Shown here piece by piece: positions 1 through 52,618 of a DNA stretch of 52,618 bases. This stretch comes from Acidimicrobiales bacterium (GTDB taxonomy: Bacteria; Actinomycetota; Acidimicrobiia; Acidimicrobiales; JAHEJN01), in assembly GCA_024638845.1 (NCBI GenBank), contig JAHEJN010000017.1, positions 1 to 52,618 of the forward strand, given 5' to 3'. The translations under genes were made by a program, and so were the position numbers. Under the pieces are notes generated by a model. It did not search any database, was not told the DNA's origin, and was given only the letters and a program-made list of their open reading frames with translations. Numbering within the stretch: the stretch's first letter is position 1; each line of letters begins with the position of its first letter.

Positions 1-1160
1 TGCCACCAGAGCCGCTCGAAGAACCCGGGGTCCGCGTCGTCGATGTCACCGATCGAACGGTGCCCGTCGATCGCTTCGAACATGCGCCTCTCGTCGGAGC
101 TCACGAACAGCACCAGGTCAGGGTACGTGTGTGCTCGGTTCAGCAGAGCTGCCGCGGCACCGGGTGCCAGGTTGCGCTCCACGGATGTGGCCGGCGCAGT
201 GCGGATCGGCACGAAGTGCCGCCATCGATCGCCTTCGAAGTCGACCTCATCGGTCGTGTCTGCGGGGTGACGGGCGATGAAACTGTGGCGAGTCATGGTG
301 CCCCGGAAGAGCTCCATGGCCGCGTACTGGTCCGACGGGTGCAGGGCGGCGATCCGGGGGCCATGGGGCAGGCCCCGGAGAACACCACACTGCGGCAGGT
401 AGGGGGCCTGGCGCACCCATCGGCTGAACTGCAGGCCGGCGTTCTCGACGTAGTCCAGGAGCTGGGGGACGGAGTACGACCGGTCTCGCGGATGTAGCAG
501 CGCGTCGGCGAGGGCGTCGCGATCCTCGAAGTCCGGGGTGTTCCTCAGCAGGTGCGAGAGCGGGTGCCCCATCGGCAGCTCTCTGAGCGACGCAACCAAC
601 TCGTCGATGTCGCCTGGCTCGGCACGGACGCCCAGCAGTCGGCAGTACTCCTGGATCATCGTGATGCCGGTGCGGCCGTATGGCGCGTAGAGCATCAGCG
701 ACATGGCACCGGTCGGAGCCAGAACCTCGCGCAGGGCATCGAGGCCGGCGGCGGGGTCGGCGAGGTGGTGGAGCACGCCGGTGCAGACGATCTGGTCGAA
801 CGACGACTCCAGTTCCGCCGCCTGTTCGATAGGGAGTTGTCGCAGTTCCAGGTTGGCCAGCTCATGGCGCTCCGCCAGAGCAAGTGTCTCCTGTATGCCG
901 GTGGCACTGACATCGATGCCGACCACACGGGCTCGGGGATAGCGCAGCGCATATCGGGCCGCCTGGGACGTCCCGCAGCCGGCCACCAGAATCGAGTGGT
1001 CGTCTCGGAACGGCATCGCCGACCACATCCGATGATGCTCGACGCGGCGCCTGCGGCCGTCAGCCCAGTCGGCCGCCTGGCGCGTGAGATCGGCTACCGG
1101 CGGCGGATAGGGGTGTCGGTCGTAGAACGTCGTGACCTCGTCGGGGTCACGGGTGGTCAT
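1..1160 (-). CDS. Class I SAM-dependent methyltransferase, 3' end cut by window edge
   Basis: Reading the minus strand from ATG at 1160 gives an open frame without stops to the window edge (386 codons), so the C-terminus is missing. The protein starts with an FYDRHPYPPP segment at residues 12-21, common at the front of one group of class I methyltransferases, followed by motif I VAGCGT (59-64), an acidic GID end of beta 2 around residue 78, and a CTGVLHHLADP motif IV/V region. After the Rossmann domain come about 200 residues with no motif I know. Its ATG overlaps the TGA of the upstream HAD gene (ATGA, 1157-1160), so the two are translationally coupled. Substrate unknown; the methyl transfer fold is secure, the target is not. 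Confidence 0.85.
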   Translation of the reverse strand, partial: MTTRDPDEVTTFYDRHPYPPPVADLTRQAADWADGRRRRVEHHRMWSAMPFRDDHSILVAGCGTSQAARYALRYPRARVVGIDVSATGIQETLALAERHELANLELRQLPIEQAAELESSFDQIVCTGVLHHLADPAAGLDALREVLAPTGAMSLMLYAPYGRTGITMIQEYCRLLGVRAEPGDIDELVASLRELPMGHPLSHLLRNTPDFEDRDALADALLHPRDRSYSVPQLLDYVENAGLQFSRWVRQAPYLPQCGVLRGLPHGPRIAALHPSDQYAAMELFRGTMTRHSFIARHPADTTDEVDFEGDRWRHFVPIRTAPATSVERNLAPGAAAALLNRAHTYPDLVLFVSSDERRMFEAIDGHRSIGDIDDADPGFFERLWW

Positions 1161-2071
1161 GGCGACGGGAACACGGTGGTCCAGTCGTCGCGCATGCTGA
1201 CCTGGACCCAGCCCAGGCGTGTCGCCGTCGCTTCGACCGGCTCGCTCGCCGCGAACGTGCCGGCCACGCTCTGGTAGGCGTACTCTCGCTCGGCGTCGTC
1301 GTGGTTCACCAGCAGCGCCAGCGAGGGACCGTCGAGCGAGTTGGCGTGCTCCAGCATCTCGGCGTCGCCGGGGGAGTTGCCGGCGGCCAGTACCGGGCGC
1401 CGACCGAGCGCGATCTGGATGTTCGAGACCTTGGCTCCCCCTTCGTTGATCTCGCCCTGGGTGCGGTCGGATCGGACGAGGGTCGGCCGACCGTCAGGGT
1501 GGGTCAACATGTAGGTGATCAGTGTGCCCACGACTCGCTCCGGCTCGATGCCGTAGACCTGTCGACTGATCGCCCGCACGAACTCGGTGCCTCCACCCGT
1601 GACGATGCAGTTCGTGAATCCCTTCGCTTCCAGTGCCCGCAACAGCTCGAGCATGGGCGCGTACACCATCTCGTCGTACTGCATGCCGGTGGCCGGGTGT
1701 CGGGTCTCGGCGAAGAACGTACGCACCCGGGCTTCGAAGTGCTCCGGTTCCCGGCCTTCGAACAGAGCTACGAGCGCCGTCGCCACTCGTTCGATGCCGA
1801 GCTCGGCCATGGCGGCCTTGTCGCCGTTCAGTACGGCGTGGTATTCGGCAACATCCCGCAGGTCCGGCCGGTCGCTCACGGCGTGGTGGAGCTCCCAGGC
1901 GAAGAAATCCAGCTGGGGGTAGTGGGGCTTCTCACACCAGAGGGTGCCGTCGTTGTCGAACACGGCCAACCGCTGCCCGGGCGGGATGTCGTCGGCCACG
2001 TCGAGGAACTCGAGCAGCGCAGCTCGGGCGTCGCCTTCGCGCCATGAGGGCAGGACGGTTCCACCAGGCAT
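1157..2071 (-). CDS. HAD-superfamily phosphatase (phosphoserine-phosphatase-like)
   Basis: About 304 residues. HAD motif I FDNDGTLW is near residue 37, with the nucleophile Asp first and the acid/base Asp two later. Motif II is in the CIVTGGGTEF segment, and a motif IV-like AGNSPGDAEML lies near the C-terminus. This pattern is typical of the haloacid dehalogenase-like hydrolases related to SerB, which remove phosphate from small metabolites; the substrate cannot be read. I chose ATG 2071 because GAGAGGGG lies 7 bases upstream. A GTG at 2107 in the same frame would add 12 residues but sits only 2 bases after the likely -10 element. It is the first gene of a two-gene operon with the methyltransferase. 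Confidence 0.82.
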   Translation of the reverse strand: MPGGTVLPSWREGDARAALLEFLDVADDIPPGQRLAVFDNDGTLWCEKPHYPQLDFFAWELHHAVSDRPDLRDVAEYHAVLNGDKAAMAELGIERVATALVALFEGREPEHFEARVRTFFAETRHPATGMQYDEMVYAPMLELLRALEAKGFTNCIVTGGGTEFVRAISRQVYGIEPERVVGTLITYMLTHPDGRPTLVRSDRTQGEINEGGAKVSNIQIALGRRPVLAAGNSPGDAEMLEHANSLDGPSLALLVNHDDAEREYAYQSVAGTFAASEPVEATATRLGWVQVSMRDDWTTVFPSP

Positions 2072-2109
2072 CAGGCCACCCCTCTCGGGCAAGTTGGGAA
2101 AGGTCACTC

Positions 2110-2115
2110 ACATTA
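2110..2115 (-). promoter_or_regulatory. Likely -10 element TAATGT of the HAD-methyltransferase operon
   Basis: TAATGT on the minus strand lies about 38 bases before ATG 2071, which leaves a leader of about 30 bases carrying the GAGAGGGG ribosome binding site. A GGGCATGCCC palindrome lies where the -35 region would be (about 2129-2138) and could be an operator. The -35 itself is weak. Confidence 0.4.
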
Positions 2116-2177
2116 GGTGGTCGACCAGGGGCATGCCCAGGCGCGTTGTGGGGCCTCGACGCGGTGAGCAGCGGCGC

Positions 2178-3611
2178 TCAGCGCGGGTCGGCCCAGCGCG
2201 ACGAGACGTCGCTTCCGCCTTCGACGGTGAAGCGTCGGCCGCTCTTGAACAGGAGTGGATCGGGGGCGATCTTGCCGGCCGCGAGGCCCTCGCCCAGCTG
2301 GAAACCGGCAGCCTGTTCCACGAGTGGCGTCGGTGCGAACGAGAAGGTCTCGGCCAGCGTCGCGATGTCGGCCGCCGAGTTCATCCTCATCAGCAGGAGA
2401 TTGTCGCACTGCGAAAGGACGTTCCGGTGAACCTTGCTCGGTCGTTGGGTCGACAACAGCAGGTAGATGCCGTACTTGCGACCCTCACCGGCGATGCGAA
2501 CGACGTGCTCGGTGGCGAGTGCCTGGTTCGCGTCGATCGGATCCTGTGGACACACGTTGTGGGCTTCGTCGATGACGACGATGAGGGGCCGGCGGTGGTG
2601 GCGCTGTTCCCACAGGAACCCCAAGAGGGCGGCCGCCGCGATCGATCCCTCCTGGGCCGAGGGCAGGCTTCCGAGATCGGCCACGAGCATGCGCCAGTCC
2701 TCGGGCAGTACATCCATGACCGCCTCCTCACGACCGGCCCAGATCGACTGATCGGCCACCCCGAGATTCTGAATCCGCAGGCCGACCCGGCGGACGTCGT
2801 CATCGAAGGAGGCGCGGACGGCGGCCATGACGTCGTCGAGGGTGTATTCGGGCGTCTCGATGCTGCGCACGGTCCGGACGAATGCGTTGTACTCCTCGGC
2901 GTCGGCGATCGGATCGAGACCGAGCACCATGGTCTGCTGGCGGAACGACAGCCGCCCGTACGTGGCCCGGAGGCGATGGGGAGCACTTTCGCCGCCGAAG
3001 ACGTGGATACGAGGGGCCTCCGACGCAAAACGGGTCGCGAGCGCTTCGTACTCGTCTCCGGGGAGACCGGTGTCGGCCTGCGGCCGCATCGACTCGAGGT
3101 TGACGTAGTCGGAGTTGGGATCGATGGTTGCGATGCGGATGTCGGTTTCGAGCAACAGGCGCTCGAGGACGACGCCCAAGGTATAGGTCTTGCCCGAGCC
3201 CGACTGACCGCACAGGAACGTGTGGCGTCCGAATCCCTTGGCGTGGAGCAGGGCGGGCACCGCGGGCATCCGCTGGATGCTCCCGAGCGCGAGTGCCGCC
3301 GACGAACCCGTTCTCGCGCCGAAATGGGAGGCGACCGCATGGTGGTCGGCGGCGGCGATCACAGCCTCGAACGCGTGCGGTTCGGCAGCCGCGTCCGCGT
3401 CTGCGGCCGGGAGATCACCCAGGAGATTCCCGCGGCCGGTGACGACCCTTCCGCCGCCGTCGGCTTCGACGGACACGCGGAGAACCTGGCCGAGGCGAAC
3501 GTGATCCTCGGGCCCGGTCAGCGTGACGTATGAACCGGTCGGGAACGCCTGGTCGAGCGACGTCTCGAAGGTGAAGGTCCGACCGTCGATCGAGTACGCG
3601 CTCGCAGTCAT
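2178..3611 (-). CDS. HerA/DUF87-like ATPase
   Basis: 477 residues from ATG 3611. The first 60 residues are beta-rich and resemble the HAS-barrel found before HerA ATPase domains. Walker A is GQSGSGKT (135-142), Walker B LIVVIDEAHN in the last third, and LLSTQRPS follows as the sensor/arginine-bearing segment, typical of the FtsK-HerA family. Such ATPases drive DNA translocation or act in end resection with NurA, and some belong to anti-phage systems. No nuclease, NurA or SIR2 partner is visible nearby, so the role is open. The frame stays open for 202 codons upstream of 3611, but those residues are shadows of the opposite-strand gene. The small membrane protein gene ends 14 bases upstream on the same strand. 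Confidence 0.85.
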   Translation of the reverse strand: MTASAYSIDGRTFTFETSLDQAFPTGSYVTLTGPEDHVRLGQVLRVSVEADGGGRVVTGRGNLLGDLPAADADAAAEPHAFEAVIAAADHHAVASHFGARTGSSAALALGSIQRMPAVPALLHAKGFGRHTFLCGQSGSGKTYTLGVVLERLLLETDIRIATIDPNSDYVNLESMRPQADTGLPGDEYEALATRFASEAPRIHVFGGESAPHRLRATYGRLSFRQQTMVLGLDPIADAEEYNAFVRTVRSIETPEYTLDDVMAAVRASFDDDVRRVGLRIQNLGVADQSIWAGREEAVMDVLPEDWRMLVADLGSLPSAQEGSIAAAALLGFLWEQRHHRRPLIVVIDEAHNVCPQDPIDANQALATEHVVRIAGEGRKYGIYLLLSTQRPSKVHRNVLSQCDNLLLMRMNSAADIATLAETFSFAPTPLVEQAAGFQLGEGLAAGKIAPDPLLFKSGRRFTVEGGSDVSSRWADPR

Positions 3612-3625
3612 GTCAGCCGCCACCG

Positions 3626-3811
3626 CTACGGAATGGCCGCTCCCGACGCCGATGCACCACTGAGCAGCGCCGACACGAGTATCCCGAGCGGCAGCGTTCC
3701 CCAGTACGAGAGGCCGAGGCCGACGTTGCCGAGGAACAACATCAACAACCAGGTCGCGGGAAAGGTCGCGATCAAAAGGACGACCAGGGCAGCGATCAGG
3801 ACTCGGATCAT
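3626..3811 (-). CDS. Small membrane protein, unknown
   Basis: 61 residues from ATG 3811, which has GGAGAG about 8-9 bases upstream. The sequence is almost entirely hydrophobic with two likely membrane helices (residues about 3-25 and 30-50) separated by a glycine-rich turn. It lies 14 bases before the HerA-like gene, so the two may share a transcript. I do not recognise a family; an upstream in-frame extension to 3856 has no ribosome binding site. Confidence 0.6.
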   Translation of the reverse strand: MIRVLIAALVVLLIATFPATWLLMLFLGNVGLGLSYWGTLPLGILVSALLSGASASGAAIP

Positions 3812-3903
3812 GGCGGGCTCTCTCTCCGGTTCGACGAACGGTGTCCATCGAAGCACAGGCGGTCCGCGAGGAGGTCGATACCCGCCACCGTCGAGGTTCG
3901 CGG

Positions 3904-3909
3904 TACGGT
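3904..3909 (+). promoter_or_regulatory. Leaderless -10 TACGGT
   Basis: TACGGT stands 6 bases before GTG 3916, so transcription would start at or next to the start codon. It matches the TANNNT elements found at the same distance before several other genes here. Confidence 0.5.
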
Positions 3910-3915
3910 GCGCGG

Positions 3916-4200
3916 GTGCTCATCTTGGGAATCATCGTTTTCGGCATGGCCGCAGGAGCCCTTGCGCAGATGCTGCTCGGTCGGTCCGGTCGCAGGATCG
4001 ACTGGGGAATGGCCCTGATCGCCGGGCTTGCCGGCTCCTTCGTCGGCGGTCTGCTGGCCAGCCTCATTGCCGGCGATGGCCTCTCGCTTCGACCCAGCGG
4101 GCTGATCGGATCGATCGTGGGTGCGGTCGTCGTGAGTGCCATTTGGCTGCGCGTCGATACCGAAAAGGCGGCCGAAGCCAAGCGTTCACGACGTCGCTGA
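3916..4200 (+). CDS. GlsB/YeaQ/YmgE-type membrane protein (transglycosylase-associated)
   Basis: 94 residues from GTG 3916. Three hydrophobic segments alternate with glycine-rich turns (ILGIIVFGMAAG..., GLAGSFVGGLLAS, IGSIVGAVVVSAIWL) and the tail is basic, as in the GlsB/YeaQ family of small inner-membrane stress proteins. Molecular role in the family is unclear. A longer frame from ATG 3841 adds a charged N-terminus that would precede the first helix oddly; the GTG is supported by the TACGGT leaderless promoter and by family length. Confidence 0.75.
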   Translation: MLILGIIVFGMAAGALAQMLLGRSGRRIDWGMALIAGLAGSFVGGLLASLIAGDGLSLRPSGLIGSIVGAVVVSAIWLRVDTEKAAEAKRSRRR

Positions 4201-4213
4201 CGACGCTCGCCGC

Positions 4214-5266
4214 TCACATGGCGTCAAGGGTGGGTGAGCCAGCTCCGCTGTCGGCGATGGGTGGCACCCGCACCCCTCGATGGCGCATGTGGACACGGTG
4301 GACGCCGTAGGCCAGCACGCCGAGCGGAATCGGAAGCCAGTAGGAGACGAGGCGATAGGCCAGCGTTGCGGTGGCGGCGTCGCCGGCGCTGAGCCCGGCC
4401 AGCACGAGGGTTCCCGCGAGGCCGGCTTCGACGAATCCCAACCCGCCGGGCGTCAGCGGGATCTTGCCGAGCAGCGAAGCGGTCACGAAGGCCAGCATCA
4501 GTACCGACGACGTGTCGTCGTGACCGGTCCCTCGTACCGCCATGACCAGGGCCAGGTAGTCGAAGCCCCACTTGCCCACACTGGCGAGCGCGACCAGATG
4601 CCAACGGTCGGCGAGGTATGAGCGGATGAGATCGCGGGAGTCGAGCAGGCGTTCGGAACGAGACGGCGCGAGTGGGTCGAAGCGTCCCACCAGACGAGCG
4701 ATCCGGTCCGCCACTCGACCGAGGGCGATGACGGGCCGGTCCCAAGCGAGCAGCAGTCCCCCGATGACCGCGGCGGCGACGAAGGCGATGGCCGCGACCA
4801 CGGCACCGTTCAGCAGCGCCGAGTCGATGGGTGGTCCCGAGAGGATCGCCGGGACGGCCACAACGGGCATGGCGAACAGCACGGCGAAGTTCAGGAGCGT
4901 CGCGACGGTCAGGCCGGTGCCGGCGGTTGCGGCGTTGATTCCGCCGTCGTTGAGGAGCCGGTACTGCACGGCAGTGGCGGTGGCCGAACCTCCCGGGAGA
5001 ATCCGTGAGACGGCCGAAGAGGCGAGCTGAGAGCTCGCCATCAGGACCCAATCGGTTGAGCGGAGACACAGGCCCAGCAACACCCAGAAGCACACGAGGC
5101 TCAACAGGATCAGCCCGGCCATGGCCAGCAACGACCCCTCCCGCAGTCGCTCCAGCTCGGGCCACGAGCTGAATGTCTCGATCACGCTCGGCATGACCAG
5201 GTATATGGACACCGCGGTGATCGCGAGCAGGAGCGCACGCTTGGCGAACATGCTCCATCGCTTCAT
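4214..5266 (-). CDS. YbhN/UPF0104 (LPG synthase-like) integral membrane protein
   Basis: 350 residues from ATG 5266. About eight hydrophobic helices, a conserved SRILPGGSATA segment, and KIPLTPGGLGFVEAGLAG towards the end, which is the hallmark PGGxGxxE motif of the YbhN/lysylphosphatidylglycerol-synthetase TM family. Members transfer or move lipids across the membrane (MprF-like flippase part). No cytoplasmic synthase domain is attached, so lipid flipping or transport is likelier than lipid aminoacylation. Its ATG overlaps the stop of the YihY-like gene (ATGA, 5263-5266), so both membrane proteins are made from one message. Confidence 0.8.
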   Translation of the reverse strand: MKRWSMFAKRALLLAITAVSIYLVMPSVIETFSSWPELERLREGSLLAMAGLILLSLVCFWVLLGLCLRSTDWVLMASSQLASSAVSRILPGGSATATAVQYRLLNDGGINAATAGTGLTVATLLNFAVLFAMPVVAVPAILSGPPIDSALLNGAVVAAIAFVAAAVIGGLLLAWDRPVIALGRVADRIARLVGRFDPLAPSRSERLLDSRDLIRSYLADRWHLVALASVGKWGFDYLALVMAVRGTGHDDTSSVLMLAFVTASLLGKIPLTPGGLGFVEAGLAGTLVLAGLSAGDAATATLAYRLVSYWLPIPLGVLAYGVHRVHMRHRGVRVPPIADSGAGSPTLDAM

Positions 5267-6123
5267 CGATCCTCTCCACCAGTGAGCTTCGCCTCGTCGA
5301 CACTCAGCACCTTCACGAGCTGCATGCCGCCGAGGAGGATCTGAGCTTGGTAGTACACCCAGCTGATGGCGGCGAGGATCGCCCCGAAGGCCCCGGCCAC
5401 GGACGCTCCGCCGAACTCCCGCAGGTACCAGCCGATGACAACCGTGCCGGCGGCCAGGAGCAGCGCGGTGGCGATACCCGCGATCAGCGCCACCCGCCAG
5501 GCCACCCGAACCGGCGGAAGGAACCGGAAGAGCAGGGCCAGGGCCAAGGCCAACGATGCCCACGACGCGACGCCGGCGAGCGTCGTGGCGAGGGTGTCGA
5601 GCAGCTCGATCTGGACCGGCAGCAGCGCCTCGGCCACACCGCTGACCGCCGACACCGCCAAACCGGCGATGAGCACGGCGCCGGTGCCGAGAACCATCAA
5701 GAAGGCGACCAGCCGGCGTCGGATCGTGTTCCACACCCCGGAGCCGACCGGCACGTCCCAGATGACGTTGATCGCGTCGATGAGAGCCAGGAAGAACACC
5801 GACGCGGCAAACAGCAACGTGCCCAAGCCGATGAGACCGAGTCGTGTCTGGGTCGAACTGGTCGAGATCGCCTCGGCCACGGAACCACCGAGGCTCTCGG
5901 AGTCGACCACGCCCAGTTCGTTCAGCCGTTCGGTGATGTAGTCCTGAACCTCGGCTGTACCGAAGAGCCACTCGGCCAGCGCCGCGGTGATGGCAAGAAG
6001 GGGAATCACCGCGAACAAGGCGTAGTAGGCGAGGCCGGCACCGAGGCGGAGCGTGCGGTCCTCGCGCCAGGCAGCGTAGGTCCGCGTCCCGATCCGATGG
6101 ATCGGTGCGATAGCGCTCGTCAC
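5263..6123 (-). CDS. YihY/BrkB (UPF0761) family membrane protein
   Basis: 286 residues from GTG 6123. LGAGLAYYALFAVIPLLAI (around residues 28-46) is the signature first membrane segment of the YihY family, followed by an acidic loop and five more membrane segments; ISWVYYQAQILLGG near the end is also typical (family: ISWxYYxxxIxLxGA). Family members were once called ribonuclease BN in error; the true role in the envelope is unsettled. GTG 6123 follows CATACT by 6 bases, a weaker version of the leaderless pattern. The frame extends to 6603 but that part is antisense to the next gene. Confidence 0.85.
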   Translation of the reverse strand: MTSAIAPIHRIGTRTYAAWREDRTLRLGAGLAYYALFAVIPLLAITAALAEWLFGTAEVQDYITERLNELGVVDSESLGGSVAEAISTSSTQTRLGLIGLGTLLFAASVFFLALIDAINVIWDVPVGSGVWNTIRRRLVAFLMVLGTGAVLIAGLAVSAVSGVAEALLPVQIELLDTLATTLAGVASWASLALALALLFRFLPPVRVAWRVALIAGIATALLLAAGTVVIGWYLREFGGASVAGAFGAILAAISWVYYQAQILLGGMQLVKVLSVDEAKLTGGEDR

Positions 6124-6183
6124 GGCTGAAGTATGGTCGCCGCCGGTCGCGGCAACAACCGGACGGCGACGAGGTGGCTGCAG

Positions 6184-6189
6184 TAGCTT
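6184..6189 (+). promoter_or_regulatory. Leaderless -10 TAGCTT
   Basis: TAGCTT lies 7 bases before ATG 6197. There is no Shine-Dalgarno sequence between them, so a leaderless message is likely. Confidence 0.5.
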
Positions 6190-6196
6190 GACGCCG

Positions 6197-6559
6197 ATGA
6201 GGTTCCTGATTCGGCTCGGTATCACCGCCGGCGCGCTGTGGATCGCCGCTGAGGTGATCCCACGCGCCGAGTTCGACGGACGTTTCGTCGACCTCCTCCT
6301 CGTTGCCTTGATCTTCGGCCTGGTCAACGCCCTCATCCGACCGGTCGTCAGGCTCCTGACCTTCCCGATCAACGTGCTCACCCTCGGTCTGTTCACCCTC
6401 GTCGTGAACGGATTGATGCTGCTCATCACCGCCAACTTCACCGATTCACTGAACTTCGACGGAGGTTTCTTCGCTCGGCTCGGTGCCGCGATCCTGGCCT
6501 CGCTCGTCGTGAGCATCGTCAGCGTCGTGTTGAGCATGCTGTTGCCCGACGGCCGGTAG
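6197..6559 (+). CDS. Phage_holin_4_2 / DUF360 family 4-TM membrane protein
   Basis: 120 residues from ATG 6197; a TTG 9 bases upstream is in frame but is inside the promoter. Four membrane helices with the family segments GLVNALIRPVVRLLTFPINVLTLGLF. This family is named after a mycobacterial holin but occurs in chromosomes without phage, as here. Role in the envelope unknown. An intrinsic terminator follows 11 bases after the stop. Confidence 0.8.
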   Translation: MRFLIRLGITAGALWIAAEVIPRAEFDGRFVDLLLVALIFGLVNALIRPVVRLLTFPINVLTLGLFTLVVNGLMLLITANFTDSLNFDGGFFARLGAAILASLVVSIVSVVLSMLLPDGR

Positions 6560-6569
6560 TACGACCGCC

Positions 6570-6592
6570 CGCCCGTCGGGGCGCCATTTTTT
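6570..6592 (+). terminator. Intrinsic terminator after the holin-family gene
   Basis: Perfect 5-bp GC stem CGCCC / GGGCG with a GTCG loop (6570-6583), then CCA and six T residues (6587-6592). It separates the holin-family gene from the ECF operon. Confidence 0.7.
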
Positions 6593-6623
6593 CGGGGAAC
6601 CATTCGGGGTCACCGGCGCGACA

Positions 6624-7163
6624 GTGGAGGAGATGGACCTCGACTCGTTGAGCGACGCCGATCTGATTCGTGCGGTGGCGGCTCACGATCGCGGTGCGCT
6701 GCGGATCCTTCACGAACGCCACTCGCCGTGGCTGGTGGCACGACTCCGCCGACGGTGCGGCGACGTCGATCTGGTCGCCGAAGCGGTACAGGACACGTGG
6801 ATGGCGGTGTGGACGTCGCCGCGCTGGAACGGGAGCGGTGAGGTCGGCGCCTGGCTGTGGGGCATCGCCATCCGACGCCTCATAGGTGTGCAGCGCAAGC
6901 GCAACCGCTGGGCGCCACCCACGAAACGATCCGACGACGAACTGGTCGTATCGGCAGAGGACCGCGTGTTGTTGGGCGTGGAACACGGCGATCTTGCCGG
7001 AGCGCTGGCGTCGTTGTCGCCGGAGTTGCGCGCCGTCGTGCAAGCCACAGTGCTCGACGGGTTGACGACCAAAGAGGCAGCAATCTTGCTCGGCATCCCC
7101 AGGGGCACCGTGAAGAGTCGCGTGTCGCGGGCACGGGTCGAGCTGAGAGGAGCGCTCGCATGA
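6624..7163 (+). CDS. ECF-type RNA polymerase sigma factor
   Basis: Up to 179 residues. Region 2 runs from LIRAVAAHDRGALRILHERH to VAEAVQDTWMAVW (the DTW of region 2.2-2.3), and region 4 is LSPELRAVVQATVLDGLTTKEAAILLGIPRGTVKSRVSRAR with a clear helix-turn-helix. No extra domains. GTG 6624 or ATG 6633 may be the start; GGAGGAG overlaps the space between them, so 6624 is kept with reservation. GGAACC at 6596-6601 followed 17 bases later by CGAC resembles an ECF-dependent promoter, suggesting self-activation. It heads a five-gene overlapping operon whose next gene is the anti-sigma factor. Confidence 0.88.
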   Translation: MEEMDLDSLSDADLIRAVAAHDRGALRILHERHSPWLVARLRRRCGDVDLVAEAVQDTWMAVWTSPRWNGSGEVGAWLWGIAIRRLIGVQRKRNRWAPPTKRSDDELVVSAEDRVLLGVEHGDLAGALASLSPELRAVVQATVLDGLTTKEAAILLGIPRGTVKSRVSRARVELRGALA

Positions 7164-7993
7164 GCGAATGGCACATCCCCGATGAGCTCATGGTCGGGTT
7201 CTCGACGAACCCGGGTGACATCGACGCCGCAACCGCGGCGTCGATCGAACTCCACCTGACGGCCTGTGGCGAGTGTCAGGCGGATCTGGCGGTGCTGGCC
7301 CGGCCAGCATTGCTCGACGCGATCTGGGCCGAGGTCCAGGACGGCGTCGATCGCGCCGGCGTCGGTTTCACCGAACGCTGGCTGAGCCGGCTGGGATTCG
7401 AGTCGGGACCGGCTCGGCTGCTGGCGGCCACGCCCGCCCTCCGGCTCGGCGCCGTGCTGGCCGTCGCGCTGATCGTTGCCGCCGTGGTCATGGTGAGTCG
7501 GGCCGCCGATGCCGGTGAGGCCTTCCTCGCGTTGGCGCCGGTGATCCCCACGGCCCTGGTGGGGCTGAGCTTTGCGCCAGGAGCGGATCCGGCAGGGGAG
7601 TGCGGCCTGGCCACACCGGTCTTCGGCTTCGGACTGGTGATGCGGCGGGCGCTGGGCATCGAGCTCGTTGCCCTCGTGGTTCTGGCCGTGGGTTCGCTGT
7701 TCGTCCCGATCGACGGGCTGCGAGCGCTGGGCTGGCTGCTTCCGGCGCTGGCGCTGTCGATGGGGACCTTGGCCGGAGGTGTGCGGTGGTCGGCACCGGC
7801 AACGGCAACCGCACTGACGACAGGATGGGTGGGCGTGCTCGTGCTGGCCCAGGCCACCTCGGCCCAGGCCAGCCTGATCGATTCGGCCGTGTTCGATGTC
7901 GCCGGTCAGACGGTCCTCGCGTTCATGGCCACCGCGGCGGTCTTCGTGGTGGCCACCAATCGACAGGTCTTGTTCCAGGAGGTCAAGCGATGA
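7160..7993 (+). CDS. Zinc-finger anti-sigma factor with membrane domain
   Basis: 277 residues from ATG 7160, overlapping the sigma stop by ATGA. The N-terminus has the HxxxCxxC zinc motif of ZAS anti-sigma factors (H32, C36, C39). About six hydrophobic segments follow from residue about 90 to the end. Binding and holding the sigma factor at the membrane is inferred from family and position. Most ZAS anti-sigmas have one membrane helix; the polytopic C-terminus here suggests that it may sense a membrane event or couple directly to the ABC transporter encoded next. Confidence 0.8.
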   Translation: MSEWHIPDELMVGFSTNPGDIDAATAASIELHLTACGECQADLAVLARPALLDAIWAEVQDGVDRAGVGFTERWLSRLGFESGPARLLAATPALRLGAVLAVALIVAAVVMVSRAADAGEAFLALAPVIPTALVGLSFAPGADPAGECGLATPVFGFGLVMRRALGIELVALVVLAVGSLFVPIDGLRALGWLLPALALSMGTLAGGVRWSAPATATALTTGWVGVLVLAQATSAQASLIDSAVFDVAGQTVLAFMATAAVFVVATNRQVLFQEVKR

Positions 7994-8856
7994 CGACGAC
8001 GATCACGGTGCGAGCGGTGACCAAGCGATTCGGTTCCACCATCGCGGTCGATGGGGTGGACCTGGAGCTCCGCCCGGGGGTGACCGGGCTCTTGGGTCCG
8101 AACGGAGCGGGCAAGTCGACGTTGATGCGCATGCTGGCAACCGTTGCCGCGCCCGACCGCGGGGCGCTCTCGATCTTCGGGCACGATCCGGCCACGCCGG
8201 GGGGCCGGCTCGAGATACGTCGACGTCTCGGCTACCAACCCCAGGAACCAGGGTTCCATCAGCACTTCAGTTGCTTCCAATTCGTCGACTACGTGGCCAT
8301 CCTCAAGGAGTGGACCAACCGGCGAGACCGTCACGACGAGGTCCGGCGGGTCCTGGCCCTCGTCGGGCTCACCGACGTGTCGAATCGTCGCATCAGCCGG
8401 CTCTCGGGCGGTATGAAGCGACGGCTCGCGATCGCCCAGGTCTTGCTGGGCACGCCGGATCTATTGGTCCTCGACGAGCCGACGGCCGGGCTCGACCCCG
8501 AGCAGCGGCTTCGATTCCGGGAGCTCCTCGGCTCGGCGGCGCCGGGCGCGACTGTCCTGTTGTCGACTCACCAGACGGATGATGTCGCCGCCTTGTGCGC
8601 ACGGGTCGTCGTGATGCTCGAGGGCAGCATGCGCTTCGACGGCTCACCAGCGGACCTCGCGGCGCGAGCGAGCGGACGGGTGTGGCTGGCCGATGAGCGC
8701 GATCCGCGTGCCTCGCTCGCCTGGGTCGGTGGCGACGGCCGCTGGCGCAACATCGGCGAGCTTCCGGCGAACACCACGCCGGTGGCGCCGACCATCGAGG
8801 ACGGCTACCTCGTGCTCGCGGGCACAGCCCGTCCCTTCGAGGAATCGGCCGCATGA
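7990..8856 (+). CDS. ABC transporter ATP-binding protein
   Basis: 288 residues. Walker A GPNGAGKS (36-43), signature LSGGMKRR, Walker B LLVLDEPTAGLD and a switch His in STHQTDD are all present, so the ATPase should be active. The ABC-2 type drug/lipid exporter class (CcmA-like, COG1131) fits best. The last 60 residues form a small extra domain. ATG overlaps the anti-sigma stop (7990-7993) and its stop overlaps the permease start (8853-8856). Confidence 0.9.
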   Translation: MTTTITVRAVTKRFGSTIAVDGVDLELRPGVTGLLGPNGAGKSTLMRMLATVAAPDRGALSIFGHDPATPGGRLEIRRRLGYQPQEPGFHQHFSCFQFVDYVAILKEWTNRRDRHDEVRRVLALVGLTDVSNRRISRLSGGMKRRLAIAQVLLGTPDLLVLDEPTAGLDPEQRLRFRELLGSAAPGATVLLSTHQTDDVAALCARVVVMLEGSMRFDGSPADLAARASGRVWLADERDPRASLAWVGGDGRWRNIGELPANTTPVAPTIEDGYLVLAGTARPFEESAA

Positions 8857-10574
8857 GCTGGGACCGGGTGGTGGCGCCGGCGGCGACCCTCGCGGTTCCG
8901 TCTGCCCTCACCCTGGTTCTCTTCGGCCAGCCCTACGGTGCGTTGGCGCTGGTGTTCTGTATCGGTTGCCTGGTCGTCATCGTCCATCGCGGTCGCCGGC
9001 GTCGCCGCGACGAGATCGACTGGCGAACGACCCCAACCCCGGCTCGCGCGGCGACGGTGCCCGCCAGGGGATCAGTGGTCGGGGCGCTGGCGCGGGTCGA
9101 GGCTCGCGAGCTCGTCCTCAGCTCCTGGTTCGGCGCAGGCGTCGGGTTCTGTGTGCTCTTCGCTTCGATTTCGATCACCGGCTTCGAACGCAGCTGGTGG
9201 CTGTCGGCCGCTCTCCTTCCACTACTCGTTCACCCCCTCTGCGGCATGACCATCATCGCCACGCACCGCAACGTCACCCGCGCCCGGCGCGACCACGCCG
9301 AGGAGTTGTTCGACGCCTGTCCCAGCGTTCCTGCTGATCGGACGGCGGCGCACCTGATGACCGCCGTCGTGCCGGTCGCGGTGGGGGCAGCCTTCGTCCT
9401 CGTCACCCTCGTCGGCGCCGCCATCGCCCTCGACCACATCTACGGGCCCATCGACGATCGTGTCGTGGCCGACGCCGCCATCGCCGGACTGGTGCTTCCG
9501 GCCGGCGCCACCGCGCTGGGCGTGTGCCTCGGCCGTCGAGTGAAGTTCGCGCTGGCGCCGTTCGTGGTCCTGCCGGTCATTGCCCTGCTCGATCTGGAGA
9601 TGTGGGACCGTGGCTACGACGGCCGAGGATGGCTCGCCACCGGGCTGCCGTCGGGCCAGGTCGACTTCGTGTACCTCGAACCTCCAGTGGCAGGCCGGTT
9701 ACTCTGGCTCGGCGGACTCGCCGTGCTGGTCGCCGGTCTCGCCTTCAGACGCGGAGAGCAGCGCGCCTCCACCGTGATCTCGATCGGTTCGGCCGTCGCC
9801 GTCGTCGGCCTGCTCCTGACCGTTCGACCGCTCACCGACGGCACCGTCGAGCGCCTGACCGAGTACGTGCTGGCCCCCCAAGCCCACGAAGTCTGCCGAA
9901 ACCTCTCGAGCGACGTCGAAGTCTGTGCGCTCGAGCCCTATCGGGATCACGGTGCCGACGTCGCCGCCCACGTGGCGCCGGTCGCCGAGGCGATCCCGGT
10001 GGGTGCCGTCGATCATCCGGTGACCATGCGGCTGTTGGTGGGCGATGGCATCGACCAGCTCCCGAGCCAGGTGCAGCAGCGAATCGTACCGACGCCGATA
10101 CCGCCCGGAACGGTGGCCCTGCCGTTCGGTCACAACTACGGCAGCCTCGACGAGGCTCGCTTTCTGCTGGCGGCCACCGCCGTAGGGCTCCCGACCGGTG
10201 AGTACGCCCCCGAGAACCTGCTGGTCGACGGACAGGCCCGCGGCGTGGTCATGCTCTGGCTCGCCACCGTCGAGCTCCACGGCGACGATGCCGTCGATCT
10301 GCTTCGTCCCGACGAGTACAACGACGCCACGCCCTCGGGTCAGGGTCACGTGTGGCCGGGCATCTGCAGCGCACGAGTCCAGTGGGCGCCCCAGGATCTG
10401 GTCGCGGCGCGGTCGGTCGTCGCGCTCGACGTGGGCACCGTCGAGGACGTGGTGGCCGCCGACTGGGAGCATTGGACCGCCGCCGATACCCCGACCGACG
10501 AGCTCCTTGTCGCGCTCGCGCTTCCCACGGTTGGTCCCGCAGATCCGATCGAACCGCTCGGCTCGCCGTGCTGA
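8853..10574 (+). CDS. Large membrane protein, probable ABC permease with soluble C-terminal domain
   Basis: 573 residues. About ten hydrophobic segments occupy residues 1-330 in two groups, including an ABC-2-like pattern with a GLVLPAGATALGVCLGRR segment. Residues about 335-573 are soluble, hold several cysteines, and carry no motif I know. The position directly after an ABC ATPase makes it the likely transport channel. The soluble tail may lie outside the membrane as a substrate or sensor domain. Family not recognised by name. Confidence 0.65.
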   Translation: MSWDRVVAPAATLAVPSALTLVLFGQPYGALALVFCIGCLVVIVHRGRRRRRDEIDWRTTPTPARAATVPARGSVVGALARVEARELVLSSWFGAGVGFCVLFASISITGFERSWWLSAALLPLLVHPLCGMTIIATHRNVTRARRDHAEELFDACPSVPADRTAAHLMTAVVPVAVGAAFVLVTLVGAAIALDHIYGPIDDRVVADAAIAGLVLPAGATALGVCLGRRVKFALAPFVVLPVIALLDLEMWDRGYDGRGWLATGLPSGQVDFVYLEPPVAGRLLWLGGLAVLVAGLAFRRGEQRASTVISIGSAVAVVGLLLTVRPLTDGTVERLTEYVLAPQAHEVCRNLSSDVEVCALEPYRDHGADVAAHVAPVAEAIPVGAVDHPVTMRLLVGDGIDQLPSQVQQRIVPTPIPPGTVALPFGHNYGSLDEARFLLAATAVGLPTGEYAPENLLVDGQARGVVMLWLATVELHGDDAVDLLRPDEYNDATPSGQGHVWPGICSARVQWAPQDLVAARSVVALDVGTVEDVVAADWEHWTAADTPTDELLVALALPTVGPADPIEPLGSPC

Positions 10575-11212
10575 GAGCACCCGGACCGGCGATCGTCGCG
10601 CCGCTGACGCGGGCCATGGTCCGCACTCCCGTCGCCGCAATGGCAGTCCTCATTGCTGCTCCTTCGGTGTACGCCGCGGCCAGGGGTCATCACGACCTGT
10701 CGTTCCCCGTCACCGTGGCTTCCGTCGTCGGTGCCGCAACCGTCGCCTTCGCCGTCGACGATCCGGCCCAGTCGACCCTCACACCGTGTCCGGTGCCACG
10801 CTCGACCCGACGCTGGGCTCGCGGCGGTCTCATCTCGCTTGCGGTGGTTTCGAGCTGGGCGGTCGTGGTCGTGAGCGCCCACGCCGCCGACTACTCGCTC
10901 ACACCGCTCCGACCCCGAATCGCCGAGACGGCCGCCGCCGCTGCGTTCGCTGTTGCCTTCGCGGCGCGGGCCGGGCGTGACGGATCCGACAGCCCCGGTC
11001 TCGCGGCGGTCACGGCGACACTGCTCACCTTCGCTGTGTCCAGCGGTCTGGGCCTCACCATCACCTGGCTGCCCCAGCTGGGTCATCCACAGCATGCCAC
11101 CCGGTGGTGGGGCGTGGCCTTCGCCGCCGCCGCAGCTGCGTGGTGGTGGTCTCGCGATCCATCGGCTCGGATCCGCCCACGGCGTTGCCGCCAGGCCGAC
11201 GACCTTCCCTGA
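10568..11212 (+). CDS. Membrane protein, last gene of the ECF-ABC operon
   Basis: 214 residues from GTG 10568, overlapping the preceding stop by 7 bases; ATG 10616 is another possible start. About six hydrophobic helices with short loops and a basic C-terminus. No family recognised. It may be a second permease subunit or accessory protein. No clear terminator follows. Confidence 0.6.
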   Translation: MLRAPGPAIVAPLTRAMVRTPVAAMAVLIAAPSVYAAARGHHDLSFPVTVASVVGAATVAFAVDDPAQSTLTPCPVPRSTRRWARGGLISLAVVSSWAVVVVSAHAADYSLTPLRPRIAETAAAAAFAVAFAARAGRDGSDSPGLAAVTATLLTFAVSSGLGLTITWLPQLGHPQHATRWWGVAFAAAAAAWWWSRDPSARIRPRRCRQADDLP

Positions 11213-11286
11213 CACCCTCGCGGAACACGCGTGCGGTGTGACGTTCGACTCTGCGGACAGCCGCTCGGGTCGTGCACCATGCAGGT

Positions 11287-11697
11287 ATGGACGAGATGAG
11301 CAGCGGTGGTCTGGAAGAACTGTCGGTCGAGGAGTGCGAGCGCCTGCTCGAGAAGTCGCCCATCGGCCGGGTGGGCTTCCGATTCGCCGGCAAACAGGTG
11401 GTGTTGCCGGTCAACTACCGCTATGTCGATGGCGTCATCCTGTTCCGAACGCTGTCGGGGCAGAAGCTCCACGCGGCCGCCGCCGCCCAGCAGGTCGGCT
11501 TCGAGGTCGACCAGTGGAACGAGGAGTCTCGCAGTGGATGGAGTGTTCTGGTGAAGGGACACTCGGAGCGGGTGATCGACCACGACTCCCGGCTAATCGC
11601 CGACGGAATCGGACCCCGCCCATGGGCCGAAGAAGCGAAGACGGGCGAATGGATCCGCGTCGTGCCCGAGGAGATCACCGGGCGCTGGCTGTCGTGA
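11287..11697 (+). CDS. Pyridoxamine 5'-phosphate oxidase-family FMN-binding split barrel protein
   Basis: 136 residues from ATG 11287. LSVEECERLLEKSPIGRVGF at the start and LPVNYRYVDGVILFRTLSGQKL form the typical N-terminal half of the split-barrel flavin proteins of the PPOX class; GWSVLVKGHSE continues the barrel. These bind FMN, F420 or haem; the cofactor here cannot be told. A relaxed -10 CACCAT lies 6 bases upstream. An in-frame GTG at 11272 would add five residues. Confidence 0.8.
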   Translation: MDEMSSGGLEELSVEECERLLEKSPIGRVGFRFAGKQVVLPVNYRYVDGVILFRTLSGQKLHAAAAAQQVGFEVDQWNEESRSGWSVLVKGHSERVIDHDSRLIADGIGPRPWAEEAKTGEWIRVVPEEITGRWLS

Positions 11698-11722
11698 CGG
11701 AGGGGGAACGAGCGCCCGACGG

Positions 11723-12073
11723 CTACTCGAGGTAGTAGGTGCCGTCTCGTGCGACCACCTTGCGCCGCCCGAGCGGCAGGATCGAGGTCAACACCTTGAA
11801 GGCCGCACCGAGGCCGGGGATCTTGGCGAACACCCCCTGGGGGCCGAGCACCATCTTGCCGGTCTCGACGTCGTACTTGGCGCCGTGCCACGGGCACGTG
11901 AGGCACCCGGCATCGTCGATGCTGCCGTCGGCTAGATCGGCCATGAGGTGGCGACACCGCCGGGCGACGGCGAACATCTCGCCGTTGCTGTTGCCGACCG
12001 CGAAGCGGTCGACGCCCGCAAGCACTCCCGGTGTGAAATCGGCAACAGGTCCTGCTTCGATTGCGTCGGGCAT
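11723..12073 (-). CDS. Rieske [2Fe-2S] ferredoxin-like protein
   Basis: 116 residues. The cluster ligands are C40-x-H42 and C60-x-x-H63 (CRH ... CPWH), as in small Rieske ferredoxins that pass electrons to oxygenases. No oxygenase gene is adjacent. A GAGAGGCGC ribosome binding site precedes ATG 12073. The upstream gene on the same strand ends 58 bases away, and TAGGGT in that gap could provide a separate promoter. It converges with the FMN-binding gene. Confidence 0.85.
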   Translation of the reverse strand: MPDAIEAGPVADFTPGVLAGVDRFAVGNSNGEMFAVARRCRHLMADLADGSIDDAGCLTCPWHGAKYDVETGKMVLGPQGVFAKIPGLGAAFKVLTSILPLGRRKVVARDGTYYLE

Positions 12074-12131
12074 CGGCTGCGCCTCTCGTCGGCCGGTAGG
12101 AGCTGCACCGACCCTAGGCGAAGGACGGGCG

Positions 12132-13358
12132 TCAGGGAGGCCCGAGCTCTTCGGCCAGGGCGGCGAGAAAGGGTCCGACGTCGGTGACGATGCCCATGGC
12201 TTGGTGACTGCCCCGGTCGGCGAGCTTGGTCACGACGGCCTGGTTGATGTCGACACAGAACGTGGTGACGCGGGCCGGCAACATGTTGCCGGTGGCAATC
12301 GTATGGAGCGTGGTCGCCAGCATCAAGGCAACCGTGACGCCGGGTACCAGCGCCCGCATCGCGTCGGCCGCCTCCACCACGTCGGTCATGGTGTCGGGCA
12401 GGGGCCCGTCGTCGCGTATCGATCCGCCGAGGACGAAGGGCAGGTCCCGACGCACGCACTCGTACATCACACCGCCGCTCACGTATCCGGCATCGACGGC
12501 CCTCGCGATCGACCCGTGGCGACGGATCTCGTTGATGACCCGCACGTGATTGCTGTGACCACCCTCGGTGGGACCGCCGTGCTCGACGGACACACCCAGG
12601 CTGGTTCCGAGCACGTTCGTCTCGATGTCGTGAGTCGCGAAGCCATTGCCGGCGAACAGCACGTCGATCCAGCCGTCGCGGATCAGTTGCGCCAGCGGCG
12701 GTGACCCGCCCGTGTGCACCACGGCCGGCCCGCACACGACGAGGAGGCGCCCGCCGGCCTCTCTGGCGAGCCGGATCCGTTCGGCGACCTTGTCGATCAG
12801 CAGGGCCTTGGGCTTCTCCGACGAGACGTCCGACGCCATGAACTCGAAGGCGCTGCCGCTCGGAGCCTCGGACAATCCGTGTACCCGCACACCCATGCTG
12901 CCGACGACAACGCGGGCGCCGCGACGGGCCTGATGCATCGGCACGGTTCGCGCCCGGTCGAGCTCGACCACGATGGCGCAGTCCATCTCGGGGTTGTCGA
13001 CCGCCACCCACGCGCCGTCGATGCGGACCTCGCTGGGGAGGTTCGTGGTCGAGTAGAAGCCGGAGGGAAAGACCCCGTCGTGCTCGACCACTGCGGTGGA
13101 GATGTCGTTGTCGTGGCGCCGGTTCACGCCGTGGACCTGTAGCTCCTCGAGCAGCGACTCCATCGCCTTGGTGCTGCTGGCGGTGAGCCGAATCACCGCC
13201 TGGCTCTGGTCGTGGCTGGTGCGCCCCATGTCGAAGTCGACGATCTCGTAGTCGGCTCCGGCATCGAGAATCAGGTCGAGAACCCTCGGGAGAATCAGCG
13301 AGTCCACGATGTGGCCAGCGAGCACGACGGTCTCGCTGGCTGCCGCCGGATGTGTCAT
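12132..13358 (-). CDS. TIGR00300 / LOR-SDH-domain protein, ornithine cyclodeaminase-like
   Basis: 408 residues from ATG 13358. The N-terminal 100 residues match the LOR/SDH region (GHIVDSLILPRVLDLILDAGADYEIVDFDMGR and HGVNRR), followed by an NAD-binding-like domain with VVCGPAVVHTGG and LFAGNGFATHDIE. TIGR00300 proteins include archaeal-type ornithine cyclodeaminase and the C-terminal part of cyanobacterial AgrE/ArgZ; that reaction (ornithine to proline plus ammonia) is inferred from the family. Two ATGs (13364, 13358) are possible; TACGAT lies 8 bases before the second. It faces the COG2403 GTPase gene across 93 bases. Confidence 0.72.
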   Translation of the reverse strand: MTHPAAASETVVLAGHIVDSLILPRVLDLILDAGADYEIVDFDMGRTSHDQSQAVIRLTASSTKAMESLLEELQVHGVNRRHDNDISTAVVEHDGVFPSGFYSTTNLPSEVRIDGAWVAVDNPEMDCAIVVELDRARTVPMHQARRGARVVVGSMGVRVHGLSEAPSGSAFEFMASDVSSEKPKALLIDKVAERIRLAREAGGRLLVVCGPAVVHTGGSPPLAQLIRDGWIDVLFAGNGFATHDIETNVLGTSLGVSVEHGGPTEGGHSNHVRVINEIRRHGSIARAVDAGYVSGGVMYECVRRDLPFVLGGSIRDDGPLPDTMTDVVEAADAMRALVPGVTVALMLATTLHTIATGNMLPARVTTFCVDINQAVVTKLADRGSHQAMGIVTDVGPFLAALAEELGPP

Positions 13359-13366
13359 GGACATCG

Positions 13367-13372
13367 ATCGTA
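13367..13372 (-). promoter_or_regulatory. Leaderless -10 TACGAT
   Basis: TACGAT is 8 bases before ATG 13358 on the minus strand. It is too close (2 bases) for ATG 13364, which favours the second ATG. Confidence 0.4.
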
Positions 13373-13451
13373 GACGGCCACCCTGCACAGCGGCGTCGAG
13401 CCGCGAAACGTGGCAATGTCGCGAGATGTGTGCAGCGCGGAGAGTCGGCCC

Positions 13452-14774
13452 ATGACCCGCCGGATCGTCATCGCCGGGGCCGGCGGGCGCGACTTCCACG
13501 ACTTCAACACGATCTTCCGCGACGACCGCTCCACCCACGTGGTGGCGTTCACCGCGACGCAGATCCCGGGTATCGACGACCGTCGTTATCCCGCCGAGCT
13601 GGCCGGCTCCGGCTATCCCGACGGCATCCCGATCCGGCCGCAGAGCGACCTGGTCGAGCTGATCGCGTCCGAGCGGGTCGACGACGTCGTGTTCTCGTAC
13701 TCCGACGTCGCCCACACCGAGGTCATGCACGTGGCGGCCCAGGTCAACGCCGCCGGCGCCGGCTTCTGTCTCCTTTCCCCGCGTTCATCGATGCTGTCGA
13801 GCCCGTGTCCCGTCGTCGCGATCGTCGCCACCCGGACCGGGGCGGGCAAGTCGCCCACCACCCGCCGAGTGGGCAGGATTCTGCTCGACGCCGGCTTGCG
13901 GGTCGCGCTCATACGACACCCGATGCCCTACGGCGATCTGTCCGCCATGCGGGTACAGCGGTTCGCGACGCTGGCCGACATCGACGCGTCGTCTCCCACC
14001 ATCGAGGAGCGCGAAGAATACGAGGAGCCGGTCCGCCAGGGGATGGTCATGTTCGCGGGCGTCGACTATCGAGCCGTGGTCGATGCGGCTGCGTCCGAAG
14101 CCGATGTGCTCGTGTGGGACGGAGGCAACAACGACAGCTCGTTCATCGAGCCCACGATCACCATCTGCGTGGTCGATGCGCTGCGTCCGCACGACGGGCG
14201 GCTCTTCCATCCCGGTGAGACCAATCTCACCATGGCCGATGTGGTGCTCATCAACAAGATCGACTCCGCCGATCGGGACGTCGTCGCATCGGTGGTGGAC
14301 GACGTCCACCGCATCAACCCGGGCGCCACGGTCATCCAGGCCGCATCACCGGTCACCCTGGATCCGGGCCCCGATCTCGCCGGCCGGCGGGTGGTGGTCG
14401 TCGAGGACGGCCCCACCATCACCCATGGGGGAATGGCGCACGGGGCGGGAATGGTCGCGGCGAACCAGGCCGGGGCCGGAACCGTCGTCGACCCTCGCCC
14501 CTTCGCGGTGGGGTCGATCGCCGAAGCCTACGAGCGGTACCCCCACATCGGGCCGGTGCTGCCGGCCATGGGGTACAGCGAGCGCCAGATCGACGAGCTG
14601 AGCGAGACCATCCGAGCCGCGGACTGCGATGTGGTCGTCACCGGCACCCCGATCGACCTCGGACGCATCGTCGAGCTCGGGCACCCCACGCGGCACGCGC
14701 GCTACGACGTGCAAGAACTGGGCGACACGACCCTCCGAGATGTCCTCGAGCCGTTGGTCACCCGCCGAGACTGA
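13452..14774 (+). CDS. COG2403 P-loop GTPase, cyclic 2,3-diphosphoglycerate synthetase-like
   Basis: 440 residues from ATG 13452, with GGAGAG 7 bases upstream. An N-terminal Rossmann-like part (IVIAGAGGRDFHDFN) precedes a P-loop ATRTGAGKS near residue 130, then VLVWDGGNNDSSF and a VVLINKIDSAD segment resembling the NKxD guanine-recognition motif. The whole protein fits the COG2403 group, which includes cyclic 2,3-diphosphoglycerate synthetase of thermophilic methanogens. In a mesophile the function is unproven. The divergent TIGR00300 neighbour suggests a link with arginine/ornithine metabolism instead. Confidence 0.75.
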   Translation: MTRRIVIAGAGGRDFHDFNTIFRDDRSTHVVAFTATQIPGIDDRRYPAELAGSGYPDGIPIRPQSDLVELIASERVDDVVFSYSDVAHTEVMHVAAQVNAAGAGFCLLSPRSSMLSSPCPVVAIVATRTGAGKSPTTRRVGRILLDAGLRVALIRHPMPYGDLSAMRVQRFATLADIDASSPTIEEREEYEEPVRQGMVMFAGVDYRAVVDAAASEADVLVWDGGNNDSSFIEPTITICVVDALRPHDGRLFHPGETNLTMADVVLINKIDSADRDVVASVVDDVHRINPGATVIQAASPVTLDPGPDLAGRRVVVVEDGPTITHGGMAHGAGMVAANQAGAGTVVDPRPFAVGSIAEAYERYPHIGPVLPAMGYSERQIDELSETIRAADCDVVVTGTPIDLGRIVELGHPTRHARYDVQELGDTTLRDVLEPLVTRRD

Positions 14775-14784
14775 CGCCGACGAT

Positions 14785-17232
14785 TCACTCCATCACGCGC
14801 AAGGTGTCGGGCAGGTTCATGCGTCGAAGCCGTCCGATGAGGAACAGCGGAGCGGTGGCCACGGCGACGATTCCGACGATCACCGCTATGGCGATGGTCG
14901 ACGGTGCGACGTACAGGCCGATGCCCACATCAGGCAGGGTGGTCGTCGCCAACGATGCGAGCATCCACTGGACGAAGATGGCACCGGCCCCGACACCGAT
15001 CGCCGTGGCCGCCACGCCGACCAGAACGCTCTCCTTCACGACAACCGCGAGAACCGTGCGAACCGGCAGGCCGAAGGCCTGCATCGTTGCGTGTTCCCGC
15101 TGTCGCTCCTCGACCGTGATCCGGGTGGCGTTGAACGAGATGAGCAGGGCCAACGCGAGCACCGCCGCCGCAGTGACGACGAAGAAGCTCAGGAAGCGGT
15201 CGAGGGCCTGGTCGATGGCCTGGGTGACACGGGCGATCGGCTGGCTCGATGCCACCCCATCGAGCCCGAAGATCGATCGCTGGACGTCGGCGGCGGAGGC
15301 GTCGGAGGCGGGGTACGCCTGGACGACGTTCACGGCGCCCTCGAGCCCGAACCGATCGGCTGCGGCGACATCCAGGAACGCGAACGTCCGGATCGGGTTG
15401 GCATGGATGCCCGAGACGAGGTGATCGGTCTCCGACAACACGAACCGCTCGGCGTCGACGCGAACCGGATGGCGGACGGCCACCACGTCACCCACCTGCA
15501 GACCGAGGTCATCGGCCGCCTTGCGCGCCAGCACGATCGTGTTCTCGCCGGCGACTTCGTCTCCTTGGGCGAAAGTCGGGGTCCATGCAGCCCGATCGAA
15601 GTCGATGAGCTCGACCAACAGGTCGAGGTCATCGTCGGAATCGACGGCCAGGGCCGTGACCGGCAGCCGAAGGCCGGCATCGATGTGGGCCACCGACGGA
15701 GCGTCGCCGATGGCGGTCACGATCGACGAGTCGGCGGGATGAAACGTATCGAGTTGCACGACAACCCGATCGGGGTCGCTCTTGTTGAACTCGTCGGCGG
15801 CCTGATCGAGGGTGCGCTGGAAGCTGTCGAGCATGCCGAGCACGCCGACGAGAGCCGTGATCGCGGCACCGACGCCCACGGCGGTCAGGAACGCCCGTCG
15901 CAGATTCCGCATCACGTTGCGCAGCGGCATCTGGTTCATGGTGGAGCCGGGCAGGGTGACCCGGCCCGTCCAGTCCGTGAGGCGGCTCGTCTTGGCGGTC
16001 AGGTGGCCGGTACGAATGGCCTCGATCGGCTCGACCCTCAGTGCCCGCCAGACCGGAACGGCGCTGGCGGCAACGGGCACCACGAGCCCGAGCGCAGCCG
16101 CCTGAGCGAAGACGCCGAACTGGAAGGGGGTCCGGTGGATCGGCAGCGGCAGGAACGACTCGAGCAGATCGGCGAAGGCGTTGCCGACGAGAACGCCGAT
16201 CCCCAGACCGGCGATCGTGCCGATCACGGCGACCTGAAGACCGACCAGGAGAGGACGGATGGCCAGTTGTCGTCGGGGGACGCCGAGCGCCATGCCGATA
16301 CCCAGCTCCCGACGCTGGGCCTCGACGATGCGAGTGACCAGGTTGAACGCCGCGAGAGCAGCCGCGCCGAGCACCAGCGCCGAGAGCGCATTCCAGAACC
16401 GCTGATCGTTGTCGATGTCTTCGTACAACACGCGCACGGCATCGGCGTCTTCACGGGTCGAGACCGTCGCGCTGAGTCCGGCATCGGCCATCTGGGAGGC
16501 GAGCTGTGCTTGCACCACGTCTCGATCAGCGTCGGGTTCGAGGGTCAGCACGAGATCGTTGACCGTGCCGGGTCGGTCGACGAGATCCTGGGCGGTCGCG
16601 AGTGGCACGTAGAGGATCGCCAGTTCGCCCTCCGCGAAGATCGAGCCCTCGGGACCTTCGTAGAAGAAATCCTCGGGGGCGACTCCGAGCCCGCTGTAGG
16701 TGATGGAGCGGCCACTGGCGACCGTCACCACTCCGGTGCCGGGAAGACCCCGATCATCGGCAAACTTCGCCTCCAGCACCGCCTCCTCTTGTGCCGGTTC
16801 GGTGCCGTCGCGGATCCAGACCTCGTCGACGGGTCGCTCGGATCCGAACGTCATCCCGACCAGCCGAGCAGGCACGAGGACCGAGTCCGCTCCTCCGGTG
16901 TCGACCTGGTTGTCGGTCACCAAACGCTCGGCCACGGCGTCGATGCTGTCGGCGCTCGCAATCGCCGCGGCGGCATCGAGGAGCGTGTCCTGCTCGGTGA
17001 AGGTGCCGGGGCTGAGACTCACCCGCAGGTCATGCATGGACAGGGCCGAGAAGCTCGCGTCGTTCGACTGGCGCCGCCAGGTCGCGGTGCTCCCGAGACC
17101 CGCGTACACGCCGGTGCCGATGGCCAGGACCAGCGCAATGGCGACCACGGCCACCCAGCGAGATCGAAGATCGCGCCAGGACCAGCGCAACCAGAACATG
17201 CCGCTTCGGCCCGAGGACGGTGGCCTCACCAT
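14785..17232 (-). CDS. FtsX/MacB-type ABC transporter permease
   Basis: 815 residues. An N-terminal membrane helix (residues 25-47), a large extracytoplasmic domain to about residue 300, three helices, a second helix and domain (from about residue 430), and three C-terminal helices: the duplicated FtsX arrangement of LolC/E-like permeases. Such exporters move lipoproteins, peptides or lipids, or act mechanically on the envelope. The start ATG 17232 overlaps the ATPase stop by 7 bases. It converges with the COG2403 gene 10 bases away. Confidence 0.87.
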   Translation of the reverse strand: MVRPPSSGRSGMFWLRWSWRDLRSRWVAVVAIALVLAIGTGVYAGLGSTATWRRQSNDASFSALSMHDLRVSLSPGTFTEQDTLLDAAAAIASADSIDAVAERLVTDNQVDTGGADSVLVPARLVGMTFGSERPVDEVWIRDGTEPAQEEAVLEAKFADDRGLPGTGVVTVASGRSITYSGLGVAPEDFFYEGPEGSIFAEGELAILYVPLATAQDLVDRPGTVNDLVLTLEPDADRDVVQAQLASQMADAGLSATVSTREDADAVRVLYEDIDNDQRFWNALSALVLGAAALAAFNLVTRIVEAQRRELGIGMALGVPRRQLAIRPLLVGLQVAVIGTIAGLGIGVLVGNAFADLLESFLPLPIHRTPFQFGVFAQAAALGLVVPVAASAVPVWRALRVEPIEAIRTGHLTAKTSRLTDWTGRVTLPGSTMNQMPLRNVMRNLRRAFLTAVGVGAAITALVGVLGMLDSFQRTLDQAADEFNKSDPDRVVVQLDTFHPADSSIVTAIGDAPSVAHIDAGLRLPVTALAVDSDDDLDLLVELIDFDRAAWTPTFAQGDEVAGENTIVLARKAADDLGLQVGDVVAVRHPVRVDAERFVLSETDHLVSGIHANPIRTFAFLDVAAADRFGLEGAVNVVQAYPASDASAADVQRSIFGLDGVASSQPIARVTQAIDQALDRFLSFFVVTAAAVLALALLISFNATRITVEERQREHATMQAFGLPVRTVLAVVVKESVLVGVAATAIGVGAGAIFVQWMLASLATTTLPDVGIGLYVAPSTIAIAVIVGIVAVATAPLFLIGRLRRMNLPDTLRVME

Positions 17233-18044
17233 TGGAGGTCGTCGATTTCGGCCTTGCCACCGACCGGCGCACCGTCGGACACGATCCGCCCGCTCGACAG
17301 CTCGATCACCCGGTCGGCCACCCTGGCGATCTCGCGGTTGTGGGTCACCACCAGGACGGTCATTCCCGATCGGGCCTGCTCCTCGAGGACCCGGAGGATC
17401 TGGATACCGGTTCGGAAGTCGAGCTCGCCCGTGGGCTCATCGGCCAGCAGTATCGGATTGCCTGTCGCCAGCGCCCGAGCGATGGCGACGCGCTGTTGCT
17501 CGCCGCCCGACAGCTGGTGTGGGAAGTGATGAAGCCGTTCGGCCAGTCCGACCTGGGCCAACGCTGCCTCGGCCAACGCCGAGGAATCGGCGCGCTGGGC
17601 GGCATCGGCGCCGAACCTCACGTTCTCCAGCGCAGTCAGTCCGGGAAAGAGGTTGAACGTCTGGAAGATGAAGCTGACGGCGTGGCGTCGGAGCGCGGCG
17701 CGGTCGCGCCGCGACGCACCGCTCGACTCGACGCCGGCCACGCGTACCGTGCCCGAAGTGGGGACGTCGAGCGCGCCGATCATGTTCAACAGCGTCGTCT
17801 TGCCGCAACCGGATGGACCCACGATGGCGACGAATGCGGCTTCGTCGACGTGCAGATTGATGCCGTCGAGGGCCGTCACCTCGACCGCACCCACCTGGTA
17901 CTGCTTCGTCACGGCGTCGAGGTCGATTCTCGTGCCCGCATGCCCGACGCGAGCGTCCACGCTGGCCGCTCCGGGACCCGCGGCCTGTTCCCCTTCCGGC
18001 ATGCGCTCAAGGATGGTCCTTCGAGGCGCTCGCATCCAGGGCAC
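17226..18044 (-). CDS. MacB/LolD-type ABC ATPase
   Basis: About 272 residues. Walker A GPSGCGKTT, Q-loop FIFQTFNLFPGLTALENV, signature LSGGEQQR, Walker B ILLADEPTGELD and switch VVTHNREIA are all intact and match the LolD/MacB/FtsE class. The conserved fold starts about residue 38, so the true start may be GTG 18044, ATG 18035 or ATG 18002; GGGGA lies 5 bases before the GTG. Pairs with the FtsX-type permease downstream. Confidence 0.88.
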   Translation of the reverse strand: MPWMRAPRRTILERMPEGEQAAGPGAASVDARVGHAGTRIDLDAVTKQYQVGAVEVTALDGINLHVDEAAFVAIVGPSGCGKTTLLNMIGALDVPTSGTVRVAGVESSGASRRDRAALRRHAVSFIFQTFNLFPGLTALENVRFGADAAQRADSSALAEAALAQVGLAERLHHFPHQLSGGEQQRVAIARALATGNPILLADEPTGELDFRTGIQILRVLEEQARSGMTVLVVTHNREIARVADRVIELSSGRIVSDGAPVGGKAEIDDLQW

Positions 18045-18121
18045 AAGGTCCCCGGCTCTCCCTCGGTCGAACCCGGCTACCTCGACCTGGGCCGAGCTCC
18101 CACATGACCGACGAGGGCCGC

Positions 18122-18127
18122 TATGTT
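18122..18127 (+). promoter_or_regulatory. Leaderless -10 TATGTT
   Basis: TATGTT lies 6 bases before ATG 18134, which decides the start against the upstream in-frame ATG 18104. Confidence 0.5.
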
Positions 18128-18133
18128 CCGGCC

Positions 18134-19294
18134 ATGACCGACGCCGTCACGCCTTTCGAGATCGCGGTCGGCGATGAGCAGCTGGTGGACCTTCACGAGC
18201 GGCTCGCCCGTACCCGGTGGCCCGAGGCCGAGACGGTCGAAGACTGGAGCCAGGGTGTGCCCCTCGGGTATCTCCGCGAGGTGTGTGAGTACTGGCGCAC
18301 CTCGTATGACTGGAGGGTGCGAGAGGCGGCACTCAACCGCTTCCCACAATTCCGTACCGTGCTGTCGGGCGGGGGAGACGAGCCACTGGCGATCCACTTC
18401 CTCCATGTGCGGTCGCCCGCCCCCGACGCGCTCCCGCTGATCCTCACCCACGGGTGGCCCGGCTCGACCACGGAGTTCATGGAGGTGGCCGGACCACTCA
18501 CCGATCCCGAGGCCCACGGTGGCGATCCGGCCGACGCCTTTGACATCGTGGTGCCCTCGTTGCCCGGGTTCGGGTTCAGTGGCAAGCCCACCCGTGCCGG
18601 GTGGCACGTCGACCGCATCGCCCGGGCCTGGGACGAGCTGATGGTTCGGCTCGGCTACGAGCGCTACGGAGCCCAGGGCGGCGACTGGGGCTCGCTCATC
18701 ACCACCCGGATCGGCGCGCAGAACCTCGGGCACTGTGTGGGCGTCCACGTCACGATGGCCCTGGCCGGGCCGGCGCCGGAGCACTACGACGATCTCACGC
18801 CCGAGGAGTTGGACCTCATCGGTCGGTTCGCACACTACGCGGAGCATGAGTCGGGGTACTCGAAGCAGCAGCAGACTCGGCCGCAGACCCTCGGATACGG
18901 GTTGGTCGACTCACCGGCCGGCCAGGCGGCATGGATCCTGGAGAAGTTCTGGGCGTGGACCGACAACGACGGCCTGCCCGAAGACGCCGTTTCTCGCGAC
19001 GAGCTGCTCGACAACGTGATGATCTACTGGCTCAACGACACCGCAGCGTCGTCGGCGCGTCTCTACTGGGAGAGCTTCAGCGAGTTCACCGCAGGCGACA
19101 TGGTCGTCTCGTTGCCGGCTGGGATCTCGCAGTTCGCCAAGGAGATAACCGGCGCATCGCGGCGATGGGCCGACCGTGTCTTCACCGACATCTGCCACTG
19201 GAACGATCTCGACCGGGGTGGACACTTCGCAGCCCTCGAGCAGCCGGAGCTCTTCGTCGACGAGGTGCGGGCGTCGTTTCGTCACGTCCGCTGA
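18134..19294 (+). CDS. Epoxide hydrolase, alpha/beta-hydrolase fold
   Basis: 386 residues. N-terminal EHN segment (FEIAVGDEQLVDLHERLARTRWPEAE) followed by the hydrolase core: oxyanion HGWPGS (106-111), nucleophile D184 in QGGDWGS, and C-terminal catalytic His in GGHFAALE. Asp in the nucleophile position is diagnostic of epoxide hydrolases rather than esterases. Opens epoxides to diols, probably for detoxification or degradation. Standalone gene. Confidence 0.9.
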   Translation: MTDAVTPFEIAVGDEQLVDLHERLARTRWPEAETVEDWSQGVPLGYLREVCEYWRTSYDWRVREAALNRFPQFRTVLSGGGDEPLAIHFLHVRSPAPDALPLILTHGWPGSTTEFMEVAGPLTDPEAHGGDPADAFDIVVPSLPGFGFSGKPTRAGWHVDRIARAWDELMVRLGYERYGAQGGDWGSLITTRIGAQNLGHCVGVHVTMALAGPAPEHYDDLTPEELDLIGRFAHYAEHESGYSKQQQTRPQTLGYGLVDSPAGQAAWILEKFWAWTDNDGLPEDAVSRDELLDNVMIYWLNDTAASSARLYWESFSEFTAGDMVVSLPAGISQFAKEITGASRRWADRVFTDICHWNDLDRGGHFAALEQPELFVDEVRASFRHVR

Positions 19295-19354
19295 GCAATA
19301 CAGCTCAGCAAGGTGCCCATGGCAGAATTGTCGGCTGGCGAACCGCGTGACGGA

Positions 19355-19360
19355 TAGAGT
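19355..19360 (+). promoter_or_regulatory. Possible -10 TAGAGT before the FAD oxidoreductase operon
   Basis: TAGAGT is followed by a leader of about 40 bases. The leader holds a tiny frame from ATG 19377 (MIPPICVE, stop 19401-19403) that ends just before GTG 19406, with GGAG at 19397-19400. A leader peptide is possible but unproven, and the -35 is weak. Confidence 0.3.
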
Positions 19361-19405
19361 GCGAGCTCTCGTGGGCATGATTCCTCCAATCTGTGTGGAG
19401 TAGAC

Positions 19406-20620
19406 GTGAAGGTTGCGGTGCTGGGCGCGGGTCTGACTGGCAGTCTCGTCGCATTGGAACTGGGGTCGTCGGGGCATCGCGTCACGCTGTACGACCGTCA
19501 GTCGCTTCCGTTTTCCGGCGCGAGCCTCTCCTGCGAGGGGAAGATTCACCTTGGCTATGTCTACGCGCTGGATACCAGCCAGAAGACTGCGACAACCATG
19601 TTCCGCGGGGCCGCATGCTTCCAACCGCTCGTGGAGAAATGGACGGGTCGCGAGCTGTTCGACAATCACATGTCGGATCCCTTTCTTTACGCGGTACCGA
19701 ATGACAGCCTTTCGACCGTCGAGGAGATCCGCGGGCACTTCGACGAAGTGTCGATGGGCATCACGGCGATGGCGGCCGACAAAGCTCTTCCGCTCGTCGA
19801 CGCGCGATGGGAGGAGATGACCCGTGATGACCTGGCATCGATCTTCGATCCATCCGAGGTGGTGACGGCGTTCCGTACGCGCGAACGCGCGATTGACACT
19901 GAAGCTCTGGCTGACGCCTTGCGAGCCGCGCTGGCCGCATCACCCCGCCTGGAACTCAGCATGGAGACCGAGATCTCGGCCGTTGCCAAGGAATCCAAAG
20001 GCCTGCGGGTGTCCGGAACGGTTGAGAGCGGGCCATTCAGCGAGAGCTTCGATGTCGTGGTCAATGCGCTCTGGGAACACCGCATCCACATCGATGCGAC
20101 TCTCGGGCTGCCGGTGGAGCGTCCGGTTGTTCACCGGTTCAAGTTCGGCCTGTTCACCCGTGACCCGAAGGTGCTCGAGAACACCCCGAACGTCACGTTC
20201 CTCATTGGGCCCTTCGGCGACACCGTTACCTTTCCCGATAATGCGTATGTATCGTGGTATCCGGTCGGGCTCGTAAGCCAAGAACGGGCGGTTCGCCCTG
20301 CCCGACAGGATTTCATCCTGTCGGAGGCGGATCGGCGTGACATCATTCACGGCACGGTTGGCAATCTTCGCCGCTTGATGCCCGTCGGCGGAGCGAACTT
20401 GGACGAAGATCCTGCGCTCTGGAGGCTCAAGGGTGGCTTCGTCACGGCATGGGGCCAAAGTGGCATCGAAGATGCTCAGAGCGAGCTCCACAACCGGTAC
20501 GACGTCGGTGTGTTCTCCAATGGCAATTATCACTCCATCGATACGGGGAAACTGACCACTGCACCGATGTTCGCGGCAGAAGCCTGCGCTCGCATCAACG
20601 CGAGGAACACGGCCGCATGA
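19406..20620 (+). CDS. FAD-dependent oxidoreductase, DAO-like
   Basis: 404 residues from GTG 19406 with GGAG 5 bases upstream. N-terminal Rossmann FAD motif VLGAGLTGSLVALELGSSGH (4-23) and acidic end of beta 2 at YDR; C-terminal VFSNGNYHSIDTGK is where DAO proteins close the FAD site. Substrate unknown. The stop overlaps the ATG of the next gene (ATGA, 20617-20620), so it works with a glycosyltransferase-methyltransferase fusion, perhaps on a sugar or on a cell-surface or secondary metabolite. By eye the codon use is less GC-rich than in the neighbours, a hint of transfer. Confidence 0.78.
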   Translation: MKVAVLGAGLTGSLVALELGSSGHRVTLYDRQSLPFSGASLSCEGKIHLGYVYALDTSQKTATTMFRGAACFQPLVEKWTGRELFDNHMSDPFLYAVPNDSLSTVEEIRGHFDEVSMGITAMAADKALPLVDARWEEMTRDDLASIFDPSEVVTAFRTRERAIDTEALADALRAALAASPRLELSMETEISAVAKESKGLRVSGTVESGPFSESFDVVVNALWEHRIHIDATLGLPVERPVVHRFKFGLFTRDPKVLENTPNVTFLIGPFGDTVTFPDNAYVSWYPVGLVSQERAVRPARQDFILSEADRRDIIHGTVGNLRRLMPVGGANLDEDPALWRLKGGFVTAWGQSGIEDAQSELHNRYDVGVFSNGNYHSIDTGKLTTAPMFAAEACARINARNTAA

Positions 20621-22563
20621 CGGTGACCGTCTGTATTCCGGCCTACCGCGCCGGAGCGTTCATTGTCGAGACCGTCGGGTCCGTCCTTCGACAAAGTCAC
20701 GATGATCTGCGCGTGGTCGTTGCCGTCGATCCGCCCAGTGATGGCAGTCGGGATGATACGGCGGACGCCCTGGAGGCATTTCGGTCCGACCGGCGACTGT
20801 CTTGGCATGTGAATTCACGTCGTCTGGGTTGGGCCCAGAACGTGAATTCTCTCGTCGATCATGTGAAGACGCCCTACTACGCGTTCCTGCCCCATGACGA
20901 CATCTGGTGTCCCAACTATCTCGAGGTACTCCTCGAGGCGATCAACGCACGGCCCGAGGCGGTGGTGGCTTACGCCGACTCCTTACGTTTCGGTGATTCA
21001 GATCCCGTGCGCGTCGGAGTTGATCTTCGGTCTGGTGAGGACAGGCTCAGAGGCCTTCTGCGTTTCCTGATCCAGGGCACAGAGGCACACATGTGGCGAG
21101 GAGTTTCGCGGACCGAAGCGCTGCACGAGATCGGAGGCTTTCCGATCGACGGGCACAAGGGCTTGGTCGTCGAGTGCGAGTACTCTCTTGCGCTCTTTGG
21201 CGCTGGGACGGTCGTCCACGTTCCGCGAACGCTGTACTTCAAGAGGATCTATGAGCGCATCATCGTCTCTGCGTCCCGTGAACGCATGACGCAGCCGCTT
21301 CCCGAGCGCGTTGAAGGGTGGGAGGAACACGATCGCAGAATGACGCGGCTGCTCGAAAAGGCGCTGGCTGACACAAAGGCGACGTCAGAGCAGGCCACTT
21401 TGTGTCATGCGGCCAAGGACGCGGCCCTCGTGCGCAGGCGTCAGCAGTTCGTCGGGAAGACCTTGGAGGCGCGGCATCTCGAGCGCATTGCCGCGGCGCT
21501 CTCCGCGTGCGCTGATTCGAGTGATCCACTGGCTCCGGAAGTCGCGGCCAATCTGCATCTCGTTCTGCAGGTCCATTTCGAGAGCGTGGGCGACAGCACG
21601 AGCGCGAACGAGGAATCCCGAAAGGCGTGGACCGTCGCACCCAACTCCGCCGCGGCGGTCCTCGCGCACGCCAAGGCGCTGGATCGGGACAATCGTCCCC
21701 TCGAGGCGTTAGAGCGCGCGAGCGAAGTGATCAGGCTGTCGCCTCGAGACGAAGCGATGGTGGCGCACGCGCTCATCCGACAGATCTACGACAAGCTGCA
21801 ATGGACAGCCCCTTTCCATGCAGACGTGGCTAACCCGTCCACGGAGGATGGAACCGCCGTGACTCGCCCTCATCCCCGGCACCTGGATCCCAGCGTTGAA
21901 GTAACCAGAGGGGTGCGTCCCTATCTCGAGGTGTTGAGCGACTTGCACGCCGTACTTGCCCCGAAGAAGTATCTCGAGATCGGGGTGAGGCATGGGGCCA
22001 GCCTCGCATTGGCGACGTGTCCTGCCATCGCCGTTGATCCGGTACCGGAGACGGGGACTCTTCCATCGAACGTGAAGCTCCATCGTTGCACCAGCGACGA
22101 CTTCTTTCTGATCCACGCGAGCAGTGCGATGCGGGGCGAGGTCGATCTCGCCTTCATCGACGGGGTGCATCTCGCCGAGTTCGTGTACCGAGATTTCATC
22201 AACGTCGAACGGATCATGGCTCAGAATGGCATGATCGTCATCGACGATGTCTATCCCAACCATCCCATTCAGGCCCGCCGAGTGCGTACTTCACAGGTGT
22301 GGACGGGGGATGTGTGGCGCTTTGCCCTGTTCCTGGAATCCAACCGACCGGATCTCGAACTGACGTGGCTGGACACGGCACCTGGCGGCTTGCTGATGGT
22401 CTCCAATCTCTCACCGGTCGATGATCGTCTCCGGGAGATGTATGACGCCACTGTGCGCGAATGGGCGGCGCAGCCAGATGTGGCCCCTCCTCGATCCATA
22501 CTCTCCCGTGAACATGCCATCGCCCCGACCCGTGACGTCCTTTTGCGACATTCGAAACGGTGA
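20617..22563 (+). CDS. Fusion: GT2 glycosyltransferase, TPR-like region, class I methyltransferase
   Basis: 648 residues. Residues 1-230 are a family-2 glycosyltransferase: VTVCIPAYRAG at beta 1 and a DXD-like HDD at 93-95. Residues about 280-410 are helical with a TPR-like pair (AWTVAPNSAAAVLAHAKAL, ALERASEVIRLSPRDEAM). From residue about 440, YLEIGVRHGASL and DLAFIDGVHLAEFVYRDF mark a CmcI-like/methyltransf_24 Rossmann domain with VIDDVYPNHP. A sugar may be added and then methylated by one polypeptide. It overlaps the FAD oxidoreductase gene. An upstream frame to 20449 is antisense/overlap noise. Base composition appears lower in GC than the window. Confidence 0.82.
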   Translation: MTVTVCIPAYRAGAFIVETVGSVLRQSHDDLRVVVAVDPPSDGSRDDTADALEAFRSDRRLSWHVNSRRLGWAQNVNSLVDHVKTPYYAFLPHDDIWCPNYLEVLLEAINARPEAVVAYADSLRFGDSDPVRVGVDLRSGEDRLRGLLRFLIQGTEAHMWRGVSRTEALHEIGGFPIDGHKGLVVECEYSLALFGAGTVVHVPRTLYFKRIYERIIVSASRERMTQPLPERVEGWEEHDRRMTRLLEKALADTKATSEQATLCHAAKDAALVRRRQQFVGKTLEARHLERIAAALSACADSSDPLAPEVAANLHLVLQVHFESVGDSTSANEESRKAWTVAPNSAAAVLAHAKALDRDNRPLEALERASEVIRLSPRDEAMVAHALIRQIYDKLQWTAPFHADVANPSTEDGTAVTRPHPRHLDPSVEVTRGVRPYLEVLSDLHAVLAPKKYLEIGVRHGASLALATCPAIAVDPVPETGTLPSNVKLHRCTSDDFFLIHASSAMRGEVDLAFIDGVHLAEFVYRDFINVERIMAQNGMIVIDDVYPNHPIQARRVRTSQVWTGDVWRFALFLESNRPDLELTWLDTAPGGLLMVSNLSPVDDRLREMYDATVREWAAQPDVAPPRSILSREHAIAPTRDVLLRHSKR

Positions 22564-22576
22564 CCGAGCCCGCAGC

Positions 22577-24415
22577 TCAGCGAGGCGCACCGCAGTCGAG
22601 CCGGGCGTAGTGGATGGTGTCGAATCGGGAACGGAAGCTCGAGATGTCGGCCTGCAGTGCCTCTGGATCCGGGGTGGCGAGGGCTCGAGCGATCAGCTCG
22701 GCGAGAGCGTCCATGTCGTCGGGCCCGGCCCCCCAGCGGACGATCTCGTTGGTGCCGATGCGTAGGCCGTCGTCGAGCCCACTGGGCAGTCCGATGGCCG
22801 ACGTCAGAAGGTTGGCTCGGCGAAGGAGCTTGGCGAGATGGTGGCCGCCGCCGAGCGGGCGCGCGTCGAGCGCGAACGCATGCGACAGCGTGGCGGGCCG
22901 GCCGTCTCGGTACACCGCTACTCGGGCGCTGGACAAGGAAGCGGCGAGCCGTGCCGCGCTCTGCACCATTGCCCCTGCATAGCCGATTCCGTACTCGAGC
23001 CAGTCGAGCAGCGTGACGGCCAGCGCCGCCGTCTTGCCCACATCGAAGTTCGCCGTGAGGCCGGGGAAGGCGATGGCATCGACCCGCTCGGCGATGGCTG
23101 CGTCGTTGGTCACGAGAAGCCCCGACGGCGGGCCGGCCAAGCTCTTGTACGTGCTCATCGTCATGATGTGCGCGCCCTCGTGCAGAGGGTTCGGCCAAGC
23201 GTGGCCGGCGATGATGCCCGACAGGTGCGCTGCATCGAAGAGCACCTTGGCGCCGACGGCATCGGCGACGGCGCGGATGCCTTCGACATCGTGGTGGGTG
23301 AGGTTGAGGCTCGACCCGATCGAGATGACCTTCGGACGGATCCGCTCGGCCATGGCGCCGAGGGCCTCGGCGTCGATGGTGTACCGCTCGGCGTCGATGG
23401 GCGCGTCGTGGATGTCGAGTCCGTACAGGCCGGCCGCCCCTGCCGGATGATGGGTCACGTGGCCCGCGATCGTGGCCGGGGGAACGATGATCGAGTCGCC
23501 GGGCCGGGCGCAGGCCATGAACGCGTAGAGGTTGGCCATCGCGCCGGACGGAACGCGGATCTCTGCGTACCCTGCGTCGAACACCGTGGCGGCGAGCTCG
23601 GCCGCGATCACCTCGATCTGTTCGATCGCCTCGAGCCCCATCTCGTACTTGTCGCCGGGGTAGCCGAGCGACGTCCGCGTGCCGAGACCCGAACCCAGGG
23701 CCGCTTCGGCCCGTGGGCTCATGGTGTTGGTAGCCGGATTCAGATTGACGCACTCGACGTCGTGAATCCGTCGATTCTGCTCGATCAACGAGTCGAGGGA
23801 CTCGGCCAACATCTCAGCGGTCGTTGCGTCGGCTGCGGCTGCGATCGTCTGTACTCGTGCTTCAGACGTCTCGGGCACCCATGAACGGACCCGAAGCGAT
23901 GGCGGTCGAGTGCGAACGGTGGTCTGCCAGATCTCCTCTCCCTCGTCGTCGACCTCGCCCGTGCGCTCGAAGCCGTTGGCCTCGGCGACGCGCTGTGAGG
24001 CCATGTGCCCGGGATGGATGTGCGCGACGAGCTGTTCGATGCCGTTGGTCCTCAACCAGCCGCACATGGCGCGAGTGGCCTCGGTTGCGAACCCCTGACC
24101 CTGCCAGTCGACGCCGATGACCCAGGCCACATCGGCGGTGTTTCCGGTCACCGTTGCCTGCACGAACCCGATGGCGTCGCCGGTTTCGACGGCGCGCAGG
24201 ATCCAGTTGTGCCACTGTTCTCCGGGATCGAGGCTGCCGCGAACCAGCGCCTCGTACCGCCCGGTCAAGGTTTCGATGTCGGGCGGCTCGCCGCGCGTAT
24301 AGCGGTACAGCTTCGCGGCCGACAAGGTCATGACCATCTCCGCGGCATGGGCGACTCTCAACGGTTCGAGTCGGAGCCGATGGGTCACCAGAGGCTCGGT
24401 GCGGAGGGGTGGCAT
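22577..24415 (-). CDS. GNAT acetyltransferase fused to a serine-hydroxymethyltransferase-like PLP enzyme
   Basis: 612 residues. Residues 1-175 form a GNAT domain of the RimJ/RimL type (THRLRLEPLR at the start, acetyl-CoA loop QGQGFATEA, GFERTG near its end). Residues about 185-612 are a full-length SHMT-like domain: LNPATNTMSP, LGYPGDKYEMG (SHMT: YPGKRYYGG), FDAAHLSGIIAG, and the PLP lysine K424 in TMSTYKSLAGPPSG (SHMT normally has THK). The changed active-site residues suggest a relative of GlyA with a different substrate. Fusion is by a single uninterrupted frame. It converges with the GT fusion 13 bases away. Confidence 0.85.
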   Translation of the reverse strand: MPPLRTEPLVTHRLRLEPLRVAHAAEMVMTLSAAKLYRYTRGEPPDIETLTGRYEALVRGSLDPGEQWHNWILRAVETGDAIGFVQATVTGNTADVAWVIGVDWQGQGFATEATRAMCGWLRTNGIEQLVAHIHPGHMASQRVAEANGFERTGEVDDEGEEIWQTTVRTRPPSLRVRSWVPETSEARVQTIAAAADATTAEMLAESLDSLIEQNRRIHDVECVNLNPATNTMSPRAEAALGSGLGTRTSLGYPGDKYEMGLEAIEQIEVIAAELAATVFDAGYAEIRVPSGAMANLYAFMACARPGDSIIVPPATIAGHVTHHPAGAAGLYGLDIHDAPIDAERYTIDAEALGAMAERIRPKVISIGSSLNLTHHDVEGIRAVADAVGAKVLFDAAHLSGIIAGHAWPNPLHEGAHIMTMSTYKSLAGPPSGLLVTNDAAIAERVDAIAFPGLTANFDVGKTAALAVTLLDWLEYGIGYAGAMVQSAARLAASLSSARVAVYRDGRPATLSHAFALDARPLGGGHHLAKLLRRANLLTSAIGLPSGLDDGLRIGTNEIVRWGAGPDDMDALAELIARALATPDPEALQADISSFRSRFDTIHYARLDCGAPR

Positions 24416-24465
24416 GGGCCCAGCTTGCCAGATCGAATGAGATCCATCCGGCCCGTGTGGGTGTC

Positions 24466-24484
24466 GTCAAACGACCTGTCAAAC
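24466..24484. repeat. Direct repeat GTCAAAC, 12 bases apart
   Basis: GTCAAAC occurs at 24466-24472 and 24478-24484 between the divergent GNAT-SHMT and DUF4242 genes. One DNA turn separates the copies, as in sites for tandemly bound regulators such as BTAD/SARP proteins. Confidence 0.4.
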
Positions 24485-24509
24485 ACTCCTGCTGTTGGCT
24501 GGTGGCAGC

Positions 24510-24532
24510 GGTTCGGCGACCAGCGCCGAACC
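24510..24532 (+). promoter_or_regulatory. Perfect 9-bp hairpin in the DUF4242 leader
   Basis: GGTTCGGCG / CGCCGAACC with an ACCAG loop, 20 bases before ATG 24553. There is no T tract, so it is a leader structure or operator and not a standard terminator. Confidence 0.45.
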
Positions 24533-24552
24533 CCCACCGAAGGGATCAACTG

Positions 24553-24804
24553 ATGTCACTGTTCATGGACGTTCACAACATCGAGGGCGGCGTTTCGGCC
24601 GATGATGTGGCGGCGGCCCACGAAGCCGACCTCGCCACCCAGGGCGCCTACGGCGTCAACTACCTTCGTTACTGGGTCGACGAAGAGGCGGGCAAGATCT
24701 TCTGCCTCGTCGACGCGCCCGACGCCGAGGCCGCGAACACCGTGCACCGCCATGCCCACGGGCTCGTCGCCGACGAGATCTACCCGGTGAGCGAGCACTC
24801 GTAG
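24553..24804 (+). CDS. DUF4242 (SCO4226-like, nickel-binding) small protein
   Basis: 83 residues with GAAGGGA before the ATG. FMDVHNI at the start, a VNYLRYWVDEEAGKIFCLVDAPDAEA core and HRHAHGLVADEIYPV at the end match DUF4242, a ferredoxin-like fold whose Streptomyces member SCO4226 binds nickel. Several His residues and one Cys are kept. Biological role unknown. A BTAD regulator gene follows 66 bases later on the same strand. Confidence 0.82.
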   Translation: MSLFMDVHNIEGGVSADDVAAAHEADLATQGAYGVNYLRYWVDEEAGKIFCLVDAPDAEAANTVHRHAHGLVADEIYPVSEHS

Positions 24805-24870
24805 GATCAGTCGGGCGCGGATGCGATCGCTGATGCTCGAACGGCGCGAACGTGGGACGATCGGGGAACG

Positions 24871-26715
24871 ATGACTCTCCAAGTGCATCTCCTCGGTCGT
24901 CCCCGTTTGGCGAGGGAGACGGGCGAGGCCTACCGCTTTCGAAGCCGGAAGAGCTGGGCTCTCCTGGCCTATCTGATCCTGAGCGACCGGGCCCCGACGC
25001 GCGTTCAGCTCGCCTCACTCCTGTTCGCGGAAGCCGACGACCCGCTCCGGGCGCTTCGTTGGAGTTTGTCCGAGATCCGGCGCGGCCTTGGCGGCGATGG
25101 TTCCGCCGATGGCGACCCAGTCGTGCTGTCACTGGGCGACGAGGTCTCCGTCGACGTCCGCAGCGTGATCGGCGGGACATGGGCCGACGCCGTCGGGCTG
25201 CCAGGTCTCGGCCGCGATCTGCTCGAGAATGTAGCGATTCGCAAGGCGCCTGGCTTCGACTCCTGGCTGTTGTCGCAGCAGCGGCACCTGGCCGCAGCAT
25301 GTGAGGCCGTCCTCCACGAGGCAGCCCTGGCCTCGATGTCGCAGGGCGACTTCGACGCAGCGCTCCGCCACGCCGTCCGGGCTGCCTCGATGACTCCGCT
25401 CGACGAGAACCACCAGGCACTGTTGATCCGGCTCTATCGGCTCAAGGGAGACGACGAGGCCGCGGCGAGGCAGTACACATCCTGTTGTGAGTTGCTCGAT
25501 CGGGAGATGGGCCTGACACCTGGCGCGGCCGTGCAACGGGCGAGATACGAGACGATGGGCGATTCCGACGTGTTGGCCGACGCCACCTCCATGGAGGCCG
25601 TCATCGAGGCCGGCTCGGCGGCCGTGTCGGCCGGCGCCGTGTTCACCGGACTCCAGTCACTGAGAACTGCTGTCCGGATGGCTGACAGGGCCGAATCGCA
25701 CTCCCTTCGGGTCGCCGCGCGCCTCGTTCTGGCCGAAACGCTGATCCACTCGCTTCGCGGTCTCGATGAGGAGGGCCTGGCCATTCTCTACGAGGCCGAC
25801 GGCATCGCCGTCGCCAACGCCGATCAGGCGTCGGCCGCGCGGGCCCGAGCAGAGCTCGGTTATGTCGACTTCCTGCGAGCCCGCTATGGCCGAGCCGAAC
25901 TATGGCTGACCGAAGCCATTGGCCTGGCGGGCGACAATCCGTCGATACGCGCCAAGGCCGCAAGTTATCTGGGATCGGTCGAGAGCGATCGTGGCGACTA
26001 CGCAAACGCACGGAGGCTGCTCGGTGAGGCGGTTGGGCTGTCGCAGGTCACGGGAGATCGCCGAACGGCGGCCTACGCCCTGTCGATGCTGGGCCGCGTC
26101 GAGCTCCTGTGTGGGGATCTCCGCGCCGCGACGGAGTTGCTCGACGAGTCGGTTGAGATCGCCGAGCGCGATCATTGGCTCGCCTTTCTGCCGTGGCCCC
26201 AAGCAATGCTGGGTGACGTTCGGTTGGCGGACGATCAGGTCGACCGTGCCGCCGAGCTTCTGAATCAGGCGTTTGCCAGAGCGTGCCAGCTCGGTGACCC
26301 GTGTTGGGAGGGGATGGCGGCCCGGGGCTTGGCGCTGATCGCCGATGCGACCGGTGAATCCGATCGCGCCTTCGAGCTGCTCGCCGACGCCCGGGTTCGG
26401 TGCAACCGGCTCGCCGACCCGTATGTCTGGCTCGATGTGTACATCCTGGACGCGCAGTGCGAGCTGGGGCTGCGGCACGACCATTCCGCCACCACGGTGT
26501 GGATCGAGGCGATGAGCAGGCTCGCCGCCCGAACCGGCATGAAGGAACTGACGGTGCGATCGATGCTGCACGGAGCCGCTCTCGGACACCAGGGAGGCGC
26601 AGCTGCAGCCCACATTCTCGGTGCCGAGGTCGACAATCCCGTGATCGCAACGCTGCTCCGATCGCATGGCGACGCCGCCAGCCTCTCAGGCGTAGCCAGA
26701 TCCTGGTCGGGTTGA
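24871..26715 (+). CDS. AfsR/SARP-like regulator with BTAD and TPR repeats
   Basis: 614 residues. Residues 1-95 hold a winged-helix-like segment (LLGRPRLARETGEAYRFRSRKSWALLAYLIL) as in trans_reg_C/SARP proteins. Residues 95-245 are the bacterial transcriptional activation domain (ALRHAVRAASMTPLDENHQALLIRLYRLKGDDEAAARQY). The rest is TPR-like helical repeats to the end, without an NB-ARC ATPase. Likely a transcription activator controlled by protein contacts. Probably co-expressed with the DUF4242 gene. It converges with the next gene 3 bases away. Confidence 0.78.
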   Translation: MTLQVHLLGRPRLARETGEAYRFRSRKSWALLAYLILSDRAPTRVQLASLLFAEADDPLRALRWSLSEIRRGLGGDGSADGDPVVLSLGDEVSVDVRSVIGGTWADAVGLPGLGRDLLENVAIRKAPGFDSWLLSQQRHLAAACEAVLHEAALASMSQGDFDAALRHAVRAASMTPLDENHQALLIRLYRLKGDDEAAARQYTSCCELLDREMGLTPGAAVQRARYETMGDSDVLADATSMEAVIEAGSAAVSAGAVFTGLQSLRTAVRMADRAESHSLRVAARLVLAETLIHSLRGLDEEGLAILYEADGIAVANADQASAARARAELGYVDFLRARYGRAELWLTEAIGLAGDNPSIRAKAASYLGSVESDRGDYANARRLLGEAVGLSQVTGDRRTAAYALSMLGRVELLCGDLRAATELLDESVEIAERDHWLAFLPWPQAMLGDVRLADDQVDRAAELLNQAFARACQLGDPCWEGMAARGLALIADATGESDRAFELLADARVRCNRLADPYVWLDVYILDAQCELGLRHDHSATTVWIEAMSRLAARTGMKELTVRSMLHGAALGHQGGAAAAHILGAEVDNPVIATLLRSHGDAASLSGVARSWSG

Positions 26716-26718
26716 TGT

Positions 26719-27552
26719 TCAGAGGATCCGGACGACGGCGCGGGTGGAGCGTGCCGCTGTGACCACCAACGCGAGGATCAGGGCGGTGCGGGCGATGATC
26801 TGGAAGAAGCGGCGGTCGGCCAGCCCGATGGCGGTGCGCTGGAAGGCCGATCGGACGCCGACGTAGATGGCGAAGCTGCCCGTGATGGGTGGCACGAGAA
26901 GAGCAGGCGGCAGCATGGCCATGCTCGCAAGCCGGCGGGGGAGGGGGGCCGAGCTCGAGGAGACCTGTTCGAACTTCGCGGCAAGGGCGGTGAAAGTGGT
27001 CGTGAACAGCAGTGCCGTGAGGATGAGCAGCAGCACCGCCAGTGGGAGAGGCGAGAGAAGTGCGAAGTCGACGTTGTCAGGCGACAGCGGGTCGGCAACA
27101 CCGAGCGTGCCGGTGGCAATGACCGCGGCGATGAGACCGGCCCGCCCGGCGTGGTCGGGCAACAGCGTCCGGAGCGGTAGGTAGACGAAGGCAGTGATCA
27201 CGCCACCGCCGAGTCCGACGAAGGTCAGGAAGCCGATCGTGCCGTCGGTGGTGATGGCGCCGATGCGCTCATCCGCCTCGGTCAAACGACCCTGCACACC
27301 GTCGCCGGAGGTGGCCGCCAGAGCACGCATGACCAAGCGACCGCCGAAGCCCAGAACCAGGAGCCCCGCCGCGGCTCCGGCCGTAATGGTCGCGGCGAAG
27401 GTACGAGCGGCGTCGAGCACCTCCCCCCGCCAGCCGACCGCCGGTCGACGCACCGGATGAGTCGGAAGGTCCCGCCACCGCCATGCGATCCATGCCGCGA
27501 CACCCGTGGCCCCGAGGCCGAGCGCCGTGACGACCAGATTGGCGGTGCGCAT
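26719..27552 (-). CDS. Polytopic membrane protein, unknown
   Basis: 277 residues, about seven hydrophobic segments. No motif recognised. Its ATG overlaps the preceding stop by one base (TGATG), so it is the third gene of the ECF operon that starts at 28741, and may belong to the envelope response that the sigma factor controls. Confidence 0.6.
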   Translation of the reverse strand: MRTANLVVTALGLGATGVAAWIAWRWRDLPTHPVRRPAVGWRGEVLDAARTFAATITAGAAAGLLVLGFGGRLVMRALAATSGDGVQGRLTEADERIGAITTDGTIGFLTFVGLGGGVITAFVYLPLRTLLPDHAGRAGLIAAVIATGTLGVADPLSPDNVDFALLSPLPLAVLLLILTALLFTTTFTALAAKFEQVSSSSAPLPRRLASMAMLPPALLVPPITGSFAIYVGVRSAFQRTAIGLADRRFFQIIARTALILALVVTAARSTRAVVRIL

Positions 27553-28211
27553 CAGACCTCGTCGCCGTCGGGTTGTCGGAAATCACGGTCGGAGAGGTCG
27601 CGAGAGCTGACCTCACGCATCTGCTGGTCGAGACGACGGTTCAGCGTGAGCAGCCGACCGATGATCGGCAGCACGAGGAGGTTCACCCCGTGGAGCAAGC
27701 CGATGATGAGCAGGATGCCGCCGACCCGCACGAGGCCGTACTGCACTTGTTCGGCGCCGACGGTCTCGGACCAGTCGCTCGGACGCTCGACCTTCGAAGT
27801 GAACAGGATGTACGCGGAGAAGATGAGGTAGTACGCGAAGTCGGTGAGCACGATGAAGCTCTTGCCGGTGCTGGGATTCGACCGGAACACGTCGGCCGCG
27901 TAGCTACGGCCGAACCGTTTGATGAACGGGCCGAGTACGAGTGCGATCGCCACCAGCGCGACGAACGCGATGAGTTCGAAGATCCACCAGTCCATGTTCG
28001 ATTCTCCCTGTCGGTAGGTGACTGCGGCGATGAGCACGAGAACGGTTGCGGTGGCGGCGCCGACGAGCGCAATCGTGCGACGGCGAGCGCGTCGCCGGCG
28101 GCGATCGGCGTCGATCCCCACCTGCACGCGTCGGAAGAGGTCGTCGGATGGCTCGACCTGCGCGCCGGCATCGGCCATGGCTTCTTGCAGGAGCTGTTCG
28201 AGCCGGGTCAT
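27552..28211 (-). CDS. Anti-sigma-like membrane protein
   Basis: 219 residues. A short cytoplasmic N-terminus (LEQLLQEAMADAGAQVEPSDDLFRRVQVGIDADRRRRRARRR) with a basic stretch leads into a membrane helix, as in partners of SigE-family sigma factors, then three or four more helices and an acidic tail. No zinc motif. ATG overlaps the sigma stop (ATGA, 28208-28211). An anti-sigma role is inferred from position and topology only. Confidence 0.6.
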   Translation of the reverse strand: MTRLEQLLQEAMADAGAQVEPSDDLFRRVQVGIDADRRRRRARRRTIALVGAATATVLVLIAAVTYRQGESNMDWWIFELIAFVALVAIALVLGPFIKRFGRSYAADVFRSNPSTGKSFIVLTDFAYYLIFSAYILFTSKVERPSDWSETVGAEQVQYGLVRVGGILLIIGLLHGVNLLVLPIIGRLLTLNRRLDQQMREVSSRDLSDRDFRQPDGDEV

Positions 28212-28741
28212 CGGTCGCGCCTCTCGCCGTCATGGGTGAACCCGGTCGTGGTGCGCAGTTGGGCCAGGGCGCGTTTGAGGTGGGTCTTCACGGTGTTCTG
28301 CGACACGCCGAGAGTGTCGGCCACTTCCTCCACGGAGAGGTCGAGCAGGTACCGCAGTGCCACGCAGTCGCGCTGTCGACGCGGCAGAGCCCGGACCGCC
28401 TCGATGAGGCGTCGGTGCTCGTGTCGGTCGGCGACCGTCTCGTCGACACCGCGAGGGTCGAGATCGTCGGTTGGCAGCTGATGCCGCAGTGAGAGCAGCC
28501 CGCGACGGTTGTGATCCCGAGCGAGGTTGAGGACGATCGATCGGAGGTAGGCGCCGGCGCGGCTCGGATCTTCGATCCGATGCAGCGAGCGGGCCATCCG
28601 GATGAACGCCTCTTGCACGATGTCCTCGGCCGCATCGCGGTGGTCGACGAAGATGCGGGCCAGGTGGACGAGCGAGCGCGCGTGCTCTCCGTAGAGATCG
28701 GCGATGACGGCGTCGCAGTCGGACCAGTCGCTCAGACCCAC
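28208..28741 (-). CDS. ECF/SigE-family RNA polymerase sigma factor
   Basis: 177 residues from GTG 28741. Region 2: LYGEHARSLVHLARIFVDHRDAAEDIVQEAFIRM; region 4: ALPRRQRDCVALRYLLDLSVEEVADTLGVSQNTVKTHLKRAL with a clear helix-turn-helix. First gene of a three-gene overlapping operon with an anti-sigma-like protein and a membrane protein. A candidate self-recognised promoter lies about 45 bases upstream. Confidence 0.9.
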   Translation of the reverse strand: MGLSDWSDCDAVIADLYGEHARSLVHLARIFVDHRDAAEDIVQEAFIRMARSLHRIEDPSRAGAYLRSIVLNLARDHNRRGLLSLRHQLPTDDLDPRGVDETVADRHEHRRLIEAVRALPRRQRDCVALRYLLDLSVEEVADTLGVSQNTVKTHLKRALAQLRTTTGFTHDGERRDR

Positions 28742-28785
28742 TACCCCCCGTTCCCGAAGATCCCAATCCTTCCATCACCCGGACA

Positions 28786-28814
28786 GACGAACACCATCCC
28801 CGTGTCGGGTGACA
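28786..28814 (-). promoter_or_regulatory. Candidate ECF promoter: TGTCACC ... CGTC
   Basis: On the minus strand TGTCACC (28814-28808) is followed 18 bases later by CGTC (28789-28786). This resembles the TGTCACA/CGTC promoters described for some ECF groups, though the spacing is slightly long. Inverted arms TCACCCGACA / TGTCCGGGTGA overlap it. Confidence 0.35.
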
Positions 28815-28844
28815 CAGAATCAGAAGCCGCCGGTCCTGGGCGGC
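28815..28844 (-). terminator. Weak hairpin terminator after the YCII gene
   Basis: Stem GCCGCC / GGCGGC with a 7-base loop (28826-28844), followed on the minus strand by TTCTGATTCT. It would separate the YCII gene from the ECF operon. Confidence 0.4.
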
Positions 28845-28854
28845 AGGTGCGTGG

Positions 28855-29178
28855 TCAGCCCATGTTGACTTCGAACGTCTCGGCGACCTCAACCGATCCG
28901 TCGCCCAGGGTGATGATCGGGCAGCCCTTGGCCATCTCGACGGCGGCGTCGATGTCGGTCGCTTCGACCAGCCCGTACCCGCTGATCGGATTCGGGCCCC
29001 CGTCATCGACGACGCCTCCCTTGGTGACGGTTCGGGCGATCGAACAGGGTGCGCCCATGTCGACGAACGCGGCGCCGATCGAGCCCATCCACTCACCCCA
29101 GGCCGCCATGTGTCGGGCCTGCTCTTCCTCGGACTCGGGCATTCCGCCGCCGTGGTAGGCAAAGACGTACTTCGGCAT
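28855..29178 (-). CDS. YCII/DGPF-domain protein
   Basis: 107 residues; GAGGAGCT precedes ATG 29178. KYVFAYHGGGMPESEEEQARHMAAWGEWMGSIG and the closing DIDAAVEMAKGCPI fit the YCII-related (YCII/DGPF) family of dimeric ferredoxin-like proteins, often next to ECF sigma or ArsR genes. Enzyme role unknown. An operator-like motif shared with the arsR promoter lies 34 bases upstream, suggesting control by that repressor. Confidence 0.8.
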   Translation of the reverse strand: MPKYVFAYHGGGMPESEEEQARHMAAWGEWMGSIGAAFVDMGAPCSIARTVTKGGVVDDGGPNPISGYGLVEATDIDAAVEMAKGCPIITLGDGSVEVAETFEVNMG

Positions 29179-29211
29179 GATCAGCTCCTCGCTGCTCGGT
29201 GTCCGAAGAAC

Positions 29212-29227
29212 GTTAGCGAACGCTTAC
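29212..29227. promoter_or_regulatory. Operator-like motif, copy 1 (ArsR regulon candidate)
   Basis: GTTAGCG-AA-CGCTTAC is a 7-2-7 inverted repeat with one mismatch, upstream of the YCII gene. Its GTTAGCG-N5-TTAC frame recurs on the other strand at 30364-30349, upstream of arsR. Confidence 0.55.
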
Positions 29228-29234
29228 ATTACGG

Positions 29235-29540
29235 TCAAGGCTGGATCAGACGATAGGAGCCGACGAGCGTTGCGGGCTGGGGGTTGGGCCCCTCCCCGTC
29301 CTCGCAACGGTCGCCAATCCCTTGCTGGAACGCATCGAAGGCAGCGTTGGCCGCCAGCGGGTTCTCCTCGCCCTCGACATCGGCGATGTGTACGAAGGTG
29401 CCGTCGGCCAGGCGAAACGTGGCGTAGCGAAGCCCGCCCGGGTCGGCCTCGGCCAGTTCGGCGAACACGGCCTCGACCAGGCGCTGGTTGTGGTCGGCCT
29501 GGTCGGGGGTGGGGCGATAGCGGACGACGATGGTGCTCAT
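29235..29540 (-). CDS. Small antibiotic-biosynthesis-monooxygenase-like protein
   Basis: 101 residues. STIVVRYRPTPDQADHNQRLVEAVFAEL, YATFRLADGTFVHIADVE and FDAFQQGI follow the dimeric alpha-beta barrel pattern of ABM-like proteins. No cofactor motif. ATG 29540 overlaps the AHSA1 stop (ATGA). Third gene of the arsR operon. Confidence 0.65.
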   Translation of the reverse strand: MSTIVVRYRPTPDQADHNQRLVEAVFAELAEADPGGLRYATFRLADGTFVHIADVEGEENPLAANAAFDAFQQGIGDRCEDGEGPNPQPATLVGSYRLIQP

Positions 29541-30001
29541 GGTCGACCGACCCCGTGCTCGTCGGATCCAGGATCGCGACCCTCGGCCACGGCGGTGAGC
29601 CGGGGAAGGAAGTGCGTCCAGCCCTTGCCGTGCTCGTCGTCGGCCCCGCGGGGGAGCCCGGCATGGCGGAGCTCGAGGATCGTGTCGGCGCCGTCGGGGG
29701 TGAGGGTGATGGTGACCTCGCTCGAACCGGGCGGCACGTCGTCGCTACCGTCCCAACCCCACGTGAACGACACCCGACGAGGCGGATCGACCTCGCTGTA
29801 GGACCCGACCGCTACGTCGGAACCGTTGACGTTGAGCCAGAACTTGCCTCCGACCTCGGGCTCGATGTCGATCTCGGTGCCCATCCAGCGGAGGATCTTC
29901 TCGGGATCGACCAGGAAGTCGAACACCGCTTCCGGAGGTGCCGCGACGCGCTCGGTCAGCACGAGAGCGCGTCCGATGGTGGTGTCGGGTTCAGTCATCA
30001 T
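29537..30001 (-). CDS. AHSA1/SRPBCC-domain protein
   Basis: 154 residues. VFDFLVDPEKILRWMG and VGGKFWLNVNG with VSFTWGWDG and a C-terminal long helix are typical of the Activator of Hsp90 ATPase homologue 1-like (SRPBCC) family, which binds hydrophobic ligands. The gene starts inside the end of arsR (11-base overlap), the common ArsR-SRPBCC pairing. Confidence 0.85.
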   Translation of the reverse strand: MMTEPDTTIGRALVLTERVAAPPEAVFDFLVDPEKILRWMGTEIDIEPEVGGKFWLNVNGSDVAVGSYSEVDPPRRVSFTWGWDGSDDVPPGSSEVTITLTPDGADTILELRHAGLPRGADDEHGKGWTHFLPRLTAVAEGRDPGSDEHGVGRP

Positions 30002-30323
30002 CGACCTTTTCGTGTTTGCGGTTGTTCCACTGCTCGCGTTCGACCTCGATGGCGAGTCGGCGCAGCGACGAGGTCCAGAAGCTCTCGAGCCACTCGGTCA
30101 GCTCGGCCAGACCCTCGGGTCGGGCCCGGTAGAAGCGACGGGTTCCCTCGCTACGCACCGTCACCAGCTCCGCGTCGGCCAGCACCCGCAGGTGCTGACT
30201 GATCGCCGGCCGACTGACCGGAAACTGCTGGGCAATGTCGGTGACCGTGCGTTCCTCGTCGCGCACCAGTCGGAGGATCTCGCGACGGGTCGGTTCGGCC
30301 AGGGCACGTGCTGCTGCATCCAT
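29991..30323 (-). CDS. ArsR-family transcriptional repressor
   Basis: 110 residues from ATG 30323. ALAEPTRREILRLVRDEERTVTDIAQQFPVSRPAISQHLRVLADAELV is the standard ArsR winged helix. No metal-binding ELCVC motif, so it belongs to the non-metal group paired with SRPBCC proteins. An upstream ATG at 30338 would add five residues. Candidate operator upstream at 30349-30364. Confidence 0.88.
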   Translation of the reverse strand: MDAAARALAEPTRREILRLVRDEERTVTDIAQQFPVSRPAISQHLRVLADAELVTVRSEGTRRFYRARPEGLAELTEWLESFWTSSLRRLAIEVEREQWNNRKHEKVDDD

Positions 30324-30348
30324 ACGCCTCACAAGCATAGTCGCATCG

Positions 30349-30364
30349 GTAACTACACGCTAAC
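30349..30364. promoter_or_regulatory. Operator-like motif, copy 2 (upstream of arsR)
   Basis: On the minus strand GTTAGCG-TGTAG-TTAC, identical to copy 1 (29212-29227) at the seven first and four last positions. It lies 26 bases before ATG 30323. Confidence 0.55.
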
Positions 30365-30402
30365 GTACGGAGCAACTTACTGTTGCGCCTGGGATGCCGC
30401 AC

Positions 30403-30419
30403 GTGCCGTCCGACGGCAC
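30403..30419. promoter_or_regulatory. Perfect 17-bp palindrome GTGCCGTC-C-GACGGCAC
   Basis: Eight-base arms around one base, overlapping the place of the -35 box for the YbaK gene promoter (-10 at 30429). Probably a protein binding site. Confidence 0.5.
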
Positions 30420-30428
30420 CTGATTTCC

Positions 30429-30434
30429 TAGACT
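30429..30434 (+). promoter_or_regulatory. Leaderless -10 TAGACT
   Basis: TAGACT lies 6 bases before ATG 30441 with no ribosome binding site between. Confidence 0.55.
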
Positions 30435-30440
30435 GGTCTC

Positions 30441-30935
30441 ATGTCGGCTGGCCCCGAAGTCCTCGCGCACCTCCAACGACTGGCGGTGCCATACGAGGTG
30501 TTGCCCTGCGACCCGGCCCTCGCCGACACGGCTCAGTTCTGCGCGGCCTACGGGGTTCCGGTCGAGGAGTCGGCCAACGCCATTCTCGTGGCCTCACGCA
30601 AGCCCGAGGGCCACAACGCGGTGTGCGTCGTTCTCGCCCACACCCGACTCGACGTCAACGGCGTGGTGCGCAAGAAGCTGGGCGTTCGCAAGGTGAGCTT
30701 CGCCGCCGCCGAGCTGACGCAGGAGCTGACGGGACAGGAAATCGGAGGCGTCACCATCTTCGGGCTGCCCTCTGACCTACCGGTCTGGCTCGACAGCAGG
30801 ATCATGCGCTGCGACAGCGTGATCGTCGGTGCGGGATCGCGGTCGGCCAAGATCCGAATCGACCCGTCGGTGCTCGTCGACCTCCCCGGCTTCGAGGTGG
30901 TCGACGATCTCGCCACGGAACCACCGCCGGTCTGA
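30441..30935 (+). CDS. YbaK/EbsC-family aminoacyl-tRNA deacylase-like protein
   Basis: 164 residues. VPYEVLPCDPALADTAQFCAAYGVPVEESANAILV, LDVNGVVRKKLGVRKVSFAAAELTQELTG and VTIFGLPSDLPVWLD match the YbaK fold, in which a Lys (here in RKKLGVRKVSFA) supports editing of mischarged tRNA. Exact tRNA specificity unknown. Leaderless start. Confidence 0.85.
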   Translation: MSAGPEVLAHLQRLAVPYEVLPCDPALADTAQFCAAYGVPVEESANAILVASRKPEGHNAVCVVLAHTRLDVNGVVRKKLGVRKVSFAAAELTQELTGQEIGGVTIFGLPSDLPVWLDSRIMRCDSVIVGAGSRSAKIRIDPSVLVDLPGFEVVDDLATEPPPV

Positions 30936-30993
30936 GCCACCCGATGGCGGCGGCCACGTGGACGGGGATTCGGTCGCACGCGAGCATGAGCCC

Positions 30994-32604
30994 ATGATCC
31001 AGAGCACGATGCAAGACGCTCCGCTGAGCATCGCCCACATCCTCCGTCACGGGCGCACGGTCTACGCCGACTCGAAGGTCCTCACCTATCACGGGCCTGA
31101 TGCAGCCGTCGAGGAGGCAACCTTCGCCGAGGTCGGCGAACGAGCCGACAAGCTCACGGCGGCCCTCCATCGGCTGGGCGTTCGGCCCGGCGATCGCGTC
31201 GGAACGTTCATGTGGAACAACCAGCGGCACATGGAGGCCTACCTCGCCATCCCGTGCATGGGTGCGGTACTCCACACGCTCAACATCCGCCTGTTTCCCG
31301 AGCAGCTCGCCTATGTGATCAACCACGGAGCCGACAGGGTGGTGATCGTCGACGCGTCGATCGCACCCCTGCTGGCCGCAGTGAGAGACCGACTGACGAC
31401 CATCGAGCACGTCATCGTGTGCGGCGATGGCGATACGTCGGACCTGGGCCCAGACCTGCTCGACTACGAAGACCTGCTCGCCGGCGAAGACCCGGGCTTC
31501 GCCTACCCCGATGTCGACGAACGTAGCGCCGCGGCCATGTGCTACACGAGTGGAACCACCGGCAACCCCAAGGGCGTCGCCTATTCGCACCGATCGTGCT
31601 ACCTGCACTCGCTGGGGGTGATGGCGTCGTGGGGTGTTCAGTTCAGCGAGCACGAGCGGGCGCTCATGATCGTTCCGCAGTTCCACGCAATGGCCTGGGG
31701 TATGCCGTACGCGGCGTGGTGGAGTGGCGCCGACATGGTCATGCCCCAGCAGTTCCTGCAGGGAGGAGCGATCGCCGACGTGGTCGAACGCACCCGTCCG
31801 ACCATCTCCGGCGCGGTGCCGACGGTTCTCAACGATGTGCTCCACAACCATCCCGATGCCGATCTCTCATCGCTGCGCTTCGTCATCTGCGGCGGGTCGG
31901 CGGTGCCGCGATCCCTGATCGAGGGCTACCACCTCACCTTCGGTGTCGACGTGATCCAGGCCTGGGGCATGACCGAGACCTCGCCGCTGGCCGCGCTGGC
32001 TTGGCCCCCACGAGGAACGGCACCCGACGACACCATCGCCTGGACACAGAAGACCGGTCGCGTCGTTCCGGGCGTCGAGGTGCGTATCACCGGCGACGAC
32101 GGGTCGGTGCTGCCGTGGGACGGCGAGAGCCAGGGTGAGATCGAGATCGCCGGGCCCACCATCACCGGCAGCTACTACGATGACGACGCGCCCGAGAAGT
32201 TCCACGACGGCTGGCTGCGCACCGGCGATGTCGGGTCGGTCGAGCCGAACGGCTTCATCCAGATCAGCGATCGGGCCAAGGACGTCATCAAGAGCGGCGG
32301 TGAGTGGATCAGCTCCGTCGATCTCGAGAACACTCTCATGGCTCACCCGGCGGTTCGCGAGGCTGCGGTCATCGGCGTTGCCGACGACCGCTGGGACGAG
32401 CGGCCGTTGGCGTGTGTCGTCTGCAGCTCGGAGGTTTCCGCCGGCGAGCTCAAGAGCTGGCTCGGCGACAAGGTCGTCAAGTGGTGGCTGCCCGAACGAT
32501 GGACGTTCATCGATGAGGTGCCCAAGACCTCGGTCGGCAAGTTCGACAAGAAGGTGTTGCGGGCCCGTTTCGTCGAGGGCGCGCTGACAGTGGTCGAGCC
32601 TTAG
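30994..32604 (+). CDS. Acyl-CoA synthetase (AMP-forming, fatty-acid-CoA ligase type)
   Basis: 536 residues from ATG 30994; ATG 31009 is the alternative and neither has a good ribosome binding site. AMP-binding motif [31 protein letters not shown] and the C-terminal [10 protein letters not shown] with catalytic lysine are all present. Activates a medium- or long-chain fatty acid to its CoA ester. It begins 58 bases after the YbaK gene and may share its transcript. Confidence 0.92.
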
Positions 32605-32672
32605 GCGTCGATGACGAAAGGCTCTGTTCCTCTCGACGCCGTCGGGTGACTCTGGGGGAGAAGGAGGACTCC

Positions 32673-33329
32673 ATGCGCGAGCTCGGCACCGTCACCCGCC
32701 TCGACCTTCGAGGCAAGTCCATCACCACCTACATCGTTCATGCCGTCCACCGGGCGCTACAGCCCCTGGCCGAAGGAGACCGTGTGGAGCTCGTGACCGA
32801 CGCGTCCGCGGCCATCGAGAACGATGTCCGGGCCTGGTCGCGAACCACAGGCAACGCGCTTGTGGACATGGAGGCTGATGGAGCTGTCGCACGGTTCGTC
32901 ATCGAGAAGGGCCGGCCGACGAAGCCTGGCCACAAGTTCGCCGCAGTGATCTCCGACGACGGTTTGTTCGAGCTGCTCTCTCCCCTCGCTTTCGCGTTGG
33001 CCGCAGCCCTGGAAGGCGACGACGTCGCGCTGTTCTTCCAAGGACCGGCCGTGCGAGTCCTGGCCCCGGAATTCACGGCGAAGATGCACGGCCCGGGTCG
33101 ACCGTTCAGCCGGTTCCCTCGTCGCGGCCTCGCCGACGCGGGGCATGTCTCGCCCCACGAGAAGATCACGCAGCTGGTGGGGCTCGGAGCCCGGCTCTTC
33201 GTGTGCGGGCCGTCGATGGAGCACTACAAGGTGAACCCGTCGAATCTCGCGTTCGATGACGTGACCGTGGCGGCCTATCTGACGTTCATGGAGCAGATGG
33301 ACAACGCCGACGTGCACCTCTACGCGTAG
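32673..33329 (+). CDS. TusA-like domain fused to DsrE-like domain; TusA cysteine missing
   Basis: 218 residues from ATG 32673, which has AGGAGG 5 bases upstream. Residues 1-75 follow the TusA/SirA fold (VTRLDLRGKSITTYIVHAVHRALQPLAEGDRVELVTD), but the catalytic CPxP of the family is replaced by KSITTY. Residues about 80-218 resemble DsrE (KFAAVISDDGLFELLSPLAFALAAALEGDDVALFF; LFVCGPSMEHYKV with a cysteine). Sulfur-relay function through the DsrE cysteine is possible; the TusA half can no longer carry a persulfide and may be a docking module. Confidence 0.72.
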   Translation: MRELGTVTRLDLRGKSITTYIVHAVHRALQPLAEGDRVELVTDASAAIENDVRAWSRTTGNALVDMEADGAVARFVIEKGRPTKPGHKFAAVISDDGLFELLSPLAFALAAALEGDDVALFFQGPAVRVLAPEFTAKMHGPGRPFSRFPRRGLADAGHVSPHEKITQLVGLGARLFVCGPSMEHYKVNPSNLAFDDVTVAAYLTFMEQMDNADVHLYA

Positions 33330-33405
33330 CCGACGGGGATGAGCGGTCCCGGTCCTCGCCCGCAGGCCGTGCCACCGATCCCGGGCTTTCGCGGTGAACG
33401 CTGCC

Positions 33406-33411
33406 TAGAGT
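33406..33411 (+). promoter_or_regulatory. Leaderless -10 TAGAGT
   Basis: TAGAGT lies 7 bases before GTG 33419. Confidence 0.55.
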
Positions 33412-33418
33412 CGAGACC

Positions 33419-34135
33419 GTGAGCTGGCCCTCGGTCTCTGCGAGCGAGATGGCGTGGATCGACGCCCGCGCCATGCGCGAGATCGATCGTCAGATGATCG
33501 ATGTCGTCGGCATCACCTTGCTGCAGATGATGGAGAACGCGGGCCGGTCCTTGGCCACCGTCGTCGGCGAGCAGTTCGGCCCCGGATCGGTCGTCGTTCT
33601 GGCCGGCTCGGGTGGCAACGGTGGCGGCGGGCTGGTGGCCGCGCGGCACCTCCACAACGCCGGAGTCGGCGTGCAGGTGATGCTCACCGCAGATCGCGCG
33701 CGCCTGTCCCCAGGGGCGATGCACCAGCTCGGCATCGTCGAGTGGCTGGGTGTTCCGGTGACGGTGATCGACGAGACCACCTCGCTGATCGCCGACGGCG
33801 AGGTGGTGATCGACGCGATGGTCGGCTACAGCCTCCAGGGGCCGTTGGCGGGCCGCGCGACCATCGGAGCAGAGCTCATCTCGTCGGGGCCGGGCTCGGC
33901 CATCGTGAGCTTGGACGTGCCCTCCGGTCTGCCGGCTGACGGCGGCGACATCGGCCCGGTGGTCGACGCCGACGCCACGGTGACCCTCTGTCTCCCGAAG
34001 GTCGGGTTGGCCGGCCGCGTCGAGGTCGGCCGATTGTTCGTCGCCGACATCTCGGTGCCGGCCCGAGTAGTCGAAGCCGTCACCGGCGGACCGCCGCCAC
34101 CGTTTCACCGAGGTCCGATCCTGCTGGTCGAGTGA
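33419..34135 (+). CDS. nnrE: NAD(P)H-hydrate epimerase-like protein (YjeF N-domain)
   Basis: 238 residues from GTG 33419. DARAMREIDRQMID, LLQMMENAGRSLA, VVLAGSGGNGGGGLVAARHLHNAG, IDAMVGYSLQGPL and VSLDVPSGL form the complete YjeF_N domain that repairs NAD(P)HX epimers. The family's GNNGGDG is changed to GGNGGGG, with the first Asn and the Asp lost, while the catalytic-type Asp of LDVPSG is kept. No dehydratase domain is fused. Activity is therefore uncertain. Confidence 0.8.
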   Translation: MSWPSVSASEMAWIDARAMREIDRQMIDVVGITLLQMMENAGRSLATVVGEQFGPGSVVVLAGSGGNGGGGLVAARHLHNAGVGVQVMLTADRARLSPGAMHQLGIVEWLGVPVTVIDETTSLIADGEVVIDAMVGYSLQGPLAGRATIGAELISSGPGSAIVSLDVPSGLPADGGDIGPVVDADATVTLCLPKVGLAGRVEVGRLFVADISVPARVVEAVTGGPPPPFHRGPILLVE

Positions 34136-34193
34136 CGAACGCCGATGCGGTATTGCTGACACGGAACGGGACCGATGTGGTTCGATGGCGGCC

Positions 34194-35087
34194 ATGGAAA
34201 CGGAGTTCGCGTCGGCAGTTCGCAGCGGCGATCACGAGACGGTTACCCGGCTGCTCGCAGCCGGACAGCGTGCTGATGAGCCGCTCGACGCCATCGGGAC
34301 CACGCCGCTCATGGCGGCGCCCACGCTGGAGACGGTCGACGTGCTGCTCGACGCCGGGGCTTCAGTCGCCCCAACCGTTTTCGGGAGTGATGTCCTCCAG
34401 ATCGTGGTGTCCGACGACGCCTCTGCCATCGACGACCCCGGCGCGCGGATCGCCGTCGCCCGCCGACTCATGGCCCACGGCATACCGCTCGATCGTCGCA
34501 ACGAGCACGGCTGGTCGCGGCTGTACACGGCTGCGTTCGCCGGCGACGTCGGCGCGGTCGAAGCGTTGCTCACACTGGGGGCCGATCCGAACGACGAGCC
34601 GCCGCCGCTGGGTGCGGCGTGCTGGGGGAGCGGCCGACCAGTAGGTGACTCCCCGGACACGATCCAGCTGCTCGCCGCCGCCGGCGCCGATGTTCACCAG
34701 CGCGACGGTGCCGGCTGGTCCCTGCTGCATGCGGCGGCGATGCCGTACTCCCACGGCGATGGTTTCGAGTCGAGCGACGGTGTCAACCTGTCGGCGCTGG
34801 CCGCGCTGATCCGTCTCGGCGTGCCCCCCGACCTGCGAGGACCGAACGGCGTGACGTCTCTCATGCTCGTTGCCGAGTCAGGCGAGCTCGAAGCTGTCGA
34901 TCTGCTGTTGGCGGCGGGAGCCGACCAGACTCTTCGCGACGACGACGGCCTCGACGCCCTCGGCCATGCCCGACGGGTGGCCGACCGGCTGACAGAGGTA
35001 TTGGCGGGGGCATCGCCCGACACGACCGAGGCCGTGCGCCAGTACCGAGACGCCGCCGATCGCTGCGTCAATCGACTCTCGACCTAG
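34194..35087 (+). CDS. Ankyrin-repeat protein
   Basis: 297 residues from ATG 34194 (ATG 34185 also possible). Repeats such as [59 protein letters not shown] and [27 protein letters not shown] give at least five ankyrin units. No signal peptide; likely a cytosolic protein-binding protein. Its end overlaps the convergent gene by 20 bases. Confidence 0.85.
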
Positions 35088-35442
35088 CCAGGCCGGCCAG
35101 AAAGGCTTCCGGATCGTCGAAGCTGACGTACAGGGTGTGGAGCCGAATCGGAACGCCCATCACCCTGGCCTTGCTGGGAGGGTCGATCTCGATCGTGACG
35201 ATCCCGCTCACCGCACCGTTCACCAGCCACCGGCCCCGCCAACCATGAACACCGATGCCCGCCCACTGGTCGGAATCGGCGACCGCCCGCACGATCGATG
35301 GGCGATCGATGTGGGCGCGAAACGCCCAACCCATCCGGACATGAAGGACCTCGGGGTCGATGTCGGCCCACGAGCGTCGCGGCCCGAGTCCGCAGACCAC
35401 GAGAAGCGGTTTCCAGAAGCCGAAACGAAGTGCATAGCTCAT
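35068..35442 (-). CDS. Hypothetical protein, PH-like
   Basis: 124 residues. Short beta-rich pattern [23 protein letters not shown] ... [36 protein letters not shown] resembles bacterial PH-like or DUF3093-type domains, but I do not recognise it firmly. Convergent 20-base overlap with the ankyrin gene. AACTCT lies 7 bases before the ATG, a weak leaderless match. Confidence 0.55.
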
Positions 35443-35541
35443 AGAGTTGGCCCATCGGATGGATCAGGGCGATGTCTCGGACGCCTCGGCTGGACTCTCT
35501 CACCATTCGAAACGCACACGAACGCGAAGAAGGATCCATCC

Positions 35542-36021
35542 ATGGCTCAATCCTTGTCCATCGACATCGGAATCAGCGACACCGACCGGCGAGAGATCGC
35601 CGAGGGCCTGTCGCACCTGCTGGCCGACACCTACACGCTCTATCTGAAGACCCACAACTATCACTGGAATGTCGTCGGGCCGATGTTCAACACGCTGCAT
35701 CTCATGTTCGAGGAGCAGTACAACGAGCTCGCGCTCGCCGTCGATCTGATCGCCGAGCGGATCCGTGCCCTCGGCGAGCACGCCCCGGCCACCTATCGCG
35801 AGTACGGCGAGCTGGCATCGGTCACCGAGGACACCGACCGTCCCGATGCCGAGGAGATGATCCGTCGCCTGATGCTCGGTCAAGAGACCGTCGCGCGCAC
35901 GGCGCGTTCGGTCTTCCCTGTTGCTGCCCGCGCCGACGACGAGTCGACCGCCGACCTGCTCACCCAACGCCTCCAGGTGCACGAGAAGACGGCGTGGATG
36001 CTGCGGAGCATGCTCGCCTGA
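35542..36021 (+). CDS. dps: Dps-family DNA-protecting ferritin-like protein
   Basis: 159 residues from ATG 35542, with AGAAGGA upstream. [46 protein letters not shown] contains the inter-subunit ferroxidase His, His, Asp/Glu ligands. It stores iron and protects DNA against peroxide. No OxyR-type site is evident upstream. The longer frame from 35137 runs antisense to the preceding gene. Confidence 0.93.
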
Positions 36022-36030
36022 GCGTCGCTC

Positions 36031-36927
36031 TCAGTCGTGGCGGAGCAGGTGCCGGAACGGACCCATACCGGCTGCCGGCTCGGTGGAGTTCACGAAGTCT
36101 CGGATGGCCTCGACGAAATGGTCGGGGTCTTCGGCGTGGGGGAAGTGGCCCACGCCCTCGAATATCTCCATCTGGCTTCCCGGAATAGCGGCGTGGGCCT
36201 CGTAGGCATGTTCGATCGGGATGATCCGATCGGAGTCACCCCACAGGATGAGAGTCGGCATCGCCGCCGCGAGATAGAGGCGATCGGTGGCGTTCACCAC
36301 CTGGCCCCCGGGTTCGATCACCGAACGCAGTGTCCGGAGGAACGCCCGCCGGTTCTCGGCACCCGAAAGCGATGCGTATGCCCGCCACATCTCGGTGAGC
36401 TTCGGGGCCTTGAGGCCACGAGATTGAAGGATGTTGCCCAGCGTGTTGCCCTGGTCGCGCACAAAACTGGGGAACAGGAACGGCATGACCAGCTCGGCAC
36501 CCGGCAGCGTGAGCATGCGCAGCATCCAGCTGACCTCGCGTCCGAGACCGCCGCTGCCGACCAGGATCATGCGGTCGACGAGCTCGGGGTGCTGATACGC
36601 AAGCTGCATGGCGATCCCGCCACCCAGTGACGCGCCGATCACGGTGACCGGCCCGAGGTCGAGCACACCGAGCAGGTCCCGTAGGCCGCTGGCGAAGGCG
36701 CCGAGCGAGTAATCGCCGGTTGGTTTGGCCGATTCTCCGTGGCCGAGGAGATCGGGAGCCAGAACGTTGAAGTCCTCGGCCAGACCGGGGATCACGTGGC
36801 GCCACGTGTGCGAGCTACCCGCCAGTCCGTGGATCAGCAGCAGGGTCGGCCTGCCCGGGTTGTCGTCGACCAAGCGGTAGGTGACATCGTGGCTGTGGAC
36901 ACCAACGTGCTGCAGCGGGACTTCCAT
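36031..36927 (-). CDS. Alpha/beta-hydrolase
   Basis: 298 residues. Oxyanion HGLAGS (33-38), nucleophile S100 in GASLGGG, acid in GDSDRIIP and His in GVGHFPH make a complete triad. Substrate unknown; esterase or C-C hydrolase-like. The start at 36927 is directly preceded by GAGGAG, too close for a ribosome binding site, and by TAACTT, which fits a leaderless start. Confidence 0.85.
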   Translation of the reverse strand: MEVPLQHVGVHSHDVTYRLVDDNPGRPTLLLIHGLAGSSHTWRHVIPGLAEDFNVLAPDLLGHGESAKPTGDYSLGAFASGLRDLLGVLDLGPVTVIGASLGGGIAMQLAYQHPELVDRMILVGSGGLGREVSWMLRMLTLPGAELVMPFLFPSFVRDQGNTLGNILQSRGLKAPKLTEMWRAYASLSGAENRRAFLRTLRSVIEPGGQVVNATDRLYLAAAMPTLILWGDSDRIIPIEHAYEAHAAIPGSQMEIFEGVGHFPHAEDPDHFVEAIRDFVNSTEPAAGMGPFRHLLRHD

Positions 36928-36933
36928 CTCCTC

Positions 36934-36939
36934 AAGTTA
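36934..36939 (-). promoter_or_regulatory. Leaderless -10 TAACTT
   Basis: TAACTT lies 6 bases before ATG 36927 on the minus strand. Confidence 0.5.
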
Positions 36940-36981
36940 CCTGGTGGTAGGCCCAAACCAGAGGACGAGGTCCGACCGATC

Positions 36982-37677
36982 TCATGGTCGCGGTGCGTAG
37001 AACGAGATCTGCCACGGCATCCATGGTCCGGGTTCAGCCGCGAGCTCACCGGCATCGATCAGCTCGATGACCCGTTCTGCATCCTCCAGGGCCGACAGGA
37101 GCCCGGTCGAGAGATCGGGACGCAGTCCGAACGAGGTCGCCATCTCCGTGTGGAGACCGTTGCACAGCCACGAGCACCCGAGACCATGCTCGCAGGAGAC
37201 GGGCTCGTAGCCCAACACGGTCGCGCCCTGGTCGAGCGTCTCGTTGCGCTCGATCATCTCGTAGACCCCGTGGCGTCCGGCGCCGGTCACCGTTGCCTCA
37301 TCGGCGAGGAAACGCTCGCAGTACGGCTGGGGGAGCGCACAACCGATCAGGCGAAGATCGCCGGGATCGACCACGAACTCGGCAACGAACTCCTCGAGCA
37401 CCGATCGTGAGAACGCAACGGCGGGAAAGCCGAGGTCCCGATCGAAGCGTTCTCGGTACCACTCGACGAGGTCGGGAAGCTGCTCTGCTCCCACGCCGAA
37501 GTCGAGCGCCGCCGCGGCTGCCTCGGAGCTCCACCAGGTGTTCAGCGCGAAGTCTGCGATACAGCCCGAAACGCTGACGACGCGGCTGGGCAACAGCGGA
37601 GATCGGTCGAAGGCGTCGCCCTTCGCGCCGGGGCGCTCGAGGAAGTAGCCACCGGCCACATGAGCAACGTCGTCCAC
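36982..37677 (-). CDS. Hypothetical protein
   Basis: 231 residues from GTG 37677. Soluble, acidic, with six cysteines, four of them in SCEHGLGCSWLC and an early SGCIADF. No family recognised; the cysteine cluster could bind a metal. The alpha/beta hydrolase gene follows on the same strand after 54 bases with its own promoter. Confidence 0.6.
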   Translation of the reverse strand: MDDVAHVAGGYFLERPGAKGDAFDRSPLLPSRVVSVSGCIADFALNTWWSSEAAAAALDFGVGAEQLPDLVEWYRERFDRDLGFPAVAFSRSVLEEFVAEFVVDPGDLRLIGCALPQPYCERFLADEATVTGAGRHGVYEMIERNETLDQGATVLGYEPVSCEHGLGCSWLCNGLHTEMATSFGLRPDLSTGLLSALEDAERVIELIDAGELAAEPGPWMPWQISFYAPRP

Positions 37678-37684
37678 TCAGCCG

Positions 37685-37690
37685 ATGGTA
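37685..37690 (-). promoter_or_regulatory. Leaderless -10 TACCAT
   Basis: TACCAT lies 7 bases before GTG 37677. It sits in a 60-base gap with the divergent promoter of the VOC gene. Confidence 0.5.
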
Positions 37691-37725
37691 GACACGGGCG
37701 TCTCGACCGGCTCGTATGGCCTGCG

Positions 37726-37731
37726 TAGTCT
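37726..37731 (+). promoter_or_regulatory. Leaderless -10 TAGTCT
   Basis: TAGTCT lies 6 bases before ATG 37738; CTCGAC at 37702-37707 is a possible -35 with an 18-base spacer. Confidence 0.5.
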
Positions 37732-37737
37732 CTGGTC

Positions 37738-38124
37738 ATGATCGTCGCCGTCCACACCCTGGTCTATTCCGATGACCCCTCCGCCACTCGCGCCTTTCTG
37801 CGCGATGTGCTCGGTTGGCCCCACGTCGAGGACACCAACACCGAACCGGGCTGGCTGATATTCGGTACCGGGCGAAGTGAGATGGGGGTGCACCCGACCC
37901 ACAGCGTGTGGGAGGGCACGGAGTACACGTTCCCCCGCCAGCACAGGATATCGCTGATGTGCGACGACATCGAAGCGACGCGTACGGAGCTCGCGGCCAG
38001 AGGTGCAACCTTCAGCTCGCCCGTCGTCGACGAAGGCTACGGGCTCGTGACCTCCCTCGAGGTGCCGGGTGCCGACCCGTTCATGCTCTACGAACCGCGC
38101 CACGAGGTGGCCTACGACCTCTGA
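37738..38124 (+). CDS. VOC-family (glyoxalase/bleomycin-resistance) protein
   Basis: 128 residues. VHTLVYSDDPSATRAFLRDVLGWPHVED, LIFGTGRSEMGVHP, ISLMCDDIEATRTELAARGATF and DPFMLYEPRH follow the single VOC module with metal ligands His/Glu. Substrate unknown. Its 3' end overlaps the convergent GNAT gene by 44 bases. Confidence 0.87.
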   Translation: MIVAVHTLVYSDDPSATRAFLRDVLGWPHVEDTNTEPGWLIFGTGRSEMGVHPTHSVWEGTEYTFPRQHRISLMCDDIEATRTELAARGATFSSPVVDEGYGLVTSLEVPGADPFMLYEPRHEVAYDL

Positions 38125-38584
38125 TGGACACGGTCATGCACACGCTGTGGGGGTTGCGGGTGTAGTCGCCGAAGGGCGGGCACTCCTCGAAGCCGAGGCT
38201 GGCGTACAGGGCCCGTGCCGGCCCGAACGCGTCCATGGTTCCCGTTTCGAGGCTCACCCGGTCGTGGCCCCGGTCGGCTGCCGTCTCCAGAAGCTGTTCG
38301 GCGATGGCCCGTCCGACTCCCCGACCGCGATGGTCGGTCGAGGTGTGCATCGACTTCAGCTCGGCGTGGGAGTGGTCGAGGTACCGCAGCGCTCCCACCC
38401 CGACCAGCCCTCCCCGGATGCGGGCGGTGAAGAAGGTGACCGAGGCGTCGCCCAACCCGTCGAGGTCGAGCGCATGTACGTGGCCGGCGGGGGTGACCTC
38501 GTTGGCAAACGAGAGGTGATGGTCGAGGAGGACCCTGACGTCGTCGGCGGTCGGCGCCTCGATGGAAATGACGAGCGGGTCCAT
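38081..38584 (-). CDS. GNAT-family N-acetyltransferase
   Basis: 167 residues. ELKSMHTSTDHRGRGVGRAIAEQLLETAADRG is the acetyl-CoA loop region (R/Q-x-x-G-x-G), and ARALYASLGFEECPPFGDY is the usual closing segment of PanZ/YjaB-like proteins. The last 44 bases overlap the VOC gene. It starts 18 bases after the DeoR gene on the same strand. Confidence 0.88.
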   Translation of the reverse strand: MDPLVISIEAPTADDVRVLLDHHLSFANEVTPAGHVHALDLDGLGDASVTFFTARIRGGLVGVGALRYLDHSHAELKSMHTSTDHRGRGVGRAIAEQLLETAADRGHDRVSLETGTMDAFGPARALYASLGFEECPPFGDYTRNPHSVCMTVSIRGRRPPRGAVRRA

Positions 38585-38602
38585 GACAGGGCCAGTCTGC
38601 TC

Positions 38603-39385
38603 TCAGTAGCCTCCGGAAGGAACCATGAGCAGCTCGGTCTCCACCTCGGCGAAGGCCTGCCGGGCCGGCTCGGGGAGGCCGTCGTCGCTCACGACGACGT
38701 CGGCGCGTTCGAGTGGGGCGATCTGGGCCAGCCCCACGGTGCCCCACTTGGTGTGATCGGCCAACACGACGACTCGGCGGGCGGAGGTGATGAATGCCTT
38801 GTTCACCTCGGCCTCGGCCAGGTTCGGGGTCGTGTAGCCGAGCTCGGCGTCCATGCCGTGCACGCCCATGAAGACCGCGTCGACATTGAGCCTGGCCAAG
38901 GTGTTCGTGGCAACGGGGCCGACGAGCGCATCGGAGGGCGTTCGCACGCCACCGGTGATGACCACCGTGAGGTCGGAGCGCGGACTCTGGTACAGCGCCT
39001 GGGCCACGGCGGGTGCATTCGTCACCACTGTGAGCTCGGCGACTGCGTGGAGGCGCTTGGCGAAGGTCCAGGTGGTCGTGCCGGCCGTCAGGGCAATGGA
39101 AGAGCCGGGTTGGACCAGCGCCGCGGCCCGCTGGGCGATCGCATCCTTCTCGCGTTGCTGTCGCCGTTGCTTCGCCGCGAAACCGGGCTCGTGCGAACTG
39201 AGGTCGCCGATGCGCGTAGCCCCGCCGTGGACCTTGTCGACCAGGCGTAGGGCCGCGAGCTGATCGAGGTCGCGCCGCACCGTCATCTCCGACACGTTGA
39301 ATCGCTCGGCCAGGTCGCGGACGCGTACCGACCCCTCTTGGCGAACGGACTCGACGATGATGTCGTGACGTTGACGGGCGAGCAT
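38603..39385 (-). CDS. DeoR-family transcriptional repressor
   Basis: 260 residues from ATG 39385. The N-terminal helix-turn-helix RQRHDIIVESVRQEGSVRVRDLAERFNVSEMTVRRDL is a textbook DeoR signature; the C-terminal part (TAGTTTW, VVTNAPAVAQAL, GVHGMDAELGYTTPN) binds phosphosugars. Divergent from the alpha-galactoside operon, which it probably represses. A longer frame to 39478 has no supporting start. Confidence 0.9.
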   Translation of the reverse strand: MLARQRHDIIVESVRQEGSVRVRDLAERFNVSEMTVRRDLDQLAALRLVDKVHGGATRIGDLSSHEPGFAAKQRRQQREKDAIAQRAAALVQPGSSIALTAGTTTWTFAKRLHAVAELTVVTNAPAVAQALYQSPRSDLTVVITGGVRTPSDALVGPVATNTLARLNVDAVFMGVHGMDAELGYTTPNLAEAEVNKAFITSARRVVVLADHTKWGTVGLAQIAPLERADVVVSDDGLPEPARQAFAEVETELLMVPSGGY

Positions 39386-39465
39386 GGCCTCGATTCCCCC
39401 GTACGGGCCCTCCCACGAGAAGCCGGCGCACCGGCAAGGCTGCCGCGCCGGCCACGCCAAGTCAA

Positions 39466-39477
39466 CAAAATCGAACA
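39466..39477 (-). promoter_or_regulatory. DeoR operator candidate, site A
   Basis: Minus strand TGTTCGATTTTG, matching site B (39544-39555) at 10 of 12 bases in the opposite orientation. Confidence 0.4.
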
Positions 39478-39512
39478 TCGGGGTCGAGGCCGCTCCGGAC
39501 GCTTCGGCATAC

Positions 39513-39541
39513 TTGACAAGGCAGGGCGTTGCGACGAGGCT
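39513..39541 (+). promoter_or_regulatory. Promoter of the alpha-galactoside operon
   Basis: Perfect -35 TTGACA (39513-39518), a 17-base spacer and GAGGCT (39536-39541) as a weak -10. Operator site B lies directly downstream over the expected transcription start. Confidence 0.45.
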
Positions 39542-39543
39542 GC

Positions 39544-39555
39544 TGTTCGGTTCTG
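39544..39555 (+). promoter_or_regulatory. DeoR operator candidate, site B
   Basis: TGTTCGGTTCTG, part of a larger GTTC-N6-GAAC inverted repeat (39545-39558). Binding here would block transcription of the sugar operon. Confidence 0.4.
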
Positions 39556-39618
39556 AACTTTTTCGTCCGAGTACGCCAGTAACGCAGCTCGGACCACCAT
39601 CAGGAGGGGAAATACCAC

Positions 39619-40962
39619 ATGTCTAAGCTCATTCTGCCCGGATCACCGAGCCCGTCGACGCACGGGTACTCGCTGTCGCGGCGCTCGTTGTTGAAGGGCA
39701 CGGCCGGTACGGCCGCCCTGGCGGTCGGTCTTCCGACCGTGCTCGCCGCGTGCGGCAGCGACGACAGCTCGGGTGGGGACTTCGAGCTCGGATCGGCCAC
39801 CGGTGATCTCACGATTGGCTCCAACTACTCCAACGAGCTCCCCCAGGCCGGCCTCGCCGCGGCGACCGCCGCCGTGCCGAACGCGAACATCAACTCGAGC
39901 ATCAACGAGGTCGACCACAACACGTTCCAGGAGAACATCACCACGTATCTCCAGAACCCCGACGACATCATCCCGTGGTTCGCCGGCTTCCGCATGCGGT
40001 TCTTCGCCGAGCAAGACTTGCTGGGCGACATCACCGACGTCTGGGATGCCGGACTCAGCGACTTGCTGGGCGAAGGCTTCAAGACCGCCTCGACCGGCAA
40101 CGACGGCAAGCAGTACTTCGTGCCGTGGACCTACTACATCTGGGGCGTGTACTTCCGCCCGAGCCTTTTCGAGGAGAACGGCTGGACCGCACCCACCAAC
40201 CTCGACGAGCTGAACAGCCTCGCGTCGGACATGCAAGATGCCGGCATCACGCCGTTCGCGTTCGCCAACGACGGCCGTTGGCCGGCGATGGGCACCTTCG
40301 ATCAGCTCAACTTCCGACTCAACGGCTACGACTTCCACGTCGACCTCATGGCCGGAGAGGAGAGCTGGACCGACGAGCGGGTCAAGAACGTGTTCACCAC
40401 CTGGGAGAGCCTCCTGCCCATCCACCAGGAGAACCCGAACGGGCGCACCTGGGAGGAGGCGGCCGCTGCGGTCGTCAACAAGGAGGCCGGCATGATGACC
40501 ATCGGCACCTTCATCGGGTCGCAGTTCCCCGACGGCGACACCTCCGACCTCGACTTCTTCACGTTCCCCGAGCTCGACCCCGAAATCGGTACCGGAACGG
40601 TCGAAGCGCCGATCGACGGTTGGATGATGGCCAAGAGCCCCAGCAACGAGAGCGCAGCCAAGGAGATGCTCTACCACTACGGTACCGCTCTCGCCCAAGA
40701 GGCCTACCTCGCCGAGGATCCCAGCGTGGTGGCACCGTCCGAGGACGTCGACGCCTCCATCTACAGCCCCCTTCAGAACAAGGTGCTGGCTGCGGTGGCC
40801 GCGGCCCCCACGGTCACGCAGTTCCTCGATCGTGACACGAGCCCCGAGTTCGCCTCGAACGTGGCCGGCCCGCGCATCGCCGACTTCCTCGCCAATCCCG
40901 GCGACATCGATTCGATCCTGGCCGACATGCAAGAGCAGGCCGAGGTCATTCTCAACAGCTGA
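39619..40962 (+). CDS. Extracellular sugar-binding lipoprotein of an ABC importer (Tat signal)
   Basis: 447 residues; AGGAGG before the ATG. The N-terminus has a twin-arginine SRRSLLKG (RR 21-22) and a lipobox ending at C45 (VLAAC), so the protein is probably exported folded and lipid-anchored. The rest is a family-1 type solute-binding protein (WFAGFRMRFFAEQDLLGDI, PYTYYIWGVYFRPSLFEENGW-like core, and PIDGWMMAKSP). First gene of the alpha-galactoside operon. Confidence 0.92.
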   Translation: MSKLILPGSPSPSTHGYSLSRRSLLKGTAGTAALAVGLPTVLAACGSDDSSGGDFELGSATGDLTIGSNYSNELPQAGLAAATAAVPNANINSSINEVDHNTFQENITTYLQNPDDIIPWFAGFRMRFFAEQDLLGDITDVWDAGLSDLLGEGFKTASTGNDGKQYFVPWTYYIWGVYFRPSLFEENGWTAPTNLDELNSLASDMQDAGITPFAFANDGRWPAMGTFDQLNFRLNGYDFHVDLMAGEESWTDERVKNVFTTWESLLPIHQENPNGRTWEEAAAAVVNKEAGMMTIGTFIGSQFPDGDTSDLDFFTFPELDPEIGTGTVEAPIDGWMMAKSPSNESAAKEMLYHYGTALAQEAYLAEDPSVVAPSEDVDASIYSPLQNKVLAAVAAAPTVTQFLDRDTSPEFASNVAGPRIADFLANPGDIDSILADMQEQAEVILNS

Positions 40963-41018
40963 CGCTGCGATCTGGCAAGCTCTTCCCGAGAACCACCATC
41001 ACGAACAGGGGGGTGCGG

Positions 41019-42008
41019 ATGGCAACTGCAGAAGCGGACGTCCCGACGGCCGCCCTGAAGGTGGAACGCGGGAAGAAGGCTCCACAGTTCAAGGGACGAG
41101 ACCGCTGGGTCTTCTACGCGATGGTCGGCATTCCGACGGGGCTGCACGTGCTGCTCGTCTGGGTGCCGACCGTGGGGTCGATCTTCTTGTCGTTCACCGA
41201 CTGGAAGGGCATCCGGTTCTCCGACATCACCTGGGTGGGCTTGCGGAACTACAACCAGATCTTCACGGTCTTCGAGAAGGACTTCTTCCAGGCCCTCATC
41301 AACAACACCGTCCTGCTGGTGTTCCTGTTCCTCGGCCCGACCCTTTTCGGGATGTTCCTCGCCTACAGCCTCGACAAGAGCATCAAGGGCACGCGTCTGT
41401 ACCAGAGCGTGTTCTACACCCCGGTGGTGTTGTCGCTCGCGGTCGTCGGGTTCATGTGGCAGAGCGTGATCTACTCCACCGAGAACGGCCTGGCCACTCA
41501 GCTCTTCGGAGGCGGTGAGCCCGTCGACTGGCTCGGCAATCAGTCGTTTCTGATCTCCTTCGGCGACACGTACGGCATCTCCAAGAACTTCGCCGCCATC
41601 CTCATCGCCATCGCCTGGCGTCATGCGGGTTACATCATGGTGCTCTACCTCGCCGGGCTGAAGAGCGTCGACAACTCGCTGAAGGAAGCCGCGTCGATCG
41701 ACGGGGCCAACGAGTGGCAGACGTTCCGGCTCGTCACGTTTCCCACCCTCAAGCCCATCAATGTCGTCGTCGCCGTGATCACGGTGATCGAGGCGCTCCG
41801 CGCCTTCGACATCATCTTCGTGCTCAACACGCCACGAAAGACCGAGGTGTTGTCGATCCTGACAACCAACAACCTGCTGGGGGAGGGTGGCGGCAACGTC
41901 GGACGCGGTTCGGCCTACGCCACCATCTTGTTCCTGCTGTGTCTCGGCTTCGTTATCTGGTACGTCACCAACCACTACAAGAGCACCGAGGAAGGAGCCG
42001 AGTCATGA
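41019..42008 (+). CDS. Sugar ABC permease (MalF/UgpA-type)
   Basis: 329 residues from ATG 41019 with AGGGGGG 5 bases upstream. Six membrane helices and the EAA loop EAASIDGANEWQTFRLVTFPTLKP, which contacts the ATPase. Stop overlaps the next ATG (ATGA, 42005-42008). Confidence 0.92.
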   Translation: MATAEADVPTAALKVERGKKAPQFKGRDRWVFYAMVGIPTGLHVLLVWVPTVGSIFLSFTDWKGIRFSDITWVGLRNYNQIFTVFEKDFFQALINNTVLLVFLFLGPTLFGMFLAYSLDKSIKGTRLYQSVFYTPVVLSLAVVGFMWQSVIYSTENGLATQLFGGGEPVDWLGNQSFLISFGDTYGISKNFAAILIAIAWRHAGYIMVLYLAGLKSVDNSLKEAASIDGANEWQTFRLVTFPTLKPINVVVAVITVIEALRAFDIIFVLNTPRKTEVLSILTTNNLLGEGGGNVGRGSAYATILFLLCLGFVIWYVTNHYKSTEEGAES

Positions 42009-42898
42009 CGACGACGACCCAGCTCCCCGCCCAACCCAAGGCGCCGGTCAAGCCCGGCCGGATCCTGCTCTATGTGTTCCTCACGCTCACGGCGTTGGTG
42101 TGGCTGGTACCCATCGTCGGTGCGGTCTTCTCATCGTTCCGCCCGTTCAGCGAGACGGTGCGCGACGGCTACATCTCATTCCCCGACACGCTCACGCTCG
42201 ACAACTACAAGAACGCGTGGAACCAGGGCGACATCCTTCGCAAGTACTGGAACACCTGGTTGATCCTGGCCCCGGCGCTGGTGCTCACGCTCTTCTTCTC
42301 GAGCATGGTCGCCTTCGCCGCCAGCCGGTACAGCTGGAAATTCAACATCTTCTTCCTGGTGCTGTTCACGGCCGGAAACCTGTTGCCCCAGCAGATCATC
42401 ATCCAGCCGCTGTTCCAGATGTACAACCGGGTCGAACTTCCGAGTTTCCTCTCGAACTCCGGCAAGCTCAACGGCAGCACGTGGGGGCTCATTCTCATCC
42501 ACGTGGCATTCCAGAGCGGCTTCTGCACCTTCGTGTTGAGCAACTACATGAAGCTCTTACCGAAGTCGTTGAACGAAGCCGCGCGCATCGACGGCGCCGG
42601 TGTGTGGACGCTCTACTGGCAGATCATCATGCCACTGACTCGGCCCGCCCTCGCCGCGTTGGCGACGCTCGAGTTCACCTGGATCTACAACGACTTCTTC
42701 TGGGCTGTGGTGCTCGAACAACAAGGGGCCGATCGACCGATCACGTCGTCGCTGGCCAACCTGGGCGGCGAGTTCTTCACCGACGACAACCTGATCGCGG
42801 CGGCATCGGTCTACGTCGCTCTTCCCACGATCGTCGTTTACCTCGCGCTCCAGAAGCAGTTCATCGCCGGACTCACGCTGGGCGCAGACAAGGGCTGA
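42005..42898 (+). CDS. Sugar ABC permease (MalG/UgpE-type)
   Basis: 297 residues. Six membrane helices and the EAA loop EAARIDGAGVWTLYWQIIMPLTRPALA. Partner of the preceding permease. The GTG of the alpha-galactosidase follows its stop without a gap. Confidence 0.92.
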   Translation: MTTTTQLPAQPKAPVKPGRILLYVFLTLTALVWLVPIVGAVFSSFRPFSETVRDGYISFPDTLTLDNYKNAWNQGDILRKYWNTWLILAPALVLTLFFSSMVAFAASRYSWKFNIFFLVLFTAGNLLPQQIIIQPLFQMYNRVELPSFLSNSGKLNGSTWGLILIHVAFQSGFCTFVLSNYMKLLPKSLNEAARIDGAGVWTLYWQIIMPLTRPALAALATLEFTWIYNDFFWAVVLEQQGADRPITSSLANLGGEFFTDDNLIAAASVYVALPTIVVYLALQKQFIAGLTLGADKG

Positions 42899-44992
42899 GT
42901 GCCGACCTCGATCGTCACGCTTCGGTCCACAGATCTCGCAGTTCATCTGCGGGTCGGCCCGGGCATGCCCGAGATCGTGTCAGCCGGCCCCGACCTGGGT
43001 GAGGCGGATCTCCGCGCGTTCGAGGCTCCCATTCCGCGCGGGGTCAACCTCGATCAGGCGACACCACTCGGCGTCGTGACCGAACACGCCGGGGGATTCG
43101 GCGGGCGGCCCGGCATCGTCGGCGCCCGACCCGACGGCTCGGCCTGGTCGCCCCGCTTCGCCGTCGACGAGATGCACCTCGCCGGCGACCACGAGGTGCA
43201 ATTCGTTCTCAGCGACCAGATCGCCGGCCTCGGCCTGGAGCTGCGCTTCCACCTCGAACACACACTGACGATGTCGGCCACCCTGACGAACCGGGGCGAC
43301 ACGACCTACACGGTGCAGCGTCTGGCCCCGTCGTTGCCGCTGCCGTCCCATGCGGAGGACCTTTTGACCTTCTCGGGCCGATGGTGCCGGGAGTTCCAGC
43401 CACAGCGCAGCTCGTTCGAGGGCCTGACCGTGGTCGAGAACCGGCGCGGTCGAACCTCCCATCAGCGTGTGCCGGCCATCTTCGCCGGCTCCTCGGGTTT
43501 CAGCGAACAGAGCGGCGAGGTGTTCGGGGTCCAGTTGGCCTGGAGTGGGAACTTCGAGATCGCCGCCGAAGCCCTCCCCGATGGCCGGCGTCACGTACAG
43601 GCCGGCGAGCTCCTCTCACCCGGCGAAGTCGTTCTCGACCCTGGCGACTCCTACCGCGCCCCCGATCTCGTGGTCGCCTGGTCGGGCCAGGGCCTCACCG
43701 GTGCCAGTCAGCGATTCCATCAGGTGGTTCGCTCCACCGCAACGGCGGGCACCGAGCGCAAGGTCGTGTGCAACACCTGGGAGGCCGTGTACTTCAACCA
43801 CGATCTGGTCACCCTCCAGGCACTCGCCGATGCCGCGGCCGCAGTCGGTGTGGAACGCTTCGTGCTCGACGACGGCTGGTTCGGTGGCCGGCGCGACGAC
43901 AACGCCGGTCTCGGTGACTGGTGGGTGAGCGAAGCAGTCTGGCCGACGGGGCTGGCGCCGATCATCGACCACGTGACCGCCCGGGGCATGGATTTCGGGC
44001 TGTGGGTCGAACCCGAGATGGTCAACCCCGACTCCGACCTCTACCGAGCCCACCCCGAGTGGACGCTGACCACCGCGGGGTACGAGCCGATTCTCGGACG
44101 TCACCAGCTCGTGCTCGACCTCGGCCGCACCGAAGTGCGTGACCTGCTATTCGGTGCGTTGCACGAGCTCGTCGACGAGTACGACATCGCCTATCTGAAG
44201 TGGGACATGAACCGCGACATCGTGCAGGGGTCACACCACGGACACGCCGGCGCCCACGGACACGTGCTCGGCGTGTACGAGCTCATCGACCGGATGCGGT
44301 CGGCTCATCCGGGCCTCGAGATCGAGAGCTGCGCGTCCGGCGGCGGTCGCGCCGATCTGGGCATCCTGCGCCGTACCGAGCGGATCTGGACCTCCGACTG
44401 CAACGACGCAGTCGAGCGGCAGTCCATCCAGCGGGGCTTCAGCATGCTGTTCCCTCCCGAGGTGATGGGCGCCCACATCGGCCCCGAGCGCGCCCACACC
44501 ACCCGCCGTCGTCAAGACCTGGGCTTCCGCGCGGCGACGGCGCTGTTCGGCCACTTCGGCATCGAGTGGAACCTCTTGTCGGCTTCTGAAGCCGACCGGG
44601 CCGAGCTGGCGTCGGCGGTTGCGGTGCACAAGCGCCTGCGTCCCCTGCTCCACCGCGGTCGAGTGGTCCGGGTCGATCATCCCGACCCGGCGGCCATCGT
44701 CCACGGCGTCGTCTCCGGTGACGGCTCCCATGCGGTGTTCGCCTACGTACAGCTCACGCCGAGCTCCTCGATGGTGCCGCTGTCGTGCCGGCTCGCGGGC
44801 CTCGATCCGGATCGTACCTATCACGTCACGGTCATCGAGGGCATCGACTGCCTCGAGCCGCATGGACGAGAACAACCAGCGTGGATCGAGCAGGGCACGA
44901 CGGCGACCGGTGCGCAGTTGGTGCATCGGGGTATCCAGCCACCGGCTATGCATCCCGAGTCGGTCCTGCTCATGGAGCTGGTCGCTTCTTGA
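42899..44992 (+). CDS. Alpha-galactosidase, GH36
   Basis: 697 residues from GTG 42899. N-terminal beta-sandwich, then the (beta/alpha)8 barrel: DDGWFG (324-329), WVEPEMVNPDSDLY, nucleophile D436 in YLKWDMNR and acid/base D500 in TSDCNDAVER, the complete GH36 set. No signal peptide, so oligosaccharides such as melibiose or raffinose are imported whole and cut inside the cell. Last gene of the operon. Confidence 0.93.
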   Translation: MPTSIVTLRSTDLAVHLRVGPGMPEIVSAGPDLGEADLRAFEAPIPRGVNLDQATPLGVVTEHAGGFGGRPGIVGARPDGSAWSPRFAVDEMHLAGDHEVQFVLSDQIAGLGLELRFHLEHTLTMSATLTNRGDTTYTVQRLAPSLPLPSHAEDLLTFSGRWCREFQPQRSSFEGLTVVENRRGRTSHQRVPAIFAGSSGFSEQSGEVFGVQLAWSGNFEIAAEALPDGRRHVQAGELLSPGEVVLDPGDSYRAPDLVVAWSGQGLTGASQRFHQVVRSTATAGTERKVVCNTWEAVYFNHDLVTLQALADAAAAVGVERFVLDDGWFGGRRDDNAGLGDWWVSEAVWPTGLAPIIDHVTARGMDFGLWVEPEMVNPDSDLYRAHPEWTLTTAGYEPILGRHQLVLDLGRTEVRDLLFGALHELVDEYDIAYLKWDMNRDIVQGSHHGHAGAHGHVLGVYELIDRMRSAHPGLEIESCASGGGRADLGILRRTERIWTSDCNDAVERQSIQRGFSMLFPPEVMGAHIGPERAHTTRRRQDLGFRAATALFGHFGIEWNLLSASEADRAELASAVAVHKRLRPLLHRGRVVRVDHPDPAAIVHGVVSGDGSHAVFAYVQLTPSSSMVPLSCRLAGLDPDRTYHVTVIEGIDCLEPHGREQPAWIEQGTTATGAQLVHRGIQPPAMHPESVLLMELVAS

Positions 44993-45005
44993 CCCGCCGG
45001 CGCCC

Positions 45006-45034
45006 GGCCCCAGGGGCTTCGTACCCCTGGGGCC
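45006..45034. terminator. Strong bidirectional hairpin terminator
   Basis: Perfect 11-bp stem GGCCCCAGGGG / CCCCTGGGGCC with loop CTTCGTA, between the convergent galactosidase and substrate-binding protein genes. No T tract. Confidence 0.65.
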
Positions 45035-45059
45035 GCGCGTCAGCTGGGTTCGATGTGGC

Positions 45060-46079
45060 TCAGATCAGGCCCTTCGCGGCCAGCCACTCGGCTGCGACCT
45101 CATCGGACTCGCGGAAGTTGATGTCGGTCTCGATGTTCCACGCCACCAGGTCGTCGGTGGTGATGGCGGCGCTCAACTCGTTGAGGTCGGCGGACAGCTG
45201 ATCGCCGTAGGCCTCGAGCACCGAGTTCACCACGATCGGGGCGATGTTCTGGGCCGGGTGGAGCCCCTTGTCGTCCTCGAGAACCTTGAAACCCTGTTCA
45301 CCGATCTGGGGAGCGGTTGTGTTCCAGACCACGGCGTCGACCTCCTCGGCGGAGAGCGCCTCGCCGAGAAGGGGGCCGAACTCGATGGTGACGGTGTCGG
45401 CGAACTCGATGCCGTAGATGTCGGGATCGGTGTATCCGAGGAAGCACTGTGGTCGCTCGAAGCAGGCCGCCGAAGCGCCGAACACGGCGTCGGCCGCGGC
45501 CAGATCGGAGATCGTTGTGGCGTCGTAGTCACCGCGAACGACGAGCGCGTCGCCGTCGACGGCGGGGGAGTAGTCGAGCAGGGTCGCGCCGATCTCCTGG
45601 TAGAGCGGGGCGATGATCTCGACGATGGCGTCGGGATCTGCCGATGCGCCCGCGTCGGGAGCCAGCGCGCTCAGGGCGCCGCCGATGTAGTCGATGATGA
45701 GGTCGAGGTCACCGTTGCTGATTCCGTCGATCGCCTCGGTACGGAAGCCGGCCGGGGTCAGCACGTCGATGTCGTAGCCCTTGGCCTCGAGGAACTGGGC
45801 ATAGACCTCGGCGATGGTCACTGATTCGGAGAAGTCCTGGCCGCGGACGCGGATGGTCGGTCCCTCCGGTGCAGCAGCCGCGCTGTCGCCGGTGTCCTCG
45901 GCTGGGGTCTCGGTCGGATCCTCGGCTGGGGTCTCGGTCGGATCCTCGGCTGGGGTCTCGGTTGTGTCCTCGGTGGCGGTCTCCCCGGAGTCGTCGTCGC
46001 TGCCGCACGCGGCTGCGAAGAGCGCGAACACCGCCACGACGATCAGGAGGAGCCGGAACTTCGGTTGTTTCATGGTCAT
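45060..46079 (-). CDS. Osmoprotectant-binding lipoprotein (ProX/OpuBC-type)
   Basis: 339 residues. Signal peptide with lipobox to C25 (FAAAC), an acidic threonine-proline linker of repeated ETPAEDPT units, then a glycine-betaine binding (OpuAC) fold: RGQDFSESVTIAEVYAQFLEAKGYDID, DLDLIIDYIGGALSAL. Ligand may be betaine, choline or a related compound. Encoded last in the importer operon. Confidence 0.9.
   Translation of the reverse strand: MTMKQPKFRLLLIVVAVFALFAAACGSDDDSGETATEDTTETPAEDPTETPAEDPTETPAEDTGDSAAAAPEGPTIRVRGQDFSESVTIAEVYAQFLEAKGYDIDVLTPAGFRTEAIDGISNGDLDLIIDYIGGALSALAPDAGASADPDAIVEIIAPLYQEIGATLLDYSPAVDGDALVVRGDYDATTISDLAAADAVFGASAACFERPQCFLGYTDPDIYGIEFADTVTIEFGPLLGEALSAEEVDAVVWNTTAPQIGEQGFKVLEDDKGLHPAQNIAPIVVNSVLEAYGDQLSADLNELSAAITTDDLVAWNIETDINFRESDEVAAEWLAAKGLI
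45895..45962 (-). repeat. 24-base coding minisatellite, about 2.8 copies
   Basis: Units begin at 45895, 45919 and 45943. The repeat is in frame and encodes the ETPAEDPT linker of the binding protein; copies 1 and 2 are identical. Confidence 0.8.
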
Positions 46080-46102
46080 ACTTTCTACTAGCGATCTGTT
46101 GG

Positions 46103-46813
46103 TCAGCGGATGCGACGGACGCCCGGCGGCAGAGCCCTACGGAGGAGGCCGAATACGGCACCGGTGAGCGCCGCCAGTCCGGCAACCAGAATGGCGCCGG
46201 CCAGAAGGAGGTTGTCGTTGTTCTGGCCGAGGCCGTCACGCACGTAGCGACCGAGCCCGTCACCCCCGAGGAACGCACGGATGGGTTCGGTGGCGACGAC
46301 CTGAACGGCGGCCACACGAATGCCGACCAGCATCACCGACGTCGCCAAGGCGACCTCGATCTGAAAGAGCACGTTCCGCTCCTCCAGCCCCATGGCTCGG
46401 GCTGCGTCGACCACGCCGCGATCGACGCCTCGGACGCCGGTGTACGTGTTGAGATAGATGGGCGGAATCGCCAGCAGCAACAGCGCGATGAAGATCGGCC
46501 AAGGCTCGAATCCCCAGCCCCGCCGGAGCGATAACGGGACCAGTAGTCCGGCGATGGCGAAGGTGGGTACCGCTCGGCTGAGGGTGACCATCCACGTGAC
46601 CGAGAGCTCGCCCCGCCCGTGGTGGGCCAGCACGGTCGCAAGTGGCACGGCGACGAGCGTGGCGACGATCATGACCGCACCACACAGAACGACGGTGTCC
46701 CACAGCGAGGTGAGTATTCCGCCAGCGCCGGTCCAGTACTCGGCGCCGAACAGGAACTCGAACACGCCGACGTCGCGGGGCACGGCGGCCTGGGCCAGCA
46801 CGCCGCCGATCAT
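46103..46813 (-). CDS. Osmoprotectant ABC permease (OpuBB/BD-type)
   Basis: 236 residues from ATG 46813. Five or six membrane helices and the segment RGVDRGVVDAARAMGLEERNVLFQIEVALA, the EAA-like ATPase contact loop of ProW/OpuB permeases. ATG overlaps the preceding stop. Upstream extension of the frame is shadow. Confidence 0.88.
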   Translation of the reverse strand: MIGGVLAQAAVPRDVGVFEFLFGAEYWTGAGGILTSLWDTVVLCGAVMIVATLVAVPLATVLAHHGRGELSVTWMVTLSRAVPTFAIAGLLVPLSLRRGWGFEPWPIFIALLLLAIPPIYLNTYTGVRGVDRGVVDAARAMGLEERNVLFQIEVALATSVMLVGIRVAAVQVVATEPIRAFLGGDGLGRYVRDGLGQNNDNLLLAGAILVAGLAALTGAVFGLLRRALPPGVRRIR

Positions 46814-47484
46814 GTCGACCTCGCTCGGTTGCTCCAAGGCGTGACGAGTCGGCCGAGGGCGAAGATGGCACCGTCGAGGACGAGGGCCATGACGATCGAG
46901 AGGACGGCGCCAATGGTCATCGGCGTCCAGAATGTGCGCTGGAGCCCATCGAGAATGAGCGAGCCGAGGCCACCCTGCCCGATGATCGACGCGACCGTCA
47001 CCAGACCGACCGTGGAGACGACGGCGATCCGGAGACCGGCGATGATGTACGGGAGCGCGAGCGGAAGCTCGACCTCGAGGACCCGTCGAGTCGGGGTCAG
47101 CCCCATTCCGTTGGCCGCGTCGCGGACCGCGTCGGGTACGGCGGCGAAGCCGGCCAGGGTGTTCGTCACGAGAATCAACAGGGTGTAGGCGGCGAGGGGT
47201 AGCACGGCCGTGAGCCGGCTGAGTCCGAAGTACGGTACCAACAGCCCGAACAACGCCACGCTCGGGATCGTGTACAGGAATCCGGTGAAGCCCGTCACTG
47301 GTGTCGCCAACATGCGGAACCGGAGCGCGGCGGCGGAGAGGATCGCCGCCACCACCGAGCCCAGGGCTACCGAGAGCAGCGTCAGTTCGAGGTGTTGGAC
47401 GAGCGCCTCCCGTATCTGGTCCCACTCGTCGATGATCCACTCCCACCGGATGATCGGGTTCCTGGCCTCGCCGAAGACGCTCAC
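46810..47484 (-). CDS. Osmoprotectant ABC permease (OpuBB/BD-type)
   Basis: 224 residues. Same family as its neighbour, with DAANGMGLTPTRRVLEVELPLALPYIIAGLR as contact loop and IGQGGLGSLILDGLQ. ATG overlaps the ATPase stop (47481-47484). Confidence 0.9.
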   Translation of the reverse strand: MSVFGEARNPIIRWEWIIDEWDQIREALVQHLELTLLSVALGSVVAAILSAAALRFRMLATPVTGFTGFLYTIPSVALFGLLVPYFGLSRLTAVLPLAAYTLLILVTNTLAGFAAVPDAVRDAANGMGLTPTRRVLEVELPLALPYIIAGLRIAVVSTVGLVTVASIIGQGGLGSLILDGLQRTFWTPMTIGAVLSIVMALVLDGAIFALGRLVTPWSNRARST

Positions 47485-48575
47485 GAGTCGTCCTCCGAGC
47501 TGAGGTTCTTGCGGATCGAGTCGAGGTTGACCACGCCACCGAACCGGCCGTCGTCGTCGATGACCGCCACTGAGGTCCGCGACGTCATGATGAGCTCCAT
47601 CGCGCTCAGGAGCGTGCTGGCGGGCGTGACCTGGGCGGCGGGTCGAACGCGCGGCACGTCGGCGAGCGCATCACCGTTGCGCAGGTCGTCGACCCGTACC
47701 CATCCTGCAAACGCGTCGCCTCGAAGCACACCGAGCCAGTCGGTTCCATGGGCATCGGCCGCCTTCGCCGCCTCGGTGATCGGAATGCCGATGTCGACCA
47801 CGGGCCCGCGATCGTACGCGAGCTGGCTGACCATTCTGAGCGCCAGGCGCTTCATGCCCCGATCGTCGCCGACGAACTCCTCCACGAAGTCGTTCGCCGG
47901 CGACCGGAGCAGCTCGTCGGGAGTCGCGTACTGCTCGAGCACCCCGCCGATGTTCAGGAGGGCGATGCGGTCGCCCAGTTTGAGCGCCTCCTCGAGGTCG
48001 TGGGTCACGAAGACGATCGTCTTGTGGAGTTGTTGCTGCAACGACAAGAGCTCGTCTTGGAGTCGGCTGCGTACGATCGGATCGACGGCACCAAAGGGTT
48101 CGTCCATCAAGAGCACAGGCGGATCGGCAGCCAGGGCGCGGGCCACCCCGATTCGCTGCTGTTGACCACCCGAGAGCTCGTCGGGATACCGGTCGAGCAT
48201 TTCCGATTCGAGGCCGACGAGCTCGGCGAGCTCGGCGACCCTGTCGATGACCCTGCCCTTCTCCCAACCCAGCGTCCGCGGCACCGTCGCGATGTTCTGG
48301 GCGACCGTTCGGTGGGGGAACAGCCCGCCCTGCTGGATGACATAGCCGATGCCGCGTCGCAACTCGGTCACGGGCTCCTGGATGACGTCGCGGCCGTTGA
48401 TCTCGAGTCGCCCCGACGTGGGCTCGATGAGCCGGTTGATCATGCGCAAGGTGGTGGTTTTGCCACACCCCGACGGACCGATGAGGGCCACGATGGAGCC
48501 CGCCGCGATGTCGAGGGAGAGAGACGACACTGCGTCGGTGTCGCTCCCCTCGAACTGCTTTCGCACGTCGTCCAA
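47481..48575 (-). CDS. Osmoprotectant ABC ATPase with C-terminal CBS pair
   Basis: 364 residues from TTG 48575. Walker A GPSGCGKTT, LSGGQQQR, VLLMDEPFGAVD, VTHDLEEAL; the C-terminal 110 residues resemble a pair of CBS domains (GVLRGDAFAGWVRVDDL, TSRTSVAVIDDDGRFGGVVNLDSI), which sense ionic strength in OpuA. The TTG start cuts into the first beta strand; the frame continues upstream through AEIAIRL to a stop at 48603 without ATG, GTG or TTG. An ATC at 48596 lies 10 bases after GGGAG and could be a rare start. Confidence 0.87.
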   Translation of the reverse strand: MDDVRKQFEGSDTDAVSSLSLDIAAGSIVALIGPSGCGKTTTLRMINRLIEPTSGRLEINGRDVIQEPVTELRRGIGYVIQQGGLFPHRTVAQNIATVPRTLGWEKGRVIDRVAELAELVGLESEMLDRYPDELSGGQQQRIGVARALAADPPVLLMDEPFGAVDPIVRSRLQDELLSLQQQLHKTIVFVTHDLEEALKLGDRIALLNIGGVLEQYATPDELLRSPANDFVEEFVGDDRGMKRLALRMVSQLAYDRGPVVDIGIPITEAAKAADAHGTDWLGVLRGDAFAGWVRVDDLRNGDALADVPRVRPAAQVTPASTLLSAMELIMTSRTSVAVIDDDGRFGGVVNLDSIRKNLSSEDDS

Positions 48576-48720
48576 CCGGATTGCGATCTCAGCGATAGCT
48601 GGTCAGCTCCCAGGGTTCGTCGAGGGATCCGCCCGGTGACGACTAGGCAAAGCAAGTTCTGCGGATCCGGCTCCACCATAGGCCGGTGGGGTGCGCGCTT
48701 CCACCAGATGAATCGCTGCG

Positions 48721-51700
48721 TCAGCCGAGAAGTCGACGCCGGCGCTGGGAGACCGCGACGAGCGCCATGCCCCACGCCAGGACCGCCAGGCCGAACAACG
48801 CAAGCCGGCCACTGCTGGCGCCGGTGAAGGGAAGGGAGCTGCGGGGTGCCTCGACCACTTCTTGGGAGGTGTCCGCGCCTTCAGGCGTTGCGTCGGGCGT
48901 GATCCCGAGCTCGCTGTAGAGCGGCGAGAGCGGATCACCGAGCTGCGTATAGATGTCGGCAATCGTCTCCGGCGCCAGAGGCACTCCGTTCACCTCGTTG
49001 CCGCCATCGACCGTCGCGACGTTACTGATCCGCGTTCCGGCGGCTGCGGTGACCTCCACCTCGAGCTCGATCGTCCAGGTGTCGCCGACGGCCATCGTCG
49101 CGGGATTGGTGCAAGTGACGGTGCCTGCGGCTTCCGAACAGGTCGCGGCGGCAATGTCGGAGGCCGCCGTCGTGTACCGCAGACCGGCTGGCAGATCGTC
49201 GGTGACGACCACGTCGCCCCGCGTGGCGGTCGGCCCGAGGTTGGTGATCGTGAGCACGTAGTCCGTAGTGCGTCCGGTTTCCAGGCGACCGTCGAGGCTC
49301 TTGTCCATGGCGAGAATCGACAAGGGAACCTCGGTGTCGTCGTCATCGCGGTCGTTGTCGGGGTTGGTGTCGTAGGTCGGCGTGGCGACGGTTGCTGTGT
49401 TCGTCACACCGGGCGCGGCTCCAGCGTCGACGCTCACGGTGATGCCGACGCTCGTAGTCGTGGCCGCGGCCAGGTCGATGGCGACTCCTGCGTCGTCGAC
49501 ATACGTGCAGATCACCGTGGCAGCCGCGACAGTGCAATCCCAGTCGTCACCGACCGAGTCCAGGTAGGTCACGTCGGCCGGGAGGCTGTCGGTGATGGTG
49601 ACCGGCGCCTCGGCTGCGGCGGGACCCGCGTTGGTGACCGTGACGGTCCAGGTGTTGGTGCCACCGATCGTGAAGTCGCCGACATGGGTCTTGACCAGCG
49701 ACAGATCGGCCTCGGGGCGGTAACCGAAGTCGACGTCGACACGTTCTTCACCGTCACCCAGGTCGAGCGTCGAAACGTGCGGCGTGGAGGGGCCGTCGAC
49801 GTCGAAGGTCTCGAGGTAGCCCCCAGGCAACGAGTCGGTGTCGACGGTGATCGTGTAGGCACCGGCAGGAAGGTCCTCGAACAGGTACACACCGTCGGTG
49901 TCGGTGATCGTCGTGTCGGTGAAGGCCAGGCCGCTCACCGGGTCGACATACGTGAGGGTCACGGTGACCCCGGAGATGGGGCTCTCGTCGACGTCGAAGA
50001 CGCCGTCGGCGTCGTCGTCCTTCCAGACGGTGTCACCGATCGAGCCGATGCCGGTGACCGAGAAGTCCTGATCGAGGGCGTCGGGGCTGACTCCGTCGAG
50101 GGTGGTCATCGAGGTCAACGGCGTGTCGATGCCGTCGGCGTCGTAGGTCGGAACCGTCCCGGTCGGAAGGGTCGACGGGTCGACGGTTACCGTGTAGTCG
50201 CCGTGGGGCAGGCCTGCGAGCAGGTACACGCCGTCGGAGTCGGTGGTGACCGTCGTGGTGAAGTCGGGACCACCGGTGGGGTTGGTCCACACGATGGTCA
50301 CGTCGACGTCGGGTATGCCGACGTCGCCCGCATCGGGGACGGGAGCTCCGGTGTCGTCGCGGTCGTACCACACCGTGTCGCCCAACGTGCCGTTGCCCCG
50401 GTAGCCGAAGTCCTGATCGAGGTCGTCCGGTGTCGCGTCCGTCAGCGTCGTGGTCGACACGTTCGGGGTGTCGATCCCGTCTTGGTCGAACACCGGCACG
50501 AAACCCGAAGGAACGTCGGTGATGGTGACCGTGAGGACGGTGTCGAAGGGCACATTCTCGAACAGGTACGCGCCGTCGATGCCGGTCGTGGTCACGACCG
50601 CGACATCGGTGCCGTCGGGACCTGTGTAGGTGAGGGTCACCGTGACCCCGGCGAGGCCCACCTCGTCGGAGCCGATCTCGCCGTCGCCGTCGAAGTCGAA
50701 CCAGACGGTGTCGCCCAGCGTCGCGACGCCCGTGTACGAGAAGTCCTGATCGAGGTCCTCGGACTCGTCGACACCGATCGTCGCCGGGTCGTCGACCGCC
50801 AGCGATGTGCTGGATGCCGATGGCGTGTCGATGCCGTCGGAGTCGAAGGTCGGCACGTCGATACCCAACGGGAGCGTGGCCGTGTCGACTTCGATGCTGT
50901 AGTCGCCGACGGGCAGGTACTCGACCAGATACTCCCCGTTGGCATCGGTGACGGGCGTGAACACCAGGTCATCGGCTGATTCGTCGACCAGCGCGGTGGC
51001 GGGGTCGTCGCCGGCGATGCCGTCGAACCCGGCCCATGTCACGGTCAGGCCGACGTTCTGGAGCGGCTGGTCCTCGTCGTCGAACACGCCGCTACCGGCG
51101 GGGTCGGGGTCGCCACCATTGTCCTGGTCGAACCAGACGGTGTCGCCGAGTCGGGCGGCTCCGGCGAAGGAGAAGTCCTGGTCGACACGGTTGGCCTCGT
51201 CGACCGTGAGGGTCGTCGGGTCGTCGACGGCGAGCGAGACGGGCGACGCGGGGTTCGTCGCTCCGGCCGGCCCGTAGGTCTGGGTCAGGCCGACCGGAAT
51301 GCTGCCGGTGACTTCGACGGTGAAGTCGCCGTACGGCAGCGAGGGGACCGTGTAGTTGCCGTCGAGATCGGTCGTGGTCGTGATCACGAAGTCGGTGCCG
51401 TCGGGATCGGGGTTGTCCCACGTGATGGTGACCTCGACGCCCGGGATGCCGGGTTCGGCCGGCAGACCCGCGGCCGGGTCGGCCGGGTCCTGGTCGGGCG
51501 TACCGCTGTTGTCGAGATCCATCCAGACGGTGTCGCCGAGCGAGGCGACGCCGGTGTAGCCGAAGTCCTGGTCGAGGTCCTCGCCGGGGCTCGACGAGAG
51601 CTCCAGCGTGGAGTTGTCCAGCGTGGCGAGCCCGTCGTCGTCGAATGTGGCAGCAAGGCCGAGAGGGAAGTCGGCGTCGGCGGTGTCGACCGTGACGATG

Positions 51701-52618
51701 TAGGTGTCGACACCGGCCGGGGAGAACGGCAGGTTCTCGAACAGGTACGTTCCATCGCCCGCGGTGACCGTGGTGAAGGTCACGTCGTCGGGCGTGCCGA
51801 GCGCACCGTCGGACCCGGCCCAGGTCAGGTCGACGGTGATGTCACCGATGCCGACCTCGTCGAAGGCGTCGCCGTTGGCGATGCTGTCGATCACTCCGTC
51901 GGCGTCGTAGTCGTACCAGACAGTGTCGCCGATGGAGCCCTGACCCGTGTAGGAGAAGTCCTGATCGAGGTCCTCCGGTGCCGCGACCGTCAGTGCGGTC
52001 GCCGAGGTGGACGCGCTGGCGCCGGCGGTGCCGTCGAAGTCGAAGGTCGGGATCATCCCGGGCGGCAGCGTCGCCGTGTCGACGACGATCTCGTAGTTGC
52101 CGAGGGGCAGGAAGTCGACGATGTAGGCGCCGTCGGCCAGCGTCATGACCGTGGTGGAGAAGTCGTCAGCCGACTCGTCGACGGCAAGTGTGGCAGGGTC
52201 GTCGCCGACCACGCCGTCGACGCCGCCCCAGGTGACCGTGACATCGACATCCTCGAGCGGTATGTCGCCGGCGTCGGGCGTGCCGTCGGTCTCGGTGGCG
52301 TCCACGTCGTAGAAGACGTCGTCGCCGATCCGGCCGAGCCCGCGGTAGCCGAAGTCCTGGTCGAGCGATGCCGGGGCGCCCGAGTCGAGCGTGATCGCCG
52401 AGGCGCCGGGTGTGCCCGTGACGACGCCACCGTCGGCGGTGTCATCGGCATCATGGGTCGAGGTGACGTTGCCCGGCAGCGTCGAGGGGTCGACACTGAC
52501 GACGAAGTCGCCGTACGGAAGTCCCGTCACGTCGAACATGCCGTCGGCGTCGGTGACGACCGAGAAGCTGTGGGTGATGGTCGGATCGGTCGGATGCGTC
52601 CAGTCGATGGTGACGGTG
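48721..52618 (-). CDS. Giant SdrD-B/DUF11 repeat surface protein with LPFTG sorting signal, 5' end outside window
   Basis: At least 1299 residues; the frame is open to the right edge, so the start and signal peptide are missing. Seven complete SdrD-B-like modules of about 110-150 residues, each opening with IGDTVWYD or similar and closing with DLDQDFGYTG, follow one partial module. Then come two DUF11 repeats (SLVKTHVG..., SILAMDKSLDG...). The tail is SSLPFTGASSG, a hydrophobic helix and RRRRLLG, a sortase signal for wall anchoring. The modules are acidic and likely bind calcium. Probable adhesin or stalk protein; repeat number may vary between strains. Confidence 0.9.
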   Translation of the reverse strand, partial: TVTIDWTHPTDPTITHSFSVVTDADGMFDVTGLPYGDFVVSVDPSTLPGNVTSTHDADDTADGGVVTGTPGASAITLDSGAPASLDQDFGYRGLGRIGDDVFYDVDATETDGTPDAGDIPLEDVDVTVTWGGVDGVVGDDPATLAVDESADDFSTTVMTLADGAYIVDFLPLGNYEIVVDTATLPPGMIPTFDFDGTAGASASTSATALTVAAPEDLDQDFSYTGQGSIGDTVWYDYDADGVIDSIANGDAFDEVGIGDITVDLTWAGSDGALGTPDDVTFTTVTAGDGTYLFENLPFSPAGVDTYIVTVDTADADFPLGLAATFDDDGLATLDNSTLELSSSPGEDLDQDFGYTGVASLGDTVWMDLDNSGTPDQDPADPAAGLPAEPGIPGVEVTITWDNPDPDGTDFVITTTTDLDGNYTVPSLPYGDFTVEVTGSIPVGLTQTYGPAGATNPASPVSLAVDDPTTLTVDEANRVDQDFSFAGAARLGDTVWFDQDNGGDPDPAGSGVFDDEDQPLQNVGLTVTWAGFDGIAGDDPATALVDESADDLVFTPVTDANGEYLVEYLPVGDYSIEVDTATLPLGIDVPTFDSDGIDTPSASSTSLAVDDPATIGVDESEDLDQDFSYTGVATLGDTVWFDFDGDGEIGSDEVGLAGVTVTLTYTGPDGTDVAVVTTTGIDGAYLFENVPFDTVLTVTITDVPSGFVPVFDQDGIDTPNVSTTTLTDATPDDLDQDFGYRGNGTLGDTVWYDRDDTGAPVPDAGDVGIPDVDVTIVWTNPTGGPDFTTTVTTDSDGVYLLAGLPHGDYTVTVDPSTLPTGTVPTYDADGIDTPLTSMTTLDGVSPDALDQDFSVTGIGSIGDTVWKDDDADGVFDVDESPISGVTVTLTYVDPVSGLAFTDTTITDTDGVYLFEDLPAGAYTITVDTDSLPGGYLETFDVDGPSTPHVSTLDLGDGEERVDVDFGYRPEADLSLVKTHVGDFTIGGTNTWTVTVTNAGPAAAEAPVTITDSLPADVTYLDSVGDDWDCTVAAATVICTYVDDAGVAIDLAAATTTSVGITVSVDAGAAPGVTNTATVATPTYDTNPDNDRDDDDTEVPLSILAMDKSLDGRLETGRTTDYVLTITNLGPTATRGDVVVTDDLPAGLRYTTAASDIAAATCSEAAGTVTCTNPATMAVGDTWTIELEVEVTAAAGTRISNVATVDGGNEVNGVPLAPETIADIYTQLGDPLSPLYSELGITPDATPEGADTSQEVVEAPRSSLPFTGASSGRLALFGLAVLAWGMALVAVSQRRRRLLG

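Follow-up and report, generated by a model that had tools for sequence, protein, structure and literature searches.

What does an FAD-dependent oxidoreductase gene do when it overlaps a gene that joins a glycosyltransferase to a methyltransferase, and how did such a pair come to stand in the genome of an acidimicrobial bacterium? The two genes lie on a contig of 52,618 nucleotides from an Acidimicrobiales bacterium (JAHEJN010000017.1 of assembly GCA_024638845.1), here called the window; it is one (C218) of the 220 contigs that make up the 3.7 Mb genome. A sequence-only reading had described two open reading frames overlapping by ATGA, the second encoding a fusion in which a family 2 glycosyltransferase (GT2) is followed by TPR-like helices and then by a CmcI-like methyltransferase. 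It had further proposed that the pair is a recent acquisition with a promoter-like leader of its own, that the three activities serve one substrate, for example a cell-surface glycan or a secondary metabolite, and that no described pathway is known to contain this set of genes.

Domain make-up of the gene pair

The overlap was borne out: the stop codon of the FAD gene and the start codon of the fusion gene share the ATGA at 20617–20620. Pfam assigns the first protein to the DAO superfamily (PF01266, 50.3 bits against a cut-off of 27.9), in keeping with the DAO fold of its structure model, and finds Glycos_transf_2 and Methyltransf_24 in the second. Membership of glycosyltransferase family 2 rests on 63.5 bits for PF00535 against a cut-off of 23.3, together with the GT-A fold of the N-terminal half found by Foldseek, and membership of Methyltransf_24 on 41.4 bits for PF13578 against a cut-off of 26.3, together with the retention of the invariant columns of the family. 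The likeness to CmcI also held, although the match of the methyltransferase profile in the PDB is weak. The helices named in the earlier description are present in the model, but no TPR profile matches the fusion protein of the window at E ≤ 1, and it does not qualify as a TPR protein; hits to such profiles come instead from the tails of four homologues (L023, L024, L065, and L091). The features are collected in Table 1.

Table 1. Features of the FAD gene and the fusion gene, in window coordinates
Feature	Coordinates	Strand	Evidence
FAD-dependent oxidoreductase, DAO fold, 404 aa, GTG start	19406–20620	+	ORF; PF01266 E 3e-13; structure model pLDDT 95.5; foreign codon usage; tree
GT2/helical/methyltransferase fusion, 648 aa from the ATG at 20617	20617–22563	+	ORF; Pfam; structure model
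GT2 domain, GT-A fold, residues ~1–225	20617–21291	+	PF00535 E 3e-17; Foldseek matches to the GT-A enzymes SpsA, TarS, RmlT; 56% identity to the GT2 of L044
Helical TPR-like stretch, residues 228–394	21298–21798	+	Eight helices in the structure model; TPR profiles match homologues only
Low-confidence linker, residues ~395–430	21799–21906	+	pLDDT <50 at residues 399–432; the GT2 of L044 ends here in the alignment
Methyltransf_24 domain, remotely CmcI-like, residues ~431–648	21907–22560	+	PF13578 E 3e-10; 55% identity to the Rhodobacter sp. CZR27 module; CmcI in PDB E 5e-4
Family motif SLSCEGKIHLG, residues 40–50, with invariant Ser40, Glu44, His48, Gly50	19523–19555	+	89/89 sequences
Shine-Dalgarno-like GGAG before the GTG start of the FAD gene	19397–19400	+	Sequence read directly

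The leader fared less well. An eight-codon ORF (MIPPICVE, 19377–19403) does exist and overlaps the Shine-Dalgarno-like GGAG, but no sigma-70-like site was found in the leader, its RNA folds no better than shuffled sequences (z +0.95), it has no match in Rfam, and no counterpart of the ORF was seen by eye in the corresponding stretches of the two closest homologues. On these grounds, a regulatory leader was rejected. Downstream of the pair, on the reverse strand, a single ORF (22577–24415) combines a GNAT acetyltransferase domain with an SHMT-like PLP domain, of which the longest matches among the relatives searched cover only the SHMT-like part.

Composition and ancestry of the pair

The pair differs in composition from its surroundings, as had been suspected. 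GC content falls from ~0.67 in the surroundings to 0.60–0.64 over the pair (0.61 overall), and GC at third codon positions is 0.73 in the FAD gene and 0.71 in the fusion gene versus 0.86 and 0.84 in the two adjacent genes. The codon-usage scores of the two genes (z −3.05 and −3.50, respectively) are the lowest of the 33 genes called in the window, where the score of the FAD gene covers only the part from 19598 because the gene caller began there (GC3 of the whole gene, 0.735). The next lowest score belongs to a 614-aa ORF at 24871–26715 on the forward strand (z −1.51, GC3 0.777).

A maximum-likelihood tree of 89 flavoproteins, obtained with a quick search and SH-aLRT support only, places the sequence of the window among alphaproteobacterial sequences in a clade with a support of 100, together with those of a Rhodobacterales MAG (L044, 63% identity), Rhodobacter sp. 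CZR27 (L018), and Maricaulis (L045). Within its own class (395 genomes, its own excluded), the best relative is 36% identical over nearly the full length. The homologous pair of the Rhodobacterales MAG resembles that of the window in composition (GC 0.63, GC3 0.72–0.77), and for the gene that flanks the window pair upstream, the same family and order hold relatives that are ~60% identical. Foreign composition, phylogeny, the distance of the relatives within the class, and the flanking gene together support transfer from an alphaproteobacterium, and the pair was probably acquired horizontally from that group, in agreement with the recent acquisition first suggested.

Two other origins were rejected. 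An ordinary core gene would not have its matches confined to 4 of 59 relatives, where three of the four matches are weak, and to 10 of 395 genomes of the class, with its own genome counted in both figures. A viral or phage origin was set aside because relatives were found in neither viral contigs nor phage records. The same genome also carries a second, diverged FAD-GT2 pair on another contig (C164, locus L009, ~15369–16372), whose FAD gene contains a run of N.

Neighbourhoods of homologous genes

Relatives of the flavoprotein were sought in genome contigs with a profile of its family, blind to the neighbouring genes, which yielded 162 relatives, of which 80 loci were kept; a scan of the same contigs with the single protein gave no matches. 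The named organisms among the 80 loci span ten phyla. At 79 of them a GT2 gene is found no more than 1.5 kb from the FAD gene, versus 4 of 104 control windows of equal size taken ~4–5 kb away at the same loci. A wider count (92/93) contains duplicate loci, and the figure therefore rests on the 80-locus set. The FAD gene precedes the GT2 gene on the same strand at 55 of the 79 loci and follows it at 13, the two stand on opposite strands at six, and five were left by the script as overlapping or ambiguous. In two of these five (L059 and L060) one protein carries both the FAD and the GT2 domain, and one of the two, from Oceanicola granulosus (L060:7962–11078), unites FAD oxidoreductase, GT2, and FkbM methyltransferase in one chain and stands behind four genes that, from their N-terminal sequences, look like rmlB, rmlD, rmlC, and rmlA. 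The lone exception is Maricaulis parjimensis (L045:8028–9194), where the flavoprotein is present and no match to the GT2 protein of the window was found in the genome.

FAD-GT2 is a widespread, phylum-spanning module. The idea of a unique set of genes was therefore partly wrong: it fails for the flavoenzyme and the GT2, and stands for the methyltransferase fusion, which is particular to this locus. A search for a description of the module found none, but it covered only openly licensed papers and is correspondingly weak evidence. The pair has stayed together across ten phyla, whatever its orientation and with fusion in at least two cases, which suggests that the two enzymes share a single reaction sequence.

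In its closest relative, the GT2 of L044, the protein stops where that of the window continues into the linker and methyltransferase. The related methyltransferase modules, 55% identical to that of the window in Rhodobacter sp. CZR27 and 51% in genome G425 (the genome of L044), are each joined to a further methyltransferase domain rather than to a GT2. They occur in the same two genomes as the closest GT2 genes. The module of Rhodobacter sp. CZR27 is encoded on another plasmid, beside rfbA-D; that of G425 looks to be set among surface-polysaccharide genes, since its neighbours resemble, from their sequences and by eye, aminotransferases, an acetyltransferase, and a nucleotide-sugar dehydrogenase. 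The joint occurrence of GT2 and methyltransferase module deserves note, because only 2 of 395 genomes of the G425 family contain a match to the fusion protein at E ≤ 1e-40, but two genomes make a small sample. The protein of the window is the only one to cover both halves among the matches listed for the 395 genomes of the class and the 395 of the G425 family. These alignments show a methyltransferase joined to a GT2 that is without it in its closest relatives.

A transferase and a methyltransferase in a single chain that acts on a surface glycan have a precedent. WsaE of Geobacillus stearothermophilus, which acts on the S-layer glycan, likewise unites methyltransferase and glycosyltransferase domains in one chain, but its domain layout differs: in WsaE the methyltransferase is N-terminal and accompanied by two transferase domains (PMC2943079), whereas the protein of the window has a C-terminal methyltransferase, one GT2, and a flavoenzyme partner. 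The Oceanicola granulosus protein shares with the window the combination of flavoenzyme, GT2, and methyltransferase, but carries all three in one chain and has a methyltransferase of the FkbM family.

A further variant includes a cupin of the FdtA family (PF05523), which occurs at the loci of 28 of the 31 members of one clade versus 1 of the 58 other rows, a count that is descriptive and has no test value because the clade was chosen after the data had been seen. The cupin beside the FAD-GT2 pair recalls the FdtA/QdtA-type deoxysugar pathways, from which the window differs in that no FdtA match was found in its genome. Families of this kind also bear on whether the pair could be a small cassette that oxidises, glycosylates, and methylates a natural product. 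CmcI is an antibiotic-tailoring enzyme, and an oxidase with a glycosyltransferase and a methyltransferase is a common tailoring set, but when Pfam families were tallied over 82 genes neighbouring homologous pairs, the 25 commonest comprised FdtA, sulfotransferase, and polysaccharide-synthesis families, among others, and no polyketide or peptide-synthetase family. The neighbours thus lend no support to the secondary-metabolite role once suggested, which we regard as improbable.

Flavoenzyme chemistry and proposed role

The solved structures nearest to the flavoprotein model include glycine oxidase, the best fold match, as well as GlpD, sarcosine oxidase, NikD, and GlpO, all at 13–18% identity. 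The invariant His48 of the family aligns with a histidine of LhgD and GlpD, and SolA and DadA have none at that position. In GlpO and L2HGDH, His51 and His92, respectively, are proposed to be the bases that deprotonate the substrate hydroxyl (PMC10726252); we read chain residue 85 of 4x9m as His51 of GlpO. Conservation and alignment therefore favour oxidation of a C–OH group, with His48 as the proposed catalytic base, and we consider alcohol oxidation about evenly balanced against other chemistries. The enzyme thus shares with LhgD/L2HGDH and GlpO the DAO fold and a histidine at the proposed position (PMC10726252), after the FAD-binding segment. It differs from them in its very low identity, in a profile match that covers mainly the FAD-binding start, and in its GT2 partner, which is no part of the LhgD/GlpO systems. 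It may work as they do but is not filed as a member, because the match is local rather than of full-length, family-level similarity.

Two other roles for the flavin were weighed. The enzyme could oxidise amines or amino sugars, as glycine oxidase, DadA, and NikD act on amines, and so attack a glycan amino group in place of a hydroxyl, with the rest of the module working as in the favoured reading below. Amine oxidation draws support from DadA, which outscores LhgD on the profile of the flavoprotein family and is the highest of four E. coli controls, and the best fold match points the same way; the invariant His48, at the catalytic position of hydroxyl oxidisers, argues against it, and we hold it to be rather unlikely. 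Far less probable still is that the flavin helps to rearrange a nucleotide sugar without redox chemistry, in the manner of UDP-galactopyranose mutase, with the GT2 using the product. That mutase and its transferase are a known pairing of a flavoenzyme with a GT2, but Pfam at E ≤ 0.001 gives only DAO and NAD_binding_8 for the flavoprotein of the window, the mutase profile does not match it, and no mutase appears among the best 50 fold matches shown.

On balance, we favour the view that the two genes are a cassette gained by horizontal transfer and belong to a glycan-tailoring FAD-GT2 module that is widespread but apparently uncharacterised; glycan tailoring as the class of function is held with more confidence. 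With His48 and FAD, the flavoenzyme would oxidise a secondary sugar hydroxyl to a keto group, either on a nucleotide-sugar donor or on the growing glycan, the GT2 would transfer the oxidised sugar or a partner sugar, and the C-terminal domain would O-methylate the product with S-adenosylmethionine. The target would most likely be a cell-surface polysaccharide or glycoprotein. In favour of this reading count the neighbourhoods (79/80 versus 4/104), the fusions L059 and L060, the FdtA clade, the rfbA-D neighbours and the apparent surface-polysaccharide genes around the methyltransferase modules of the nearest genomes, His48, the GT-A fold, and, for the transfer, the foreign composition and the alphaproteobacterial clade. 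Against it count the position of the window pair outside any glycan cluster, the amine oxidases beside GlpD and GlpO among the nearest folds, the higher score of DadA than of LhgD, the flavoprotein of L045 without a GT2 match, and the restriction of GT2 and methyltransferase co-occurrence to two genomes. That three activities serve one substrate or pathway is supported only indirectly, by the 79 of 80 neighbourhoods, the FAD-GT2 fusions, and the occurrence of GT2 and methyltransferase modules as separate genes in the two nearest genomes.

More tentatively, the FAD-GT2 pair may be an undescribed, phylum-spanning module by which surface glycans receive an oxidised (keto) sugar, and to which either FdtA or a methyltransferase is added as a clade-specific third part. 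His48 and the FdtA-linked and methyltransferase-linked variants offer concrete targets for the study of oxidised-sugar chemistry on bacterial surfaces, and the copy in the window links the FAD-GT2 pair to methylation through a gene fusion.
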